A DNA stretch of 64,000 nucleotides from Bacteroidota bacterium (GTDB lineage Bacteria; Bacteroidota; Bacteroidia; J057; JAJTIE01): contig JAJTIE010000002.1 in assembly GCA_021300195.1 (NCBI GenBank), positions 1 through 64,000 on the forward strand, written 5' to 3'. A program made the translations under genes and the position numbers. The notes under the pieces were generated by a model. It saw nothing but the letters and a program-made list of their open reading frames with translations. It searched no databases and had not been told where the DNA came from. Positions 1 through 64,000 of this stretch are shown piece after piece; within the stretch, counting starts at the first letter, position 1, and each line of letters starts with the position of its first letter.

Positions 1-405
1 AAAGAGTGCGAGCCGATCCGGCTTTATTTTCACGGCCTTTGCGTATGCCGCGTTGCCAATGTACCGGTATAGTGGGTCGGCCCGCAGCACGATACCAATG
101 CGCGTACCCACTACTTTGCTTCCCATTCTAGGCCGATTTTTTGCGGCCTCTACCCAGATGCATTCTGTTGGCAGGGCGACATAAAGGCGTTCCTTGCCAC
201 TTAACTGGATCAGCCGATTCCGGTTCAGGAGCCGTACGAAAAGCTCGTAGGGAAACCGTTCCTGCATTGAGGGCTTTGGCGGCCTTGGCACAAGCGACGA
301 CGCATACACGGTTCCATCGAAATGGCCGAGTAGTTTTACGCCCCTCTTGGGTATGTGCAAATAGTCGTCAATGGGCGGGAAAACGGGTTTTTTTTTCTTT
401 TTCAT
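1..405 (-). CDS. hypothetical protein, N-terminal part (runs off the left edge)
   Basis: An open frame runs on the minus strand from an ATG at 405 to the window edge with no stop, giving the first 135 residues of a protein. The start MKKKKKPVFPPIDDY is strongly basic, without a hydrophobic stretch, so the product is probably cytoplasmic. The rest is a mix of charged and aliphatic residues with no motif I recognise. The frame has clean codon use and no competing frame of similar quality. The upstream flank (406-460) is AT-rich, as expected for a promoter. The family is unknown; I see no domain to name. Confidence 0.6.
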   Translation of the reverse strand, partial: MKKKKKPVFPPIDDYLHIPKRGVKLLGHFDGTVYASSLVPRPPKPSMQERFPYELFVRLLNRNRLIQLSGKERLYVALPTECIWVEAAKNRPRMGSKVVGTRIGIVLRADPLYRYIGNAAYAKAVKIKPDRLALF

Positions 406-898
406 GGATGTAAAGGATAAGAATTGAAGTAACTTGCTCAGAAGATATAGAAAATCTAAATATGTCGCCAGCCACCCCGGTTTGTCCTATAATTCACATT
501 ATGTTAAATATAGGGATTTTGAAAGTCGCCTACCCCTCCATGTGTCGCAGCGTACACACGTTACTTGCGGTGCTACAATCATCGCGCATATTCTCCATCC
601 GGTGTGGGCTGCTCTGCTAGCGAGCTGGATTCTGAGGGGTTCAATTTGAGTGCTGTGGTTATTATGTAAAATAGAAGTTCCGGTACAGCCTGCAATTCCC
701 CTGGATTCGCAGCAGGATCTCTGTCGGATGCCCTAAAACATCCGAAAACGTCTAATTATTTGTACGGTTTTGGACCCAATTGGCAGTTCTTTGGCCTCCT
801 GAAGGGTGCTTACGGCCGTTTACATCGGAAAAATATTATTCGGCACAGATTTAGCTACAAGAGGTGTAATACTGTATTCACACAAAGCTCAGATCGTC
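406..898. other. intergenic region with one short hairpin
   Basis: About 490 bases separate the minus-strand gene at the left edge from the plus-strand gene at 899, so this is a divergent promoter region. A 7-bp perfect stem (TCGGATG at 724-730 with CATCCGA at 739-745) has an 8-base loop and no T-run, so it is not a convincing terminator. A 71-codon open frame at 434-649 shows no family features or signal peptide and is probably spurious. No tRNA-like fold was seen. Confidence 0.5.
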
Positions 899-1351
899 AT
901 GAAAAAGTTATTTCCCCTATACGTACTTGGCAGCCTGCTCATAGTGGGTGGCCTTGCCCAGGCGCAGGTTACCTTTTACTACACCGAAACCTACTGCACA
1001 CCGCCGCCACCCCCGCCATGCCGCCCTACAGTGGTATACTACAGCCCGCCCCCGGTGTACTATAGCCCACCACCCTGCTGTGCCCATCCTCAGCAGGTGT
1101 ACCACCATGTGCATGAACAGCACAGCTACCATGCCCCACATGTGTATGGCAGGCCAAGCGGGTATGGCCATGTGCATAAGCAGGCCCAGCCCTACTCTGC
1201 TCCGGCACAGCCCCCTACCCCTGCCCGTCGTACGGTGCACTACACCACCACCCCCCCGGTGGGTAGCCCCGCTGGCACAGCCAGCCAGGCTCCGACTCCG
1301 GCACCTGGCAGGAATAATCAGCGCACGGTGGCTGTGGCACGTACGCGCTAG
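899..1351 (+). CDS. exported Pro/Tyr/His-rich low-complexity protein
   Basis: This encodes 150 residues. The ATG at 899 is chosen because it opens directly into a signal peptide (MKKLFPLYVLGSLLIVGGLAQAQ, residues 1-23); the frame is open 31 codons further upstream but without signal-peptide character. The mature part is low complexity: a Pro tract, then YYSPPP repeats resembling plant extensin motifs, a Cys pair, then a His-rich stretch (nine His in about 35 residues, roughly residues 60-95) and an Ala/Pro/Thr-rich tail. Four Cys and about ten His suggest possible metal binding or cross-linking, but that is inference. No enzymatic domain is visible. It is probably a periplasmic or surface structural protein. 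A good terminator follows at 1381. Confidence 0.7.
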   Translation: MKKLFPLYVLGSLLIVGGLAQAQVTFYYTETYCTPPPPPPCRPTVVYYSPPPVYYSPPPCCAHPQQVYHHVHEQHSYHAPHVYGRPSGYGHVHKQAQPYSAPAQPPTPARRTVHYTTTPPVGSPAGTASQAPTPAPGRNNQRTVAVARTR

Positions 1352-1380
1352 GTTTCCATTCCCTCCTATCCGCTCATCTA

Positions 1381-1412
1381 GCCCGCTGCCATACAGGCAG
1401 GGGGCTTTTTTT
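1381..1412 (+). terminator. rho-independent terminator
   Basis: A 10-bp stem (1381-1390 with 1396-1405, one mismatch) has a 5-base loop and is followed by seven T (1406-1412). It sits 29 bases after the stop of the Pro/Tyr/His-rich protein gene. Confidence 0.8.
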
Positions 1413-1580
1413 GCGCTATGGTGGCGCATATCCGGCCCAGGTTGTTGTAGACCTGGGGTGGTCGGAATTGGGTTCACTTCCAGAAGCGCCCCTCCCCTAC
1501 CGAGCAATCAGTTCGCGCACGAAAATTGACCGTTCATACATATTCCGCAGGAGTAGGAACTAAACGGAAAGAGCTTTTCT

Positions 1581-1588
1581 TAGATTTG
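1581..1588 (+). promoter_or_regulatory. candidate Bacteroidota -7 box
   Basis: TAGATTTG matches TAnnTTTG exactly. It lies 83 bases before the ATG at 1672. No TTTG is present at the consensus -33 spacing, so support is moderate. Confidence 0.35.
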
Positions 1589-1671
1589 AATTCATGAAAG
1601 CAAACGAGGCAAAAAATTATTTTTTCTTTATAAATCAGTGAGCTTAATTTGGTTTTCACAAAACTGGTAGC

Positions 1672-3135
1672 ATGCCGAGCATCATTTACAGTATCTTTCC
1701 CTTGCTTTTTTTGTTGGTTTCGTTGGTTTACGCACAGCCTGCGTGGGTGGATAGCGGAGCACCCATAGGCGATAGCAGCGTGTATGTTTATTCTGCATCG
1801 TGGGCCGGTGTAGAATTGAACATGCGCTATGGCACCACAAACCAGGACACCATCCGGGTGTATGGCTTGGGCGGTGCCGGTCTTACGGGTTTTCATGTAT
1901 ACCGCGTTAACGCTGCGCCCAACTATACTGCCGGGTTGCCCGGTGGCAGCATACGAAACGATGTATACTGGGGGGTCTTCCCGGTGGGGAATACGGCCGC
2001 TACATACAGTGCTACCATCCATTATGGTACCAATAGCAATTTATCGACCTATAATGAGCCCTGTATCTATGTGTACAATCGCGACGCAAACGACGTAACC
2101 AGCTGGGCGCAACTGGGGGGCACGCGCGACATGCCTGCCAACAACATAGGCTTTGACCACAGTGGGCGGGAGGAGTTTATACTGGACAATCTGCCGAAGG
2201 TGACCAAGCCCGACCTGGGCGCAGACGACACCGTATGTAATTCCAAGATACTGACCATATCTCCCGTAGTAAGTGGGGTTAATTATAACTGGTATATGGG
2301 CAGTGGTACCACGCCAGTTGCCACCGGGCCTAGCTATACCGTTACCACTACGGGTACCTACCGCCTGGAGGCCAGTAACGACTGTAGTGTGGGCCGCGAT
2401 ACCATTTTTGTACGTGTAGAGACCGGGCCGCCTGCTAAGCCCAACCTGGGTGCAGACGACACTGTGTGTGTGTCAAAAGTATTTAGTGTGCCCGCAGCAG
2501 CGGGTGTAGCCTACCGGTGGTTCCGTGGCAGTACCGAGGTGGGAAGTGGACCTACTTACACGGCTACCGTGGGTGGTACCTACCGCCTGGAGGCTACCAA
2601 TGCCTGCGGCACCGTGAGCGATGCCATACTGCTGGGTATAGATACTGCACCACCTGCCCCCTTTAGCGTGGGGCCCGATGCAGCCATCTGTGCAGGTGGC
2701 TCTGGCTGGGCCCTGGGCGTAACTGCCGTGTCGGGGGTTAACTACCAGTGGTTCCGCGGCAGTACACCAGTGGGAAGTGGACCTACTTACACGGCTACCG
2801 TGGGTGGTACCTACCGCCTGGAGGCTACCAATGCCTGCGGCACCGTGAGCGACGAAATGGTACTACGGGTAGAGAGCGGTTTGCCCCCCACCCCCACGCT
2901 AGACTTGGATGGTACTTTGTGCGATGGCCAGCCCCGTACCCTAAGTGTGACCGAGGTGGCGGGCGTGGACTACGTGTGGTATCGAAATAGCACGGAGGTA
3001 GGCACGGGGCCCACCTACGCCACTACCTTGGGGGGGTACCTACCGCCTGGAGGCTACCAATGCCTGTGGCACGGTGAGCGCCGTGGTCATCCTGCAAGAT
3101 GCTGCCAAGCCAGCCGTGCCCAACCTGGGGCCTGA
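1672..3135 (+). CDS. Ig-like repeat surface protein, 5' part (frameshifted)
   Basis: The product starts with a signal peptide (MPSIIYSIFPLLFLLVSLVYAQ). An N-terminal region of about 170 residues follows, and then several tandem beta-sandwich repeats of 70-80 residues. Each repeat carries the pattern C-x(n)-YxW(Y/F)-x(n)-TYRLEA(T/S)NxCGTVS, an Ig-like or PKD-like adhesin repeat with a conserved Cys pair. The frame is lost in a G7 run at 3030-3036 (codon 453); the last 30 or so residues before the stop at 3135 are out of frame. Removing one G restores the TYRLEATNACGTVS motif and joins this frame to the part ending at 3844, so the original gene spans 1672-3844. It is a secreted surface protein, probably an adhesin or matrix component, but its ligand is unknown. 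Confidence 0.8.
   Translation: MPSIIYSIFPLLFLLVSLVYAQPAWVDSGAPIGDSSVYVYSASWAGVELNMRYGTTNQDTIRVYGLGGAGLTGFHVYRVNAAPNYTAGLPGGSIRNDVYWGVFPVGNTAATYSATIHYGTNSNLSTYNEPCIYVYNRDANDVTSWAQLGGTRDMPANNIGFDHSGREEFILDNLPKVTKPDLGADDTVCNSKILTISPVVSGVNYNWYMGSGTTPVATGPSYTVTTTGTYRLEASNDCSVGRDTIFVRVETGPPAKPNLGADDTVCVSKVFSVPAAAGVAYRWFRGSTEVGSGPTYTATVGGTYRLEATNACGTVSDAILLGIDTAPPAPFSVGPDAAICAGGSGWALGVTAVSGVNYQWFRGSTPVGSGPTYTATVGGTYRLEATNACGTVSDEMVLRVESGLPPTPTLDLDGTLCDGQPRTLSVTEVAGVDYVWYRNSTEVGTGPTYATTLGGYLPPGGYQCLWHGERRGHPARCCQASRAQPGA
2539..2852 (+). repeat. 83-bp perfect direct repeat inside the Ig-repeat gene
   Basis: Bases 2539-2621 and 2770-2852 are identical over 83 positions. The offset is 231 bases, exactly 77 codons, so recombination between the copies would add or remove one complete Ig-like module without changing frame. 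A shorter identical core of about 32 bases recurs near 3036-3067. Confidence 0.85.
3030..3036 (+). repeat. G7 homopolymer at the frameshift point
   Basis: Seven consecutive G lie where the sister repeats read GTGGGTGGTACC. Six G would keep the frame open through to 3844, whereas seven shift it. This may be a slipped-strand phase-variation tract or a base-calling error. Confidence 0.75.
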
Positions 3136-3844
3136 TGGCGCTATATGCACAGGCAATAACTGCACCCTCAGTGTAAGTCCGGTATCCGCCGGGGTTAGCT
3201 ACCGCTGGTACCTGGATGGACAGGAGATAGCCACGGGGCCCCTCTATACCGCCAATCTACCGGGTACCTACCGCCTGGATGCCACCAATGTATGCGGAAC
3301 AGTGAGTGATGAAGTGAACCTGACGGATGCTGACATACCATTGCCCGAGTTTCGACTGCCCCAAACGCCGGCTGGGTGCACCCTGATCAATACGAGGCTG
3401 TGTGCACCACTCGAAGCAGGCATCACCTACAACTGGCAGAATACCGCCGGACAAGTGCTAAGCAGTGCCATCTGCTTTACCCCCACGGTGGCCGGTAGCT
3501 ACCGGCTGGAGGTACGCAACGCCTGCGGCACAAGTCTGCGCACTGAGTTTGATGTGGAAGAGGGGGCTGCCAACGTAAACCCCGGCCTGTGGGGGAACGC
3601 CTTTTCGCCCAACAGCGACGGCCTGCACGACACATACCCCCCGAGCGACCTGAATCCCCTGGCTCCCTACGTTCTGGCTATCTACAACCGATGGGGCCAG
3701 CGCGTGTACGAAGGCAGCCGTCCCTGGGACGGGCGCTATGAGGGTACGGATGCCCCCGAGGGTGCCTATGTGGTGGTGATAACCTGGCCCGACTGCACAG
3801 GCCGTACCCAGAAGCGGACATCTACCGTAATGGTGATACGATAG
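3074..3844 (+). CDS. Ig-like repeat surface protein, 3' part with T9SS type B C-terminal domain
   Basis: This frame is open from 3035; a GTG at 3074 is the first formal start, but the natural N-terminus is the upstream frame starting at 1672. It contains the end of one repeat, two further Ig-like repeats (CxxxNxxCTLS..YRWY..GTYRLDATNVCGT, then a divergent copy), and a C-terminal domain of about 90 residues beginning near NAFSPNSDGLHDTY and containing YNRWGQRVYE and WDGRYEG. That is the gliding-motility-associated CHU_C domain (T9SS type B sorting signal), which directs secretion across the outer membrane and attachment by the T9SS. The protein is therefore a probable T9SS cargo whose export depends on the frameshift being corrected or switched. 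Confidence 0.8.
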   Translation: MSAVVILQDAAKPAVPNLGPDGAICTGNNCTLSVSPVSAGVSYRWYLDGQEIATGPLYTANLPGTYRLDATNVCGTVSDEVNLTDADIPLPEFRLPQTPAGCTLINTRLCAPLEAGITYNWQNTAGQVLSSAICFTPTVAGSYRLEVRNACGTSLRTEFDVEEGAANVNPGLWGNAFSPNSDGLHDTYPPSDLNPLAPYVLAIYNRWGQRVYEGSRPWDGRYEGTDAPEGAYVVVITWPDCTGRTQKRTSTVMVIR

Positions 3845-4177
3845 GCGCAGGCGATTGCTTTAAGAGTCCCCGGGGAGCGCCCGGCTCCACATAGGCCCAT
3901 GCGTTTGTGAGGCACGGGCACGACCCTGTTCCGGGGGTGGGGCCCAGGCATCAGGCTATTCCCCGCTACGGGACTCGCAGCAGTTACCGAAAAGGGAAAC
4001 CGGATGCCCTGTTCCCCAGGGTGCGGCTGGCGGAATGGGAACGGATAGCCAGCATCCAGGGCAGCAATTTTTTCCCCAGCCTTCACCCACCGAGAATACG
4101 CTTGGCTTGGCCCCCCTCATGCTCTCCATCCAGTCCCTATATGTATATGTAGGCCGAGCCCTGCTACGACGCTGTGC
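3845..4177. other. convergent intergenic region
   Basis: About 330 bases lie between the 3' ends of two convergent genes. A 10-bp palindrome (TCCCCGGGGA) lies near 3868 and some short imperfect repeats are present, but no stem followed by a T-run in either direction. Small open frames here lack protein-like composition. I see nothing else to name. Confidence 0.4.
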
Positions 4178-4690
4178 CTAGCGCCGCCAGGTTTTGGAGA
4201 AAGAGGCATTGAGCGGCTTGGACATAAAGGTTGTCCAACCGTTGTGCGTAAGGATGTTCGCATCCAGGATAAGCTGTACCTGTAGGCCGTCCCAGGTATA
4301 GTACTGCTCAAACCCTGGCTGAACAGGCTCTCCGTAATAGAGCTTGAGCAGCTCCAGCAGTCGGTCCGTATTCTGTACCCCCTCGGTACGCAGGCGGATA
4401 CTGTGTAAGCGGTCTTCCCAGAAGAGGTACTCCACCGCCCCGAACTGAACGCCCGCGTAGTACAGGCTGGCCCCGGGCCGTGTATAGCGGGCCTTCCGCT
4501 CATAGTCATTGGGTGCACGCACCAGGCCCGGCAGGCTATCCAGGGGGGTGCCCAGGCGTATATCCATAAAGCCATACTCCTCATCCAGGATGGGATAGCG
4601 CGATTCGGGCTGCTGGGCCTGTACCGCAGGAAGGACGCACAGCAGCATCAGCCCCGCAAGAGTCGATGCCCGATGGCGCAGTGCGTACAT
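4178..4690 (-). CDS. small exported hypothetical protein
   Basis: This encodes 170 residues. The ATG at 4690 gives a short basic segment and a hydrophobic core ending in AVQAQ, a typical signal peptide; the start lies inside the last 43 bases of the upstream gene, in another frame. The mature domain of about 145 residues has the pattern YGFMDIRLGTPLDSLPGL near its start, a central GAVEYLFWEDRLHSIRL and a C-terminal NGWTTFMSKPL. The alternating hydrophobic pattern looks like a small periplasmic alpha/beta fold. I do not recognise the family. Its overlap with the DUF2851 gene suggests translational coupling. Confidence 0.65.
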   Translation of the reverse strand: MYALRHRASTLAGLMLLCVLPAVQAQQPESRYPILDEEYGFMDIRLGTPLDSLPGLVRAPNDYERKARYTRPGASLYYAGVQFGAVEYLFWEDRLHSIRLRTEGVQNTDRLLELLKLYYGEPVQPGFEQYYTWDGLQVQLILDANILTHNGWTTFMSKPLNASFSKTWRR

Positions 4691-5952
4691 TTTTTTTCGG
4701 TGCAGTAGCATGTGTATAAATGGTATAACGCCTGGCTGTCGAATGCATTGCGGTGCGCAAAGCCCTCCGCAGCCATGGCAGTGGTAATGTGGTTGTTCTC
4801 CCTGGGGATAGCCTCCAGCAAAGACTGTGCCGCCTCCACTTGCTCGGGCTTCCCCGTCTGCTGATCGTACAAGATGCGAAAAGGAATCAACGCGTTGATT
4901 TGCAGGCTGTGCAGGGTGGCAGTACCCAGCACCTTGGGCTTGGGCTGCTCGGCCGTGCTGGCCTCGCCCAAGCGGTAGTGGGTATCCCAATAGCCAGAGG
5001 CTACGATGGGTGTGTGCAGGCAGGCCGCATCCTCTATCAGCGGAAACAGATTGGGCAGGCGGTGCAAGAGTGCGGCCAGCTGGGCCAGGCGCAGGCTAGG
5101 GAAGTGGCTGGGCCGCATCCGGTGCATCTGCCAGTGTAGGGGCGGGCCGGGTGGCAGGCGGTGCTTCTGGCGCAGAAACTGCCACTCTGTATGCAGCCGG
5201 GCCATATAGGCGTCGTCTGGATGATGGGCCAGCATACCGGCCGCCCCCAGCAGCAAGGCCTCGAGTTGAAACAGGTCTGTACGATACCGCTTTACCAGCG
5301 AGATGGGCATTGCCATAGACAGCTGCTCAAAGGGCTGCTGGTTTTGTGGGCTGCCCAATGCGCGGCACAGCACCATCCACAGCAGCTGCTCCCAGTCGCC
5401 CTGGGCCTGGGCTAGCCAGGGCCTCAGGGCATCGGCCTTCTGCTGCAGGCGCTCCCAGCCCATACGCGCCAGCCAGCCAGCCTGTATCAGGCCAGGCACC
5501 CGGGCCACCTGGCCCGAGCACGGAATAAAGCTCTGTGCCAGCATCAGGTGCTCATAGCTTAGCAGCTGCTGCCGTATGCGTGGGCCTAGCTCCAGCTCCG
5601 GTATACAGGTGCCATCGGCCCGCTGCACCGGCCTGCCCGTGCTGTGCAGCACTACATGCAGGATGGTACTATTGTAGGCCGTATCCTGGTGGTGGCCGTG
5701 CCGATACCAGTGGTCGGTAGTGGTGTGCAGCTCTATTGCCCCATACCAGTCCAGGCCACCCAGTAGTATGTGTGCCTCGCCAAAGTCCGGACCCTGGTTT
5801 GTGTTCAGCTTACCCGGTGCCAGTATGGCCAGCTCCTGGCCATCTGTGGTCTGCAGCCCCTGTGCGTCAAAGCTTAGCGTCTGCCACACATAGTGCATTA
5901 GCCGCTCCGGGGCGGCGCCCTGCATGGCAGCAATATCTGAGGGGAGCGACAT
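4648..5952 (-). CDS. DUF2851 family protein
   Basis: This encodes 434 residues from the ATG at 5952 (MSLPSDIAAMQ); the frame is open 23 codons further upstream, but the family begins near this Met. Recognisable DUF2851 features are an N-terminal LMHYVWQ, GKLNTNQGPDFGEAHI, and IELHTTTDHWYRHGHHQDTAYN, the last resembling a catalytic or metal-binding site with several His. The C-terminus carries a Cys cluster (CYCTEKKCTHCAIG). The biochemical role of the family is unknown; it is widespread and mostly confined to Bacteroidota. It follows the bifunctional nuclease gene by 152 bases on the same strand and overlaps the downstream exported-protein gene. Confidence 0.85.
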   Translation of the reverse strand: MSLPSDIAAMQGAAPERLMHYVWQTLSFDAQGLQTTDGQELAILAPGKLNTNQGPDFGEAHILLGGLDWYGAIELHTTTDHWYRHGHHQDTAYNSTILHVVLHSTGRPVQRADGTCIPELELGPRIRQQLLSYEHLMLAQSFIPCSGQVARVPGLIQAGWLARMGWERLQQKADALRPWLAQAQGDWEQLLWMVLCRALGSPQNQQPFEQLSMAMPISLVKRYRTDLFQLEALLLGAAGMLAHHPDDAYMARLHTEWQFLRQKHRLPPGPPLHWQMHRMRPSHFPSLRLAQLAALLHRLPNLFPLIEDAACLHTPIVASGYWDTHYRLGEASTAEQPKPKVLGTATLHSLQINALIPFRILYDQQTGKPEQVEAAQSLLEAIPRENNHITTAMAAEGFAHRNAFDSQALYHLYTCYCTEKKCTHCAIGHRLLRG

Positions 5953-6104
5953 AGTGCGGGGCTTTGTGCAGGTAAGATAAGGCCGGGGGCCGCGCTTGTC
6001 AATCTTAGCTCGTGCTTGCACTTACCCTATACACGGTGTAGCAGGCCGCACTGGTGCATGTGGCTGCGTGCACTAGCCCATTCTCTGTGCTTGTGGCTAT
6101 GGTA

Positions 6105-6725
6105 CTACTTGCCGCCCCGCTCCAGCTTTCCTATCTCATCGCGCAGGCGGGCCGCCAGCTCATAGTCTTCGCGGTTCAGGGCCTCCTCCAGCTTGTTCTT
6201 CAGGGCAACAAGGCGCTCATCGGGCTCCGAGCTGCCCGCCGGCTCGCTGCTGCGGGTGCTCTCTGCCAGCAGTTCCTCTACGTCTTCGTCAGACAGTTCT
6301 CCCTCCTCAGCTTCCTCATTCACCACAATCCCCGCCTCATCCAGGATGAACTCGTGCGTAAAGATGGGAGCCTTGTAGCGCACGGCTACGGCTACGGCAT
6401 CGCTGGGCCGTGCATCTATCTCATGCACCTCATTGCCAATGTGCATGATGAGCTTGCTGTAAAACACGCCCTCCTTCAGGTCGGAAATAATGACCTCTTT
6501 CAGCTCGATGTGGAAGCTGCGGGCAATGCTGAGGATGAGGTCGTGCGTCATGGGCCGGTTGGTCTTGATGCTCTCTATCTCGAGGGCTATGGCCTGGGCC
6601 TCAAAGCCTCCGATAATGATAGGCAGGCGCCGTTTCCCCTCCTGCTCGCCCAGTACCAGGGCAAAGCTGCCTATTTGGCTCTGGCTGCTGCTAAGCCCCA
6701 GGATGTCCAAGCGTATTTTCTCCAC
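6105..6725 (-). CDS. bifunctional nuclease family protein with C-terminal UVR-like motif
   Basis: This encodes 206 residues. Residues 1-135 match the bifunctional nuclease (BFN, DUF151) domain: LPIIIGGFEAQAIALE, TNRPMTHDL and the conserved EIDARPSDAVAVAVR. After an acidic linker the last 40 or so residues (LKNKLEEALNREDYELAARLRDEIGKL) form a UvrB/UvrC-interaction (UVR) motif, a pairing common in this family. In plants BFN domains have DNase/RNase activity; the bacterial function is poorly defined and may relate to DNA repair or RNA turnover. It is the third gene of an apparent etfB-etfA-BFN run, 68 bases after etfA. Confidence 0.88.
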   Translation of the reverse strand: MEKIRLDILGLSSSQSQIGSFALVLGEQEGKRRLPIIIGGFEAQAIALEIESIKTNRPMTHDLILSIARSFHIELKEVIISDLKEGVFYSKLIMHIGNEVHEIDARPSDAVAVAVRYKAPIFTHEFILDEAGIVVNEEAEEGELSDEDVEELLAESTRSSEPAGSSEPDERLVALKNKLEEALNREDYELAARLRDEIGKLERGGK

Positions 6726-6793
6726 GCGTAATGAGCTGATTCGAATTTATCCGTTTCTGTCGCAAAAAGTCGTGTTGTGCGCCCAAAAACCCG

Positions 6794-7765
6794 TCAGGCT
6801 TTTGCTGCTTTCACGGCGGCTATTAGCTTGGGCACTACCTCAAAGGCATCTCCCACAATACCAAAATCGGCTGCCTTAAAGAATGGAGCCTCCGCGTCCT
6901 TGTTTATCACCACAATGGTCTTGCTGGCGCTAATGCCTGCCAGGTGCTGGATAGCCCCGCTAATGCCTACGGCAATGTACAGGTTGGGGGCTATCTGTAT
7001 GCCGGTTTGCCCCACGTGCTCGTGGTGGGGGCGCCAGCCTATGTCGGCCACGGGCTTGCTGCTGGCGGTGGCAGCACCCAGTAGCTCGGCCAGCTGCTCG
7101 ATCATGCCCCAGTTTTCCGGCCCCTTCAGGCCGCGGCCGGCAGACACCACGATCTCCGCCTCGGTCAGGCTGATCTTGTCGCTCGCCTTGTGGATCTGCT
7201 TGCTCTGCAGGACAAAGTCCTTTTCATCGGGTGTGTAGGCAAAGGCCTCCAGGCTTGCGTTCCCGCTCACCTCTTTGGGCATATAGCTATTGGCCTTTAC
7301 GGTTACTACCACCCTACCCTTGGCGGTGCCCAGGGTCTGTATTCCCTTGGTGCTGTATACGGATCGCTTGGCACGGTAGCCGGCTTCGTATTTTTCCAGC
7401 AGGGTATGCACACCGCTGAAAAGGGCTGCGTCTAGCCTGATGGCCAGGCGGCTGGCCATAGGGCGTGTGTTGTAAGTTTGACCCAGAACAACAAACTGAG
7501 CCTGGACCGCCTGGGCGGCTGCGGCCAGTGCGCGGCTATGGGCTGCCTCGTGAAAGGTATTCAGCTTGGCATCGGTAATGCGCAGCACCTTGCCTACGCC
7601 ATAGGTGCCCAGCCTACTCAGCTCGGCATCATCGGCCTGGCCTATGTGCACGGCCACCAGGGGCAGGCCGTGGGCCTGGGCCAGATCGTAGCCGTATGTA
7701 GCGGCCTCCAGGGTACTCTTGCGGAGCTTTCCGCCGGATAGTTCGGTATAGATAACTACTGCCAT
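6794..7765 (-). CDS. etfA: electron transfer flavoprotein subunit alpha
   Basis: This encodes 323 residues, normal for EtfA. The N-terminal half has the alpha/beta EtfA fold (VVIYTELSGGKLRK), and the C-terminal FAD-binding domain contains SAGRGLKGPENW, PHHEHVGQTG, and SGAIQHLAGISASKTIVVIN followed by DAEAPFFKAADFGIVGD, all family hallmarks. With EtfB it forms a soluble heterodimer carrying FAD and AMP that takes electrons from acyl-CoA dehydrogenases and passes them to the respiratory chain through ETF:quinone oxidoreductase. It follows etfB by 77 bases and is presumably cotranscribed with it. Confidence 0.96.
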   Translation of the reverse strand: MAVVIYTELSGGKLRKSTLEAATYGYDLAQAHGLPLVAVHIGQADDAELSRLGTYGVGKVLRITDAKLNTFHEAAHSRALAAAAQAVQAQFVVLGQTYNTRPMASRLAIRLDAALFSGVHTLLEKYEAGYRAKRSVYSTKGIQTLGTAKGRVVVTVKANSYMPKEVSGNASLEAFAYTPDEKDFVLQSKQIHKASDKISLTEAEIVVSAGRGLKGPENWGMIEQLAELLGAATASSKPVADIGWRPHHEHVGQTGIQIAPNLYIAVGISGAIQHLAGISASKTIVVINKDAEAPFFKAADFGIVGDAFEVVPKLIAAVKAAKA

Positions 7766-7842
7766 GGGTCTTGTGTATTTGGGAGAGGGGGGGGTGTGGG
7801 CCCCGCTTGCAAATTTTGGAAGCTTGAGAAATAGAAAAAACT

Positions 7843-8589
7843 TTAGTTCAGGTCCAGTGCGCCTTTGTCCACCAGGGCCTTTAGCAGGTCGGCCTCCTGG
7901 CCGGGCTCAAAGTAGCGAGTGCTTGCCTTGGCGGCAGGCAGCTCATAGGCCAGTACGTGGGTATCGGGCTCGGCCTGGGTGGCGGGCACTACGGCCAGGG
8001 GCTTGGTGCGTGCAGCCATAATGCCCCGCATGTTGGGTATACGCCACTCGGCCAGGCCTTTCTGGGCACTCAGCACCAGGGGCAGGCTGCCCTCCAGCTC
8101 TTCCATTCCGCCGTCTATCTCCCGCTTCAGGCGGGCACGGTCTCCCTCTACCTCCAGCCAGGTGGCAAAGGATACAAAGGGTAGGTCCAGCAGCTCGGCC
8201 ACCATGCCGGGCACCTCGCTGCCGTTGTTGTCTATGCTTTCCTTGCCAGCCATAATCAGGCTATAGTTTTTGCCCTGCGCGTAGGCAGCTATCTGGCGGG
8301 CTACGTAGGCGGCATCCTGGGCCGGCGCGTCTATGCGCACCCCTTCATCGGCACCAATGGCCAGGGCACGACGGATAGTAGGCTCCACATCCGGCCCGCC
8401 CACGCACAGTGCCACCACCTTGGTGGCCTTGCCGGCTTCCTTCAGCTCCAGGGCACGCACCAGCGAAAACTCGTCGTAGGGGTTAATGATAAAGGTTACC
8501 CCAGTGCTATCCAGGGCCTTGCCAGTGGCATCGAACTTGATTTTTGTGGTCGTGTCCGGCACGTGGCTTATCAGGATCAGAATTTCCAT
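7843..8589 (-). CDS. etfB: electron transfer flavoprotein subunit beta
   Basis: This encodes 248 residues, the usual EtfB size. The start MEILILISHVPDTTTKIKF, the NPYDEFSLVRALELKE segment, the AMP-binding-like IMAGKESIDNNGSEVPGMVAELL region, and AARTKPLAVV near the C-terminus are all characteristic. It is the first gene of the etfB-etfA-BFN run. It supplies the AMP-binding half of the ETF heterodimer used in fatty acid and amino acid oxidation. A -7-like box lies 36 bases before the ATG. Confidence 0.95.
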   Translation of the reverse strand: MEILILISHVPDTTTKIKFDATGKALDSTGVTFIINPYDEFSLVRALELKEAGKATKVVALCVGGPDVEPTIRRALAIGADEGVRIDAPAQDAAYVARQIAAYAQGKNYSLIMAGKESIDNNGSEVPGMVAELLDLPFVSFATWLEVEGDRARLKREIDGGMEELEGSLPLVLSAQKGLAEWRIPNMRGIMAARTKPLAVVPATQAEPDTHVLAYELPAAKASTRYFEPGQEADLLKALVDKGALDLN

Positions 8590-8624
8590 GCGTTCAGGTT
8601 AATAGAACTCTGCTAATTTTACTG

Positions 8625-8655
8625 CAAATATACCAAAGCACCCTGCATATCCTAA
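8625..8655 (-). promoter_or_regulatory. candidate promoter of etfB-etfA
   Basis: On the minus strand TATATTTG (8632 to 8625) matches TAnnTTTG. Nineteen bases upstream is TTAG (8655 to 8652), one mismatch from TTTG. It lies 36 bases before the etfB start. Confidence 0.5.
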
Positions 8656-8714
8656 TGGCCGTATGTATGGGTCGCTTTGTTTACTATAAGCACGCTTAAA
8701 AGCCCCATTCGCTT

Positions 8715-9053
8715 ATGCCCGACCGCATTACCACCCTCCGCCAGTTTCTGCTGGATAGCCCGGAGGATCCTTTTGTACACTATGCCCTGGCGCAGGAATA
8801 TGCCAAGCTGGGTGATACTGAGCAGGCAGAAAGGTACTACCAGCACCTAGTAGACAGGCACCCTGGCTATGTAGCCACCTACTACCACTACGGCAAGCTG
8901 TGCGTGCAGCAGAACAGGCGGCCAGAGGCGGCCCAGCTGTTTGAGCAAGGCATACAAAAAGCCAGAGCAGCCGGAGATGCGCACTCGGCGCGCGAACTAC
9001 TGGAGGCCCTGAACACCCTGCACGGCGAAGCGGAGGACGAGGATGAAGACTAA
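8715..9053 (+). CDS. tetratricopeptide-repeat protein
   Basis: This encodes 112 residues, without a signal peptide, so it is cytoplasmic. It contains two to three TPR units (FVHYALAQEYAKLGDTEQAERYYQHLV, TYYHYGKLCVQQNRRPEAAQLFEQGIQKA) and ends in an acidic tail (GEAEDEDED). TPR repeats form a helical scaffold for protein-protein contacts; the partner is unknown. The 3' end overlaps the next gene by 11 bases, suggesting cotranslation with the outer-membrane barrel gene. Confidence 0.8.
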   Translation: MPDRITTLRQFLLDSPEDPFVHYALAQEYAKLGDTEQAERYYQHLVDRHPGYVATYYHYGKLCVQQNRRPEAAQLFEQGIQKARAAGDAHSARELLEALNTLHGEAEDEDED

Positions 9054-9726
9054 ACCAAGCCCCCCCCCACCCTGGCGGGCCGCCACCCGAGTTATGCTGC
9101 TAGCCCTGCTGCTAGCCCTGCCCCTGGGCCTCTGGGCGCAGGATGCCCAGTTTGGCGGCCACGCCGGGGTGGCCATTGTACGCCTGCGCTTCGAAAATCC
9201 GGGGCCACCCCCCCAGGCGGGCTGGGCCATAGGTACCGATGCCAATGTGGCGATCGATAAAAACGGCCTGATCCGCTTTATGCCCCAGGCGGGGTACATC
9301 CTGAGCAATACCGAGGGCAGCGTAGACCCTCTAAATCCGCTGTTTAGCAACCGTACGGGCCGCCCCCTGCCGCTAGACACACGCGTGCGGGTGCTCACCC
9401 ACCTGTTTCAGGGTGCCATGCTACTCAAGTTTAGCAACAATAGCGATGACCGCTTTGGCCTATACCTGGGGCCCGCCCTACACTATGTGCTGGGCCAAAC
9501 CCTGGTGTTTGAGATACCCGTACAGGGGCAAGACGAGACCGTGCGCGAGACCATATCCGGCTACGATGGCGACCGGACCTTCTGGATGGCCTACCTGGGC
9601 ATAGAGGCTCGCTTTACCCCACCCAAAAAACTGGGTGTTTATGGCTACCTGCAGTCCTATCATCAGCTTAACCAAGACCCCGTACTGCCTGCAGGTGTTA
9701 CCTTTGGCGTAAAAGTTTTGTTCTAG
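9043..9726 (+). CDS. outer membrane beta-barrel protein
   Basis: This encodes 227 residues. The basic N-terminus is followed by a Leu/Ala-rich signal peptide ending at LWAQ. The mature part alternates hydrophobic and polar residues with Gly/aromatic girdles (GFGLYLGPALHYVLGQ-like strands), and the chain ends ...GVKVLF with a terminal Phe, as outer-membrane barrels usually do. It resembles the small PorT-like or OmpA-like barrels of Bacteroidota. Function is unknown. It starts inside the end of the TPR gene. Confidence 0.72.
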   Translation: MKTKPSPPPPWRAATRVMLLALLLALPLGLWAQDAQFGGHAGVAIVRLRFENPGPPPQAGWAIGTDANVAIDKNGLIRFMPQAGYILSNTEGSVDPLNPLFSNRTGRPLPLDTRVRVLTHLFQGAMLLKFSNNSDDRFGLYLGPALHYVLGQTLVFEIPVQGQDETVRETISGYDGDRTFWMAYLGIEARFTPPKKLGVYGYLQSYHQLNQDPVLPAGVTFGVKVLF

Positions 9727-9765
9727 TCCATCCCACTCACCGGTGGTTTTGGGCAATATGCCTGT

Positions 9766-9773
9766 TACTTTTG
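9766..9773 (+). promoter_or_regulatory. candidate -7 box for rpe
   Basis: TACTTTTG matches TAnnTTTG exactly. A TTTTG lies upstream at 9747-9751, but with only 14 bases between, shorter than the usual 19. It is 37 bases before the rpe ATG. Confidence 0.4.
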
Positions 9774-9810
9774 TCGATACACATACAAGTGCCCCGTGCA
9801 CACGCCAGCC

Positions 9811-10491
9811 ATGTTTCCGACCCCGAAACCCATCATTAGTCCCTCTGTCCTGTCGGCAGACTTTGGCCACCTGGCCAGGGATATCTCCGTGCTGAACGAT
9901 AGCCAGGCCGACTGGATCCACTGCGACATCATGGATGGCCGCTTTGTGCCCAACCTGTCTTTTGGCCTGCCCGTACTGCAGGCCATCAAGCGGTCGGCCA
10001 CCAAGCCGCTGGACGTGCACCTGATGATTGTGGAGCCGGAAAAATACCTGGAGGCCTTCAAAGAAGCGGGGGCAGACCTGCTGACAGTGCAGCTAGAAGC
10101 CTGCCCGCACCTGAACCGCACGCTGAACGCCATACGCGAGCTGGGCATGAAGAGCGGCGTGGCCCTGAACCCCGCCACCCCCGTAGAGCTGCTGCAAGAC
10201 TGCCTGCAGGATGCTGACCTGGTGCTGCTGATGAGTGTGAACCCGGGCTTCGGCGGGCAGCACTTCATCCCCCGCACCTGGGACCGACTGCGCCGGCTGC
10301 GCCAGCTGGTAGATGCGTATAGCCCCAGTACCCTGATAGAAATAGACGGCGGGGTAAATGCCGACAACGCAGGGCAGCTGCTAGCAGCCGGAGCCGATGC
10401 CCTGGTGGCTGGCAACTTCGTGTTCAAGGCTGCTAGCCCCGAGGCGGCTATTGCCCAGCTAAAGGCCGCTACTCCCCCGCTGCTCTCCTAG
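9811..10491 (+). CDS. rpe: ribulose-phosphate 3-epimerase
   Basis: This encodes 226 residues from the ATG at 9811 (MFPTPKPIISPSVLSADF); a GTG five codons upstream is possible but less likely. It interconverts ribulose 5-phosphate and xylulose 5-phosphate in the pentose phosphate pathway. The TIM-barrel metal ligands are all present: WIHCDIMDGRFVPN (His and Asp), DVHLMI (His) and LIEIDGGVN (Asp), as is the flexible-loop SVNPGFGGQ. The usual VHYEA appears as VQLEA, a neutral change. The stop codon shares one base with the GTG start of the TonB-dependent receptor gene. Confidence 0.96.
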   Translation: MFPTPKPIISPSVLSADFGHLARDISVLNDSQADWIHCDIMDGRFVPNLSFGLPVLQAIKRSATKPLDVHLMIVEPEKYLEAFKEAGADLLTVQLEACPHLNRTLNAIRELGMKSGVALNPATPVELLQDCLQDADLVLLMSVNPGFGGQHFIPRTWDRLRRLRQLVDAYSPSTLIEIDGGVNADNAGQLLAAGADALVAGNFVFKAASPEAAIAQLKAATPPLLS

Positions 10492-13070
10492 TGCGTGCCT
10501 GTAAAACATACCTGTATCTGCTGTGCCTGTACAGCCTGCCCTGGCTGGCCCAGGCACAGCAATATGGCACCCTGCGGGTATATACCCAAGACACGGCCGG
10601 GAACCCTGTGCCGCGCGTAGCCGTAAAGGTGCGGGGCAGCCTGAGCCGCTACGAAACCAATGAGCAGGGCTACGCAGAGCTGAAGCGCATGCCTGTAGGC
10701 ACCCTGCGCGTGCGCCTGAGCCACCCCGCATACCGGCAGCAGGAGGTGGATGTAAAGGTGTGGGAAGACAGCACCACCGTGCTGCGCGTGCTGCTGGAGC
10801 AGCTGGCCCTAGAGGCCATAAAGGTATCACCCAGTAGGGATCTGCCCAGCATCGATCAGGCCTTTGAGAAACAAGTGGGTATAAACCAGGACAATGAGCG
10901 GAATGTAACCACCGCAAAGGGCGGAGATGAGGGGATGATAGCCCAGAGTGCAGGCGGTATAACCGCCAGCGAGTTCAGCAGCCAGTACCGGGTGCGGGGG
11001 GGAAACTATGACGAAAACCTGATCTACATCAACGGCATACAGCTGTACCGGCCACAGATTGTGCGCTCGGGCCAGGTGGAGGGACTGGGGGTAGTAAACA
11101 CCAAGCTGGTAGACCACGTGAGCTTCAGCACCGGGGGCTTTCAGGCCCAGTATGCCGACCGGCTGAGCAGTGTAATGAACATACGCTACGTAGAGCCAGA
11201 CAGCTTCCGGGCTACGGCCGAGCTGGGCCTTATTACCGCCAGCCTGAGCGCGCAGGGGCGCAACCAGGTACGCAAAAAGGATGGCAGCAAGCAGCCAGGT
11301 GGATTTACCTATCTATTTGGTGCACGTGGCTTTACGCTTCGTTACTTACTGGGTAGCTTGAATACAACAGGCACCTACCGGCCAGTGTTTGCCGACGGGC
11401 AGGCACTCTTCAGCTACGTGCCGGCCAAGCACCGCAGTTACCGATACCGGGTACGCACCCGGCACGATGACAGCACAGACTCGGTACTGGTACCGGCCAA
11501 TAACCTGAAGATCAGCCTGCTCACAATCGTACAGCGCAATAATTACGAGTTCTTCCCCGAGAACCGCGAAACCACCTTTGGCACCCTGCAAACGCCCATA
11601 CGCCTGTTTGTGGCCTTTGTGGGCAAGGAGCAGAGTACCTACCTTACCGGCCAGAGCGCCCTCATCCTGGAGCACAAGCCGAGCGCGCGCCTAAGCCTCC
11701 GCTATGCCCTTACCGGTATTCGCAGCGAAGAAGCTGAGATTATAGACGTAGAGGGGGCCTACCGGCTGGGGGATGTGAGTAGCAACCTGGGGGGAGATGA
11801 CTTTGATGAAGTAGTGTTCAACCGCGGCATAGGCAGCGAACTGCGCTATGCCCGAAACTACCTGACCGTAAGCATCCTGCGAGCTGAGCACGATGGAAGC
11901 CTGGTGCTGGACCGAGACCTGTACAAAAAGACAGCAAACAGCTATACCCGCCACCGCCTGCTGTGGGGCGCCCGCTACGAGGTGGAGACCATAGATGACC
12001 AGCTAACCGAATGGGCCGCCCTAGACAGTGCCGACTTTCTGGACATTACCGAGCGGGTGCAGAGCGAGAACCGCCTGTACAGCTACCGCAGCATGGGCTA
12101 CCTGCAGCACAACTGGCGGCTAGGCCGCGCCACCATGCTGGTGAGCGGTGTGCGCAGCCACTACTGGAGCCTGAACGACCAGGCCCTGGTATCGCCGCGC
12201 TTCCAGCTGGTGTACGATGCCAGCCAGCTACGCCCGGACACAGATGCCAGCCTGAACATAGCCCAGCAGGACAGCCTGCTAAGGCACTACCTGAAACGCC
12301 GCCGCTACCAGCTACGTGCGGCACTGGGCAGCTATTACCAGCCCGCCTTTTACCGCGAGCTGCGAAACTTTGACGGTAGCCTGAACCGCATTCGCCCGGC
12401 CCAGAGTAGCTATCAGCTCATCCTGGGTGGCGACTACATCTTTCAGGCCTGGGGCCGGGATTTCAAGCTATTCCTGGAGGGCTACTACAAGTACATGCCC
12501 CTCCTCTACCCATTCGAGTTCGACAACGTACGGATCCGCTACTACCCCAATCATCAGGCCCAGGGCTATGCCTACGGGGCTGACCTGCGGCTGAACGGAG
12601 AGTTTATCAAAGACATAGAAAGCTGGGTAAACATCGGATACCTGCAAACACGCGAACGGGTGGAGGGAATAAACCAGGGCTTTGTGCGTAGGCCTACGGA
12701 TCAGCGGCTACTGGTCAGCTTCTTCTTTCAGGATGAGTTTCCGCTACTGCCCAGCCTGAAGATGCACCTGAACCTGATATACGGCAGCGGCCTCCCCTTT
12801 GGCCCACCCGAAGGCCTTCGTAACCGCACGGTATTTCAGGCACCGTTCTACAACCGGGTAGATCTGGGCTTCAGCAACGAGTTTAAATTTCATGGTCATA
12901 AAACCCTGAGCCTGAAAAGCCTGTGGCTTGGCCTGGATGTGTACAATCTTTTTGGAAGGCCCAATACAGTGAGCTACCTCTGGCTGGAAGATACCTTCAA
13001 CACCCGCTTTGCCATCCCCAACTTCCAGAGCCAGCGCCTGCTGAATCTGCGCGCCATCGCGTACTTCTAG
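10491..13070 (+). CDS. TonB-dependent receptor with carboxypeptidase-regulatory-like domain
   Basis: This encodes 859 residues from a GTG at 10491, which overlaps the rpe stop by one base and opens straight into a signal peptide ending at AQAQQ. Residues about 25-95 form a CarboxypepD_reg-like beta-sandwich (GTLRVYTQDTAGNPVPRVAVKVRG), residues about 105-220 the plug (FSSQYRVRGGNYDENLIYINGIQL), and the rest a 22-strand barrel ending in LLNLRAIAYF with C-terminal Phe. It is an outer-membrane importer energised by TonB. No SusD partner is adjacent, so it is not a typical polysaccharide-utilisation pair; substrate unknown. Confidence 0.9.
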   Translation: MRACKTYLYLLCLYSLPWLAQAQQYGTLRVYTQDTAGNPVPRVAVKVRGSLSRYETNEQGYAELKRMPVGTLRVRLSHPAYRQQEVDVKVWEDSTTVLRVLLEQLALEAIKVSPSRDLPSIDQAFEKQVGINQDNERNVTTAKGGDEGMIAQSAGGITASEFSSQYRVRGGNYDENLIYINGIQLYRPQIVRSGQVEGLGVVNTKLVDHVSFSTGGFQAQYADRLSSVMNIRYVEPDSFRATAELGLITASLSAQGRNQVRKKDGSKQPGGFTYLFGARGFTLRYLLGSLNTTGTYRPVFADGQALFSYVPAKHRSYRYRVRTRHDDSTDSVLVPANNLKISLLTIVQRNNYEFFPENRETTFGTLQTPIRLFVAFVGKEQSTYLTGQSALILEHKPSARLSLRYALTGIRSEEAEIIDVEGAYRLGDVSSNLGGDDFDEVVFNRGIGSELRYARNYLTVSILRAEHDGSLVLDRDLYKKTANSYTRHRLLWGARYEVETIDDQLTEWAALDSADFLDITERVQSENRLYSYRSMGYLQHNWRLGRATMLVSGVRSHYWSLNDQALVSPRFQLVYDASQLRPDTDASLNIAQQDSLLRHYLKRRRYQLRAALGSYYQPAFYRELRNFDGSLNRIRPAQSSYQLILGGDYIFQAWGRDFKLFLEGYYKYMPLLYPFEFDNVRIRYYPNHQAQGYAYGADLRLNGEFIKDIESWVNIGYLQTRERVEGINQGFVRRPTDQRLLVSFFFQDEFPLLPSLKMHLNLIYGSGLPFGPPEGLRNRTVFQAPFYNRVDLGFSNEFKFHGHKTLSLKSLWLGLDVYNLFGRPNTVSYLWLEDTFNTRFAIPNFQSQRLLNLRAIAYF

Positions 13071-13109
13071 CACTTGTCTTATTCTCCTGGTTGACACCTA
13101 ATCCCCGGC

Positions 13110-14018
13110 TTATGCATAGTGCCGCTTCATGCGCAGGAATGGCGCCTCCAGGTACTGATACGACAGGGAGGCGAGCAGAATGGTCAGGCCGAAGATGAGC
13201 CCAAATACACAGGCATAGTCTATCCAACTGGTGTAGCCCAGCACACGCCAGTAACGCGTTACCACAAAAATGACAGCTGGGTGCAGGATGTAGATCCCAA
13301 AAGAGATGCGCCCCAAAAACCGCAGGGGCCGCCACTCGAGTGAAATAATACCGCGGCCCGTAGCCTGGCCCCAGATGAGTAAAACCGTAAAGCAGGCGAG
13401 TAACTCATGCACCCAGATAAAGGAATGTAGCGGGGTGGTATAGGCAGCCATAACCCCCAATAATAGCCAGGTGCCTAGCTGAATACTTCGATGTAAAAAG
13501 AACCGATGCCAACCCCTATGGTAGGCCCCGGCACCCAGGGCGCCGATCAGTAGGTATGCGTAGTGTATCTTATAGGAGGTGTGCGGACCGTGCTTGCCGC
13601 CAAAACTAACAACCAGCCACCCATTCAGACCGATAAAAAGCAGACATAGACCCGAAATAATGTGCCAGCGCCACCTGCGTAGCCGGAAGAGCCAGGGATA
13701 AAACAGATAAAACTGCTCCTCCACCCCCAGGCTCCAGTAGTGAAAGATAAGCATGGGGGAAAGACTGAGGAGGGGGCTAAGGTTGGCAAACAGCAGGGCC
13801 GAAAGGCCGACGGCAGGCCAGTCTATTTGCTCACCAAAGTGCCACAGCAGCAGCCCACTACCCACCATATAGGTGTAGTATAAGGGCCAGATGCGCAGGA
13901 TGCGCCGCATGTAGAAAGTACGTACTTGCACAAGCCTCAGCCGCTCCTCCATCAAAAACAAGTACGTAATGAGAAAGCCGCTTAGACTAAAAAAAAACGG
14001 TAACAGACAAGCTGGCAA
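13110..14018 (-). CDS. acyltransferase 3 family membrane protein, C-terminal part (frameshifted)
   Basis: This frame carries most of an acyltransferase 3 (OafA/NodX-type) integral membrane protein: FFSLSGFLITYLFLMEE, RRILRIWPLYYTY, HYWSLGVEEQFYLFYPW (the conserved WSLxVExQFY block) and about nine hydrophobic segments, ending with the C-terminal transmembrane helix and a basic tail. The first residues of the open frame (MPACLLPFF) are an artefact of the shifted frame. The N-terminus lies in the overlapping frame up to 14178, separated by a run of nine T on the coding strand. These enzymes move acetyl groups onto cell-surface glycans such as O-antigen. The gene is probably non-functional in this version unless the run slips. 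Confidence 0.8.
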   Translation of the reverse strand: MPACLLPFFFSLSGFLITYLFLMEERLRLVQVRTFYMRRILRIWPLYYTYMVGSGLLLWHFGEQIDWPAVGLSALLFANLSPLLSLSPMLIFHYWSLGVEEQFYLFYPWLFRLRRWRWHIISGLCLLFIGLNGWLVVSFGGKHGPHTSYKIHYAYLLIGALGAGAYHRGWHRFFLHRSIQLGTWLLLGVMAAYTTPLHSFIWVHELLACFTVLLIWGQATGRGIISLEWRPLRFLGRISFGIYILHPAVIFVVTRYWRVLGYTSWIDYACVFGLIFGLTILLASLSYQYLEAPFLRMKRHYA

Positions 14019-14178
14019 AATCTTTGAGCAGCGGAACCCGAACGACTAGATCGGAACCTAACGGGGTACCGGGTATACCCAGCTCCACAAGGCCTGCAAC
14101 AATGTGCCCCAGCACTACCGCAAGCGCTGCCAGTGCACGCAGGCCATCCAGGCCGGGCAGCCGACTAGTAGGCTGCAT
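13987..14178 (-). CDS. acyltransferase 3 family membrane protein, N-terminal part (frameshifted)
   Basis: This encodes 63 residues from the ATG at 14178. LPGLDGLRALAALAVVLGHI is the signature start of acyltransferase 3 proteins, including the His after the first helix that is thought to act in catalysis. The frame ends at a TAG directly after the T9 run (LSVTVFF-stop). With eight T it would continue as LSVTVFFSLSGFLITYLFL into the downstream frame, so the two pieces are one gene (13110-14178). Confidence 0.75.
   Translation of the reverse strand: MQPTSRLPGLDGLRALAALAVVLGHIVAGLVELGIPGTPLGSDLVVRVPLLKDFASLSVTVFF
13989..13997 (-). repeat. A9/T9 homopolymer at the acyltransferase frameshift
   Basis: Nine A on the plus strand (T9 in the coding direction) sit exactly where the two acyltransferase frames meet. 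Eight would restore one open frame. It is among the longest mononucleotide runs inside a coding region of the window. Confidence 0.75.
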
Positions 14179-14291
14179 GGTGGCAATGGGCGGGTAGGGA
14201 AACAGGGAAACGACATAAAGTATTGCGTGTAGATACTTTAATGGGAGTCAGTATATCAGTATCTTGCATGGTTTCGTTCTAAAGACTGTAT

Positions 14292-15413
14292 ATGACCAAA
14301 CTGGGCCGAATGTTGGAGATACGTGGTACGTACACTACGCTTGCTATTGCGCTGTGTGTAGGGCTGATGTGTGTGCGACTAGTGGATGCCCAAACATCGG
14401 TCCCCAAGTATAGCAACGAATTCCTGAAAATAGGTGTAAGCGCACGGGCTGCCGGCATGGGCAATGCCCTGACTGCCTGGACAGACGATGCCAGCAGTGG
14501 CTACTGGAACCCCGCCCTGATGGTATACCAGAAGACAAAGCATGAGCTAGACCTGATGCACAGCGAATACTTTGCTGGGGTGGCCAAGTATGACTACGCC
14601 GCCTTCAACACCCGAATAGAGGGAGACCGCAGGCTGGGATTCACGTTCATACGCTTTGGGGTAGACGATATACCGAACACACTGAACTTTCGGGATGGGA
14701 ATAATTTTAACTACGACCTGATTAGCAGCTTCAGCGTGGCAGATATGGCGCTGATCATGAGCTATGCACAGCGCATCCAGCAGGTGAAGGGACTGAGTCT
14801 GGGTGGCAGCTTCAAGGTGGTAAACCGCATAGCGGGCGAGTTTGCCACAGCCTGGGGCTTTGGCCTGGATGTGGCCGCTGCCTACCAGCGAGACCGCTTG
14901 TATCTGGGTCTTATCGCATCGGACGTAACAAGCACCTTCAATGCCTGGACCTTCAACACCGAGACTTTTGAAGAGGGCTTCCTGGAAGCCAACCAGGAGA
15001 TCCCGCAAAACTCTGTGGAGATTACCCTGCCATCAGCCAGGCTGGGGGTGGGCTACCGCCTGCTGCCTGAGGGGAAAAAGATAGGCCTGTATGCCAGCGC
15101 CCAGGCCAACCTGGCCTTTGACGGCCCGCGCAATGTGGTAACCAACCTGGGCAGGGTAAGCCTGGACCCCGCCATGGGCCTGGAGGCAAACTATAAGGGA
15201 ATTGTATTTGCACGCGCCGGCGTTATGAATTTTCAGTACCTTATAGATGAAAAAAATGAAAAGTACCTGTCTGCCTTTCCTACAGCCGGTGTAGGCATCA
15301 GCTACTGGAATATCAGCCTGGACTATGCCCTCTCAAACCTGAGCGGCTTCGACCTGGGGCTGTACTCTCACCTTATCTCCCTTCGCATCGGTTTCGACGC
15401 GCTAAAACTATGA
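14292..15413 (+). CDS. porV2: putative type IX secretion system outer membrane protein PorV2
   Basis: This encodes 373 residues with a signal peptide ending at VDAQ, then the family-typical start of the mature protein: YSNEFLKIGVSARAAGMGNALTAW and SGYWNPALM. This is a FadL-like outer-membrane barrel of the PorV/PorQ group; the C-terminal strands are SLDYALSNLS and SLRIGFDALKL. PorV carries T9SS cargo from the translocon to the PorU sortase at the cell surface. The gene lies 10 bases before the PorU2-like gene, the arrangement seen for the PorV2/PorU2 pair in many Bacteroidota. Assignment to PorV2 rather than PorV rests on that pairing. Confidence 0.85.
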   Translation: MTKLGRMLEIRGTYTTLAIALCVGLMCVRLVDAQTSVPKYSNEFLKIGVSARAAGMGNALTAWTDDASSGYWNPALMVYQKTKHELDLMHSEYFAGVAKYDYAAFNTRIEGDRRLGFTFIRFGVDDIPNTLNFRDGNNFNYDLISSFSVADMALIMSYAQRIQQVKGLSLGGSFKVVNRIAGEFATAWGFGLDVAAAYQRDRLYLGLIASDVTSTFNAWTFNTETFEEGFLEANQEIPQNSVEITLPSARLGVGYRLLPEGKKIGLYASAQANLAFDGPRNVVTNLGRVSLDPAMGLEANYKGIVFARAGVMNFQYLIDEKNEKYLSAFPTAGVGISYWNISLDYALSNLSGFDLGLYSHLISLRIGFDALKL

Positions 15414-15423
15414 GCCTGAAATC

Positions 15424-18400
15424 ATGAGATTGACACGTATACTGCTTACCCTGCTTGTTCTTTCTTGTTCCTTTACCCCCCGTGCCTGGGCTCAGGCCTA
15501 CAACCAGCATACCTGGATTGTGCCTGGGCAGCCCTACCTGAAGATAGGGCCTATCTCCCAGGACGGTATTCATCGCATTACGGGCCAGAAGCTGCGAGCG
15601 GTGAGCCGTTTTGTGAGCGAAAATCCGGATGTAAACCTGCTACACCTGTACTTTCGGGGCCAGGAAGTGCGGATGTATGTGGCAGACCTGAACAGCAACA
15701 GCCGCCTGGATGACGAAGACTACATCGAGTTTATGGGCTATGAAAACCGGGGCCAGGACGATAATGATGTGTACCGGAATGCAACCACCGGCCTGGCCGA
15801 TCCAACTGGCCGGGCCCATGACTACAAGAGCCTCTTCAGCCCCACCACCTATGTGTACCTGACGTGGAACAGCATCCTGCGGTCGTCCGCCTTTAGCTTC
15901 GCTGCCGAAGGCACCCCCGGCAACTGGTCCAGCCTGCCCCAGCAGACCTTCTTCCGGCATGTGAGCCAGCAAAACTTCGCACAAACCGTAAACTTTGGAG
16001 CTGGTTCGCTTTCAAACATTGTAGCCGAAGGTTATTTTAACTCGGACTACATACCCGGAGAGGGCCTTGCCTCCAGCGTATTTACCAAGACTACCCCCTT
16101 TGCTGCAGTGCTGAGCACCCCTGGCCGTTTTACCGGGTCTGCTAACCCGGTGGAGGTAGAAGCACGCATAACCAACATTTCTACCGAAACCCGCGACCTG
16201 GTAGACGGTACGGGCCGAGACTGGCGCAATACCTACACCCTAACACTAGGTAGCAGCTCAGCCCAGTTTATTGCCACAGGCCAGCAGTCCAATGCACGAA
16301 GGTTCAATGCCAATATTTCCGACCTGGGGAGTGGTACCACAAACTTTACCATCTCCATTGCCTCGGGCAATAACAGCACCTCCTCCTACTGCCACTACGC
16401 ACGGCTGGTGTACGATCGGCTCACTCAGTTCAATGGCGAAATCCAGCACCCCATCAACTGGACAAACACAACCAACCAAGACTATCACTTCAGGCTACAG
16501 GGAATGAATCTATCTGGCGAAGGCCTGGTGTACGACCTAACGAATGGCCGGCGGATAAGTGGCGTGCTGAACGGGTGGGAACTGATAGCCGTAGTACGCA
16601 AGTCTGTCAGCCCAAACTACGAGATGTGGGCCACCAGTACAGCCGGCATACAAAACATTAGCACGAACCTGACCGTGAGCGAGGCCCTGAGCGACCCGCT
16701 GTCCGAGCCTGATCTGGCTGGTGCCTATGTCATCATCACCACACGCAGCTATGCCGCCTCTGCGGAGGCTTATGCCCAATATCGCAGGCAGCGCTTTAGC
16801 ACGGTGGTGGCTTATGTGGACGACATTTACGACAGTTTTTCCTATGGGTCGCCTACACCCGTAGCCTACAAGCGCCTGATGTATTATGCCCTGAATAACT
16901 GGCAAACAAAGCCCCGGTTCCTGCTCCTGTGGGGCCCGGCTACAGAGTTTAACACAGGGGACCAGGGTGTATACACCTGGGGGCGGCCAGCTACCGATTA
17001 TGAGTTTGTATCCAATTTCACCCCTGCCACAGCCGTAGACTGGATACCCAAGGTGGCTGTAGGCCGTGTGGACCTAGGCAAAGCCCCCACGAATGACATT
17101 GCCGCCTGCGCCGGGGCCGGTGCTAGCTCTCCTGCATGCCGCCAGGCCCTGATAGAGCTGGGAAACCAGGCAGGAGTAAACTACCTGGACAAGGTGAAGG
17201 AATATGAGGCGCAGCCGTACGAGCCCTGGATGAAGGCCGGACTCTTTTTTGGCGGGGGAGCAAACGCAAATGAACAACAGGCAATAGAAAATACACTGCG
17301 AAGCATGAAGGACTCCATGGAGGCCTGCCCCTATGCCGGAGACGGCTTTCAGTACCAGAAGCGTACCACCCAAACCACAGCAAACGAAGAAGTGCCCGAG
17401 GTAACCGAAGTGATAAACGGCGGACTACACTCCATTGCTTTTTTTGGGCATAGCACTTCTCAGCGCTGGGACCTAGATGTGCTACCCCCATCTGCGTACA
17501 AAAACAACGGGCGGTATCCCTTTGTATACGCCGCAGGCTGCTATACGGGCCGGTTTGTGGAAGATAACACTGCAGCCGAGCAGTGGATACAGACCCCTGG
17601 CCTGGGGGGCATAGGGTGGTTGTCCAACTCGGATGCCGGCCTCTTATCCGAGCTTCGATCCTATATGCTGCCCTTGTACAAAAAAATCTATATCGACTCG
17701 CTGACCAAGCCTGTAGGAAATGCCATAATAGGAACGATGAAAGCCTTTGCGAGCAAGCCCGGCTTTGCCGCGCATGCCAAAAATCACCTTAGACAGATCA
17801 ACTACCAGGGCGACCCTGCCGTGATATTGCACTACCCGGGTGGGCCAGACCTGGTGCTGGAAGATACAGACGTGAGCTTTGATCCCCCTAATTTTGGTGC
17901 CGAGACAGATTCGGTTGTCGTGCAAATTGTGGCCAAGAACCTGGGCACCTGCTTTAGTGGAAACTATCAAGTGCGCATTGAGCAGTACAATGCACAAAAC
18001 GAACGCTATACACACCCACTGGTGTCGGATGTGCCCTATCTTTTTAGCGATACGCTACGCATCAAGATCCGAAATCAAGGCATTGCGCAGCCTGGTTATA
18101 CGCGCTACGAAATCTGCCTGGACCCACTCAATAGCATTACAGAGACCAACGAAACGAACAACTGCGTAACTCTGGAACGCTACACCCCCACCCTGGTACC
18201 TGCACTGGTATACCCCTGGCCGTATGCCGTTATAAACAAACAGGGTATTACACTAAAGGCTGCCACCTTCGGCGTTACGCAGGAGCAAAACATTCAGTAC
18301 ATTTTCGAGATCGATACCGTATACGAGTTCAGTTCGCCCATGCGCCGCACTGGCTCGGCCATTGGCAACTCGCTGGGCGGCGAGTGGACGCTTCCGGCCC

Positions 18401-20493
18401 CCTACAGTACATTTACGGACAGTACCGTATACTACTGGCGCGTACGCCTGGCCAATACCCCGGAAGTTGTATGGGCAGTAGGCTCATTCCAGTACATAAA
18501 CGGCTCGCAGGAGGGCTGGGCACAGGCCCGCCCCCCCCAGTTCTACGAAGACGGAACCAGCCAGATGAGCATGAACAAAGGCCTGCGACAGTGGCAATTT
18601 GAGAGCTTCAGCCGGAATGTTACGCTACGCACCAGCAATCCATCGGAAATACAGGTAAACAAAGGAGAGTGTTTTAACACAAGTGAATTAGACGCTAACT
18701 CAGTACTAAATGCCAATACCCTATACATCATGGGTATAGACGGGCAGACGCTGGACTGCTACGGCTTCAATCGATTGACGGGCACAAATGACTTTCTCTT
18801 TACAGCTAGCCACCCCAACAACGACAACCTGGAGCTGATAAACACAGTGGTGAATAGCATGCCCGACGGAGACTACCTGGCTATACTAGGCAAGCGAATA
18901 AATCGGGCAGACCTTACCCCCCAGTTCTACGCTGCCCTGCAGCAGCTGGGCCTGAGCACCCGGCTGCAAACCGTAACCAATGAGGCTGGCAGCAATATCT
19001 TCTCCTTTGGCCTACTGGGCCGGAAGGGCAGCCCCGCCGCCAGCATGCCAGAGATCTATGAGCTGCAAACCGGTGTAGCTGCATCTCTTTCCTACGACCT
19101 ACGTAGCCGGCTTCCTAGTGGCACCGTATCCAGCACCCTGATTGGGCCTGCTGCCAGCTGGTACGACCTGAAGTGGGACTGGCTAAAAAACAACCTGGGC
19201 AATACCGAAGACATACGTGTGAGCCTGAGTGGGCAAACCCCCACCGGGGCCCAGCAGCTGCTGATGAACGACCTGCAAAAGGGCAACTACAGCCTGAGCA
19301 GCATAAATGCGGCCCAGTACCCCTACCTGCGCCTACAGGCACAGGTGCAGGACACGGCACAGCTAACCGCCCCACAGCTGACGGACTGGTATGTGCTGTA
19401 TGAGGAACTGCCCGACGCGGCCATAGATCCCTATACCAACTACAGCTTTCAGTCCGACTCGCTGCCCGAAGGCGCAGAGGTATCGCTTAGCCTGAATGTG
19501 CGAAACCTGAGCGGGCTGAACATGGACTCGCTGCTAATACGCTGGCAGATACGCGAGAGCAATGGAACCCTGACCACCCTGGCAGACCAACGGGGTGCGC
19601 CCCTGGCTGCCAATCAGGCGGCCTACCCCATCTCGTATAAGTTTAGCACGGCGGGATACCCGGGCCGGGTAACCCTTATTGTTACCATCAATCCCGGCTT
19701 TGACCAACCAGAGAAGTTTTCGTTCAACAACGTATATAACCTGAATTTCTTTGTGCAGCCCGACCGAACAAACCCCATTCTGGACGTTACCTTCGATGGA
19801 AAGCGCATTCTGGATGGCGATATTGTATCCCCTGTACCGGAGATTGTGGTTCAGCTGAATGACGAAAACACCCACTTTGCCATCACCGACCCCAACAGTT
19901 TTGAACTGTATTTTAAGGAAGATGATCTGGACGAAGGAAACAGGGGCCCCCTCATTTCCCCAAACAGCGCCCAAGTATCTTTCCTCCCTGCCAGCCTGCC
20001 CGAAAACAAGGCACGTCTTACCTTCAAGCCCGATCGCCTGGAGGACGGAGACTATGTGCTAACGGTAAATGGCAGTGATGTAAACGGAAACCGGGCGGGC
20101 AGTGTACGCTATCGGGTAAAGTTCAAGGTAATAAATGAAAGTACCGTAACGGATGTACTGAACTACCCAAACCCTTTTAGCACTTGTACACGCTTTGTAT
20201 ATCAGCTAACTGGGGCCGAGTACCCAGAGGTATTCCAGATCCAGATCTACACCGTAACAGGAAAACTGGTGCGCAGCATAGACCTGGTAGAGCTGGGCGA
20301 AGTGTTTGTAGGCCAGCACATGACAGAGTACTGCTGGGATGGCACAGATGAGTTTGGCGACCGCCTGGCCAATGGGGTGTACCTATACCGGGTGAACCTG
20401 AAACTGCCGGGCGGCCTAAGCCTGCGCAAGGAGGACGAGAAAACTGCCAAGTACTTCAAGAAGGGCTGGGGTAAACTTTACATCATGAGATAA
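15424..20493 (+). CDS. porU2: putative type IX secretion system sortase PorU2 (C25 peptidase family)
   Basis: This encodes 1689 residues. The signal peptide ends at AWAQ. A beta-rich N-terminal region of about 430 residues precedes a caspase-like gingipain (peptidase C25) domain at about 430-820. The catalytic pair is visible: His676 in FFGHSTS and Cys706 in YAAGCYTG. A CARDB-like Ig domain follows at about 805-900, then further beta domains, and the C-terminus (from about 1577, LNYPNPF...WDGTDEFGDRLANGVYLYRV) is a FlgD-like/T9SS type A-like Ig fold. PorU cleaves cargo C-terminal signals and attaches the protein to surface lipopolysaccharide. At 1689 residues it exceeds classical PorU (about 1100-1200), as PorU2 proteins do. 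A C8 run near 18531 is in frame here. Confidence 0.87.
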   Translation: MRLTRILLTLLVLSCSFTPRAWAQAYNQHTWIVPGQPYLKIGPISQDGIHRITGQKLRAVSRFVSENPDVNLLHLYFRGQEVRMYVADLNSNSRLDDEDYIEFMGYENRGQDDNDVYRNATTGLADPTGRAHDYKSLFSPTTYVYLTWNSILRSSAFSFAAEGTPGNWSSLPQQTFFRHVSQQNFAQTVNFGAGSLSNIVAEGYFNSDYIPGEGLASSVFTKTTPFAAVLSTPGRFTGSANPVEVEARITNISTETRDLVDGTGRDWRNTYTLTLGSSSAQFIATGQQSNARRFNANISDLGSGTTNFTISIASGNNSTSSYCHYARLVYDRLTQFNGEIQHPINWTNTTNQDYHFRLQGMNLSGEGLVYDLTNGRRISGVLNGWELIAVVRKSVSPNYEMWATSTAGIQNISTNLTVSEALSDPLSEPDLAGAYVIITTRSYAASAEAYAQYRRQRFSTVVAYVDDIYDSFSYGSPTPVAYKRLMYYALNNWQTKPRFLLLWGPATEFNTGDQGVYTWGRPATDYEFVSNFTPATAVDWIPKVAVGRVDLGKAPTNDIAACAGAGASSPACRQALIELGNQAGVNYLDKVKEYEAQPYEPWMKAGLFFGGGANANEQQAIENTLRSMKDSMEACPYAGDGFQYQKRTTQTTANEEVPEVTEVINGGLHSIAFFGHSTSQRWDLDVLPPSAYKNNGRYPFVYAAGCYTGRFVEDNTAAEQWIQTPGLGGIGWLSNSDAGLLSELRSYMLPLYKKIYIDSLTKPVGNAIIGTMKAFASKPGFAAHAKNHLRQINYQGDPAVILHYPGGPDLVLEDTDVSFDPPNFGAETDSVVVQIVAKNLGTCFSGNYQVRIEQYNAQNERYTHPLVSDVPYLFSDTLRIKIRNQGIAQPGYTRYEICLDPLNSITETNETNNCVTLERYTPTLVPALVYPWPYAVINKQGITLKAATFGVTQEQNIQYIFEIDTVYEFSSPMRRTGSAIGNSLGGEWTLPAPYSTFTDSTVYYWRVRLANTPEVVWAVGSFQYINGSQEGWAQARPPQFYEDGTSQMSMNKGLRQWQFESFSRNVTLRTSNPSEIQVNKGECFNTSELDANSVLNANTLYIMGIDGQTLDCYGFNRLTGTNDFLFTASHPNNDNLELINTVVNSMPDGDYLAILGKRINRADLTPQFYAALQQLGLSTRLQTVTNEAGSNIFSFGLLGRKGSPAASMPEIYELQTGVAASLSYDLRSRLPSGTVSSTLIGPAASWYDLKWDWLKNNLGNTEDIRVSLSGQTPTGAQQLLMNDLQKGNYSLSSINAAQYPYLRLQAQVQDTAQLTAPQLTDWYVLYEELPDAAIDPYTNYSFQSDSLPEGAEVSLSLNVRNLSGLNMDSLLIRWQIRESNGTLTTLADQRGAPLAANQAAYPISYKFSTAGYPGRVTLIVTINPGFDQPEKFSFNNVYNLNFFVQPDRTNPILDVTFDGKRILDGDIVSPVPEIVVQLNDENTHFAITDPNSFELYFKEDDLDEGNRGPLISPNSAQVSFLPASLPENKARLTFKPDRLEDGDYVLTVNGSDVNGNRAGSVRYRVKFKVINESTVTDVLNYPNPFSTCTRFVYQLTGAEYPEVFQIQIYTVTGKLVRSIDLVELGEVFVGQHMTEYCWDGTDEFGDRLANGVYLYRVNLKLPGGLSLRKEDEKTAKYFKKGWGKLYIMR

Positions 20494-20502
20494 GGGTCGG
20501 CT

Positions 20503-20519
20503 GTCGTATATTTACGACT
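20503..20519 (+). promoter_or_regulatory. -7-like box inside a perfect inverted repeat
   Basis: TATATTTA (20507-20514) is one base off TAnnTTTG and ends five bases before the GTG at 20520. It is embedded in a 6-bp perfect inverted repeat (GTCGTA at 20503-20508, TACGAC at 20513-20518). This could be an operator over a promoter or simply chance. Confidence 0.35.
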
Positions 20520-21731
20520 GTGAACATCCTGATGCTTACACCCAGGCTGCCCTATCCACCCAATGATGGGGGGGCAATGGCCATGTATCATATGGCCAAG
20601 ACGCTGCATGAGCGTGGGCATCAGCTTACACTAGCCGCACTGAACACCAGCAAGCACTGGCAAGACCCCGGAGCCATGCGCACCCTTGCCGAGGTACACA
20701 CCACAGATGTAGATACACGCGTACGCCCCCTGGCAGCCCTGCGCAGCCTGCTGTTTGGCAAGATTGCCTATAACATCGAGCGCTTTGACCACCCGCAGCA
20801 CCACCTGCTGCTGGCCAGCCTGGTGCGTCAGCGGCAGTTTGACCTGATACAAGTAGAAGGCACTTACCTGGCGCTGTACGTAGATACGATACGGCAATAC
20901 ACCGATGCCCCCATTATCCTGCGCGCCCACAATGTGGAGTACCAGATATGGCAACGAATGGCCAACTCGGAGAAGAATCCATTCAAACGCTGGTACTATC
21001 GCCACCTGGCCAAGCGGGGATTGGCCTTCGAAAAGCAGTATTTGCCCAAATTTGACGGCATTGTTGGCATCACACAGCAGGATGCAGACAGTTTTGGGCA
21101 GCTAGGCTACCAGGGTGCCCTACAGGCCATACCGGCAGGCGTTGCCGCAGGCACGCAGCCCGAGCTGGAATCCCACATGCATCCGCACAGCCTGGCCTTC
21201 ATCGGCAGCCTGGACTGGCTGCCCAATGTACAGGGACTGGAGTGGTTTATTACCAAAGTATGGCCCCTGGTGCAGAAACACAGCCCGCACCTTAGTTTTC
21301 ATGTGGCAGGAAAGAACCCCACAGCCCGCGTGCTGAACTGGAACTACCCTGGCCTAAAGATGCACGGCCAGGTGCCGGATGCGCAGGCATTTTTGTCGAG
21401 ATACTCAGTAATTGTATGCCCCCTGCTGTCTGGCAGTGGGCTGCGCATCAAGCTGCTGGAGGCAATGGCAAAAGGTAAGGCAATTGTGGCTACGCAGGTA
21501 GCCGCAGAAGGACTGGAGATAGAGCCTGGCACCCACATGATTGTAACAGACGATCCTGCAGCATTTGCCCGAGCCGTGTGTACACTACTGGAGGATGCGG
21601 GGGCACGCGAGAGCATGGGAAAAGCTGCACAAGCCCGGATGGAAGCCCGATACAGCTGGCAGGTAATTGCCGAGCGATTCGAAGCCTTTTACCAACTGCT
21701 TATTACCCGAAAGTCTTCCAAAAATGCCTGA
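20520..21731 (+). CDS. glycosyltransferase family 4 (GT-B fold)
   Basis: This encodes 403 residues from a GTG at 20520, chosen because the family start (NILMLTPRLPYPPNDGGAMAMYHMAKTL) follows immediately. The N-terminal Rossmann domain has the acceptor-side GG motif, and HNVEYQIW is typical of this subfamily. The C-terminal domain shows FIGSLDWLPNVQGLEWF, PLLSGSGLRIKLLEAMAKGKAIVAT (the E-x7-E region that binds the nucleotide-sugar donor) and GLEIEPGTHMIV. It transfers a sugar from an NDP-sugar during surface glycan assembly; acceptor unknown. It overlaps the next glycosyltransferase gene by 8 bases. Confidence 0.9.
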   Translation: MNILMLTPRLPYPPNDGGAMAMYHMAKTLHERGHQLTLAALNTSKHWQDPGAMRTLAEVHTTDVDTRVRPLAALRSLLFGKIAYNIERFDHPQHHLLLASLVRQRQFDLIQVEGTYLALYVDTIRQYTDAPIILRAHNVEYQIWQRMANSEKNPFKRWYYRHLAKRGLAFEKQYLPKFDGIVGITQQDADSFGQLGYQGALQAIPAGVAAGTQPELESHMHPHSLAFIGSLDWLPNVQGLEWFITKVWPLVQKHSPHLSFHVAGKNPTARVLNWNYPGLKMHGQVPDAQAFLSRYSVIVCPLLSGSGLRIKLLEAMAKGKAIVATQVAAEGLEIEPGTHMIVTDDPAAFARAVCTLLEDAGARESMGKAAQARMEARYSWQVIAERFEAFYQLLITRKSSKNA

Positions 21732-22890
21732 AAATATACTTCAGTCCGTATTCTGGCTGCTAGTCGGCCTTATCCTCTATACCTATCTGTTTTTTCCAGC
21801 CCTATTGTATTTTGCCAGGCGAGGACAAAAAATTGCCAGCCCCCCCGGTGGCGAGCAGCAACTCCCGCCCTTAAGCATCCTGTTGGCCGTACACAATGAG
21901 GCGGCTATTATGGAGGAACGCTTAAACAACCTTTTGAAGACTCAGTACCCGGCTGAGGTAGAAATACTTATCGGCACGGATGCATGCACGGATGCGACCG
22001 ATGCCCTGATAGCCGAAAGAGCACTGCAAGACGCGCGCCTGCGCCACTTTCGTTTTCCGGAACGGCAGGGCAAGCCCAACATCATAAACCAGCTGGTAGC
22101 GCACAGCCGCCACGAAATTCTGGTACTAACAGACGCAGGCATCCTATTTGCCCCAAAGACCCTGGAGAAGCTAGCCCGGCACTTCCTGGACCAGCGGGTG
22201 GGACTGGTAAACGCACTTGAGATAAACCGCCGGAACGAGGCGGGCCAGCAACCTGAAAGTTCCTATCTGGGCCTGGAGGGAATGATCAAGCACAAGGAAG
22301 GGCTGATCTTTGGAGCGGTTATTGGGGCTAACGGCCCCTGCTACGCAATGCGTAAAAAGCTGTACCGCCCCACCCCACCTACCTTTATTGTCGATGACTT
22401 CTATATAGGCATGCAGGTGCTGCTTCAGCATAAGCGCTGCATCCTGGACCCCGAAGCCCTGGCCATTCGCCCGCCCCTCCGGGCTGCCGGAAAAGCATTC
22501 CGGAGACGAGTGCGTATATCTGCCGGAAACTTTCAAAACCTGTTTCACTTCTTTCTGCCCAGCTTTCGCCTGAAGCTCGGAGCAGGGTGGTGCTACCTGT
22601 CGCACAAAGTACTACGGTGGTGTGTGCCTTTTTTTCTGATTGCCAGCTACGTGCTCAACATCTTTCTGCTAGCCGTCCATCCGCTCTACATTCTCACACT
22701 CGTGGGTCAGACCAGCCTGCTGGCTCTAGCCGCCTTGTCGGCTGTACTGGCACGGCACGCACCCAAAATGCTGAAATCCATCGGTCACTTCTACTACATG
22801 AATCTTGCCCTGCTGGTAGGCTTCATCCGCTATGTGAGAGGCATCAAAAGCAACGCCTGGAACCCTACACAGCGCACAGCTACCAGCTAG
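21724..22890 (+). CDS. membrane-anchored glycosyltransferase family 2
   Basis: This encodes 388 residues from the ATG at 21724 (MPENILQSVFW), which overlaps the preceding stop in the sequence ATGCCTGA. An N-terminal transmembrane helix (about 8-28) is followed by a GT-A domain: LSILLAVHNEAAIMEERLNN, EILIGTDACTDATD, VLTDAGILFAPKT (DxD-like), and FIVDDFYIGMQ. Three C-terminal hydrophobic segments (about 290-375) complete the HasA/NodC-like topology. It is a processive or lipid-linked surface polysaccharide synthase. It is probably cotranscribed with the GT4 gene. Confidence 0.87.
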   Translation: MPENILQSVFWLLVGLILYTYLFFPALLYFARRGQKIASPPGGEQQLPPLSILLAVHNEAAIMEERLNNLLKTQYPAEVEILIGTDACTDATDALIAERALQDARLRHFRFPERQGKPNIINQLVAHSRHEILVLTDAGILFAPKTLEKLARHFLDQRVGLVNALEINRRNEAGQQPESSYLGLEGMIKHKEGLIFGAVIGANGPCYAMRKKLYRPTPPTFIVDDFYIGMQVLLQHKRCILDPEALAIRPPLRAAGKAFRRRVRISAGNFQNLFHFFLPSFRLKLGAGWCYLSHKVLRWCVPFFLIASYVLNIFLLAVHPLYILTLVGQTSLLALAALSAVLARHAPKMLKSIGHFYYMNLALLVGFIRYVRGIKSNAWNPTQRTATS

Positions 22891-22927
22891 CCTACGCATC
22901 CTACCTAGAAGGCAATCCTTACACTAT

Positions 22928-22958
22928 TTTCAATCCTGTTTGAAAATAGCTATCTTTG
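22928..22958 (+). promoter_or_regulatory. promoter of ahcY
   Basis: TATCTTTG (22951-22958) matches TAnnTTTG, with TTTC (22928-22931), one mismatch from TTTG, exactly 19 bases upstream. The leader to the ATG at 23028 is about 65 bases; I saw no clear riboswitch fold in it. Confidence 0.6.
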
Positions 22959-23027
22959 CAGGAAACGTTTCCAAGCGATTTTCGTTACTGTCTGTATATC
23001 AAAGCTCAAAACTTAAAACGTATATTC

Positions 23028-24341
23028 ATGACTATTGCAAAAACCGAGGTACTACCTTTTAAGGTAAAGGACATTACGCTGGCAGACTGGGGCAGAAAAG
23101 AGATACGGCTGGCAGAAGCTGAGATGCCTGGCCTGATGGCACTACGCGAAGAATACGGCAAAGCGAAGCCCCTGCAGGGCGCTCGTGTTGCCGGCTGCCT
23201 GCACATGACGATCCAGACTGCCGTCCTGATCGAAACATTGGTGGCGCTAGGTGCCGAGGTACGCTGGAGCAGCTGCAACATCTACAGCACGCAGGACCAT
23301 GCCGCAGCGGCCATTGCCAAAGCGGGTATCCCCGTGTTTGCCTGGAAAGGGATGACCGAAGAAGAATATGACTGGTGCATAGAGCAAACCCTCCTCTTTA
23401 GCGAGGGACAACCCCTGAATATGATCCTGGACGACGGCGGAGACCTCACCAACATCGTTCTGGATAAATACCCCGAGCTGGCAAAGGGCGTAAAGGGTAT
23501 TAGCGAGGAAACCACCACCGGCGTGCTGCGCTTGTATGATCGGGAGAAAAAGGGTACCCTGACCATGCCTGCTATCAACGTGAATGACTCTGTAACCAAG
23601 AGCAAGTTTGACAATAAGTATGGCTGCAAGGAAAGCCTGGTAGATGCTATACGCCGCGCCACCGATATTATGATGGCTGGCAAGGTGGCCGTAGTGGCAG
23701 GTTATGGCGATGTGGGCAAGGGTTCTGTAGCTTCTCTGCGCGGTGCTGGGGCGCGGGTAATTGTAACCGAGATAGACCCCATAACTGCCCTGCAGGCTGC
23801 TATGGACGGCTATGAGGTGAAAACCATGGATGAGGCCGTAAAAGAAGCCGACATCATTGTAACCGCTACCGGAAACAAAAACATTGTTGCCGAGCGCCAT
23901 TTCCGTAGCATGAAAGACAAAGCCATCGTGTGCAACATTGGGCACTTTGATAACGAGATAGACATGAAGTGGCTAAACAGCACCTATGGCCAAACCCGGG
24001 ATGAGATAAAGCCGCAGGTAGACCTTTATACCATTGAAGGAAAAGAAGTAATCATACTGGCACAGGGCCGCTTGGTAAACCTGGGCTGCGCCACCGGCCA
24101 CCCCAGCTTTGTAATGAGTGCCAGCTTTACCAACCAGACGCTGGCCCAAATAGAGCTGTATAAAAACGGCAAAAACTACGAGAACAAGGTGTATGTGCTG
24201 CCCAAACACTTGGACGAAAAAGTGGCCCGCCTACACCTGGAGAAAGTAGGAGCCAAGCTGGAGAAACTCACCGCAGAGCAGGCAGCCTACATAGGCGTAC
24301 CCGTAGAGGGTCCTTATAAAAGCGATGCTTACCGCTACTAA
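23028..24341 (+). CDS. ahcY: adenosylhomocysteinase (S-adenosyl-L-homocysteine hydrolase)
   Basis: This encodes 437 residues from the ATG at 23028; the frame is open further upstream, but that segment contains the promoter. It hydrolyses S-adenosylhomocysteine to adenosine and homocysteine, relieving product inhibition of methyltransferases. Motifs include [43 protein letters not shown], the NAD-binding [31 protein letters not shown], and the C-terminal tail ending in KSDAYRY whose Lys/Tyr contact the NAD of the neighbouring subunit. The length is typical of the bacterial enzyme. A strong terminator follows, so it is monocistronic. Confidence 0.97.
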
Positions 24342-24367
24342 GCAGCAGTACTGCTAACAAAACAACC

Positions 24368-24399
24368 AAAAGGAGGCAATTTCGCCTCCTTTTCTTTTT
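24368..24399 (+). terminator. rho-independent terminator of ahcY
   Basis: A 10-bp perfect stem (AAAAGGAGGC at 24368-24377, GCCTCCTTTT at 24384-24393) has a 6-base loop and is followed by CTTTTT. The A/T ends of the stem could let it act in both directions. Confidence 0.9.
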
Positions 24400-24482
24400 A
24401 TCTTAGAGCCAGTGTACGCCGAACACTGTACCGGTGGTATATCTGTAGCTTCATTTATTTACTAGTAAACAAGCCTGCTGCT

Positions 24483-25247
24483 ATGGCAAGTGAGCGACTG
24501 AATCACCTTAAGCCCTCCCCGTGGGTGGGTGAGCATGCACATCGCTATGAAGTGGTACTGCCCTTTGTAGCTCCTACCGATCACATACTGGATATTGCTA
24601 CCGGAGAAGGATATGGAGCTGCACAGATGGCGGAACAAGCACAGAGCGGGCGGGTGATAGGAGCCGATGCCGATATGGAAGCTCTTGCTCTTGCACAGGC
24701 TATTTATAAAAACAAAAGCAACCTGGTGTTTCAGCGCGAGGATGCGAGTCGGCTCAGCTTTGCCGATAATAGCTTCGACAAGATCATCAGTTTCGAAACC
24801 CTGGAACACGTGACAGACTACGAGGCAATGCTATACGAACTTAGAAGGGTGCTTAAGCCCGGGGGTAAACTGATCTTGAGCACACCCAACTTCCCGATAA
24901 ACAGTCCAACTGGTGTGGTTACCAATCCCTATCACGTTAAGGAATTTACGCTGGAAGAGCTGGAGGTCATAATGCCCAACTATTTTGATGCCGTACAGTT
25001 TTGGGGGCAAGCCTACAGTCGGTTTGATGAGAAAAGCCCCCGCATTCGCAAGACATTAAAAGGGTTCGAGTCTATTTTGTACCAGAGAGGGGTACGAAAG
25101 CTGCCCCTGGGCCTAAAGAATGCCCTTTCAAAGGCGCTAACCGGACGCCCCCATTATCCAGAGGCTCGGGACTATGCCTTGGTATCAGATCGAAAGCGGA
25201 TAAGAACTTGCAAAACCATCCTTGTTTTTGCTGAAAAACATGCCTAA
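24483..25247 (+). CDS. SAM-dependent methyltransferase (class I)
   Basis: This encodes 254 residues. The class I Rossmann motifs are present: motif I ILDIATGEGYGAAQMAEQA, post-I GRVIGADAD, motif II NSFDKIISFETLEHVTDYE, and motif III RVLKPGGKLILSTPN. This is the Methyltransf_11 group often found in glycan and lipopolysaccharide clusters. The C-terminal 80 or so residues are specific and could bind the substrate. It overlaps the following glycosyltransferase gene by 8 bases, so a role in sugar methylation is reasonable but inferred. The G+C content looks lower than that of the flanking genes. Confidence 0.88.
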   Translation: MASERLNHLKPSPWVGEHAHRYEVVLPFVAPTDHILDIATGEGYGAAQMAEQAQSGRVIGADADMEALALAQAIYKNKSNLVFQREDASRLSFADNSFDKIISFETLEHVTDYEAMLYELRRVLKPGGKLILSTPNFPINSPTGVVTNPYHVKEFTLEELEVIMPNYFDAVQFWGQAYSRFDEKSPRIRKTLKGFESILYQRGVRKLPLGLKNALSKALTGRPHYPEARDYALVSDRKRIRTCKTILVFAEKHA

Positions 25248-26115
25248 GGTCAGCATAATAGTGCCAGCCTATAATGCAGAGGCTTTCCTGGCTGAAACCC
25301 TGGACAGCATACAAGCGCAAAGCCTCGCAGATTTTGAGGTGCTTGTTGTTGATGACGGCAGTACAGATCAGACAAAGGACATCGCCCAATCTTTTCTGAA
25401 GGATACGCGCTTTCAGTATTTCTACAAGGAGAATACGGGCGTATCGGCAACGCGAAACTACGGACTGGAGAGGTGCAGGGGTACGTATGTCTGTTTTTTT
25501 GATGCGGATGACCTGATGCTACCCGATTTTTTGCAGGCTTGTGTAGCTACCCTGGAGGCAGACAGCGGTAAAGACGGGGTTTATGTAGCCTATGAGGCTT
25601 TTGAAAGTGGATCTAATCAGCCGCTCTCCCTGGTTCGTTACCAGCCACCTGGAAACGAGGTAGTAGATCTGCTCACCTTCAATGGTCAGGCGGGGCATCC
25701 GCCCAGCTCTGTCGTGGTAAAGACCCTGGCGGCACAAAGTGTTGGCGGGTTTGATCCAGCGCTAAGCACATCGGCCGATAAGGACTTCTGGATTCGCTTT
25801 GCCCATTCCTACCGCTTCGCATACTGTGATCGGACGCTGGTGCGCTACCGTGTTCACGCCAACCAGATGCATCGAAATATTGATGCTATGGCGAAAGACA
25901 TGAAACACATCTATAAAAAGGTGAAGGATCATAACCTGCTGGGTAGCAGATGGTTCTACCGGTATGCCTATGCCAGGAGCTTGCTCGTTCTATCAGGCTC
26001 TTACTACAGCCATACGAGCAACTACCTGCAGGCTATACGCTATGCGCTGCTCTCCTTCCTCACCCACCCGAAGCCGATGCTGCGCAAGCTGGCGGAGTGG
26101 ATGAGGCAAGGCTGA
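25240..26115 (+). CDS. glycosyltransferase family 2
   Basis: This encodes 291 residues from the ATG at 25240 (MPKVSIIVPAYNAEAF); the overlap with the preceding stop reads ATGCCTAA. GT-A motifs are VSIIVPAYNAEAFLAETLDSI, VLVVDDGSTDQT, GVSATRNYGLERC, FFDADDLMLPDF (DxD) and SADKDFWIRFAHSYRF. There is no transmembrane helix, so the enzyme is cytoplasmic or peripheral. It lies directly behind a methyltransferase, suggesting a two-gene unit modifying a surface glycan. One 60-base line that I counted (25381-25440) has 27 G+C, lower than most of the window. Confidence 0.9.
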   Translation: MPKVSIIVPAYNAEAFLAETLDSIQAQSLADFEVLVVDDGSTDQTKDIAQSFLKDTRFQYFYKENTGVSATRNYGLERCRGTYVCFFDADDLMLPDFLQACVATLEADSGKDGVYVAYEAFESGSNQPLSLVRYQPPGNEVVDLLTFNGQAGHPPSSVVVKTLAAQSVGGFDPALSTSADKDFWIRFAHSYRFAYCDRTLVRYRVHANQMHRNIDAMAKDMKHIYKKVKDHNLLGSRWFYRYAYARSLLVLSGSYYSHTSNYLQAIRYALLSFLTHPKPMLRKLAEWMRQG

Positions 26116-26137
26116 AATCGAACGCTTCATTTCTCCC

Positions 26138-27070
26138 CTAGCCCACCTGCGTCTGGCCAGCCAGTAGATACAGCACAGCCATACGGCTCGCCACGCCATT
26201 CATCACTTGATCCAGTATCACAGCCTGCGGGTGGTCTGCTACTTCGCTGGTAATCTCTACGCCCCGGTTTATGGGCCCTGGATGCAGAACGGTCAGTGCC
26301 TTGTTTGCCCGCTCCAGCCGGGGTAGGCTAAGGCCGTACAGCTGGTGATACTCCTGTAGGCTGGGAAAATAGCGCGTATCCTGCCGCTCCAGCTGGATGC
26401 GCAGCATGTTCAGGGCATCTGCCCAGCGAATGGTTTCGTCCAGGTTATGGCTCACCTCCACCCCCAGCTCCTGGATGTAGCGGGGGATAAGAGTGGGGGG
26501 GCCACACACCCGGACCTTGGCCCCGAGTAGCTGTAGGCAAAAGATATTGCTTAGTGCTACGCGGCTATGCACAATATCGCCCACGATGGCAATATGCGCA
26601 CCAGCCAGCGGGCCCAGGCGCTCTTGCAGGCTATAGGCATCCAGCAGGGCCTGGGTGGGATGCTCATGCGTGCCGTCTCCTGCATTTACAATGGCAGCAG
26701 ATATATGCCTGGCCAAGAAGTGCGGGGCCCCGGGCCTGGGGTGACGCATCACAATCACGTCTACCTTCATGGCCAGGATGTTATTCACGGTATCCAGCAG
26801 GCTTTCGCCCTTACTCACGCTGCTGCTGCTAGCGCTGAAGTTGATCACATCTGCCGAGAGCCGCTTCTGCGCCAGCTCAAAGGAAATGCGGGTGCGGGTA
26901 CTATTCTCAAAGAACAGGTTGGCAATGGTAACATCCCGCAGGCTGGGCACCTTCTTTATGGGGCGCTCCAGCACCGTCTTAAACTCACGCGTGGTGGAAA
27001 AGAGGATCTCCAGGTCTGCAGCCTGCAGGCTCTTTATGCCCAGTAAATGCTTGACACTCAGCTCCGACAT
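26138..27070 (-). CDS. pyrB: aspartate carbamoyltransferase catalytic subunit
   Basis: This encodes 310 residues, the normal catalytic-chain length. It condenses carbamoyl phosphate and aspartate to carbamoyl-aspartate, the committed step of pyrimidine synthesis. Motifs include the carbamoyl phosphate loop FFENSTRTRISFE, the SSSVSKGESLLDT loop, HPTQALLDAYSL, and HPGPINRGVE. No pyrI regulatory chain is adjacent. It overlaps the pyrR stop by one base, so translation is coupled with PyrR. Confidence 0.96.
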   Translation of the reverse strand: MSELSVKHLLGIKSLQAADLEILFSTTREFKTVLERPIKKVPSLRDVTIANLFFENSTRTRISFELAQKRLSADVINFSASSSSVSKGESLLDTVNNILAMKVDVIVMRHPRPGAPHFLARHISAAIVNAGDGTHEHPTQALLDAYSLQERLGPLAGAHIAIVGDIVHSRVALSNIFCLQLLGAKVRVCGPPTLIPRYIQELGVEVSHNLDETIRWADALNMLRIQLERQDTRYFPSLQEYHQLYGLSLPRLERANKALTVLHPGPINRGVEITSEVADHPQAVILDQVMNGVASRMAVLYLLAGQTQVG

Positions 27071-27606
27071 TAGTTTTCTATATAGATCAGGTCTTCTCCG
27101 TTTTCCTGCCAGCTCACCTTCACGCGCTCTCGCTCCAGGGTGTCTACCTGTATACCGGCATAATCAGCCTGTATGGGTAGCTGGCGCAGGCGGCTTCGGT
27201 CTACCAGCACAGCCAGCTCTACGCCTACCGGGCGGCCAAAGGCGAGCATGGCATCCAGGGCAGCCCGCACCGTGCGGCCGGTGTACAGCACATCATCCAG
27301 CAGGATCACCTGCCGCCCTTCTATGATAAAGTCTACCCGGGTGGCGTTGGGCAGTAGGGGGCTTTGGCTGCGGCGGAAGTCGTCTCGGTAAAAGGTAACG
27401 TCCAGCTCGCCATAGGGCACATCTGCCCGGCCCGACAGCTGCTGTAGTAGCCGCGCCATACGGCGGCCAAAGTGTACGCCCCGGGGCTGGATGCCAATGA
27501 GGCAACAGCCTGCCAGCTGCGGGTGCCGCTCCAGCATCTCATAGGCCATGCGGTGGAACATAATCTGCATTTTTTCGGCCCGGTACAGTTCTCGTCTTTC
27601 ACTCAT
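27070..27606 (-). CDS. pyrR: PyrR: pyrimidine operon regulator / uracil phosphoribosyltransferase
   Basis: This encodes 178 residues. It is a type I phosphoribosyltransferase with the PRPP loop VILLDDVLYTGRTVRAALDAM, the CCLIGIQPRGVHFGRRMA segment and a C-terminal VDTLERERVKVSW characteristic of PyrR rather than Upp. In Gram-positive bacteria PyrR binds leader RNA to attenuate pyr operons and has weak uracil phosphoribosyltransferase activity. Here it is sandwiched between overlapping genes (4 bases with the EVE gene, 1 base with pyrB), leaving no room for an attenuator between them. Confidence 0.94.
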   Translation of the reverse strand: MSERRELYRAEKMQIMFHRMAYEMLERHPQLAGCCLIGIQPRGVHFGRRMARLLQQLSGRADVPYGELDVTFYRDDFRRSQSPLLPNATRVDFIIEGRQVILLDDVLYTGRTVRAALDAMLAFGRPVGVELAVLVDRSRLRQLPIQADYAGIQVDTLERERVKVSWQENGEDLIYIEN

Positions 27607-28022
27607 GGCAGCGGGGTTTCGGCTAGTTGCAGCAGTGCGTCAAATTGTGTGGGCGTTACCGGCATCACACTCAGGCGGCCACCCCGCACCAGGCCCAGGT
27701 GCGCAAAGCGGGCATCTGCCTTGATTGTGCGCAGTGATATGGGTTTGCCTAGCGCCCGTTCTGCCCGCAGGTCTACACACGACCAGCGTTCGGGTTCCTC
27801 AGCAGTGGGGTCGGGGTAGTGTGTCCGGGCCACGCGGGCCAGCCCTACCAGCTCCTTGTCGCTTACCGAGTGGTACACCAGCACCCAGTCGTCCAGCTCC
27901 ATAGCCCGCAGGTAGTTGCGGGCCTGGTAGTTCCGTACCCCATCCCAGGGTGTTATCTTTTCGGCCACCATATCTTGCCAGCTGTGTGTCTCCGGCTCTG
28001 TCTTCACTATCCAGTATGCCAT
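27603..28022 (-). CDS. EVE domain-containing protein
   Basis: This encodes 139 residues from the ATG at 28022 (MAYWIVKTEPETHSW); the frame is open upstream but would pass through the promoter box. The EVE fold (PUA-like) is clear from YWIVKTEPE, WDGVRNYQARNYLRAMELDDWVLVYHS, LVGLARV and YPDPT. EVE domains bind modified bases in DNA or RNA and occur alone or with restriction systems. Here it heads a tightly overlapping EVE-pyrR-pyrB unit, which could hint at a link to nucleotide metabolism or be chance. The divergent neighbour is a histidine kinase gene. Confidence 0.92.
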   Translation of the reverse strand: MAYWIVKTEPETHSWQDMVAEKITPWDGVRNYQARNYLRAMELDDWVLVYHSVSDKELVGLARVARTHYPDPTAEEPERWSCVDLRAERALGKPISLRTIKADARFAHLGLVRGGRLSVMPVTPTQFDALLQLAETPLP

Positions 28023-28025
28023 GCC

Positions 28026-28068
28026 CAAAAGTACTGAAAAGCGAGCGTTTCGCTCAGCACCAAAAGTA
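28026..28068 (-). promoter_or_regulatory. two -7 boxes and a hairpin before the EVE-pyrR-pyrB unit
   Basis: TACTTTTG occurs twice on the minus strand, at 28068-28061 and 28033-28026. The proximal copy ends only three bases before the EVE ATG. Between them lies a 5-bp hairpin (GAGCG at 28043-28047, CGCTC at 28051-28055). Neither box has a clear TTTG at the -33 spacing. Confidence 0.5.
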
Positions 28069-28201
28069 ACTAGCACAATATACCTATCATCAGCTGGCAG
28101 GGTGCCTGGCATTTATCTTCATTTTTGTGCGTTTTGGTGGTATTTACCCCCTGTATGCTTGCAGGTATAGTACTACTTACCGTATTTCATCGTGTAGCGG
28201 C

Positions 28202-29692
28202 ATGTATTTGCCCACAACCCTAGTCTGCACCAAGCCCTTGAACACGTTCCAACTACTCATTCTGCATGAATCGCCCTCAGATGCGGAGCAGATTGTTCAG
28301 CAACTGAAGGCTGCGTGCCCCGAGTTGCAGGCCCATGTAGTGGAGGAAACGGCAGAGCTAAGGCAAAAACTGGAGCAAGAGAATATAGACGCTGTGATCA
28401 GCCTGGATCAGCCCGAAAACCTGAGCCTGCTGGATGCCCTACAGATATGCAGGGCCTGGCAGCCTGGGCTTGCCTTCATTGCCCTACAGCTGGGCGAGGT
28501 GCCCATCCCTACAGATCAGCTGAAGCAGCACGGTGCTACCGATGTGCTGACGGGTGCCGCCCTGGCACGGCTATACGCACGTATACGCCACCTGATAGAC
28601 GAAAAAAACACCCGAGAGGCTGATAGGCAGACCAACAGCAAGCTGCTGAAAAGCCAGCAACGATACCGGGTAATGGCTGAAAATGCCGTAGATGCCATCA
28701 TCCTGCTGGACCAAGATGGCCACATCAACTTCTGTACCCCATCCGTACAGGAGGTGCTGGGCCGACCACAGCAAGAGATTGTAGGCCAGGCCATCCGACC
28801 CCTGATAGACCTGAAAGACCAGAATAGCCTGGTGCATGCGCTTAAGCTTGTGCTTACCAAGCAAAAGCCCATGAACCTCATCCTGCGGCTTGCGCTGGAA
28901 GAAGAGCGCTGGATAGACTGCCACATAAAGCCCATAGCGCTGGAGGAAGACCGGCTGCTGATCGTATGCCGAGACATAACCGACCGAAAGCGCGAAGAAA
29001 AGCGGCAGCTAAATGAAAAGTTGAGCCAACAACTGACCCTAATGAACGCTGTGGTAGAAGTGCAGGAGAATGAACGTAAACGCCTGAGCGAAGAACTGCA
29101 CGATGGCATAGGCCCTATACTGAGTGCTGTGCGCATGAACATTAGCAGTACCAGCATGTACGACCTGACAGATACCAGAGACGCAAGCCTGCTATCCAAC
29201 GCCGTGAAGCTGCTGGATGACTGCCTGATGGAGCTGCGCAACCTGGCAAAGAACCTGATACCCCCCGCCCTGAACGACTATGGGCTGTACCGAGCCCTAA
29301 GAAACTTCTGCGAAAAAAATGACAAACTGAGAGACATACGGGTAAACTACAAGATAAAAGAGCCCGGATGGAACCTGAGCCCTGTGGCAGAGATAACCGG
29401 CTACCGGGTAAGCCAGGAGCTGATAAACAATGCCCTGAAGTACAGCAAGGCCCAAAACATCTTCCTGGAGGTAGGCCCCATTGTACGCCGTGGCAAAGAC
29501 CAACTGCGCATCATTGTGCGAGATGACGGGGTGGGTTTCGATTTTTCGCAAAGCTTTCAGAACGAAAAGGGCATGGGCCTGCGCAATATCGCGAGCCGCA
29601 TACATCTTTTGGGCGGCATGTTCGTGGTGGAAACCTCGCCTGGCCATGGCAGCACATTTGTGGTAGATTTGCCTAAAGCTTCGCCCTCATGA
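28202..29692 (+). CDS. sensor histidine kinase (receiver-like, PAS, HisKA_3)
   Basis: This encodes 496 residues from the ATG at 28202; a longer start at 28127 is possible. The N-terminal 130 or so residues look like a CheY-like receiver fold (FQLLILHESPSDAEQIVQQL, DAVISLDQPE) with a poorly conserved acidic pocket. A PAS domain follows at about 155-265 (YRVMAENAVDAIILLDQDG), then a HisKA_3 helix pair with the phosphoacceptor His300 in SEELHDGIGPILS, and a HATPase domain with the N box QELINNALKYSK and GMGLRNI. No transmembrane segment is seen, so it is a cytoplasmic NarL-family kinase. It overlaps the next gene by 4 bases. No response regulator is adjacent. Confidence 0.87.
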   Translation: MYLPTTLVCTKPLNTFQLLILHESPSDAEQIVQQLKAACPELQAHVVEETAELRQKLEQENIDAVISLDQPENLSLLDALQICRAWQPGLAFIALQLGEVPIPTDQLKQHGATDVLTGAALARLYARIRHLIDEKNTREADRQTNSKLLKSQQRYRVMAENAVDAIILLDQDGHINFCTPSVQEVLGRPQQEIVGQAIRPLIDLKDQNSLVHALKLVLTKQKPMNLILRLALEEERWIDCHIKPIALEEDRLLIVCRDITDRKREEKRQLNEKLSQQLTLMNAVVEVQENERKRLSEELHDGIGPILSAVRMNISSTSMYDLTDTRDASLLSNAVKLLDDCLMELRNLAKNLIPPALNDYGLYRALRNFCEKNDKLRDIRVNYKIKEPGWNLSPVAEITGYRVSQELINNALKYSKAQNIFLEVGPIVRRGKDQLRIIVRDDGVGFDFSQSFQNEKGMGLRNIASRIHLLGGMFVVETSPGHGSTFVVDLPKASPS

Positions 29693-30618
29693 GTCGATTT
29701 TTCATTGTTTGCCTCATCCTGGTCAGCTGGGCTTGCACAAGCGAGGATAAGGACACCCAGCCCCTGGACCCCACCGAGGATGACACTGCACAGCTGAATG
29801 CAGCCCTGGAACGCTATGTGCAGGGCTACCTGGCCTACCAGCGCACCCAGGTACGGGCCGGAGAGGCGGTGGGCAGCTGTACCGCAGGCAGTTTGAGTAT
29901 CGGCTTGCAGGACTCAATTATACAGGTTATCAACTACTTCCGGCGCGAGTGCTACCTGCCCGAGGTTAGCCTGAACACCGCTAACCAGGCAGCCTGCCAG
30001 CAGGCTGCCCTCATGATAGGGGCAAACGGGGGCAGCACCCGCCCAGACCCACCTGCTACCTGGCTGTGCTATACCCCCGCCGGAGCCAGTATTATGGCTA
30101 GCGGAAACACCCTATCGGGCAGGGAGGGTACCGAGGCCATCCTCAGCTGGATGCTGGATGAAGGGGTAAGCAATACAGCCACCCCAAACCGGCGGCGCAT
30201 CCTCTACACCCGCGCGGGCAGCTTTGGCACTGGCGGAAACGCACAGGCCACCACCCTGTGGACGCAGGACTCGAGCGGAAACCAGACTAATCTGCCCCCC
30301 TTTATCGCCTACCCACCCGAGCGATTCTTCCCCAGCCCGCTGGTGCCAAAGCGATGGAGTTTTTCCATCCCCGGGGCCGACTTTGGCAGCGCGGTGGTGA
30401 GCATGAGCAACCGGCTAAACGGCCAAAGCATAGTCGTACAGAAAAACATCCTGAACAACCAGGTGGGCGATGCTACCCTAACCTGGGAGGTAGGCAGCCT
30501 ACCGCTGCCCCCACCTGCCGGCTTCATCCCCTATACCGTACAGATAGAGAATGTGCTGATAGATGGCCAGGCCCGCCGCTACAGCTACACCGTGCAGATT
30601 TTTAACCCCATCCGATAA
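29689..30618 (+). CDS. CAP/SCP-domain lipoprotein
   Basis: This encodes 309 residues. The N-terminus MSRFFIVCLILVSWACTSED is a lipoprotein signal peptide with Cys16 as the likely lipidation site, placing the protein in the outer or inner membrane facing the periplasm. The segment at about 75-185 has CAP-superfamily character (IQVINYFRRECYLPEVSLNTANQAACQQAALMI, then ILSWMLDEGVSNTATPNRRRILY). The C-terminal 100 or so residues form a beta-rich domain. It overlaps the histidine kinase gene by 4 bases (ATGA), so both are probably made together; a sensory or ligand-binding role is speculation. The family call is moderate. Confidence 0.7.
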   Translation: MSRFFIVCLILVSWACTSEDKDTQPLDPTEDDTAQLNAALERYVQGYLAYQRTQVRAGEAVGSCTAGSLSIGLQDSIIQVINYFRRECYLPEVSLNTANQAACQQAALMIGANGGSTRPDPPATWLCYTPAGASIMASGNTLSGREGTEAILSWMLDEGVSNTATPNRRRILYTRAGSFGTGGNAQATTLWTQDSSGNQTNLPPFIAYPPERFFPSPLVPKRWSFSIPGADFGSAVVSMSNRLNGQSIVVQKNILNNQVGDATLTWEVGSLPLPPPAGFIPYTVQIENVLIDGQARRYSYTVQIFNPIR

Positions 30619-30655
30619 TTCGAGCCGTTCGTCGATGCCTATTAGCCACCGCCGT

Positions 30656-30686
30656 TTTGTGTTTCGTGCTGCAAGTGCTATTTTTG
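30656..30686 (+). promoter_or_regulatory. consensus Bacteroidota promoter
   Basis: TTTG at 30656-30659 and TATTTTTG at 30679-30686 are separated by exactly 19 bases, matching TTTG-N19-TAnnTTTG with no mismatch. It lies about 50 bases before the ATG at 30739. This is the best promoter in the window. Confidence 0.75.
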
Positions 30687-30738
30687 GCATCCCTATTCCC
30701 AAGCACATTCCGTAAAATTTGGCTCTATAAACGCCCAT

Positions 30739-31158
30739 ATGATCCCGATCGTAGACACGCCCAAGGGGCATGCCAATGCTGCACTTGCTTATTTCTTTCG
30801 TGGCCTGATAAATGCCGATGATGGGCTTAGCGCTACGCAGGAGAAGAAAATAGAAACCCTTATCTACAAAATGCGCAACGGCCTGCCGGGTGACTATGAG
30901 TCTATTATAGACGATATGCGCCTGATGAAGACCGACCCGGACTATGCCAGCTGGGAGCCCCTGCAGTTTGCAAACACAGGCTTGGCGCACTTCGACCTAT
31001 TTGTAGAAAGCGGTGAGGCCGATGACAATCAGGTAATGGAAGTGATAGAAACCATGGACATCATCATGGAGATAGGTGAGGTAAACCAGCTCGAGCTGGC
31101 CTACATGAAGCACATCAAAAGGGAATTTGACACACGCTATGCTGCTATGATAAAGTGA
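30739..31158 (+). CDS. small acidic helical hypothetical protein
   Basis: This encodes 139 residues, without a signal peptide. It is helix-rich and acidic (ANAALAYFFRGLINADDG, GDYESIIDDMRLMKTDPDY, NQVMEVIETMDIIMEIGEV, LELAYMKHIKREFDTRYAAMIK). The layout recalls TerB-like proteins, which also carry acidic residues in a helical bundle, but I cannot confirm that. A consensus promoter lies upstream and a strong terminator downstream, so it is a monocistronic, probably well expressed gene. Confidence 0.7.
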   Translation: MIPIVDTPKGHANAALAYFFRGLINADDGLSATQEKKIETLIYKMRNGLPGDYESIIDDMRLMKTDPDYASWEPLQFANTGLAHFDLFVESGEADDNQVMEVIETMDIIMEIGEVNQLELAYMKHIKREFDTRYAAMIK

Positions 31159-31182
31159 GCAGCCTAGCAGCCTATGCCCCAC

Positions 31183-31223
31183 ACACTGCCCCCCTGCCCG
31201 CCTGGGCAGGCAGTGTTTTTTTT
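31183..31223 (+). terminator. rho-independent terminator
   Basis: A nested stem: outer arms ACACTGCC (31183-31190) and GGCAGTGT (31209-31216), inner arms CTGCCC and GGGCAG, followed by a run of T to 31223. Confidence 0.9.
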
Positions 31224-31262
31224 ACGTACTTAACGGCCTGAATCAAGAAAAACTCATCCGGG

Positions 31263-32009
31263 ATGGAAAACTTACTCGCAGGAAAAACAGCGCTGATAAC
31301 AGGAGGCACCCGTGGCATCGGCCAGGCAATCGTAATGGAACTGGCCCGGCAGGGTGCGCACGTTGCCTTCACCTACGCGGGCAGCGTAGACCGTGCCAAA
31401 AGCATAGAGCAGGCACTGGGAGGCATCAAAACTCAGGTAAAGTCTTACCAGGCCGATGCCGCAGATATGGCCAAGGCCCAGGAAGTGGTAGACGACGTAG
31501 TGGCTACCTTTGGCAGCCTGGACATCCTCATTAACAATGCCGGCATTACCCGAGACAACCTGCTGCTGCGCATGAGCGAGGAGCAATGGGATGAGGTGAT
31601 GGAAAAAAACCTGAAAAGTGTGTACAACTACACCAAGGCGGTGGCCAAGCCCATGATGAAGCAGCGGAGCGGTAGTATCATCAACATGAGCTCCATAGTA
31701 GGCGTGAATGGCAATGCAGGCCAGAGCAACTATGCCGCCAGCAAGGCAGGTATCATTGGCTTTACCCAGAGCATAGCCAAGGAGCTGGCAAGCCGGGGTA
31801 TACGCTGCAATGCCATTGCCCCCGGCTTCATTGCTACCGAGATGACCGATGCCATCCCTGAGGCTGAGCTCTCTAAATGGATAGAAAACATACCCCTGAA
31901 GCGCGCCGGGACACCCGAAGATGTGGCGCGCCTGTGCCTGTTTCTGGCCAGCGACTGGAGCAGCTACATCACCGGCCAAACCATCCTTATAGACGGGGGG
32001 ATGAGCTAG
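31263..32009 (+). CDS. fabG: 3-oxoacyl-[acyl-carrier-protein] reductase
   Basis: This encodes 248 residues, the typical FabG length. It performs NADPH-dependent reduction of beta-ketoacyl-ACP in fatty acid elongation. The SDR signatures are complete: TGGTRGIG (cofactor loop), NNAGITRDNLLLRM, MSSIVGVNGNAGQSNYAASKAG (catalytic Ser, Tyr, Lys) and the FabG-specific RCNAIAPGFIATEMTDAIPE and YITGQTILIDGGMS. There are no neighbouring fab genes, so a related SDR reductase is a minor alternative. It is followed after 42 bases by a fumarylacetoacetase-family gene. Confidence 0.93.
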   Translation: MENLLAGKTALITGGTRGIGQAIVMELARQGAHVAFTYAGSVDRAKSIEQALGGIKTQVKSYQADAADMAKAQEVVDDVVATFGSLDILINNAGITRDNLLLRMSEEQWDEVMEKNLKSVYNYTKAVAKPMMKQRSGSIINMSSIVGVNGNAGQSNYAASKAGIIGFTQSIAKELASRGIRCNAIAPGFIATEMTDAIPEAELSKWIENIPLKRAGTPEDVARLCLFLASDWSSYITGQTILIDGGMS

Positions 32010-32051
32010 CACCCGGTTTTCCCGATTCGCCACACCGACTCCTACTGTACC

Positions 32052-33035
32052 ATGCGGCTTGCACACCTGCACCTGGATAACCGACCCCAAATGGTATGGG
32101 TGGGGGACGAGCGCTGTGTACCCGCAGCCTATGTAGCCCAGGCCGAGGGGGTGGCGCTGCCCGAAACCATAGATGCCCTGGTGGCCGACCTGCCCCGCTG
32201 GGAGGAGGCTGTACGGAACTACTACGGCAAGTGGATGGCAGGCAGCTATGCAGAGTATGCCCTACCCTGGAAGCCCCTGGCAGCCCTAAGCCCCATCCTG
32301 CGGCCCCGCTCTTGCCGAGATGCCTACGCGTTTCGCCAGCATGTAGAGACCAGCAGGCGAAACCGAAATGTGCCCATGATACCGGAGTTTGACCAGTTTC
32401 CGGTGTTCTACTTTACCAACCATCAAACGGTGGTGGGGGCCGGAGAACTGCACTTCATGCCCCGGCACTTTGAGCAGCTGGACTACGAGCTGGAAGTAGC
32501 CATCGTGCTAGGCAAAGGAGGCCGAAACCTGCATGCCAGCGAAGCCGATGCCTGCATCTTTGGCCTATGCACCATGAACGACTGGAGCGCACGTGCCCTG
32601 CAAATGGAAGAAATGAAGCTGAACCTGGGCCCCGCCAAGGGCAAGGACTTTGCTACTGGCCTGGGCCCCATGCTGGTAACCGTGGATGAACTGGCTGGAC
32701 AGGAAGTGCCCGCACACCACGGCCACACCGGCAAAACCTGGAACCTGCAAATGACCGCCAGCATAAACGGAAAACGCATGAGCGAAGGCAATCTGTCGGA
32801 CATGAACTGGACCTTTGCCGAGATCCTGGAGCGCATAAGCTACGGGGTAGACGTGTATCCGGCAGAGGTAATTGGCAGTGGTACGGCTGGTACAGGCTGC
32901 CTGCTGGAGCTGAATGGAACCGCCCGGCTGGCAAACCCCGCCCACACACCCCAGTGGCTGCAGCCTGGAGACCGAATGGAAGTGTGTGTGCAGCAGCTGG
33001 GCTGCCTGCACAATACCCTGCACCTGGCATCCTAG
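32052..33035 (+). CDS. fumarylacetoacetate hydrolase family protein
   Basis: This encodes 327 residues. The FAH catalytic fold is evident: FYFTNHQTVVGAGE, LDYELEVAIVLGKGGRNLHASEA (metal-binding Glu residues), FGLCTMNDWSARALQMEEMKLNLGPAKGKDFATGLGPMLVT (metal-binding Asp and substrate Lys), and EVIGSGTAGTGCLLEL. Members cleave C-C bonds in beta-diketo acids, either fumarylacetoacetate in tyrosine breakdown or acylpyruvates. The spacing to fabG suggests cotranscription, but no other catabolic gene is present, so the substrate is not known. Confidence 0.9.
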   Translation: MRLAHLHLDNRPQMVWVGDERCVPAAYVAQAEGVALPETIDALVADLPRWEEAVRNYYGKWMAGSYAEYALPWKPLAALSPILRPRSCRDAYAFRQHVETSRRNRNVPMIPEFDQFPVFYFTNHQTVVGAGELHFMPRHFEQLDYELEVAIVLGKGGRNLHASEADACIFGLCTMNDWSARALQMEEMKLNLGPAKGKDFATGLGPMLVTVDELAGQEVPAHHGHTGKTWNLQMTASINGKRMSEGNLSDMNWTFAEILERISYGVDVYPAEVIGSGTAGTGCLLELNGTARLANPAHTPQWLQPGDRMEVCVQQLGCLHNTLHLAS

Positions 33036-33362
33036 GCACGCACCGGCACACGTGGGCTGGATAGCAGGGCAAATCTGGTTGGTGTCTTTTTACTACCTAC
33101 TCGAAACATACCAAACATGGCTTACGTACAAGGGCGTACCAGCACCATATGCTACTACGCCAAACATACCACGAATCCCTCCTGCAGAGCCCTTTGTTTA
33201 GCTGCACCCGCCTCCGAAGCACACTTTTCAAGAGACCCGGAGTCGTCCAAACCCGTACGTGGGCAGGTTGGCACAGTCAGTAGTTCTTCTTCCCAGCTGT
33301 AGGGGCATATGCAGATAAGACAATTACTGCCAGGCAGCCTTACACCCATTTTTATGGACTAG
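33036..33362. other. intergenic region without recognised features
   Basis: About 330 bases lie between two plus-strand genes. A 61-codon frame at 33117-33302 has no protein-like features. I saw no stem plus T-run, no consensus promoter and no tRNA-like fold. It must hold the promoter of the kinase at 33363, but I cannot point to it. Confidence 0.4.
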
Positions 33363-36011
33363 ATGGATAAGCTGCCCAGCGCAAAAGTGATCGGTGTATT
33401 GCCGCTGGCCTTGCTGGATGCTGGCTGGCCGCACGCGCTGTACCACGCATTTGGCTATCCGGACTCGTCTTTCAGCCGAGAGGCCTTTTTGCAGCTACTA
33501 ACGGCAGATCAGCGAGAGCGGGCACAGGCGTTCTTTATAGCACTGCCTCATACGCAGGCGGAGCTGGAGGTGCAGATAAAGCCCAAGGAACAGTCTCAGA
33601 AAAACATCCGCATCAGCTTCCTGAGGGAGGAAGATAGCACCCGCAGCTTCCTACCCGGGGGCTGCCTGGTATTTCAGGAGCTTGTGAACCCGAAAGAACC
33701 CCAACACAGTAGCGATGCATACTGGCAAGCCGCCCCTAGGCCGGATGCGGCGGACAACCCGCCGCAGAACCCGGAAAACACAACGGGTAGCAAGCTGCAA
33801 ACCCAGATGCTACTGGCTGAGAGCGAAGCCCGTTTTCGCCTGCTGGCAGATGACGCCCCTGTGCTAATCTGGCTCTCAGACACAACCAAGGCCTGCTTCT
33901 ACTTTAACCAGCCCTGGCTAGCCTTTACGGGCCGAACCCTGGCGCAAGAACTGGGGGATGGATGGACAGAGGGGGTGCACCCCGAGGACTATGACCGATG
34001 CCTGAACGTGTACACAGAGGCATTTGACCAACGGATACCCTTTAGCATGGAGTACCGGCTGCGGCACAAAGACGGTACATACCGCTGGCTGCTAGATAAT
34101 GGCAAGCCGCGCTACCTGCCCGACGGCACCTTCCTGGGCTATATAGGCAGCTGCACAGACATTACCCAAACACGAGAAGCCTACCTGGAACTGGAGAACC
34201 TGAGCCAGGTAGCCAGGTATACCAGCAATGCCGTGGTGATAACAAACGCCGAGGGACGGATAGACTGGGTAAATGAGGGCTTTACGCGCAGCACAGGCTA
34301 CACGCTGGCCGAGGTGCGGGGGCACAAGCCCGGACACTGGCTACAGGGGCCCGATACAGACCCCCAAGATATAGCAGAGTTTAGCAGGCTGCTGAGAACC
34401 AAGACCTCCTTCCACAAAGAAATACTGAACTACACCAAGGATGGTAGGCCCATCCATTTCGACATACACATAAACCCCATCAAGGATGCAGCGGGGGAGG
34501 TAATTCGGTTTATCGGGATACAAAATGAAATAACGGCAGAAGTGAAGCTGCGCGAGAGCCTGAAAAAGAGCCTCAAGGATCTGGAAGACATTCGCTTTGC
34601 CCTGGATGCTACTTCGCTCATGACCATTACCGATGTGCAGGGAAAGATCACCTTTGCCAATGAACTATTCTGCCAGGTATCGGGCTACACCGCTGCCCAG
34701 CTGCTGGGGCAAGACCACCGGATCTTCAACAGTGGACATCATCCCCAGGTCTTCTGGCAGCAGATGTGGCGTAGCATACTGAGCGGTAAGGTATGGCGGA
34801 ATGAAGTACGCAACCACACCCGGAATGGAAAGGTGTTCTGGGTAGACACCACCATCGTACCCATTATGGGGCCCAACCGGCGGCCCAGCCAGTTCCTTAC
34901 CCTCTATACCGACATTAGCTATCGGAAACTGGTGCAAGAGGCCCTGCAGGCCAGCGAGCGGGAGCTGCAGCTAGCCATAACCGCCGCCCACCTGGGCATT
35001 TGGCACTGGTACCTGGATACGGACAAAGTACTGGTAAACGGGATGATGATGGGCCTGCTGCGCGGCACGGGGGCCAATCTGTTTTATGGGCACAAGGCCT
35101 TTGAAGCCCTGGTGCACCCGGACGAACGTGTACCGCGGCGCAACAGACTGAAAGCCATCCGGCAACAAAGGGCGAAGGAAGCAGTAAATGAGGTTCGCTT
35201 CCTGAATGAGGCCGGAAATACCATCTGGATGCTGGAGAGCCTCTTCATCACACGCCGAACACCAGCAGGCAAACCCGAGCGCATAACCGGCCTGCTGCTG
35301 AATGTAACACAAAACAAACGCCTGCAGGAAGAGGTAGCGGCCAAGGAAAAGGCCATGCTCCGGGCTGTGATCACCGGCCAGGACCTGGAGCGCAGGCGGC
35401 TGGCCAGCGAGCTACACGACGGACTGGGGGCACTGCTGAGCGCGGTGAGCATGAACTTCTCGGCACTGGAAAGTAAGCTGGACCAGAAAAAAGAAATACC
35501 CGGCATCCTGCGGCAATACATCAGCGAGGGGCTGAGAGAGGCGGTGCAGGAAACACGCAATATCTCGCACAACCTGCTGCCGCAGAACCTGAGCCAGCAT
35601 GGGCTGCGTGCATCCATAGACAGCATGGTACGGCGGATACAACTGTCTCAGGCGCTAACGATAGACCTGGAGCTGTGCCCCGAGTTGGATGAGCTGGACG
35701 ATGAACAGGCGCTGAGTGTATACCGCATCTTGCAGGAAATTCTGCAAAACACCCTCCGACACGCACGCGCAAGCCACCTCTCCATCTGCCTGCAGTATGC
35801 CGGACACCAGCTACACCTGCGTACTGCTGACAACGGGGTAGGCCTGCGCGAAAACGAAGAAGCCAGCAATGGCCTGGGCCTCCGGAACATAGAGAGCAGA
35901 GTACGGCTGCTAAATGGAATGTTTACCCTGTTTAATCGAGCAGAGGGCGGTGTTATGATCGAGATCCTGTTCCCCTACACCACGGCTTCGCCGGATCCTA
36001 CACATCCCTAA
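33363..36011 (+). CDS. multi-PAS sensor histidine kinase (HisKA_3)
   Basis: This encodes 882 residues, without a transmembrane helix. After about 140 poorly conserved residues come four PAS domains (about 155-270 EARFRLLADDAPVLIWLSDT; 285-400 TSNAVVITNAEGRIDWVNEGF; 410-530 LMTITDVQGKITFANELF; 535-660 LGIWHWYLDTD). A HisKA_3 module with phosphoacceptor His685 (ASELHDGLGALLS) and a HATPase domain (ILQEILQNTLRHARASH, GLGLRNIESRVRLLNG) complete it. It is a cytoplasmic NarL-family sensor that may bind small ligands, haem or flavin in its PAS domains. The kinase half resembles the one at 28202, suggesting paralogy. No response regulator is nearby. Confidence 0.9.
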   Translation: MDKLPSAKVIGVLPLALLDAGWPHALYHAFGYPDSSFSREAFLQLLTADQRERAQAFFIALPHTQAELEVQIKPKEQSQKNIRISFLREEDSTRSFLPGGCLVFQELVNPKEPQHSSDAYWQAAPRPDAADNPPQNPENTTGSKLQTQMLLAESEARFRLLADDAPVLIWLSDTTKACFYFNQPWLAFTGRTLAQELGDGWTEGVHPEDYDRCLNVYTEAFDQRIPFSMEYRLRHKDGTYRWLLDNGKPRYLPDGTFLGYIGSCTDITQTREAYLELENLSQVARYTSNAVVITNAEGRIDWVNEGFTRSTGYTLAEVRGHKPGHWLQGPDTDPQDIAEFSRLLRTKTSFHKEILNYTKDGRPIHFDIHINPIKDAAGEVIRFIGIQNEITAEVKLRESLKKSLKDLEDIRFALDATSLMTITDVQGKITFANELFCQVSGYTAAQLLGQDHRIFNSGHHPQVFWQQMWRSILSGKVWRNEVRNHTRNGKVFWVDTTIVPIMGPNRRPSQFLTLYTDISYRKLVQEALQASERELQLAITAAHLGIWHWYLDTDKVLVNGMMMGLLRGTGANLFYGHKAFEALVHPDERVPRRNRLKAIRQQRAKEAVNEVRFLNEAGNTIWMLESLFITRRTPAGKPERITGLLLNVTQNKRLQEEVAAKEKAMLRAVITGQDLERRRLASELHDGLGALLSAVSMNFSALESKLDQKKEIPGILRQYISEGLREAVQETRNISHNLLPQNLSQHGLRASIDSMVRRIQLSQALTIDLELCPELDELDDEQALSVYRILQEILQNTLRHARASHLSICLQYAGHQLHLRTADNGVGLRENEEASNGLGLRNIESRVRLLNGMFTLFNRAEGGVMIEILFPYTTASPDPTHP

Positions 36012-36080
36012 GCCCAAAGTTACCCACATACAGGCGCTGGAGGACGGCAAAAGCAACACAGCTCGTGGAGTTTTATTACG

Positions 36081-36088
36081 TATCTTTG
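36081..36088 (+). promoter_or_regulatory. -7 box for the nucleotide-sugar dehydrogenase operon
   Basis: TATCTTTG matches TAnnTTTG. It lies 27 bases before the ATG at 36116 and inside the longer open frame, which argues for the shorter start. Confidence 0.5.
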
Positions 36089-36115
36089 CTAGCCTCAAAA
36101 AGTAGGGATATCATC

Positions 36116-37402
36116 ATGTATCAATCGCTGGTAGCCAAGGAGAAGAAATTGGCCGTTATTGGCCTAGGCTATGTAGGACTACCCATCGCGCTGCTTTTTG
36201 CCAAAAAGCTGAAGGTTATTGGCTTCGACATAAATGCGCGGCGGATAGAAATGATGCGGCAGCAGGTGGACCCCAGCGGAGAGCTGCCCGCCAGTGCATT
36301 CCAGGGCTGCGACATTGAGTTTACAGCCGAGGTGGACGACCTGAAGGATGCCCACTTCTTCGTGGTGGCTGTACCCACCCCCATAGATGCTCGCAGAAAC
36401 CCGGACCTTACCCCCGTGCTGAGTGCCAGCAAAACCCTGGCCAGGGTGCTGAAGCCCGGAGACTATGTGGTGTATGAAAGCACGGTATACCCAGGCTGCA
36501 CCGAGGAAGACTGCATCCCGATACTGGAAGAAAGCGGCCTGAAGTGGCAGGAGCATTTCCACGTAGGCTACAGCCCCGAGCGTATAAATCCCGGAGACCA
36601 GGTGCATACCCTGAGCAACACGAAAAAAATCGTATCGGGAGACACACCCGCAGCAGCCAGGGAAATAGAACAGGTATACGCCCTGGTAATAGAGGCCGGC
36701 CTGCATGTAGCCCCGAGCATAAAGGTAGCCGAGGCAGCAAAGATCATCGAAAACACGCAGCGAGACCTGAACATCGCCCTGATGAACGAGCTAAGCCTCA
36801 TCTTCGACCTGATGCAGGTAAACACCTATGATGTACTAGAGGCGGCAGGTACTAAGTGGAACTTCCAGAAGTTCCAGCCCGGGCTAGTAGGAGGCCACTG
36901 CATAGGGGTAGACCCCTATTACCTGACCTACAAGTCTATGGAGCTGGGCTATCACCCGCGCGTAATCCTGTCTGGCAGAGACATAAATGACAACATGGGC
37001 CCCTACGTAGCCCAAAAAACCATCAAAATGATGGTAGCGGGGGGCAAAGACCTCGCCAATACCCGGGTGCTCATTATGGGCATCACCTTCAAGGAGAACG
37101 TGCAGGATATCCGAAACAGCAAAGTGGTGGATGTGTACCGAGAGCTGCGCGACTACGCCGTAGACGTGGATGTGGTAGACCCCCATGCCGAAAGCGAGGA
37201 GGTGGAAGAGGAGTATGGATTCGGCCTGACCCCTACACCCAGCCAGGGCTACGATGCCATCATACTGGCAGTGCCGCATGCCGAGTACCTGAACCGGGAC
37301 GAAACCTTTTTTACAGACCTGCTGAAGCCAAACGGACTATTTGTAGACATAAAGGGGCTATACCGCCACCAATTCACCCATTTACCCTACTGGAGCTTAT
37401 GA
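36116..37402 (+). CDS. nucleotide sugar dehydrogenase (UDP-GlcNAc/GalNAc 6-dehydrogenase type)
   Basis: This encodes 428 residues from the ATG at 36116 (MYQSLVAKEKKLAVIGLGYVGLP). It has an N-terminal Rossmann NAD-binding domain (AVIGLGYVGLPIALLFA), VVAVPTPID, YESTVYPGCTEEDC, the catalytic Cys in GGHCIGVDPYYLTYKS, and the C-terminal UDP-sugar domain with GITFKENVQDIRNSKVVD. The PGCTEE/GGHCIGVDPYYLT form is typical of the WbpO/TviB/WbpA group, which oxidises C6 of N-acetylhexosamines to uronic acids. It overlaps the aminotransferase gene by 4 bases. Confidence 0.92.
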   Translation: MYQSLVAKEKKLAVIGLGYVGLPIALLFAKKLKVIGFDINARRIEMMRQQVDPSGELPASAFQGCDIEFTAEVDDLKDAHFFVVAVPTPIDARRNPDLTPVLSASKTLARVLKPGDYVVYESTVYPGCTEEDCIPILEESGLKWQEHFHVGYSPERINPGDQVHTLSNTKKIVSGDTPAAAREIEQVYALVIEAGLHVAPSIKVAEAAKIIENTQRDLNIALMNELSLIFDLMQVNTYDVLEAAGTKWNFQKFQPGLVGGHCIGVDPYYLTYKSMELGYHPRVILSGRDINDNMGPYVAQKTIKMMVAGGKDLANTRVLIMGITFKENVQDIRNSKVVDVYRELRDYAVDVDVVDPHAESEEVEEEYGFGLTPTPSQGYDAIILAVPHAEYLNRDETFFTDLLKPNGLFVDIKGLYRHQFTHLPYWSL

Positions 37403-38538
37403 CCACGATGAAAAAAATACAGATGGTTGACCTTGTGGGTCAATACCAGGGCTTTAAAGACGAACTGGCTGAGAGCCTGAACCAGATACTGGAAACAGCG
37501 GCATTCATAAATGGCCCGGAGGTAAAGGCGCTGACCCAAGAGCTGGCCGACTATACAGGTTCCAGGCACGTTATTCCCTGTGCCAATGGTACCGATGCCC
37601 TGCAGATAAGCATGATGGCGCTAGGCCTGAAGCCCGGCGATGAGGTTATCTGCCCAAACTTTACCTACATTGCCACCGCTGAGGTGATTGCCCTGCTTGG
37701 CCTCAGGCTAGTACTGTGCGATGTGGAGCCCGACACCTTCAACCTGGACCCCACCAAAGTAGAAGCGCTGATTACGGAAAAGACCCGGGCCATCGTACCC
37801 GTACACCTGTATGGCCAGTGCGCCAATATGGCGGCCCTGCAGGCTATTGCAGACAAGTACAAGCTTTTCCTGATAGAAGATACAGCCCAGGCCATAGGGG
37901 CCACCTATACCTACCCCGATGGTAGGCAGCAGCAGGCCGGCACCATGGGCCACTGTGGCAGCACCTCCTTCTACCCCAGCAAAAACCTGGGGGCATACGG
38001 CGATGCAGGGGCAATCTTTACACAGGATGACACCCTGGCTGCAGAGATCCGCATGATTGCCAACCATGGCCAGCAACGCCAGTACTATTTTGACCGTGTG
38101 GGTGTAAACAGCCGCCTGGACAGCATACAGGCCGCCGTGCTGCGCTGCAAGCTGCGCAGGCTGGACCAGTATGTAGATGCACGCCGTAGCGTAGCAGCCG
38201 ACTATGACAGCAAGCTGGGTGGCCACCCCGACCTACAGATACCCACGCGAGCCCCCTACTCTACCCACGTTTTTCACCAGTATACCCTGCAGGTAAAGAA
38301 CGGGAAGCGCGAAGGCCTGCTGGAGCACCTGAGGAGCAAAGACATACCCTGCGTAGTATTCTACCCCCTGCCCGTGCACCACAATGCACCCTATGCCGAT
38401 GCCCAGCGCTTCCGGGATGCCGACTTCCCCGTTACAGTGCGGCTAACCGCGGAGGTGCTGAGCCTACCCATGCACACCGAGCTGGACGAGGAGCAGCTGG
38501 CCTACATCTGCCGCGAGGTGCTTGCCTACCTGGGCTAG
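37399..38538 (+). CDS. DegT/DnrJ/EryC1/StrS family aminotransferase
   Basis: This encodes 379 residues and is PLP-dependent. The family features are VPVHLYGQCANM, FLIEDTAQAIGATY (PLP-contact Asp), the Schiff-base Lys in STSFYPSKNLGAYGDAGAI, and VNSRLDSIQAAVLRCKL. Proteins with the start MVDLVGQYQGFKDEL are like WbpE/WlbC, which aminate UDP-3-keto-GlcNAcA to UDP-GlcNAc3NA. The 4-base overlap with the dehydrogenase gene supports a joint pathway to an amino-uronic sugar, but the intervening 3-oxidase (WbpB type) and acetyltransferase are not in this window. Confidence 0.92.
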   Translation: MTTMKKIQMVDLVGQYQGFKDELAESLNQILETAAFINGPEVKALTQELADYTGSRHVIPCANGTDALQISMMALGLKPGDEVICPNFTYIATAEVIALLGLRLVLCDVEPDTFNLDPTKVEALITEKTRAIVPVHLYGQCANMAALQAIADKYKLFLIEDTAQAIGATYTYPDGRQQQAGTMGHCGSTSFYPSKNLGAYGDAGAIFTQDDTLAAEIRMIANHGQQRQYYFDRVGVNSRLDSIQAAVLRCKLRRLDQYVDARRSVAADYDSKLGGHPDLQIPTRAPYSTHVFHQYTLQVKNGKREGLLEHLRSKDIPCVVFYPLPVHHNAPYADAQRFRDADFPVTVRLTAEVLSLPMHTELDEEQLAYICREVLAYLG

Positions 38539-38662
38539 CAGGCTGACGGAACCCATAGTAGGGGGAGGCGGGAACATACTTGGCTAATCAAGTGCAGCTA
38601 GATGTAGCCCACCCCTTGGGCCGCGCACAGCCCTGGCATAGTACGCCCTATTTAACATAAAT

Positions 38663-39265
38663 ATGTTGAGAACTTTTACCTACAAAAAACAGGGGAAAAG
38701 GCTGCTGGATGTATTAGGGGCTACTATTTTGTTAATTTTAGCCGCGCCAATTTTATTAGTCAGTGTCCTTTTACTATTGTTCATCCACCGGGGCAGCCCA
38801 TTTTTTGTACAGAGACGTACCGGCCGGCACGGGGAACGCTTTGCTCTCTACAAGCTTGCCAGTATGCGAAACACTGCGCCCCAGCTTTCGCTACCTGACC
38901 ATGAGCGTACTACCCCGCTGGGCAAAGTCATCCGCGCATACGCGATAGATGAGCTGCCGCAGCTGCTAAATGTGCTAAAGGGAGATATGAGCCTGATAGG
39001 CCCCCGCCCCCTACTGCCCGAGTATCTGGCCCTGTACAATGACCGGCAGATGCGGCGCCACGAAGTGCGCCCGGGCCTGACTGGCCTGGCACAGATACAC
39101 GGCCGTAATAACACCGACTGGCCCAGCCGACTGGAGTGGGACGTACGCTACGTAGAGCAACTAAGCCCGGCACTGGATCTGCACATTACATTGCGCACAA
39201 TCGGCCTGCTGCTATGTGGAAAAGGACGGCACACACAGATGCCGCGCTTCACCGGAAATCCCTAA
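38663..39265 (+). CDS. bacterial sugar transferase (monotopic phosphoglycosyl transferase)
   Basis: This encodes 200 residues, the compact PglC size. A basic N-terminus and one re-entrant hydrophobic helix (about 14-40, LLDVLGATILLILAAPILLVSVLLL) precede the catalytic domain. That domain holds FFVQRRTGRHGERFALYKLASMRN, the Asp-Glu dyad in YAIDELPQLLNVLKGDMSLIGPRP, and VRPGLTGLAQIHGRNN. It transfers a phosphosugar from UDP-sugar to undecaprenyl phosphate, starting glycan assembly at the inner membrane. It follows the dehydrogenase and aminotransferase genes by 124 bases, so it may use their product. Confidence 0.92.
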   Translation: MLRTFTYKKQGKRLLDVLGATILLILAAPILLVSVLLLLFIHRGSPFFVQRRTGRHGERFALYKLASMRNTAPQLSLPDHERTTPLGKVIRAYAIDELPQLLNVLKGDMSLIGPRPLLPEYLALYNDRQMRRHEVRPGLTGLAQIHGRNNTDWPSRLEWDVRYVEQLSPALDLHITLRTIGLLLCGKGRHTQMPRFTGNP

Positions 39266-39307
39266 CTTTCCCGCCTAAACCAAGAGATTTATTAACCTTA
39301 TCCACTT

Positions 39308-39889
39308 ATGAAGAAGATTTTCATTTTTGTAGTCTTTCTCCTTGCGCCATTCGTGGCTGTTCAGGCACAGGGCATTCTGATCGGGGCCGACTTGGGTGCC
39401 GGTATTCCACAGGGCGACTTTGCCGATGCGGTAGACCTGGGCATTGGCGGCGAGCTAAAAGGCCGGGTGTACCTCAAAGACAAATTCATGGTGGGGGCCA
39501 ATGTGGGCTACTACTACTACTCCCTGGTAGACCGCGACAACCTGAAGGTATCTGGCGAGACCGTTTATATCCCCCTGACAGCCGGTGCAGAGTACTTCTT
39601 TTTCACAAAACTGGTGAAACCCTATGTGGGCCTGGATGCCGGATTATATTTTAATTCTTTCAACCAGGAGATTGACGTAGATAACCTGAACACCAGCCTG
39701 AAAAATGATGACACCAACAGCAGCTTTGGCATAGCCCCCAATGCAGGTGTAATGCTTGGCCTGGGGGGGGTCAACCTGAATGCAAACGTTAAGTATGTAA
39801 ATATCTTTGGCGAAGACCTGAAGGGCGACAACCAGACCAATACCATGTTTGTATTCCAACTAGGATTAGCTTTCAAGTTTGGGGTATAA
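39308..39889 (+). CDS. outer membrane beta-barrel protein
   Basis: This encodes 193 residues with a signal peptide (MKKIFIFVVFLLAPFVAVQAQ). The mature protein is a small barrel with alternating strands: GILIGADLGAGIPQGDF, FMVGANVGYYYYSLVD, PYVGLDAGLYFNSF, and the final FQLGLAFKFGV. It is paralogous to the barrel encoded from 40140 (both share KPYVGLDAG/RPYVGLDAG and KY..IFGED). An in-frame G8 run lies near 39765. Function is unknown. A terminator follows at 39915. Confidence 0.82.
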   Translation: MKKIFIFVVFLLAPFVAVQAQGILIGADLGAGIPQGDFADAVDLGIGGELKGRVYLKDKFMVGANVGYYYYSLVDRDNLKVSGETVYIPLTAGAEYFFFTKLVKPYVGLDAGLYFNSFNQEIDVDNLNTSLKNDDTNSSFGIAPNAGVMLGLGGVNLNANVKYVNIFGEDLKGDNQTNTMFVFQLGLAFKFGV

Positions 39890-39914
39890 TTTCGCGCAAT
39901 AAAATGCAATGAAG

Positions 39915-39952
39915 AGGGTAAGACTCCGATTAATCCGGCCTTACCCTTTTTT
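39915..39952 (+). terminator. rho-independent terminator
   Basis: Arms AGGGTAAG (39915-39922) and CTTACCCT (39940-39947) have a 17-base loop and are followed by a T-run to 39952. Confidence 0.75.
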
Positions 39953-40114
39953 ATGCGTGCCAATTTGCTCAGCATGTAGTAGGTACTGCGCGGCAGAAGC
40001 AACTGTTTCGATGCGCAGAAAGCCCTGCCTCCAGGCGAAACCCCCGATGGCGTAACAGGCTGTAGCCTTGTATGCTACCCAATCGAAAGCAGCCGCGCAG
40101 GCTGCTCTTTTTTT

Positions 40115-40122
40115 TACCTTTG
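40115..40122 (+). promoter_or_regulatory. -7 box for the second barrel gene
   Basis: TACCTTTG matches TAnnTTTG and lies 17 bases before the ATG at 40140. The longer open frame from 40068 contains it, which supports the shorter start. Confidence 0.5.
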
Positions 40123-40139
40123 CCCAGAGAGATAAATGC

Positions 40140-40805
40140 ATGAAAAATTCTTCACGTTTTTGGGCAACACTGACCTGTGTACTGGGTCTACAGGTCCTCT
40201 GCGGGCCATGCTGGGCCCAGGGCGTTCAGCTGGGTGTGTCGGGCGGCTATGCCGCGCCCATTTCCGATTTTTCCAGGCTGGTATCCGAGGGCTATGGCGG
40301 CGAAGCCACGGCGCGAATCTATTTCAAGGATAACTTCCTGTACGGGCTTACAGCTGGCCACTATACGTACGAGCTACGGAATCTGTCCAGCCTGAAGCGC
40401 TCGGGCAGCTTCCGCATGATACCACTTACGTTTACACTCGTGTATCAGCCCTTTGGGCATAAGGCGCCCGTACGGCCCTACGTGGGCCTGGATGCCGGAG
40501 CCTACATGTTTCTGATAGACGAAGACGTAACCCCAAATCCTGCGCGGCCCGATGTGGTGGTGAATCGGAAGAAAGAAGATGTTTACTTCGGATTTAATCC
40601 TGGCCTGGGTATGATGATAAACCTGTCCGAATGGTTCATCCTGGATGGTGGCATCAAGTATGGCTACATCTTTGGCGAAGACGACAACCAGAATAGTGCC
40701 TCGCAGGCCACTACCTACTTTATGTTCCATGGGGGCATTATCGTTCGCTTATTCAAGTTTGACTACATAGACAGGCGATATTATTACCGCAAATCTCGCC
40801 TCTAG
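40140..40805 (+). CDS. outer membrane beta-barrel protein (paralog of the preceding one)
   Basis: This encodes 221 residues. The ATG at 40140 opens into a signal peptide ending at PCWAQ. The barrel pattern (GVQLGVSGGYAAPISDF, NFLYGLTAGHYTYEL, VRPYVGLDAGAYMFL, GFNPGLGMMINL, GGIKYGYIFGEDDN) follows the strand order of the protein encoded from 39308. The chain ends in a basic YYYRKSRL, not the usual terminal aromatic. It is a tandem paralog with its own promoter. Function unknown. Confidence 0.8.
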   Translation: MKNSSRFWATLTCVLGLQVLCGPCWAQGVQLGVSGGYAAPISDFSRLVSEGYGGEATARIYFKDNFLYGLTAGHYTYELRNLSSLKRSGSFRMIPLTFTLVYQPFGHKAPVRPYVGLDAGAYMFLIDEDVTPNPARPDVVVNRKKEDVYFGFNPGLGMMINLSEWFILDGGIKYGYIFGEDDNQNSASQATTYFMFHGGIIVRLFKFDYIDRRYYYRKSRL

Positions 40806-40885
40806 GTGTTCTCTGGCAGAAAAAGAGGAATATCCCGTACCCGAGCAGGAAGAAATGAAAAGTGCGTGGACAACCCCTATCGTAT

Positions 40886-41278
40886 ATGAAAATCGCAATT
40901 GATTTTGACGGCGTACTGCATGGCTACAGCCGGGGATGGCACGATGGCACCATCTATGATCCCCCCGTACCGGGCAGCCGCGAGGCTATGGAGCAGCTAA
41001 AGGCCGCGGGGCACTACCTGATGATTTTTAGCAGCAGAACTAACAAGATTTACCGCAAAAAGGACGAGCCCGAGCAGCAGCCCCAGATGGAGGCTTGGCT
41101 AGCAGCCCACCAGATCCCATACGACAAGATCTGGACCTATGGCAAGCCCCTGGCTGATGTGTACCTGGACGACCGGGCGGTGGGCTTCCGGGGTAGCTGG
41201 CAGCAGGCCCTGGCCGAGATAGATGCGTTTGTGCCGTGGATAAAGGCGGGACAGGAGAAAGCGGAAGAAGCCGAGTAG
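40886..41278 (+). CDS. HAD superfamily hydrolase
   Basis: This encodes 130 residues from the ATG at 40886. HAD motif I is IAIDFDGVLHG (nucleophile Asp6 with general acid/base Asp8), motif II is MIFSSRTN, and motif III/IV lie in KIWTYGKPLADVYLDDRAVGF. It is small, without a cap domain, and resembles the short HAD-like proteins of Bacteroidota (of the Bacteroides thetaiotaomicron BT0820 type). Substrate unknown. No clear neighbour partner. Confidence 0.82.
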   Translation: MKIAIDFDGVLHGYSRGWHDGTIYDPPVPGSREAMEQLKAAGHYLMIFSSRTNKIYRKKDEPEQQPQMEAWLAAHQIPYDKIWTYGKPLADVYLDDRAVGFRGSWQQALAEIDAFVPWIKAGQEKAEEAE

Positions 41279-41338
41279 ACCAACGCTTCAAACACCCCCC
41301 CTCAGCCTACGCCACCAGGCTACCTGTACGAGTGGCCG

Positions 41339-43027
41339 CTAAGGAGCAGCCTTGCTAGCCAGCACTGGGCTATTGGCCACATAGACTACTACCCCGTAGA
41401 AGTCCAGCAGCGGTGGAAGATCGTTCCACTGTAGCCAGGCATGGCTCTCATCCGTACGGTAGTGTAGCGCATACGTTCCGGCCTCCAGGCTTAGCTCCAG
41501 CTGTTGCATCCGGTTTTTGTCGGCCCCACCGGCATGCTCGGTTTGGGCAAACTTCATCTCCCACAGGGGGGGAGGGGTACGTGCCTGGGCACTGTCCGTG
41601 CGAACCAGCCAGGCATAGTCTCGCATTTGCATAGCGGCAGACTCGCCCACCGCAAGTAGCCGCACCCGCTGGCGGCTTGTCAGGCTGAAGGTTACTACAC
41701 GGCTCGTGTCATTCTGTACCCCGCTAATAGCGGCCAAAACTCGTTGCTTCTTTAGTACGGGGCTTATCCGCCGGGCATAGCTTAGCTGGAAGTCTCCGTA
41801 CCAGCGCTCGGCCAGCTCGGCCCGGCCCACCCGGCGGTAGGCTGCTGCCTGCATGGCCAGCTCCAGCGCGTATGGCTGCCCAGCCGGTTCGGCCTTGGCT
41901 TTTGCCAGCTGCTTCAGCAGTTCGGGCTGGCTGGCATATATCTCCAGGGGGGCCAGTTTGCCCTTGCCTAGCACAAAGCGGTGCAGGAAAGCCAGTGCAA
42001 AGCTGCTGCTGAGCAGGCGGCGGTCTCCTGTAAAGTCGAAAGCCGAACTGAGCCGTTCGGAATTTGCCAGTACCACAAATGCCAGCTCGGCTTCGGGCAC
42101 CAGCATCAGCAGGCTGCTGCATCCGTCCCATATCCCGTAGTGATACACCACCCGGAGGCCTGCGTACTCCTGCACAAACCACCCCAGGCCGTATGGCAGC
42201 ACCTGTCCCGCCCGGTTGGTCTGTGCGGTCCACATGCGCTGCTGTGTTTCAGGCTTCAGCAGTTCGTTTCGCTGCAGGGCAGCCGCATAGCGGGCCAGGT
42301 CTTCCACACTGGCTACAATACCCGCCGAGGCACCCGTGTAGCCCTGGTAGTGGGTGGGTTCTATCTTGCCCCGCCAGGTGGTGCGGTAGGGGTCGGCCAC
42401 ATCGGCATACACAGCCTCCATACTCAGGTCATTCCCGGCATACACCTTGCCATTTGCAAAGGCGGTGCGCGTTAGGCCCAGGGGTACAAACACATGCTCC
42501 ACCCAGTAGGCCTCCAGGTCCTGGCCGCTTACCTGCCGTACAATATCGCCCAGCAGGCCGTAGCGCATCCCGTCGTACAGAAACTGCTCGCCCGGTACGC
42601 CCTGGCTGGTGTGGCTCAGCAGGTGGCGCACCCGCACCGCTGGTGGCAGGGCCAGCCCATACTGGCTGGCGGGGGCATCCAGGTCTATCTTTCCCTGCTC
42701 CACCAGCTGTAGCACCGCTACTGCGGCAAAGGTTTTGGTAACGCTGGCAATGTGAAAGGGGGTATGTGGGGTAGACTCGATCTTTCGCTCTACATCTGCA
42801 TAGCCGAACCCCTGGCTATACACCAGCCTGCCCCGATATACCATGGCGGCCCCCATGCCGGGTATGCCCAGATCGGTGCGTAGCTGGTCCAGATATCGGC
42901 TAAAGTCGGCCAGGCGGTCACGGGGGGTGGGAACATCTTCCGGGTCGAACGGATAGGCCGATACGACCGTAGGCAACACACACAGCAACGCAACCAGCAC
43001 CTGTATCACAATCCTACTGCGAGCCAT
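41339..43027 (-). CDS. serine hydrolase (class C beta-lactamase-like)
   Basis: This encodes 562 residues with a signal peptide (VLVALLCVLPTVVSA). The beta-lactamase/D-Ala-D-Ala peptidase fold spans about 35-370: the SxxK motif is S95-V-T-K98 (HIASVTKTFAAVAVLQLVEQG). The second motif region is YDGMRYGLLGDIV, with Tyr present and Gly replacing the usual Asn (YxN). The third motif region is VVYHYGIWDGCSS. The final 190 residues are a separate beta-rich domain. It is periplasmic or surface-exposed; likely an esterase or peptidase and not an antibiotic-resistance enzyme, although that is inference. Confidence 0.88.
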   Translation of the reverse strand: MARSRIVIQVLVALLCVLPTVVSAYPFDPEDVPTPRDRLADFSRYLDQLRTDLGIPGMGAAMVYRGRLVYSQGFGYADVERKIESTPHTPFHIASVTKTFAAVAVLQLVEQGKIDLDAPASQYGLALPPAVRVRHLLSHTSQGVPGEQFLYDGMRYGLLGDIVRQVSGQDLEAYWVEHVFVPLGLTRTAFANGKVYAGNDLSMEAVYADVADPYRTTWRGKIEPTHYQGYTGASAGIVASVEDLARYAAALQRNELLKPETQQRMWTAQTNRAGQVLPYGLGWFVQEYAGLRVVYHYGIWDGCSSLLMLVPEAELAFVVLANSERLSSAFDFTGDRRLLSSSFALAFLHRFVLGKGKLAPLEIYASQPELLKQLAKAKAEPAGQPYALELAMQAAAYRRVGRAELAERWYGDFQLSYARRISPVLKKQRVLAAISGVQNDTSRVVTFSLTSRQRVRLLAVGESAAMQMRDYAWLVRTDSAQARTPPPLWEMKFAQTEHAGGADKNRMQQLELSLEAGTYALHYRTDESHAWLQWNDLPPLLDFYGVVVYVANSPVLASKAAP

Positions 43028-43165
43028 AGCCTAAGATACGACAGAAAAAGCAGGGAAACATGCCTGACTCAGTCCTAATACGAAGGATTTTCGAACACGA
43101 AGCAGCCGAACATGCAGCCGCTGCTGTGCACAAGTGGATGAAAGAGCCTGTGTGTGCTGCAAAGG

Positions 43166-43795
43166 CTAGTACGCCAGGCCTACACGGTGCCCTAGATAGG
43201 CACACGCCAGCGCCTCGCTGGCCAGAAAATGCGCACAGTCGGCAGCACTTATCTGTGTACCGCCATCGGGCAGGTAGTCCCGCTGGGCCCGATAGATGCC
43301 GGTGGCCTCGGCGCTGGGCATGTAGGGCGGGCAGGCCATTGTCCAGTCCAGGCCCGACTTGAGCAGGATCTGATATACGCGGTAGTGGTCTTGGGTAACG
43401 TGCTGCAAGAACGGCGGAAAATCTGCCGCCTCAGCACGCAGTCGGCGCTCATCCAGCTGCAGGATGCCAGCCCCGCCCACCGTGAGTACCCGGCGTATGC
43501 CCTGCTGCTGCATAACGGATACGAGCTGCTGCATGGCCTGGCTCATCAGGCTGATGGGCTTATCCATGGCCCGGCTGCCCAAGGTGGCAATCACCACCTC
43601 CATACCTGCAATTGCCTCGGCCAGCTGATCTGTATTCAGCGCATCGCCCGTAAAGAAGGAGAGCCTGGGGTGGCGTAGCAGCACCGCATCGGCATGCCGC
43701 ACAAAGGCGCGCGCCTCGTGCCCCTGCTCCAGCAGCTGCAGCAGGACATTCTGTCCTACCCTGCCGCCCGCCCCGATTACTACACACTTGGCCAT
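43166..43795 (-). CDS. NAD(P)-binding oxidoreductase (atypical SDR, NmrA-like)
   Basis: This encodes 209 residues. The N-terminal Rossmann motif CVVIGAGGRVGQNVLLQLLEQG is followed by ARAFVR, GDALNTDQLAEAIAGMEVVIATLG, and VLTVGGAGIL. It lacks the SDR YxxxK and is the short NAD(P)H-binding form, often involved in redox sensing or quinone reduction. Function is unassigned. Neighbours give no hint. Confidence 0.87.
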   Translation of the reverse strand: MAKCVVIGAGGRVGQNVLLQLLEQGHEARAFVRHADAVLLRHPRLSFFTGDALNTDQLAEAIAGMEVVIATLGSRAMDKPISLMSQAMQQLVSVMQQQGIRRVLTVGGAGILQLDERRLRAEAADFPPFLQHVTQDHYRVYQILLKSGLDWTMACPPYMPSAEATGIYRAQRDYLPDGGTQISAADCAHFLASEALACAYLGHRVGLAY

Positions 43796-43946
43796 TATCG
43801 GATATAGATGTTGAGCTGAATGATATAGCGTCTATTGCTGCATCAAGTTACAAAAAATGCGCACCAGGGTGCTTTTAGGGCTCACTTTTTTTACCCTTTG
43901 TAAAATGCACCCACTCCTGCATACGTGTGGCTGGCACCCACCCTGC

Positions 43947-45596
43947 CTAGGTAGTGGGTAGCAAAATAGTAAAGGTAGTGCCCACGCCCTCCTCGCTAGC
44001 TACGCTTAGCGTGCCGCCATGTAGCTGCACAATGCGATGGGTGATGCTGAGGCCCAGGCCGGTACCCTTCTCGCCCTGTGTACCCTTGCGCTGGGTGGCA
44101 CCAAAGCGCTCGAATAAGCGGGGCAGATCGGCCTGGGGAATACCCATGCCCGTATCGGCCACCCGTATGCGCACATAGGGGGTTCCATGCTCTTCTACCG
44201 CATCTGCCACCACGGATACGGTGCCCTCCGATGGGGTGAATTTGATTGCATTGGCCAGCAGGTTGCCTAGCGCCTGGCCCAGCTTGCTGGCATCCAGCCT
44301 GGCGGCCAGTCCCTCGGGTGCTTCCAGCTGCAGCCGTAGCTTCTTGCTTACCACCAGGCCCTCGTAGCCCTGCACTAGCTGCTCCAGAAAAGGCCTTAGG
44401 GGCTTTACACTCGCCTCCAGCTGGCCACTGTGCTCCAGCTTGCTCAGGTCCAGTATGTCGTCTACCAGCCTGAGCACGCTGGTGATGGCATTGCGGATAA
44501 TGCCTGCAAAGCGTGCCACCTGTTCGGGCTCGGCCATATCGGGGTCCTGCATCAGGGCAGTCAGCTCGCGTACCCCGGTCAGGGGGCTGCGTATGTCGTG
44601 GCTGGCTATGCGTACCATCTCCTCCATTTGCTCGGTGCGGGCCTTTACCTTTTCCTCCAGCCCCTGTATCAGCTGGTAGTTCTCCAGGGCAATGGCTACG
44701 GCACCGGCCAGGATGTCGATCAGCGCCTGCTGATGGGGCTGCACCAGCACGGCTTCACGCTCGGCCTCCAGGTATATGATGCCTAGCAGCACCCCCTGGT
44801 TCATAAGTGGCACGGCGTAGTAGGCCGCCCCGCCGTGCTGGCCGCGCTGGGGCCCGGGCTGCTGCTGCACCTGGCCCAGCAGTAGCTCGGGCAGGGATAC
44901 GGGCTGAGCCGGCGGAATGTCTATGGCTACGGCTGCTGCGGCCACATCCTGCCTGCCCTCGGCCAGGGGTACCAGCTCCCCCTGCTGCAGCAGGAGCAGC
45001 AGGCCGCGGTGCGCACGCGAAAAACGCAGGGCAGCCTCCATCACGGCATGCAGGAGCAGCTCCCGGTCTCGGGTCATGATGAGCTTGCCCGTCGTGCGGT
45101 TCAGGCGCGCCAGGTCGGCCTGGTACTGCGCCAGCGCCAGCTGCAGGCCGTAGGCATCCAGGGCACCCTCTATGGTCAGGCGCAGGTCTTCCTCGTTCCA
45201 CGGCTTGGTCAGGTATCGGTACAGGTCCGCATGGTTCACCGCATTGGCCACGTGTGCCATCTGGGCTTGGCCGGTTAGCATCACCTTCTTGGCCTCCGGA
45301 AAAATCCGGTGGGCCTCTATCAGCAGCTGGTCTCCGGGCAGGGCGGGTGTCATCACCTGGTCGCTAATGATCAGGCAGAGGTTTTTGCCCGCTGCCGCTA
45401 GCGCTTTCAGCATCTCGAGTGCCTGCTCGCCATTTTCGGCCACCTCTATTTCATATCCCAAACCAGCCCAGCGCTGCTGCAGCTGTATCTCCAGCGAGGA
45501 GAGCAGGTTCGGATCGTCCTCTACACAGAGTATTACCCCAGGCTGTGCAGGCAGGGTTTGTGTAGGCAGGTAGTCTTCCAGCACAGATGGCATCAT
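43947..45596 (-). CDS. response regulator-GAF-histidine kinase
   Basis: This encodes 549 residues. It has an N-terminal receiver (about 15-135: VILCVEDDPNLLSSL, phosphoacceptor Asp79 in IISDQVM, Lys in YLTKPWNEEDL), a GAF domain (about 155-300), a HisKA helix pair with His333 (MVRIASHDIRSPLTGVRELT), and a HATPase domain (GNLLANAIKFTPSEG, DTGMGIPQADLPRLFERF, GTGLGLSI). It is soluble. It overlaps the upstream sensor kinase gene by 4 bases, so it could accept phosphate from that kinase on Asp79 and then act through His333; no DNA-binding output is present in either. Confidence 0.92.
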   Translation of the reverse strand: MMPSVLEDYLPTQTLPAQPGVILCVEDDPNLLSSLEIQLQQRWAGLGYEIEVAENGEQALEMLKALAAAGKNLCLIISDQVMTPALPGDQLLIEAHRIFPEAKKVMLTGQAQMAHVANAVNHADLYRYLTKPWNEEDLRLTIEGALDAYGLQLALAQYQADLARLNRTTGKLIMTRDRELLLHAVMEAALRFSRAHRGLLLLLQQGELVPLAEGRQDVAAAAVAIDIPPAQPVSLPELLLGQVQQQPGPQRGQHGGAAYYAVPLMNQGVLLGIIYLEAEREAVLVQPHQQALIDILAGAVAIALENYQLIQGLEEKVKARTEQMEEMVRIASHDIRSPLTGVRELTALMQDPDMAEPEQVARFAGIIRNAITSVLRLVDDILDLSKLEHSGQLEASVKPLRPFLEQLVQGYEGLVVSKKLRLQLEAPEGLAARLDASKLGQALGNLLANAIKFTPSEGTVSVVADAVEEHGTPYVRIRVADTGMGIPQADLPRLFERFGATQRKGTQGEKGTGLGLSITHRIVQLHGGTLSVASEEGVGTTFTILLPTT

Positions 45597-48500
45597 GGGG
45601 TTTGGGGTTTGGGGGTTAGGGGTAGGGTAAGGATAAACTGGGTATGGCCTGGGTGGCTCTCCACCCGTATGCTGCCGCCATGCTTATTCTCAATAATGCG
45701 CTTGACAATGGTAAGCCCCAGTCCGGTTCCCTCGCCCTTGGGCTTGGTGGTAAACATGGGGTCGAACACGCGGTCGATCAGGTCTTGCGGAATGCCGGGG
45801 CCGGTATCGGCAAAGCAAAGCTCTACCACATCGCCCACCAGCCGTGCCGCTATGCGGATGCTGCCCTGGTTTTTCAGCGCATACACGGCATTCATCAGCA
45901 GGTTGGTCCACACCTGCTGTAGCTCTTCGGGGTAGGCCTGCAGCAGCGGCAGCTGTGGGTCCATGTCCAGCTGCACCTGTATACCCTGGCGCAGGTGGTA
46001 GTCGTACAGGCCCAGCACATTTTCCCAGCTGTCCTTCAGGTCCACCTGGGTGGGCTGGTCTGCATCGGCGCGGCGGTACACGGTGTTTTTCAGCCGGGTA
46101 ATGATGTTCTGCGCCCGGCCTATACTCTGCTGCACCAGGTTCAGCTGCTTGAAGATGGTACCCAGGGCATGCAGCACGTCCGGCAGGCTGCGGGCATTTT
46201 CGTCGCCCTGCAGGAAGGGCAGTACCGGGCCCTCAGACCCCGTATAGCCGCCCTTTACCAGCTTTTGGGCAGCCGTGCGTGCCTCTGCCACCCCTGCTGC
46301 CTCCAGGGCAGTGGCCAGGCGTGCCACCTCGCTGCGCTCCTGGCTGATGCTCAGGTTTTCGGGGCGGGTCATCAGCTGCTGTAGCAGTTGCCAGAACTGC
46401 TGCTGCAGGGGGGCACTCAGGCGGCCTAGGAATACCGGGAAACGCCGCAGGGTATCGGGCATACTACCCTGCAGGTTGTCTATGGCCGCGCGTATGGCCC
46501 CCAGGGGCGAGTTGATTTCGTGCGCCATAATGGGGGCAATCTCGCCCAGGCCCGCCATGCGCTCCTGCTGGGCTATGGTTTCGCGCTGGCGCTCTATCTC
46601 GTGGTTTTTGTGGGCCAGGTCTGCGTTCAGTGCTTCAGTGGCCTCTTTTTCCTGGCGCAGCTCCTCGGTGCGCTCCACCACCCGCAGCTCCAGCTCCTGG
46701 GCGCGCTGCTGTAGCCTGCGCTGCCGCACCCGCTGTACGCGCCAGCTTACCAGCCACACCAGCAGGGTGCCCAGCAGGCCCAGTGCCAGCAGGAACCACC
46801 AGCGCTCGTAGATGGGGGGGAGCATCTGCAGGCTGAGGATGTGCGACGGACCCCAGCGGCCAAAGGCATTGCGGGCCCGCACCTCCAGGCGATAGGTGCC
46901 GGGCTTTATATCCAGCTGGATGCGGGGCTCGGTCAGCAGCCGCCAGCCCGCGTCGGCCGACAGGCGGTACTGATACACCAGGCTATCCGGGCTGCTGTAG
47001 AAGGGGGCGCGCAGGCCTATCTCCAGGCTCACATTCCGCGAAAAGTCTAGCTGTAGCTGCCGCGTGTTGGCAGGCGGGTAGGCCACCGTTTCATTGCCCT
47101 GCTGTAGCCGCAGGTAGGTAAAGCTAACCGGATTATACTGCGCCTGCAGCTGGTGCGATTCGCCAAACCGGTGCAGGGCGAAGAGCCCGCCATAGGTGGC
47201 TAGCAGCAGTCGGTCCTTCAGGGCATACAGGCCGTAGGTGTTTCGCACCAGGCCTGGTGCGGCCGTGCTATCCAGTAGCCGGGCCGTACCCGCCTCCAGC
47301 TTGTACAGCTGCCGCCCACGCAGGCTCCACCAGGCGCTGCCCTGGGCCACCAGCAGGGGCAGGCTCAGGTCTACATACGGCTCCAGTGCCCGTATACGCT
47401 GGGTGCGCCCCCCCACTAGCCGATACACCGCCTGGCTGGTGAGGCAGATGCGTGTATTGCCCAGCATGCGCACCTGGCAGTTATTGGCAATGCTGCGAGG
47501 CTGCAGGGGGTTTCGGGCCCCCAGGCCGGACTGGGGGTTCAGGAAGAGCAGGCCCTCGCTGCTGCCTATCCACAGGTTTCCCTGCTCGTCTTCTATCAGG
47601 CCATTGAGCCGGTAGCCCGCTATCTGCTTTCCCTGCTCTATGGCCTGCGGATAGCTTACGTCCCGGTTCTTGGCGCGCAGGTCTACCGAGCTGGGCAGGA
47701 TCCATTTTTTCTGCTTGCTGTCGTAGCGGATTACACCCAGCCAGTTGTCTTGCAGAAAATAGATGCGGTCTGGGTGCAGGCGGCTAGGCAATAGGCGCGA
47801 GGCGGCTATGTCCAGCTTTTTCTCCACCTTGTCGCCCTTGATGAGCAGCAGGTGGGTGCCTGTGGCGGCAAACAGGTAATCCTGCCAGCTGGCCAGGTCC
47901 AGGATAGAAATGCCCTGGGTACCCTTTACATACCCGAGCGCCCCGGCCTGTAGCCTGCGCTGCACGGCTGCAAAGTCCTGCATCGCATCGGCCACCTCAT
48001 CGGTTTCGCTGCCATAGAGTGGCCGCTGAGACTGTAGCTCATATCGGGCCTGTGTCTGCTGGTCTATTTCAACCTGTAGCCGCCTGGCTTCGGCTTTCAT
48101 TTCGGCCAGCAATTGCCCAGCGTTGGAGCCACTTCCCTCCTGTTTTTTGATCTCCAGCTGCAGCCTGCTCAGCTGGCGGCTTTTAAGGCTCAGGGTCTGC
48201 TCCAGGCGCTGCAGCCGTCGGTTTTGCTGCTCGCTCAGGGTTCGCAGCCGGTCGTTCTGTACCTGCATGGCGGTACGCAGGCTTATCAGTGCCTCGGGGC
48301 TCTCTTCTGCGGCCTTCCTGGCATGCAGGTAGGCTAGGCCATTGTCCTGCGCCAGGTATAGGCGCCCTGCCGGGCTGGGCAGGATGGTGCTGATCTGGGT
48401 AAAGGCACCGTCGATCTGGCTGATGGGTACCTCCATCCACACCCAGCTGAGCGAAAACGGATGGGCCAGCCACAGCCGGTTGTCGCGGTCTATCAGGGCT

Positions 48501-49432
48501 TTGCGTGCCTGGTCATTGGGCAGGTTGGTGGCTACATTTAGCCGGTAGGCCAGCGCCATGCGGTTGGCCGGCAGGCGGTTATACACCAGGCAGCCCTCAT
48601 TGGCGCTAGCCAGAATCAGCTGCCGATCGGTAAACACGGCATCTACCAGCTGCTCGGGCTGCTGGGGCAGGGATAGCACGCTTAGGCCCTGCTTGCTACA
48701 GAGGTACAGCTGGTCGTGCGTGTACAGCAGCGTGCGGGTGGCATCCAGTGGCTTGGCAAATAGAATCGCCTTGCGCGAAAGGCCCTGAAAGGCCGTACTG
48801 AGCACCAGCCTGCGGCCCACCACCTGGTGCACACCCTTGCCGTAAAACAGGATGTACAGCTGTCCGCCCAGCTCATACCAGCCCCGGGGCTCATACGCCT
48901 GGCCCCAGGCCAGCAGCTGCTCGGGCTTGCCACCCGGAAGGGCTACTCGGTACAGGGCCTCATCGGTGATGAAATACAACTGGTTGCCCAGTATGCGCAG
49001 CTGGTAGGTATTGTTCTCCAGCTGTCCGGTTCGGTTGTCTATGTAGGCATTGCCACTCAGCGTATAGGTGCCGGCCAGGGGGTGGTACAGCAGCTGGCCC
49101 TGCGCATTGCGGGCCAGGTAGCCCACGCCGTTCTCGGTCTGTAGCCATAGGGTGTTTCGCCTGGCATCCAGGGCCATGCTGCGTATGTGTGCCCCATAGC
49201 TGCGGGCGGGCTCGAGTGTGCGGCCATCGAAACAGAATACACTCTTGCCCACGGCCAGATACATAAGGCCTGCGGTGTCTTGCACCAGGCTGTAGTTGGC
49301 CCCATAGGGCTCTACGGCCCCAGGTGGGTAGGCCTGGGTACGCACGATAGGCCGATAGGGCTGTGCAGCCAGGGGCAGGATGCCCCACGCACCCAGCCAT
49401 AGCAGCAGCAGCACATACCGTATGCGAGTCAT
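45593..49432 (-). CDS. membrane sensor histidine kinase with periplasmic propeller and coiled-coil insert
   Basis: This encodes 1279 residues from the ATG at 49432, where the signal peptide begins (MTRIRYVLLLLWLGAWGILPLAAQ); the upstream open extension overlaps a divergent gene and is unlikely. Periplasmic beta-propeller blades fill about 30-370 and 470-800, split by a coiled coil at about 375-465 (LRTLSEQQNRRLQRLEQTL). A Y_Y_Y-type domain lies at about 820-865, one transmembrane helix at 878-897, then a linker coiled coil, the HisKA His971 (MAHEINSPLGAIRAAIDNL), and a HATPase domain (FADTGPGIPQDLIDRVFDP, GTGLGLTIVKRII). It is shaped like a hybrid two-component sensor but without receiver or AraC output; those functions may lie in the overlapping downstream gene. 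Confidence 0.9.
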   Translation of the reverse strand: MTRIRYVLLLLWLGAWGILPLAAQPYRPIVRTQAYPPGAVEPYGANYSLVQDTAGLMYLAVGKSVFCFDGRTLEPARSYGAHIRSMALDARRNTLWLQTENGVGYLARNAQGQLLYHPLAGTYTLSGNAYIDNRTGQLENNTYQLRILGNQLYFITDEALYRVALPGGKPEQLLAWGQAYEPRGWYELGGQLYILFYGKGVHQVVGRRLVLSTAFQGLSRKAILFAKPLDATRTLLYTHDQLYLCSKQGLSVLSLPQQPEQLVDAVFTDRQLILASANEGCLVYNRLPANRMALAYRLNVATNLPNDQARKALIDRDNRLWLAHPFSLSWVWMEVPISQIDGAFTQISTILPSPAGRLYLAQDNGLAYLHARKAAEESPEALISLRTAMQVQNDRLRTLSEQQNRRLQRLEQTLSLKSRQLSRLQLEIKKQEGSGSNAGQLLAEMKAEARRLQVEIDQQTQARYELQSQRPLYGSETDEVADAMQDFAAVQRRLQAGALGYVKGTQGISILDLASWQDYLFAATGTHLLLIKGDKVEKKLDIAASRLLPSRLHPDRIYFLQDNWLGVIRYDSKQKKWILPSSVDLRAKNRDVSYPQAIEQGKQIAGYRLNGLIEDEQGNLWIGSSEGLLFLNPQSGLGARNPLQPRSIANNCQVRMLGNTRICLTSQAVYRLVGGRTQRIRALEPYVDLSLPLLVAQGSAWWSLRGRQLYKLEAGTARLLDSTAAPGLVRNTYGLYALKDRLLLATYGGLFALHRFGESHQLQAQYNPVSFTYLRLQQGNETVAYPPANTRQLQLDFSRNVSLEIGLRAPFYSSPDSLVYQYRLSADAGWRLLTEPRIQLDIKPGTYRLEVRARNAFGRWGPSHILSLQMLPPIYERWWFLLALGLLGTLLVWLVSWRVQRVRQRRLQQRAQELELRVVERTEELRQEKEATEALNADLAHKNHEIERQRETIAQQERMAGLGEIAPIMAHEINSPLGAIRAAIDNLQGSMPDTLRRFPVFLGRLSAPLQQQFWQLLQQLMTRPENLSISQERSEVARLATALEAAGVAEARTAAQKLVKGGYTGSEGPVLPFLQGDENARSLPDVLHALGTIFKQLNLVQQSIGRAQNIITRLKNTVYRRADADQPTQVDLKDSWENVLGLYDYHLRQGIQVQLDMDPQLPLLQAYPEELQQVWTNLLMNAVYALKNQGSIRIAARLVGDVVELCFADTGPGIPQDLIDRVFDPMFTTKPKGEGTGLGLTIVKRIIENKHGGSIRVESHPGHTQFILTLPLTPKPQTP

Positions 49433-49483
49433 TGGTGCACAAATTAACCCAGGATAGCTTAACCCAGGCGGTTGAGTTTTCCC

Positions 49484-49491
49484 TATATTGC
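49484..49491 (+). promoter_or_regulatory. candidate -7 box for the exported protein at 49496
   Basis: TATATTGC departs from TAnnTTTG at two positions, and the ATG lies four bases downstream, a spacing shared with several other genes in the window. Confidence 0.3.
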
Positions 49492-49495
49492 CTCT

Positions 49496-50149
49496 ATGCG
49501 ATGTTTGAAACTGTGGGTAATCCTGCCGGCTGTGCTGTGCAGCCTGTGTACCAGCCGGGTGTATGCCCAGCCGGATAGTGTATGCTTTGTGGTAACCCCT
49601 GCCGCTGGTGCTATTCTGTACCGCACGAATGCACCCGACTCGGCCCTGCTGCTTACCCAGCCCTTTCGGCACACGGCGTTCTGGCTGCCAGAGCCTGCCA
49701 AGGCCGTAGTGCTGCTGAAGGCCGACACGCGCGTAGAATCCAGTGAAATAGCCCGACTGCAGGAGGACCTGCTGAACCTGGGCGTACAGCGGGTGCTGAC
49801 CTACCACCTGGATGCACAGGACCGGGAGCTGGTGCGCCGCTTCGGCCTGGAGCTGCCCGAAGCGACACCGGACACCCTGGTGCTGCTGCTGGTGCGCGAC
49901 CGAATTGGCTGGTACAATCAGTCCGACTTCCCCTACCTGGAGCGACTACCCAGCCAGGATGTGAGCCTGCTGGGGCCTGCACTGGCCCGCTACCCGGAGC
50001 ATGTGCTCATCTTCCGCTTATCCAGAGATGCCAGCCGGGAGCTGATGCGGGCACTGAGCCTGGAGCTGGGCCGTACGGGCCGGGTGGTAGAGGGCCTACA
50101 GAACACCCTGCCGCAAGAGGAAGCCCTGATGCTACAGGCACCCGAGTGA
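49496..50149 (+). CDS. exported hypothetical protein
   Basis: This encodes 217 residues from the ATG at 49496, with a signal peptide (CLKLWVILPAVLCSLCTSRVYAQ). The mature part has a short N-terminal beta segment and a longer alpha/beta region (ARLQEDLLNLGVQRVLTYHLDAQDRELVRRFG, DTLVLLLVRDRIGWYNQSDFPYLERLP, VLIFRLSRDASRELMRALSLELG). I do not recognise the family. It is divergent from the large sensor kinase gene, with 63 bases between starts, so they may share a control region. Confidence 0.65.
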   Translation: MRCLKLWVILPAVLCSLCTSRVYAQPDSVCFVVTPAAGAILYRTNAPDSALLLTQPFRHTAFWLPEPAKAVVLLKADTRVESSEIARLQEDLLNLGVQRVLTYHLDAQDRELVRRFGLELPEATPDTLVLLLVRDRIGWYNQSDFPYLERLPSQDVSLLGPALARYPEHVLIFRLSRDASRELMRALSLELGRTGRVVEGLQNTLPQEEALMLQAPE

Positions 50150-50232
50150 AGTGTGAACATCAAGCCAAGCGTAGGCCCAGGCATCCGCACCTACTGTACA
50201 TAATGACCTGCCTGCTACCGTGCAGAAAGCAA

Positions 50233-51216
50233 TCAGGCCCGCCTGGAAGGAATAAAGTAGCTAATACCCAGCTGAATACGCCCCCCCAAGCCTAGCTGAG
50301 TGCCCCGATAGTGCTGCGCAATGGGCCGGCTAAGCAGCAGCTGCCAGGCAAAAGCCCCGGTGTAGCACGAGGCACCCACCTGGCCGCTGAGTACGCGCCC
50401 GCCGGTGCCAGATAGCCACTCGCCCCGATACGAAACGCCCGCCGTGTGCTCATAGGCCAGGCCCAGGCTAGGCAGCACACGCAGCCGCTGCCCCAGCTGA
50501 TAGAACAGCTGCCACTGCCCATTGAAGGCACCCAGATACTGAATCTGGTCCGGATTCGGGGCTGTGTGGCGGTACTGTAGCTGTAGCTGGCTGCCCCAGC
50601 GCAGGTAGCGCAGGCGCAGCAGCAGGTGCCCCAGCCCACCCCAGGCTGCCATACCGGGCTGCAGCAGGGCAGTAGCCTCTGGCGCCTGTGTGGCAAATCG
50701 GCCAGTGGGCAGCTGCAGCTCGGCACCCAGTCCTAGCTGCAGGCTTAGGCTGTCGGTGTCTGTCCACAGGGGGTAGTACCACGCACCCAGGCGTGCATCT
50801 GCCAGCCCCGTGCGCAGGCGCGTGGGGGTGCCCTGCCCCACCTGTGCCCGCGTTTGCCGCAGGGGTACCGCTGCCCCCAGCTGCCAGCGCTTGCCAAGCC
50901 ATAGCCGGCCACTTAGCTCCCAGGTATGATACAGCTCGTAGTCCGCCCGGGCAAATAGTCCGGCCGACTCCTTAGCCGGGCCGCCGGGCTGATGCAGACT
51001 CGGGTCGTGCTGGGTCTTGAACAGCGGGTTGGGCTGATCGGCCACCCCATTGGGGATGTTGTGATAGCCCTGCAGGCGTGTGTACAGGTAGTTTACGCTC
51101 AGCTGGTGCGAGCGGTCTTGGGGCAAAATGCCATAGTAGGGGCTGCACACATCGCAGGCCCAGCCTATGCCCGGCACCAGCGCATAGATAACAATCAGAA
51201 CTGAAAACAGCTTCAT
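50233..51216 (-). CDS. outer-membrane transporter-like protein with N-terminal CDVC motif
   Basis: This encodes 327 residues from the ATG at 51216 (MKLFSVLIVIYALVPGIGWACDVCSPYYG). The signal peptide is followed directly by CDVCSPYYGILPQDRSH, a motif at the start of a family of Bacteroidota outer-membrane proteins often found in heavy-metal (copper) loci. The rest is a barrel of alternating strands (QLSVNYLYTRLQGYHNI, LSGRLWLGKRWQLGAAVPLRQT, SLSLQLGLGAELQLPTG, GGRIQLGISYFI). The metal link is inference from family context. It lies downstream of the small membrane protein gene, across a leader with two perfect inverted repeats. Confidence 0.72.
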   Translation of the reverse strand: MKLFSVLIVIYALVPGIGWACDVCSPYYGILPQDRSHQLSVNYLYTRLQGYHNIPNGVADQPNPLFKTQHDPSLHQPGGPAKESAGLFARADYELYHTWELSGRLWLGKRWQLGAAVPLRQTRAQVGQGTPTRLRTGLADARLGAWYYPLWTDTDSLSLQLGLGAELQLPTGRFATQAPEATALLQPGMAAWGGLGHLLLRLRYLRWGSQLQLQYRHTAPNPDQIQYLGAFNGQWQLFYQLGQRLRVLPSLGLAYEHTAGVSYRGEWLSGTGGRVLSGQVGASCYTGAFAWQLLLSRPIAQHYRGTQLGLGGRIQLGISYFIPSRRA

Positions 51217-51353
51217 GGCTGATAGAAATGAATAGAGAGAAAGTGGAAAACAACCCCCTGTGCAACGCCCATATACCAAGATCCTGGCCACACATGCAGC
51301 GGAACAACCGGGCATAACGAGCATAAAATGGTGTACAGGGGCGAGAACCCCAA

Positions 51354-51400
51354 GTCGTGCTGCACGACAGGGTGTGGATGCGGCCATACACTCCACACCC
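51354..51400 (-). promoter_or_regulatory. two adjacent perfect inverted repeats (possible operator or leader structure)
   Basis: GTCGTGC-T-GCACGAC (51354-51368) is a perfect 15-base palindrome. Next to it GGGTGTGGA (51370-51378) and TCCACACCC (51392-51400) form a 9-bp perfect inverted repeat with a 13-base loop. They lie in the 230-base gap before the CDVC protein gene. No T-run follows in the minus direction, so neither is a classical terminator. Confidence 0.45.
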
Positions 51401-51446
51401 GGCCCTGTGTAGGGGGGATGCGTAGGCGTAGCCTGGCTCAACCAAC

Positions 51447-51830
51447 TCAGGCCTCTGGGGGTGGGCTGGGCGGAAGCGGGAGCCTGCCTGGGCCAGGCAG
51501 CGTAGTCTGGGGCACCAAGGCCCGCGTGCCTGCATACAGGCCCAGGGCTGGGCTTGCCTCCGGCTCCAGGTAGACCGGCACATAGCTAATGAGCGGGGGA
51601 GACTGGGGCTGGTCTGCCGCAGCGGCCAAACTATGCGTGCGGCCTTGCAGCTTCTTCTTCAGCACACAGCTGCCATTGCAGTGTAGTGCGGGCCTATCCT
51701 GGTTTACACAGTAGCGTTCCGTTAGCTGCTGCTGCCGTAGCCTAAAGGCCAGATAGGGCACAATGGGCCCCAGCAGCACCCAGGCATAGGCTACCATAAC
51801 CACTAAGGATATCCACCGGCGAGACCGCAC
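51447..51830 (-). CDS. small membrane protein with CxNxDRPxxHCNGSC motif
   Basis: This encodes 127 residues from a GTG at 51830, chosen because a consensus -7 box ends four bases before it and would lie inside any longer frame; an ATG at 51860 is the alternative. One N-terminal transmembrane helix (WISLVVMVAYAWVLLGPIVPYLAF) is followed by the conserved RYCVNQDRPALHCNGSCVLKKKL (three Cys, one His), then a Pro-rich tail. Small proteins with this N-x-D-x-P-x-x-H-C-N-G-x-C signature recur in Bacteroidota near metal and TonB-related genes. The Cys/His cluster suggests metal binding; function unproven. Confidence 0.65.
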   Translation of the reverse strand: MRSRRWISLVVMVAYAWVLLGPIVPYLAFRLRQQQLTERYCVNQDRPALHCNGSCVLKKKLQGRTHSLAAAADQPQSPPLISYVPVYLEPEASPALGLYAGTRALVPQTTLPGPGRLPLPPSPPPEA

Positions 51831-51834
51831 GACG

Positions 51835-51842
51835 CAAATATA
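51835..51842 (-). promoter_or_regulatory. -7 box for the small membrane protein gene
   Basis: TATATTTG on the minus strand (51842 to 51835) matches TAnnTTTG. Nineteen bases upstream is TATG (51865 to 51862), one mismatch from TTTG. The GTG start is four bases downstream. Confidence 0.55.
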
Positions 51843-52029
51843 GCCGCTAAACTCATCCATCCATAGTATCGCTAAACTCATGCCGCACAGTAGTGCGCGT
51901 GCGGCTGTACAGGCGCGCACGGAAAAGTGCTGATTTGCGAATGGTACCTAGTACCTGAGGCGCAGACCCCGAGGTTTCACGGGCCTGTGACCCCATGCCG
52001 CTGGCCTTGACTTAGTCAAAAACTCAGGT

Positions 52030-52037
52030 TATCTTCG
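52030..52037 (+). promoter_or_regulatory. candidate -7 box for the AT-rich lipoprotein gene
   Basis: TATCTTCG differs from TAnnTTTG at one position and lies 30 bases before the ATG at 52068. Confidence 0.35.
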
Positions 52038-52067
52038 GGCCGTTCAACTCTCTGAATCACAGCTATT

Positions 52068-53753
52068 ATGAAACCTTTCAAGTTAATTGTCTCATCATGC
52101 CTTGCGCTGCTCATGTTTTTCTCCTGCAAAGAGGCAAAGGAGGAAAATCAGGCTCAAGAAACGATTCAGAAAAAAAGCAAAAATACTTATCCGGCTACTA
52201 ACCCATTCTTATCGCAGGGTATATACGGCGTAACACATGTTAACTCAGGTCAAACAAACTGTGTGCCTTATCACATAAAGGATGGAAACTATACCACAGA
52301 TTTAAACCAGCTTAAGCCTATTTGGGGTGGTCCAGTAAACAACGTGACCTATGCTTCAGTTAATAAAGATTATATGTGGTCTGTTTCAACTGATCGCATA
52401 GCCCTAATTGATAAAAGCAACAAGGGCTGGGATCTGGTTACTGATATAGATCTGCCAGGAGCAAAGCGCTTGACTGTAGAGCAACTAAAGTCTATTTCTG
52501 ATGTAACCTATACTTCATTGGAATCCGCTTCTAGCCATCTAAAAAAGATTCTGGGGCCGGAACCCGGCTTGGTATTGCCAGCAGGCATATATGCACTGGT
52601 AAGCTCTGATGATTACGTATATGCCAATGCAGGAACCATTGTTTCTGCCATAGGTCTAATTGACAAGGAAAATCCTAAAAAAGGATTAGAAGTAAAGTAT
52701 AAATTTGACGTTTCTTCGCTTATTCCTAAAGCCGAAGTAGCACCTGGTGTAAAGAGAATTAATATGGTGGGTATGAACATGACCTATGACGGCCATATAA
52801 TAATCGGGGCGGTTAACGGGATTGCAGTAATTGACAAAGAGCTAAAGGGTCCAGGTAAGTTTTATGCATTCAATGAATCGGAACTGTGCACCAACTCGAT
52901 GGCAGTAGACGAAGAAAATGGCATCTATGTAGCTACGGGTAGTAAAACGCCCAAGGGAGATGGCATGATGCGAAAACTGGTGTGGACCGGTACAGAGATT
53001 TCGGATAAAGAATCCGATGGTGCTTGGATATGCCCCTACACGGGTGGAGATTGGCCCCCAGCTATTAAGGCAGGAACCGGAGCCGGTTCAACCCCAACTC
53101 TAATGGGGTTTGGAGACGACAAGGACAAACTTGTTCTTATTACGGACGGCCAAAACAGAATGAATCTAGTTGCCTTTTGGAGAGATGAAATACCGGCTTC
53201 TCACAAGAAAAGGGAGGGAACAAAATCCAGAAGAATTGCCGGGTATATCCCGATAAAAGCCGGATTACCAGAAGACAGAAAGTGGATACAGTCTGAACAG
53301 ACAATAATCGTAAATGGCTGGGGTGCATTCTTAGTTAATAACCTTATTGATGAAGGCCATCAAGATCGGATTATTGATATAATGACCATTGGTCCCGTTC
53401 ACAATGGTCCGATGGGAATGGAAAGAGTTGAGTGGAATCCAGACAAGAATGAATTTACGTCGGTTTGGACAAGAAATGATGTTGTTTCTATAAGCATGGT
53501 GCCATTAGTTACCAGCGGCTCAAATATGGTGCTGGTCAATGGATATACAGCTAAAAAGGGATGGGAAGTTACCGGCCTGGATTGGGATACAGGCAAAACC
53601 AGAACGAGAATTGAATTCGGACAAACCAACAGGGGGAATGGTGCCTATGCCATTCTCCAGCTTCTGGAAGATGGGGATTTGCTCTTTAATTCTGTCATCG
53701 GGCCCTATAGAATCCCCCTTTCGTCAGCCCATTCTGGCAGCCTGCATAAGTAA
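52068..53753 (+). CDS. AT-rich beta-propeller-like lipoprotein of unknown function
   Basis: This encodes 561 residues. The start MKPFKLIVSSCLALLMFFSCKEAKEEN is a lipoprotein signal with Cys20 as the lipidation site. The mature part repeats a blade-like pattern of short strands (YMWSVSTDRIALIDKSN, YDGHIIIGAVNGIAVIDKE, CTNSMAVDEENGIYVATGSK, KDKLVLITDGQNRMNLV), consistent with a beta-propeller. I do not recognise a named family. Base composition stands out: three 60-base lines that I counted (52681, 52921 and 53341) have 20, 30 and 24 G+C, far below the flanking genes, and codons are AT-ending. Lateral acquisition is likely. A MITE-like element lies just downstream. Confidence 0.75.
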   Translation: MKPFKLIVSSCLALLMFFSCKEAKEENQAQETIQKKSKNTYPATNPFLSQGIYGVTHVNSGQTNCVPYHIKDGNYTTDLNQLKPIWGGPVNNVTYASVNKDYMWSVSTDRIALIDKSNKGWDLVTDIDLPGAKRLTVEQLKSISDVTYTSLESASSHLKKILGPEPGLVLPAGIYALVSSDDYVYANAGTIVSAIGLIDKENPKKGLEVKYKFDVSSLIPKAEVAPGVKRINMVGMNMTYDGHIIIGAVNGIAVIDKELKGPGKFYAFNESELCTNSMAVDEENGIYVATGSKTPKGDGMMRKLVWTGTEISDKESDGAWICPYTGGDWPPAIKAGTGAGSTPTLMGFGDDKDKLVLITDGQNRMNLVAFWRDEIPASHKKREGTKSRRIAGYIPIKAGLPEDRKWIQSEQTIIVNGWGAFLVNNLIDEGHQDRIIDIMTIGPVHNGPMGMERVEWNPDKNEFTSVWTRNDVVSISMVPLVTSGSNMVLVNGYTAKKGWEVTGLDWDTGKTRTRIEFGQTNRGNGAYAILQLLEDGDLLFNSVIGPYRIPLSSAHSGSLHK

Positions 53754-53818
53754 TATGTGTACAGCTAGTCTTCTTGTCTTCCGCCTTGATTAATAAAGTT
53801 CAGGCTTCTTTCTCCGTG

Positions 53819-54092
53819 CCTTGCCAGGCTAGCGCCGCCTTTATTTTTGGTTCTTGTCAGGCTCATATTCCCAAGTTGAAGTGTACTTTTTCTTGATAAA
53901 AAGCACCAAAAATCAAGGGCTGTGCCAGGCCTTAGCAGGCGGCATTTTCGCGAGGACGATGTGGAAACAGCAGGATGAAACCCGCGATGATACCCACGGG
54001 GGGTTCCCGCCAAAAAGAACACACTTCGCTCAAACAGCTTTTTGTTTTTCCGCTACGGCCCCGTCCCCCTTCCGGGCGCTAGCCTGGCAAGG
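53819..54092. repeat. MITE-like element with perfect 18-bp inverted repeats
   Basis: CCTTGCCAGGCTAGCGCC at 53819-53836 and its exact reverse complement at 54075-54092 bound a 274-base segment. Inside are a second imperfect inverted pair (GTGTACTTTTT at 53881-53891, AAAAAGAACAC at 54012-54022, one mismatch) and a 6-bp pair (CTTGAT/ATCAAG). The whole gap from 53754 to 54211 has no convincing gene; open frames crossing it (53765-54022 minus, 53854-54183 plus) look like translated repeat. I saw no clear target-site duplication. It may be a non-autonomous mobile element or dispersed structured repeat; the true ends may lie further out. Confidence 0.65.
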
Positions 54093-54198
54093 CCCATTTG
54101 CAGGGCGTGTTCGGGATAATCCCCGCACGGGTAGTGCGCCGCACCTGCGGTGCATAAAGCCCGGTTCGTGTTGGCTAAGATAAATGAGCCGAAAGCCG

Positions 54199-54206
54199 TA
54201 CCTTTG
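54199..54206 (+). promoter_or_regulatory. -7 box for the tandem ddl gene
   Basis: TACCTTTG matches TAnnTTTG and ends five bases before the ATG at 54212, implying a leaderless or nearly leaderless mRNA. Confidence 0.55.
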
Positions 54207-54211
54207 CAGCC

Positions 54212-56890
54212 ATGCGCGTAGGCATATTTTTTGGCGGCCTGTCCCGCGAGCGAGAGATCAGTTTTGCCGGTGGGCGCACGGTGTTCGACCTGCTGGATAA
54301 GTCGCGGTTTCAGCCCGTACCCATTTTTGTAGACTCGGTGGGTCGGCTCATCCTGCTCCACTGGCCCAACCTGTACAAGGGCAGCATCCGCGATTTCTAT
54401 CCGCCGGCAGCCTACACACCCCACACCGCCCTTCCTTTTCAGTACTATGCCGAGCAGCTGTATCCGGAGCTGCAAGACCACTGGACCGAGCTAATGCAGG
54501 CCGTGGGCAGGCCGCTGAGCTGGGAGGAGCTGCCGCAGTACATCGATGCGGCCTTCCTCACCCTGCATGGCCTGGGCGGCGAGGATGGCAGCCTGCAAGG
54601 CATGCTGGAATGGCTGGGCATTCCCTACACCGGCTCGGGGCTATATGGCTCGGCGGTGGGCATGGATAAGCAGCGACAAAAGCAGCTGATGCAGCTGGCG
54701 GGCTTCTCCACCCCCGCCTATGCGGTGGTACAGCTGGCCGAGAGTGCCGAGGAGTGGCATGCCAAGGCTGCCCAGATTGGCTACCCCCTGGTGGTGAAGC
54801 ACCCCACGCAGGGCAGCAGCATAGGCGTACGTATTGTGCAGCAGGCCAGCCAGCTGGCCGATGCCATCTGGCAGTGCAGCTTTCGCTACCTGCACCGGGC
54901 GGCTGCCTGGCACGCGCTAGACGAGGCCGATAAGCTGCAGCAGCTGCACCGGCTTACCGATATTCGCCATAGCCTAGGGCTGCCCCTGTATGTGCAGCTG
55001 GACGGCGAGGAGCGGCTAATCCATAGGCCCGACGTGCTGCTAGACCTGCTGAACAGCCTGCAGCAGGATGCCCTGCTACGTGCCGCAGACAGCACCGACA
55101 GCCTGCTGCTGGAGGCATTTGTGGCGGGCAGGGAGTTCTCCGTCATTGTAATAGAACAGCCAGATGGAAGCCCGCTCGCCCTGCCCCCTACCGAGATCAT
55201 TAAGGGAGCGGAGGTATTTGACTACCGCAGCAAGTACCTGCCGGGCATGAGCCGAAAGCTCACCCCCATCCGGATGGATGCCGAGGCACTGGGCGACCTG
55301 TGCCGACAGGCCGAGGCCCTGAAGGACTTTCTGGGCATAGAGGTATATGCCCGCCTGGATGGGCTGATAGACAGCCGGGGCCGGGTGTACTTCAACGACC
55401 CCAACACCACCTCGGGCATGCTGCCCAGCAGCTTCTTCTTCCACCAGGCGGCAGAGGTGGGGCTGCACCCCTCGCAGTTCCTTACCTACATCCTGCAGCG
55501 CTCGCTACAGCGGCGGGCGGCCCACCCGCGCATGCCCAGGCAGCCCCTGGCCACCTGGCAGCAGGCCCACGCCCAGCAGGGCCACAAACTGCGCGTGGGG
55601 GTACTGCTGGGCGGCTACAGCAGCGAGCGGCACATATCTGTAGAAAGCGGGCGAAACATCTATGAAAAACTGAGCGCCAGTACCGACTTTGCACCCATCC
55701 CCATCTTTGTGCTGGATAACCTGCGGGCACCGGCATCACTGGGGCTGGAGGGGCGCTTCAGCCTCTGGCAGCTACCCATACACATGCTGCTGAAAGACAA
55801 TGCCGACGACATTGCCGACCGCATACTAAACGGCCTGCTAAAGCCCGAAAGCGATGCCGGCATAGCCGCCATGCGGCAGCGGGCCGAGCCGGTGCGTGCC
55901 CTGCTGGGGGCCGCAGCCCCGGTGCCACCCCGCCTGCTGCAGCAGGGTGAGTGGCGGCAGGTAATGGACTTTGCCTTCATAGCCCTGCATGGCCGCCCGG
56001 GCGAGGATGGCACCCTGCAGGCCCTGCTGGAGCAGGCAGGCATACCCTACAACGGCAGCCCCGTGCCCAGCAGCCAGATCACCATAGACAAGTACGCCAC
56101 CACCGAGCTGCTGATGCAGGCCGGACTACGGGCGGCCCGGCACCAGCTGGTACACAAGGCCCAGTGGCAGCAAGACCCCGAGGCCGCCTGCGCAGCCGTA
56201 GAGGCCACACTCCCCTACCCCCTCATTGCCAAGCCGCACGACGAGGGCTGCAGCAGTGCCGTGAAGCGGATAAAAACGCGTGCAGAGCTGGTAGCCTACG
56301 CCAGCCTGATGTTTAGAACCGAAGACGCCCTGCCAGCTGGCCCTGCCCAGGTCTTGAACCTGAAAGCCGGGGAGGAATTCCCCCACAAGGATACCTTTCT
56401 GGTAGAGCACCTCATCCAGGGACAGCCAGGCGAGCGCTTTATGGAGGTAACCGTGGGGCTGCTAACCCACCGCGAGGCGGGCGTCATTCGCTACGAGGTG
56501 TTTGAGCCGAGCGAGGCCCTGGCTACCGGCGAGGTACTGAGCCTGGAAGAGAAGTTTCTGGCTGGCGAGGGCCAGAACATTACCCCCGCCCGCTTCAGCA
56601 GCAGGGCCAGCGAGCAGGCTGCCATCAGCCAGCTGGTAAGGCAAGAAATAGAGCAAGCCGCACGTTTGCTGGGGGTAGAGGGCTATGCGCGCATAGATGC
56701 CTTTGTACACATCCCCCCCGGAGGGGCGGCCCGTGTTTCATTTATCGAAGTAAACTCCCTACCTGGTATGACACCTGCCACCTGTATTTTTCACCAAACA
56801 GCCCTGGTAGGCTATACACCCCTGGACTTTATGCGCCGAATCATTGCCTACGGGCAGCAGCGCATGGCCACCCTACCCACTGCCCCATGA
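54212..56890 (+). CDS. ddl: tandem D-alanine--D-alanine ligase (two fused Ddl units)
   Basis: This encodes 892 residues, over twice the usual 300-370. Two complete Ddl units (about 1-430 and 460-892) each have the N-terminal GGxSxER start (GGLSREREIS; GGYSSERHIS) and an ATP-grasp domain. Unit 1: HGLGGEDG, QGSSIGVRIV, SKY with Lys341 and Tyr342, and FNDPNTTSGM with Asp396 where the metal-binding Glu is usual. Unit 2: HGRPGEDG, EGCSSAVKRI (Cys in the Ser loop), EEKF with Lys781 and Phe782 in place of Tyr, and FIEVNSLPGM with Glu846 and Asn848 intact. Ddl makes the D-Ala-D-Ala of peptidoglycan precursors in the cytoplasm. The units depart from canon at different sites, so they may have divided tasks. 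It overlaps the PASTA gene by 4 bases. Confidence 0.9.
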   Translation: MRVGIFFGGLSREREISFAGGRTVFDLLDKSRFQPVPIFVDSVGRLILLHWPNLYKGSIRDFYPPAAYTPHTALPFQYYAEQLYPELQDHWTELMQAVGRPLSWEELPQYIDAAFLTLHGLGGEDGSLQGMLEWLGIPYTGSGLYGSAVGMDKQRQKQLMQLAGFSTPAYAVVQLAESAEEWHAKAAQIGYPLVVKHPTQGSSIGVRIVQQASQLADAIWQCSFRYLHRAAAWHALDEADKLQQLHRLTDIRHSLGLPLYVQLDGEERLIHRPDVLLDLLNSLQQDALLRAADSTDSLLLEAFVAGREFSVIVIEQPDGSPLALPPTEIIKGAEVFDYRSKYLPGMSRKLTPIRMDAEALGDLCRQAEALKDFLGIEVYARLDGLIDSRGRVYFNDPNTTSGMLPSSFFFHQAAEVGLHPSQFLTYILQRSLQRRAAHPRMPRQPLATWQQAHAQQGHKLRVGVLLGGYSSERHISVESGRNIYEKLSASTDFAPIPIFVLDNLRAPASLGLEGRFSLWQLPIHMLLKDNADDIADRILNGLLKPESDAGIAAMRQRAEPVRALLGAAAPVPPRLLQQGEWRQVMDFAFIALHGRPGEDGTLQALLEQAGIPYNGSPVPSSQITIDKYATTELLMQAGLRAARHQLVHKAQWQQDPEAACAAVEATLPYPLIAKPHDEGCSSAVKRIKTRAELVAYASLMFRTEDALPAGPAQVLNLKAGEEFPHKDTFLVEHLIQGQPGERFMEVTVGLLTHREAGVIRYEVFEPSEALATGEVLSLEEKFLAGEGQNITPARFSSRASEQAAISQLVRQEIEQAARLLGVEGYARIDAFVHIPPGGAARVSFIEVNSLPGMTPATCIFHQTALVGYTPLDFMRRIIAYGQQRMATLPTAP

Positions 56891-57711
56891 GTGCAACACC
56901 CCCACCCCCCAACAGCAGCCAGCCGGCACCAGCAGGCCGTCCTCCCGTGCTTGAATACCTGAAGAGCAAAGAATTCTATGTCCTGCTAGGCATCATCCTG
57001 GGCGGGGGTCTTTTGCTGATGCTGATATTTTTCTACCTGCTACTGCCCCTGATGACCAACCACAATGAGCAGCTGGAGGTACCCCGGGTGGCCTCAGACA
57101 CAAAGACCGAACGCTTTGTAAGCCTGGAAGAAGCCGAAGCACGCCTGCTGGAAGTAGGCCTGGCGTATGAGGTGATAGACAGCAGCCAGTATGTGCCAGA
57201 ATACCCCCCCCTGGCAGTAATAGGCCAGGAGCCCGAGGCAGGTAGCGCGGTAAAGCCGGGCAGAAAAATCTACCTGAAGGTAAACCGCGCACGCGCCCCC
57301 ATGGTTAAGTTTCCAGACATTGTAGACCTGAGCTATAGCCAGGGCCGCTACACGCTGGAGAACTGGAGGCTACACCTGGGCAGCACCCGCGTAGAACCGG
57401 GCTTGGGAGACAACCTCATCCTGCGTGCCTACTACCAGGGCAGGCAGCTATCAGCGGGCGACCTGGTACCCGAGCAATCGAAAATAGACCTGGTGGTGAG
57501 CCAGCAGGCCGAGCGGGGCAAAATGAAAATGCCAGAAGTAACCGGAAAGCCCATAGACCAGGCCATGGCAGAACTGCAGCGCCTGGGCCTAATGCCCCGC
57601 CCCCGCTTCCGCACGGGCGGCGGTCCTGCTGGCGTTGTGCTCAAGCAGATACCGGCCGCACGAGACTCGGTGGCAGAGGGGAGCGTGGTTATTCTGGAAA
57701 TAACAAAATAA
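56887..57711 (+). CDS. PASTA domain membrane protein
   Basis: This encodes 274 residues. A Pro-rich cytoplasmic N-terminus (about 1-33) and one transmembrane helix (about 33-55, VLLGIILGGGLLLMLIFFYLLLPL) are followed by three periplasmic PASTA domains: about 62-132 (FVSLEEAEARLLEVGLAYEV...GQEPEAGSAVKPGRKI), 138-205 (divergent), and 210-274 (MPEVTGKPIDQAMAELQRLGL...IPAARDSVAEGSVVILEI). PASTA domains bind peptidoglycan fragments. There is no kinase or transpeptidase part, so it is a stand-alone wall-binding protein; its gene directly follows ddl, a grouping known in Bacteroidota. Confidence 0.92.
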   Translation: MSATPPPPNSSQPAPAGRPPVLEYLKSKEFYVLLGIILGGGLLLMLIFFYLLLPLMTNHNEQLEVPRVASDTKTERFVSLEEAEARLLEVGLAYEVIDSSQYVPEYPPLAVIGQEPEAGSAVKPGRKIYLKVNRARAPMVKFPDIVDLSYSQGRYTLENWRLHLGSTRVEPGLGDNLILRAYYQGRQLSAGDLVPEQSKIDLVVSQQAERGKMKMPEVTGKPIDQAMAELQRLGLMPRPRFRTGGGPAGVVLKQIPAARDSVAEGSVVILEITK

Positions 57712-57715
57712 ATCC

Positions 57716-59632
57716 ATGATACGCCCGAGCTTCATCCTTGCCTGTCTGCTCTGCTTGCTCTCTGCCAGTACCCTCCGCGCCCAGTGGGTGCTGGATGCCG
57801 AGCCTGTGGGTGCCACCCCCACCCGGCAGGAGGCTGTAGAAACGGGCTTGTACAAAACACAGGATACCGAGCTCCTGAAAACCATCGGCCTGCGGGGCAC
57901 CTGGCCCGGCCTGGAGCTATGGATCAATCGCTTCGACACGACCGGTACTTTTTCCGATACGCTGTACTTCTTCCGGAGCCGTACCGTAAAGCGTACGCTC
58001 AATCTGTCTGTCAATACACCCGACCTGGGTGTATTCACCTTTGATGGGGTGGATGCCACCGGGAATACCTATGCCAGAACACTCCTTAACGGAAAAACAG
58101 ACAGCCTGGTCAGCCATCTTATCAAGCTGGACAGTGCCTACCAGGATGGCATGGGGGGAACGCGGGCCATTACAACGGCAGACAGCCTCTACTTCTCATT
58201 TGCCTACCAGGCAGGGGGCCTGGCCGATAAGCCCGAAGAGCAAGACAGCCTGGTGCTCTATTTCCGAGACACCACTACCGTGGGCGGCCCGCGCTGGGTA
58301 CCCGTATGGCGTACTACCGGTGCGGGGCTGGATCCCCAGCGCTTTTATCGTGCCCTGGTATCCGTATCCGATGTGCGCTATCTGCATGCCCGCTTCCAGT
58401 TCAGGTTTATCAGCTACGGCAGCCAGAATGGCGTGTTCGATGTATGGCACCTGGATCAGCTCCGGCTGTATGTGGGGGGCACGCGGTTAAACCCAAACCC
58501 GATACCGGATCTGGCAATCTCTGCCGTGCAGGCCCACGTATTCGGCCCCTACACCCGTGTCAGCCGGTATCAATACCCGGCGGGCTATCCGCAGGGCAGC
58601 CTGCTGCTGGAGATAACCGGAAACCAGCCTGCCACCACAACCACTACGGCCACGGGCACGCTGGTTTTTGAGCGGAACGGCAGCAGCCAGGCACTGGGGC
58701 CCAATGCGGTGGCCGTGCCCGCAGACGGCGTGCGGGCCACCACCGGCTTCTCCCCCACCCCCCAGCCGCTGGGCAGCCAGGCAGATAGCCTCACCTTTAC
58801 CCTTACCCTACCCATGGGGGCCGCAAACAACGCCGATACCCGTCGCCAGAATGACCAGCTGGTGTATCGCACCGGTGTGGATAGCGTGCTGGCCCTGGAT
58901 GATGGAGAGGCAGACTCCGGCTTTGGCCTGAACACCAGCTTCCGGCAATCCTTTGGCCAGATTTTCCGGCTACCTGCTGGCTCAGACACGCTGCGGGCCG
59001 TGTGGCTCAGCTTTATACCCCGCTTCACCATTGCGGCTGGAAAACCCCTGGAACTGGTAATCTGGAACCGAAAGGCGAATAACCCCGACTCGGTTTTGTA
59101 CAAACAAATCGTGAGCGTGAACTATGGAACCGCCTTCAGCCACTATGAGCGCTACCGGCTCAACCGCTCCATCCTGCTGCCCGACAGCTTCATCCTCGGC
59201 CTGCGTCAGTTTGATGACGTACCCATCAACCTGGGTATAGACCTGAACTATGACTACAACCAGGGCAGAAATGTGCTGTATGACAATGAGGGCAAATGGG
59301 CCGCTACCAGCTTTGCTGGCACACTGATGATCCGGCTAGAGATGAATGGTGCCGGCTATATACCGGTTAGCCGCCGGGCAGCCGCTGGCACTGCGCCCGC
59401 TGCTAGCCTATACCCCAACCCGGCTACGCAGCTACAGCTGTACTGCCCAGCCGACTGCTACTACGAGGTGTGGGATGCCACCGGCCGGATGCACCTGGCA
59501 GGCAGGGGCCAGCAGGGGGTACAGCTCATTGCAGGCACAGACTCCCTGGCACCTGGTGTATACGCTGTGCGCGTATACATGCCCAACAAGGCAAGTGCCA
59601 CCCAAACCCTGCTAAAATGGATAAAGCCCTGA
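57716..59632 (+). CDS. T9SS type A sorting-domain surface protein
   Basis: This encodes 638 residues. The signal peptide ends at TLRAQ. Beta-rich domains of unknown type fill the middle (DFDTTGTFSDTLYFF-like strands, a lectin/jelly-roll-like appearance around 90-270), and the C-terminal 75 residues are a type A sorting domain: AASLYPNPATQLQLYC, YYEVWDATGRMHLAG, and LAPGVYAVRVYMP. The protein is exported by the T9SS and attached to the surface. It starts four bases after the PASTA gene stop, apparently in the same operon as ddl. Its role is unknown. It overlaps bshB1 by 16 bases. Confidence 0.88.
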   Translation: MIRPSFILACLLCLLSASTLRAQWVLDAEPVGATPTRQEAVETGLYKTQDTELLKTIGLRGTWPGLELWINRFDTTGTFSDTLYFFRSRTVKRTLNLSVNTPDLGVFTFDGVDATGNTYARTLLNGKTDSLVSHLIKLDSAYQDGMGGTRAITTADSLYFSFAYQAGGLADKPEEQDSLVLYFRDTTTVGGPRWVPVWRTTGAGLDPQRFYRALVSVSDVRYLHARFQFRFISYGSQNGVFDVWHLDQLRLYVGGTRLNPNPIPDLAISAVQAHVFGPYTRVSRYQYPAGYPQGSLLLEITGNQPATTTTTATGTLVFERNGSSQALGPNAVAVPADGVRATTGFSPTPQPLGSQADSLTFTLTLPMGAANNADTRRQNDQLVYRTGVDSVLALDDGEADSGFGLNTSFRQSFGQIFRLPAGSDTLRAVWLSFIPRFTIAAGKPLELVIWNRKANNPDSVLYKQIVSVNYGTAFSHYERYRLNRSILLPDSFILGLRQFDDVPINLGIDLNYDYNQGRNVLYDNEGKWAATSFAGTLMIRLEMNGAGYIPVSRRAAAGTAPAASLYPNPATQLQLYCPADCYYEVWDATGRMHLAGRGQQGVQLIAGTDSLAPGVYAVRVYMPNKASATQTLLKWIKP

Positions 59633-60345
59633 AACTGGATGCACTGGCGATAGTAGCGCACCCCGACGATGCCGAGCTGTGCATGGCAGGCACCCTGCTA
59701 AAGATGACCGACGCTGGCAAGCAGGTGGGCATAGTGGACCTAACGCGGGGCGAACTGGGTACCCGTGGCAGTGCCGAGCTGCGAGACGAAGAAGCCGCCA
59801 GGGCATCCGAGCAATTGGGCTTGGCTACCCGCGTGAATCTGGATCTGGGAGATGGTTTTTTCGAAGAAACGGAGGAAACCCTCCGCGCCATCATAAGCCA
59901 GATACGGCACCTACGCCCGGAGGTAGTGTTTAGCAACGCGCCATCAGACCGACACCCAGACCATGGACGGGGACACAGCCTGGTGCACCGTGCCTGCTTC
60001 CTCAGCGGGCTGCCCAAAATAGAAACCCAGTGGCAGCAGCAGCCCCAGGCAGCCTGGCGACCCAGGCAGGTGTTCTCCGGCATTCAGGACCACTACCATA
60101 CCCCCAGCTTTGTGGTAGACATAACCGACTACTTTGCGCGTAAGCTCGATGTCATCCGCTGCTACAGCAGCCAGTTCTACAATCCGGAGAGCAACGAACC
60201 CGAGACCCCTATCAGCAGCCTCAGCTTCTGGAAGCAGCTAGAGGGGCGTGCGCTGGAGTATGGGCGCATGATGGGCGTAACCTATGCCGAGGGCTTTATC
60301 TCTACCCAGCCTATAGGAGTAGAGAGCCCCCTACAGCTGCTATAG
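59617..60345 (+). CDS. bshB1: bacillithiol biosynthesis deacetylase BshB1
   Basis: This encodes 242 residues from the ATG at 59617 (MDKALKLDALAIVAHPDDAEL); the open frame extends upstream within the T9SS gene but the family starts here. It removes the acetyl group from N-acetylglucosaminyl-malate in bacillithiol synthesis, a zinc-dependent LmbE/PIG-L fold. Metal ligands are AHPDDAE (His, Asp) and SDRHPDHGR (His), and substrate residues include TRGELGTRGSAELRDEEA. Bacillithiol is the main low-molecular-weight thiol in many Bacteroidota. bshA and bshC are not in the window. Confidence 0.95.
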   Translation: MDKALKLDALAIVAHPDDAELCMAGTLLKMTDAGKQVGIVDLTRGELGTRGSAELRDEEAARASEQLGLATRVNLDLGDGFFEETEETLRAIISQIRHLRPEVVFSNAPSDRHPDHGRGHSLVHRACFLSGLPKIETQWQQQPQAAWRPRQVFSGIQDHYHTPSFVVDITDYFARKLDVIRCYSSQFYNPESNEPETPISSLSFWKQLEGRALEYGRMMGVTYAEGFISTQPIGVESPLQLL

Positions 60346-60432
60346 CCCCCCCTTTAGGAGCCACGCGCGGCTGGGCAAGAGTTGCCCCATGTGCGCACCA
60401 GCAGCGGGTTCTACCAGGCACAATCTGCACAC

Positions 60433-60460
60433 AAAAAAGGGGAGCCTTGCTGGCTCCCCT
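60433..60460 (-). terminator. rho-independent terminator of gltA
   Basis: On the minus strand a 9-bp perfect stem (AGGGGAGCC / GGCTCCCCT, arms 60452-60460 and 60438-60446) has a 5-base loop and runs into six T. Confidence 0.9.
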
Positions 60461-60493
60461 GGGGTTTGTATGGGTTTATCCGGCAGTAGCGGA

Positions 60494-61780
60494 CTAGCGC
60501 TGGGCAATGCCTACATAGTCGCGCTCGGTTTCGCCGGTATAGATCTGGCGCGGGCGGCCAATTGGGTCTCCGGCTTCGCGCATTTCCTTCCACTGGGCTA
60601 TCCAGCCTGGCAGGCGGCCCAGGGCAAACATGACGGTAAACATCTCCACCGGGATGCCGATGGCACGATAGATGATGCCGCTGTAGAAGTCCACATTGGG
60701 GTACAGCTTGCGCTCCACAAAATAGGGATCGTTCAGGGCCACTTCTTCCAGCTTTTTAGCAATATCCAGCACGGGGTCGTGTATGCCCAGTTTGCTCAGC
60801 ACTTGGTCGCAGGCCTGCTTGATGATGCGGGCGCGGGGGTCAAAGTTTTTGTATACCCGGTGGCCAAAGCCCATCAGGCGGAAGGGGTCGTTTTTGTCCT
60901 TGGCCTTCGCCACCCACTTGTCTACATTGCCACCGTCCAGCTTGATGCGGTCCAGCATCTCTATCACCTCCTGGTTGGCCCCGCCGTGCAGCGGGCCCCA
61001 CAGGGCACATATCCCTGCGCTAATGCTGGCATACAGGTTGGCCTGGCTACTGCCCACTATACGCACCGTGCTGGTGCTACAGTTCTGCTCATGGTCGGCG
61101 TGCAAGATCAGCAGCTTGTCCAGCGCATCCACCACCACGGGGTCCACGTCATACTCATAGGTAGGCATGCTGAACATCATGTTCAGGAAGTTGCTCACAT
61201 AGTCCAGCTTATTTTGCGGATACACATAGGGGTGGCCCACATTCTTCTTGTAGATCCAGGCTATCAGCGTAGGTAGCTTGGCTATCAGGCGCGTAATGGT
61301 CAGGTCTACCTGCTCGGTGGGGCGGTGCGGATCCAGCGTCTCAGGGTAGAAGGCGCTCATGGTGCACACCATGCTGCTAAGTATGCCCATGGGGTGAGCC
61401 GTGTGCGGAAATCCGTCGAAGAATTTCTTGTTATCCTCATGGATGAGCGTATGGTTGCGGATACGGCTCTTGTATTCGCTGAACTCATCCTGGGTGGGCA
61501 GCTTGCCGTAGATCAGCAGGTAGCTTACCTCCAGAAAGTTGCTCTTCTCGGCCAGCTGCTCTATGGGGTAGCCCCGGTAGCGCAGGATGCCCAGCTCGCC
61601 ATCCAAAAACGTAATGGTGCTCTTGGTACTGCCGGTGTTCTTGTAGCCATTGTCTAGCGTTACCAGGCCAGACTGGTCGCGCAGCTTTGAAATGTCAATG
61701 GCACGCTCCTTCTCGCTTCCTTCTATGATGGGGAGTTCGAGGGTAGTATCGCCTACTACAATCTGAGCTTTATCGGACAT
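60494..61780 (-). CDS. gltA: citrate synthase
   Basis: This encodes 428 residues from the ATG at 61780 (MSDKAQIVVG); an ATG four codons upstream is also possible. It condenses acetyl-CoA and oxaloacetate to citrate, the first step of the TCA cycle. The type I GltA architecture is shown by the N-terminal small-barrel segment, FFDGFPHTAHPMGIL, the catalytic His in LWGPLHGGANQEV, the second His in GFGHRVYKNFDPRA, and the catalytic Asp in YPNVDFYSGIIY. The size fits the Gram-negative hexameric enzyme. It is monocistronic, with its own promoter and terminator. Confidence 0.97.
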   Translation of the reverse strand: MSDKAQIVVGDTTLELPIIEGSEKERAIDISKLRDQSGLVTLDNGYKNTGSTKSTITFLDGELGILRYRGYPIEQLAEKSNFLEVSYLLIYGKLPTQDEFSEYKSRIRNHTLIHEDNKKFFDGFPHTAHPMGILSSMVCTMSAFYPETLDPHRPTEQVDLTITRLIAKLPTLIAWIYKKNVGHPYVYPQNKLDYVSNFLNMMFSMPTYEYDVDPVVVDALDKLLILHADHEQNCSTSTVRIVGSSQANLYASISAGICALWGPLHGGANQEVIEMLDRIKLDGGNVDKWVAKAKDKNDPFRLMGFGHRVYKNFDPRARIIKQACDQVLSKLGIHDPVLDIAKKLEEVALNDPYFVERKLYPNVDFYSGIIYRAIGIPVEMFTVMFALGRLPGWIAQWKEMREAGDPIGRPRQIYTGETERDYVGIAQR

Positions 61781-61881
61781 GGTGGTAATCAAAATATATG
61801 TGTGTTAAGGGTGATCAACGGTACAAGGCAAAACTCGGCAAAGCCTGATTGGTTCCGATAGAGTCTTGTTTTTCGGACAAG

Positions 61882-61912
61882 CAAATGTATTTAATTTTCA
61901 ACAAAACTAAAA
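61882..61912 (-). promoter_or_regulatory. promoter of gltA
   Basis: TACATTTG on the minus strand (61889 to 61882) matches TAnnTTTG. TTTT (61912 to 61909) lies exactly 19 bases upstream, one mismatch from TTTG. The leader to the gltA start is about 95 bases. Confidence 0.6.
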
Positions 61913-62015
61913 CCCAGGTTTGCACATAGTAATTAAAATACTGACTACAAGTCAACTAGCACGAAATCTGCGTTCCTATTCCTGCCCAATATCCCCTGGC
62001 GCGTGCCGGAATTTG

Positions 62016-62023
62016 TATCTTCG
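62016..62023 (+). promoter_or_regulatory. candidate -7 box for pyrF
   Basis: TATCTTCG is one base off TAnnTTTG and ends six bases before the ATG at 62030. Confidence 0.4.
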
Positions 62024-62029
62024 TAGCAC

Positions 62030-62833
62030 ATGCATCCTGATACGCTAAAAAGTCTGGCCCACACACGGCGTAGCTGCCTCTGCGTGGGGCTAGACACGGA
62101 CCCCGAGCTGCTGCCCCCCGCCGTGCATGGGGATGTACTGGCCTTTAACAAAGCCATCATAGAGGCTACCCTACCCTACGCCCTGGCCTATAAGTTTAAC
62201 CTGGCCTTCTATGAGGCGCAGGGGCTAGCAGGCTGGCGGGCACTGGAGGAGAGCCTGGCACTGATCCCCGAGGGATACCTGACCATAGCCGATGCCAAGC
62301 GGGGCGATATTGGCAACACAGCGCGGCGATATGCACAGGCATTTTTTGAGCAGCTAAACTTCGATGCCATCACCGTAGCCCCCTACATGGGGCACGACAG
62401 CATTTTGCCCTTTCTGGACTATCCGGGCAAATGGGTGTTTCTGCTAGGCCTTACCAGCAATGCCGGTGCGGCAGACTTCCAGCTGCTGAATGTGCAGGGC
62501 CAACCCCTGTACCAGCGGGTAATGCAGCTGGCTGCCAGCTGGCTGCATGCGGGCCAGCTGGGCTACGTGGTGGGTGCCACGCGGCCCGAGCAGCTGGCCG
62601 AGCTGCGGGGCCTGTATCCAGCTGCCTGGTTCCTGGTGCCAGGGGTGGGTGCCCAGGGGGGCGACCTACAGGCCGTGATGCAGGCGGGCTGGGGCCAGCA
62701 GGCGGGCATCCTGGTAAATAGCAGCCGGGGCATCCTGTATGCCAGCAGCGGGCCAGACTATGCCGAGGCAGCCGCACGCGAGGCGCAGCAGCTACAGCTG
62801 CAGATGGAGGCCCTGCTGCGCCAGCATGTGTAG
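62030..62833 (+). CDS. pyrF: orotidine 5'-phosphate decarboxylase (type 2)
   Basis: This encodes 267 residues, the longer type 2 form. It decarboxylates OMP to UMP, the last step of pyrimidine synthesis. CLCVGLDTDPELLP, AFNKAIIEAT, AYKFNLAFYE, the catalytic ADAKRGDIGNTARRYA, and the C-terminal VPGVGAQGGDLQ and NSSRGILYAS are all present. With pyrB and pyrR at 26-27 kb, two steps of the pathway occur in the window but in separate units. Confidence 0.96.
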   Translation: MHPDTLKSLAHTRRSCLCVGLDTDPELLPPAVHGDVLAFNKAIIEATLPYALAYKFNLAFYEAQGLAGWRALEESLALIPEGYLTIADAKRGDIGNTARRYAQAFFEQLNFDAITVAPYMGHDSILPFLDYPGKWVFLLGLTSNAGAADFQLLNVQGQPLYQRVMQLAASWLHAGQLGYVVGATRPEQLAELRGLYPAAWFLVPGVGAQGGDLQAVMQAGWGQQAGILVNSSRGILYASSGPDYAEAAAREAQQLQLQMEALLRQHV

Positions 62834-62895
62834 AATGGCGCCAATAAGCAAACCGATGCGCGCACATACATGCGTACGGGCGGCTGCTGGCAGGC

Positions 62896-63525
62896 CTAGT
62901 CCTCCCCCTCGCGTCGGTACAGGATGCGTGCCCCCTGGCTGGTGTCTCTGGGCGCTTCCTTCAGCAGGATGCCGAAGAAAAGGCCCAGCACCAGGGCATT
63001 GATGAGGCCAGTAAAGAGGTACATCACCACCTCCTCCCGCAGAACCGAGAAATAGTCGTGCGGGCGCTGCCGGGCCTGCTCGATATTCAGGCGGGCCTGT
63101 TTTATCTGGATCTTGAGGTCGCTGATCAGCTTGGGCGGTGTATCGGCCTGTTTTTCATAGTAGTCTAGCTGATACTGCTTGGCCGCTATGGCTGTTTCGT
63201 ACAGCCGAACCTCATAGTCGGGCGCTACCTGCTGGTAGAAATAACTGTTGTAGCCCGCACCCAGCAGGGCAGCCACTACCGAGATGAGGAGGACATGCAC
63301 CACCACCATGAGGAAGGAAACCTGGCCCGCAGCCTTGCGTAGGCGCGAGATGGCCAAAAAGGTAATGAGGAAGGCAAACAGGATCTTCAGGATCCAGAGC
63401 ACCAGCCCACTCATGCTGTGGCTAAACACCCAGCCTGTGCTGTAGAACAGGTAGAACAGCCCCATTACCATGCCGGCCAGCACCAGGCCATAGAGGCCAA
63501 TGACCTTGGGGTAAAAACGCTGCAT
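62896..63525 (-). CDS. DUF4199 family membrane protein
   Basis: This encodes 209 residues with four predicted transmembrane helices (about 7-27, 40-60, 70-95, 163-187). The large amphipathic region between the third and fourth helices (NSYFYQQVAPDYEVRLYETAIAAKQYQLDYYEKQ) with later EEVVMYLFTGLINALVLGLFFGILL is the layout of DUF4199, an inner-membrane family of unknown function widespread in Bacteroidota. Its start shares one base with the stop of the SDR gene upstream. Confidence 0.85.
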   Translation of the reverse strand: MQRFYPKVIGLYGLVLAGMVMGLFYLFYSTGWVFSHSMSGLVLWILKILFAFLITFLAISRLRKAAGQVSFLMVVVHVLLISVVAALLGAGYNSYFYQQVAPDYEVRLYETAIAAKQYQLDYYEKQADTPPKLISDLKIQIKQARLNIEQARQRPHDYFSVLREEVVMYLFTGLINALVLGLFFGILLKEAPRDTSQGARILYRREGED

Positions 63526-64000
63526 CAGGCAGTACGCTTGCTGTGGGGGTAGGTGCGCAGGAAGTCTGCACTGGCATACTTCTCCAGTACCGCCTTCCAG
63601 GATTCTATGGCCTCGTCGCCAAATATCATGTGCACAGGCAGCTTTTCCTGGCGGGTGGCATCTACCAGCACGGCACCTATCTGGCTGGGGTCTCCGGGCT
63701 GCTTGCCATCATGCGTGTCCATTATTCGGCTTAGCCGCTCATTCAGCTCCCGGTAGGGGCTGTCGGGCTTTACGCGCAGCATGGCTTCGCTTTTTTGCAG
63801 GCTTTTGCCCGCCCAGTTGGTGCGGTAGGGGCCAGGCTCTACGGCGGCCACCTGTATGCCAAAGGGGGCCAGCTCTTGCGCCAGTGCCTCGCTAAGGCCC
63901 ACCACGGCAAACTTGCTGGCATTGTACAGGCTCATCCCATTGAAGCCCCGCAGGCCGGCTATGCTGGCCAGGTTGAAGATATAACCGCGCTGCTGGCTGC
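63525..64000 (-). CDS. short-chain dehydrogenase/reductase, C-terminal part (runs off the right edge)
   Basis: The frame is open to the window edge, giving the last 157 or so residues. YIFNLASIAGLRGFNGMSLYNASKFAVVGLSEALAQEL holds the catalytic Ser and the YxxxK of classical SDRs, and VAAVEPGPYRTNWAGKSL is the cofactor-side PG motif. The Rossmann N-terminus lies outside the window. It is of the oxidoreductase type found with oxidised side-chain substrates; substrate unknown. It is translationally coupled to the DUF4199 gene. Confidence 0.88.
   Translation of the reverse strand, partial: SQQRGYIFNLASIAGLRGFNGMSLYNASKFAVVGLSEALAQELAPFGIQVAAVEPGPYRTNWAGKSLQKSEAMLRVKPDSPYRELNERLSRIMDTHDGKQPGDPSQIGAVLVDATRQEKLPVHMIFGDEAIESWKAVLEKYASADFLRTYPHSKRTA

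Follow-up and report, generated by a model that had tools for sequence, protein, structure and literature searches.

Architecture of the locus

The window (the whole stretch of 64,000 nucleotides that was analysed) contains a gene for a D-Ala–D-Ala ligase (Ddl) in tandem form, followed on the same strand by a gene for a PASTA protein (Table 1). The tandem frame starts with ATG at 54212 and codes for 892 amino acids, internal stops being absent. The N- and C-terminal Ddl domains are each matched twice by Pfam, once per half, those of unit 1 above the cut-offs, and the confident, two-lobed AlphaFold2 model displays two Ddl folds (pLDDT 87, pTM 0.88), the latter value implying a defined arrangement of both units in the modelled chain. 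The PDB matches of the protein are Ddl enzymes. Hence, both units are complete by Pfam and AlphaFold2, in agreement with the original prediction of a tandem Ddl in one open reading frame. A further ddl, the possible presence of which had been raised along with it, was not found in the genome by PF07478 search; this search otherwise gave only weaker matches in frames of 384-1202 aa, as would be the case for other ATP-grasp enzymes. Unit 1 additionally contains a subdomain of ~65 aa inside the ATP-grasp region (aa 225-290, window 54884-55081), which is retained in truncated families.

Table 1. Features of the tandem ddl locus. Positions refer to the window; residue equivalents are those of E. 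coli DdlB.
Feature	Position	Strand	Remarks
Tandem ddl (892 aa), fusion of two Ddl units	54212..56890	+	Sole Ddl of the genome
Unit 1, aa 1-436	54212..55519	+	Canonical Ddl site, Asp at the E270 position
S202 of unit 1 (S150)	54815..54817	+	
K341-Y342 of unit 1 (K215-Y216)	55232..55237	+	
D396 of unit 1, replacing the metal ligand E270	55397..55399	+	Asp in 106/107 tandem proteins, one gapped; codon checked
Linker, aa 437-458	55520..55585	+	Poor conservation; mean column conservation 0.31; low pLDDT at aa 450-455
Unit 2, aa 459-884	55586..56863	+	ATP/Mg residues complete, amino-acid subsites altered
H474 of unit 2 (position 17)	55631..55633	+	Changes jointly with the Cys680 position in two genomes
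C680 of unit 2, replacing S150	56249..56251	+	107/107; 31-column gap-free alignment
K781-F782 of unit 2 (K215-Y216), Phe replacing Tyr	56552..56557	+	106/107, one gapped
E846 and N848 of unit 2 (retained metal ligands)	56747..56755	+	107/107
Membrane-anchored PASTA protein	56887..57711	+	4-bp overlap (ATGA) between its start and the ddl stop

Active-site residues of the two units

For residue pairing, solved Ddls served as references in an HMM alignment, complemented by an alignment with E. coli DdlB and DdlA, and the codons were checked. For unit 1, this assigns S202 to S150, K341/Y342 to K215/Y216, D383 to D257, D396 to E270, and N398 to N272 of DdlB, with R381 read in the same alignments beside D383. 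For unit 2, C680 corresponds to S150, K781/F782 to K215/Y216, D829 to D257, E846 to E270, and N848 to N272, with R827 read beside D829. All residue pairings of the original prediction proved correct in these alignments. The possibility that Cys680 is an insertion which shifts the Ser pair by one position was considered and rejected, given 31 gap-free columns around this residue.

Unit 1 displays the whole E15-S150-Y216 triad (E15 being E13) together with K215. Its metal ligands D257 and N272 are kept, and the E270 position is Asp in the full tandem proteins and also in those families that have no intact unit besides unit 1. Asp for Glu270 is a conservative change, and apart from it unit 1 is, judging from its residues, a Ddl. 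The earlier view that unit 1 might be a deviating or weakened half is not supported: Asp270 is conservative, invariant, and kept where no other intact unit accompanies it.

In unit 2, E15 of the triad (the first Glu of SAE15RE17), on which the original prediction had made no statement for either unit, is kept as E472, and the residues at S150 and Y216 are replaced by C680 and F782, so that two of the three triad residues are lost. Position 17 is occupied by His474, whereas DdlB, DdlA and unit 1 have Glu at this site. Further changes comprise Thr857 for S281, Cys858 for L282, and Leu for both Y210 and Y212. On the other hand, the residues that serve ATP, Mg and phosphate binding (K97, K144, E180, E187, K215, R255, D257, E270, and N272) are retained in 106-107 of the 107 proteins compared. 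With respect to the Phe-type ligases, unit 2 shares the Phe at Y216; the Ser that ordinary Ddls have at S150 is Cys680 here and is found in the unit 2 sequences of two genomes only (G634 and G672).

These features are stable within the tandem family. Across 107 distinct full-length tandem proteins of ~57% mean identity, D396, C680 and F782 are invariant in 106-107, which speaks against chance or a faulty assembly, and unit 1 keeps S150 and Y216 essentially without exception. The ordinary single Ddls of the phylum (31 proteins) carry Ser, Tyr and Glu at S150, Y216 and E270; a 32nd single Ddl, a divergent paralogue, has Asp at 270.

Distribution and ancestry

The tandem protein occurs in numerous families of Bacteroidota. 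In full length, it was found in 26 of the 60 relatives of the first search, and it is present in most families of the order to which G127 belongs. Among the matches listed for named organisms (at least 478 confirmed stretches) are Hymenobacter, Pontibacter, Rufibacter, Adhaeribacter, Saprospira grandis, Aureispira, Marivirga, Rhodocytophaga, and Marinoscillum. Genomes with the tandem mostly yield one match, and the same query picks up single Ddls in other genomes; hence, the tandem stands in place of the ordinary ddl. Viral contigs were considered as source or vehicle of the gene and rejected, as their 23 candidate stretches do not code for any relative. An apparent split of the gene in G037 was rejected as real, as it coincides with a contig edge. 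One contig labelled Candidatus Saccharibacteria (L096) carries a typical Bacteroidota tandem Ddl and is probably mis-binned.

Units 1 and 2 form separate and well supported clades. In a first tree, the two units grouped with each other and apart from the single Ddls (support 92), and a second tree, rooted at the midpoint only, strongly separated unit 1 from unit 2. The pattern is compatible with a single ancient duplication, after which unit 2 acquired a long stem. Mean pairwise identity in the tandem family is 57.9% for unit 2 and 57.4% for unit 1. Unit 2 is therefore as constrained as unit 1, which argues against decay. An assembly or annotation artefact, or a decaying duplicate, is hardly conceivable for a fusion that recurs in more than 100 independent genomes. 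The tandem is an ancient, internally duplicated, putative D-Ala–D-Ala ligase, and the only predicted Ddl of its host.

Losses and separations of the halves

Three families (f52, f97, and f99) encode proteins of ~555-660 aa in which unit 1 is complete and only a remnant of the N-domain is left of unit 2. They end before or within the HGxxGED motif region, the ATP-grasp core of unit 2 being lost, and the remnant is predicted to fold (pLDDT mostly 70-88). Since these proteins branch within the unit 1 clade of the tandem proteins, unit 2 was lost secondarily, with Asp270 staying in place. A Ddl profile search revealed no other Ddl in the f52 genomes G303 and G425, while a few f52 genomes do have weak or DdlA-like additional matches. 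From these observations, unit 1 with Asp270 must be a working Ddl, apparently sufficient by itself, and unit 2 is dispensable in these families. Some f52 genomes also encode an extra divergent Ddl-like protein of 314-328 aa (L155, L166, L167), with L167 on a very long branch.

Family f110, with genomes mostly of 0.7-1.9 Mb, has kept the fusion in some genera and has separate genes for the two units in others; in G661, the units lie 1.4 Mb apart on one contig. The halves are thus separable, and the fusion is not needed for either unit. This bears on a scheme in which the active sites are complementary, so that the halves would share catalysis and be inactive on their own. The original prediction had pointed in this direction, and indeed neither half is canonical at all positions. 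However, each half is otherwise residue-complete with its own ATP/Mg set, the halves are distant separate genes in f110, and each occurs without the other. The idea of two complementary, half-dead sites is therefore not supported and appears very improbable.

In G634, unit 2 is the only Ddl-family gene (L184, 7752-9032, minus strand) of a 0.7-Mb genome that is 96% complete, so that a missed unit 1 is possible; this genome also has MurF and two transpeptidases. G673 displays neither a Ddl match nor a transpeptidase match, and thus Ddl loss accompanies loss of the cross-linking enzymes. The stand-alone unit 2 genes of G634 and G672 contain canonical loops (GSSYG and GSSVG, respectively) and Asp at position 17, with Phe216 kept, and G672 still has unit 1. 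Cys and His are kept in all other unit 2 sequences with readable motifs. A free tree places unit 2 of G634 and G672 at the base of the unit 2 clade, although the data also tolerate one common clade for f110 (p-AU 0.52; unit 1 p-AU 0.09). The canonical loop in these two genomes could be a reversion or an early-branch state. As both positions change jointly in G634 and G672, by either route, Cys150 and His17 appear linked with one another and with the pairing of the units. A TAG reported within the unit 1 match of G672 was considered as a gene break and rejected, as the match reads as a single 425-aa frame. In G676 (f110, C4:16866-18045), unit 2 seems interrupted (a 357-aa frame, then TAA) beside an intact unit 1, which may reflect a pseudogene or an assembly error.

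Ddls are homodimers, and this architecture would favour a fusion. Both units might make D-Ala–D-Ala, the tandem being no more than a covalent dimer with a gain in dose or stability, and the substitutions being near-neutral for specificity. The apparent rise of unit 2 to the only ligase of G634 fits such a model. Near-neutral positions, however, would hardly stay invariant without drift across ~57% identity, and the one unit 2 that stands alone has the canonical loop. We consider this model rather unlikely, and a unit 2 with changed specificity is preferred.

The PASTA neighbour

The product of the gene downstream of the tandem ddl contains PASTA domains (Pfam) and one membrane-spanning stretch, as read from the sequence. 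A PASTA gene lies directly 3′ of the tandem ddl in 53 of the 72 loci with enough downstream sequence, and two relatives encode tandem Ddl, membrane segment and PASTA domains as one protein, with open frames of 1200 aa (L124, in G233) and 1270 aa (L105). Some single Ddls likewise have PASTA next to them or nearby, and genomes that lack unit 2 encode PASTA proteins of 250-310 aa too. On these grounds, PASTA as a partner of unit 2 alone was rejected, and the link is to the Ddl locus instead. This linkage suggests a ligase that may be tethered to the membrane on its inner side.

Two observations from the surroundings of cell-wall genes may be added. In the window, the PASTA gene is followed by a gene for a secreted-looking protein with a C-terminal sorting-domain-like end (57716-59632), and a same-strand protein family is found at the matching place in 43 of the examined loci. 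A second MurF-like match, in an 840-aa frame, was found beside a normal MurF (G000:C65:6859-8082); by its size, it is presumably the MurF-alanine racemase fusion known in Bacteroidota.

A regulatory or structural role of unit 2 deserves attention in this context. As a pseudo-ligase, unit 2 would bind ATP, D-Ala or D-Ala–D-Ala without ligating, and tune unit 1 via an intramolecular dimer interface, perhaps coupled to the membrane PASTA neighbour. The frequent Ddl-PASTA adjacency and the two natural Ddl-Ddl-TM-PASTA fusions are in line with this, as are the broken triad of unit 2 at S150 and Y216, its dispensability in f52, f97 and f99, and the folded N-domain remnant retained there. However, a protein that does not ligate would not be expected to keep all ATP/Mg/phosphate residues invariant, including K215, R255, D257, E270, and N272, nor to occur as a separate gene, once without unit 1 in a genome having MurF and transpeptidases. 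Such a role appears possible but doubtful, and the earlier suggestion of a pseudo-catalytic half is weakened accordingly: for unit 2 it is improbable given the conservation, yet it retains some chance. In contrast, the suggestion of a different acceptor or role for unit 2 appears reasonable in view of the loss of two triad residues, the Phe of depsipeptide ligases, and the invariance throughout the family.

Proposed function

We lean, with some reservation, towards unit 1 as the essential D-Ala–D-Ala ligase and unit 2 as a second, probably active site with changed specificity. The status of the tandem as sole ligase points to D-Ala–D-Ala synthesis by unit 1. According to this model, unit 1 would bind ATP, activate one D-Ala and join a second D-Ala to it, with Asp396 in place of Glu270 as ligand of the second metal. 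Unit 2 would be a specialised second ATP-grasp ligase site, in which the ATP/Mg/phosphate machinery is whole and the amino-acid subsites appear rebuilt by Cys in place of S150, Phe in place of Y216, Thr-Cys in place of S281-L282, and the His of position 17. Most likely, it would yield an alternative D-Ala–D-X product, or act as a specialised partner when conditions change.

Duplication and fusion, the status as sole ligase, the invariant substitutions, the sufficiency of unit 1 in some families, the separability of the units and the PASTA link can be read from the sequences, whereas activity and altered substrate of unit 2 are inferences. Catalytic activity of unit 2 is suggested by the invariant ATP, metal and phosphate ligands and by the occurrence of unit 2 alone in G634. 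Changed specificity is suggested by the location of its changes in the amino-acid subsites, including the Tyr-to-Phe exchange of depsipeptide ligases. In lactic acid bacteria, Phe versus Tyr at the Y216 position separates depsipeptide (D-Ala–D-Lac) from dipeptide ligases (PMC5996685). The loss of unit 2 in three families implies that its product is not essential, which would fit a regulatory role too. The Y216F mutant of E. coli DdlB retains D-Ala–D-Ala synthesis; hence, Phe216 by itself is no proof of a new acceptor, and D-lactate is to be seen as a lead rather than as a result. Unit 2 should not be named a D-Ala–D-Ala or D-Ala–D-Lac ligase on the basis of sequence alone.

A bolder version, which we put forward tentatively, is a bifunctional tandem ligase in a large part of Bacteroidota, where unit 1 makes D-Ala–D-Ala and unit 2 a D-Ala–D-X dipeptide or depsipeptide. 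Peptidoglycan precursors would then have a second, unrecognised terminus, and the loop would have become canonical again where unit 2 is the sole ligase. Ddl supplies the end of the stem peptide in peptidoglycan, an antibiotic target, and it is regarded as a single-unit enzyme. A widespread tandem with a conserved altered second site would thus mean undescribed cell-wall precursor chemistry in much of Bacteroidota. The natural splits, and the losses of either half, provide ready comparisons that make the role of the second site testable.

Comparison with known systems

No description of a tandem, duplicated or fused Ddl, or of Ddl in these genera, was found in the open-access literature. Among the 25 best NCBIfam matches there is no dedicated model of the tandem form, and the protein falls under the general Ddl models. 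With the established Ddls (TIGR01205, NF002378; E. coli DdlA and DdlB), the tandem shares the fold, both Pfam domains and the ATP/Mg/phosphate residues, unit 1 having the whole E15-S150-Y216 triad. It differs from them by two units in a chain of ~900 aa, by Asp at E270 in unit 1, and by Cys150, Phe216 and His17 in unit 2.

Like unit 2, the Phe-type D-Ala–D-Lac ligases from Leuconostoc and Lactobacillus (1ehi) and the Y216F mutant of DdlB (1iow) have Phe at Y216, and 1iow is the best PDB sequence match of unit 2. However, overall similarity of unit 2 to 1ehi is low (E=6e-11), and unlike the Phe-type ligases unit 2 also has Cys for S150, Thr for S281 and a changed position 17, and is fused to a Tyr-type ligase. 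Resistance ligases of the VanA, VanC and VanG types belong to the same superfamily and use alternative acceptors, but the tandem scores far under their NCBIfam cut-offs, and it is a housekeeping enzyme and sole Ddl rather than a resistance cassette.

In the MurC-Ddl of Chlamydiae (PRK14573), Ddl is likewise joined to a further domain from its own pathway, the partner being a Mur ligase instead of a second Ddl; the tandem scores 148 against the cut-off of 1015 of this model. The large subunit of carbamoyl-phosphate synthetase is built from tandem homologous ATP-grasp halves, both of which are active in different steps. It provides a precedent for how the ATP-grasp halves of the tandem Ddl may work, although family and reaction differ, and the tandem Ddl shows no sign of a channelled two-step reaction.
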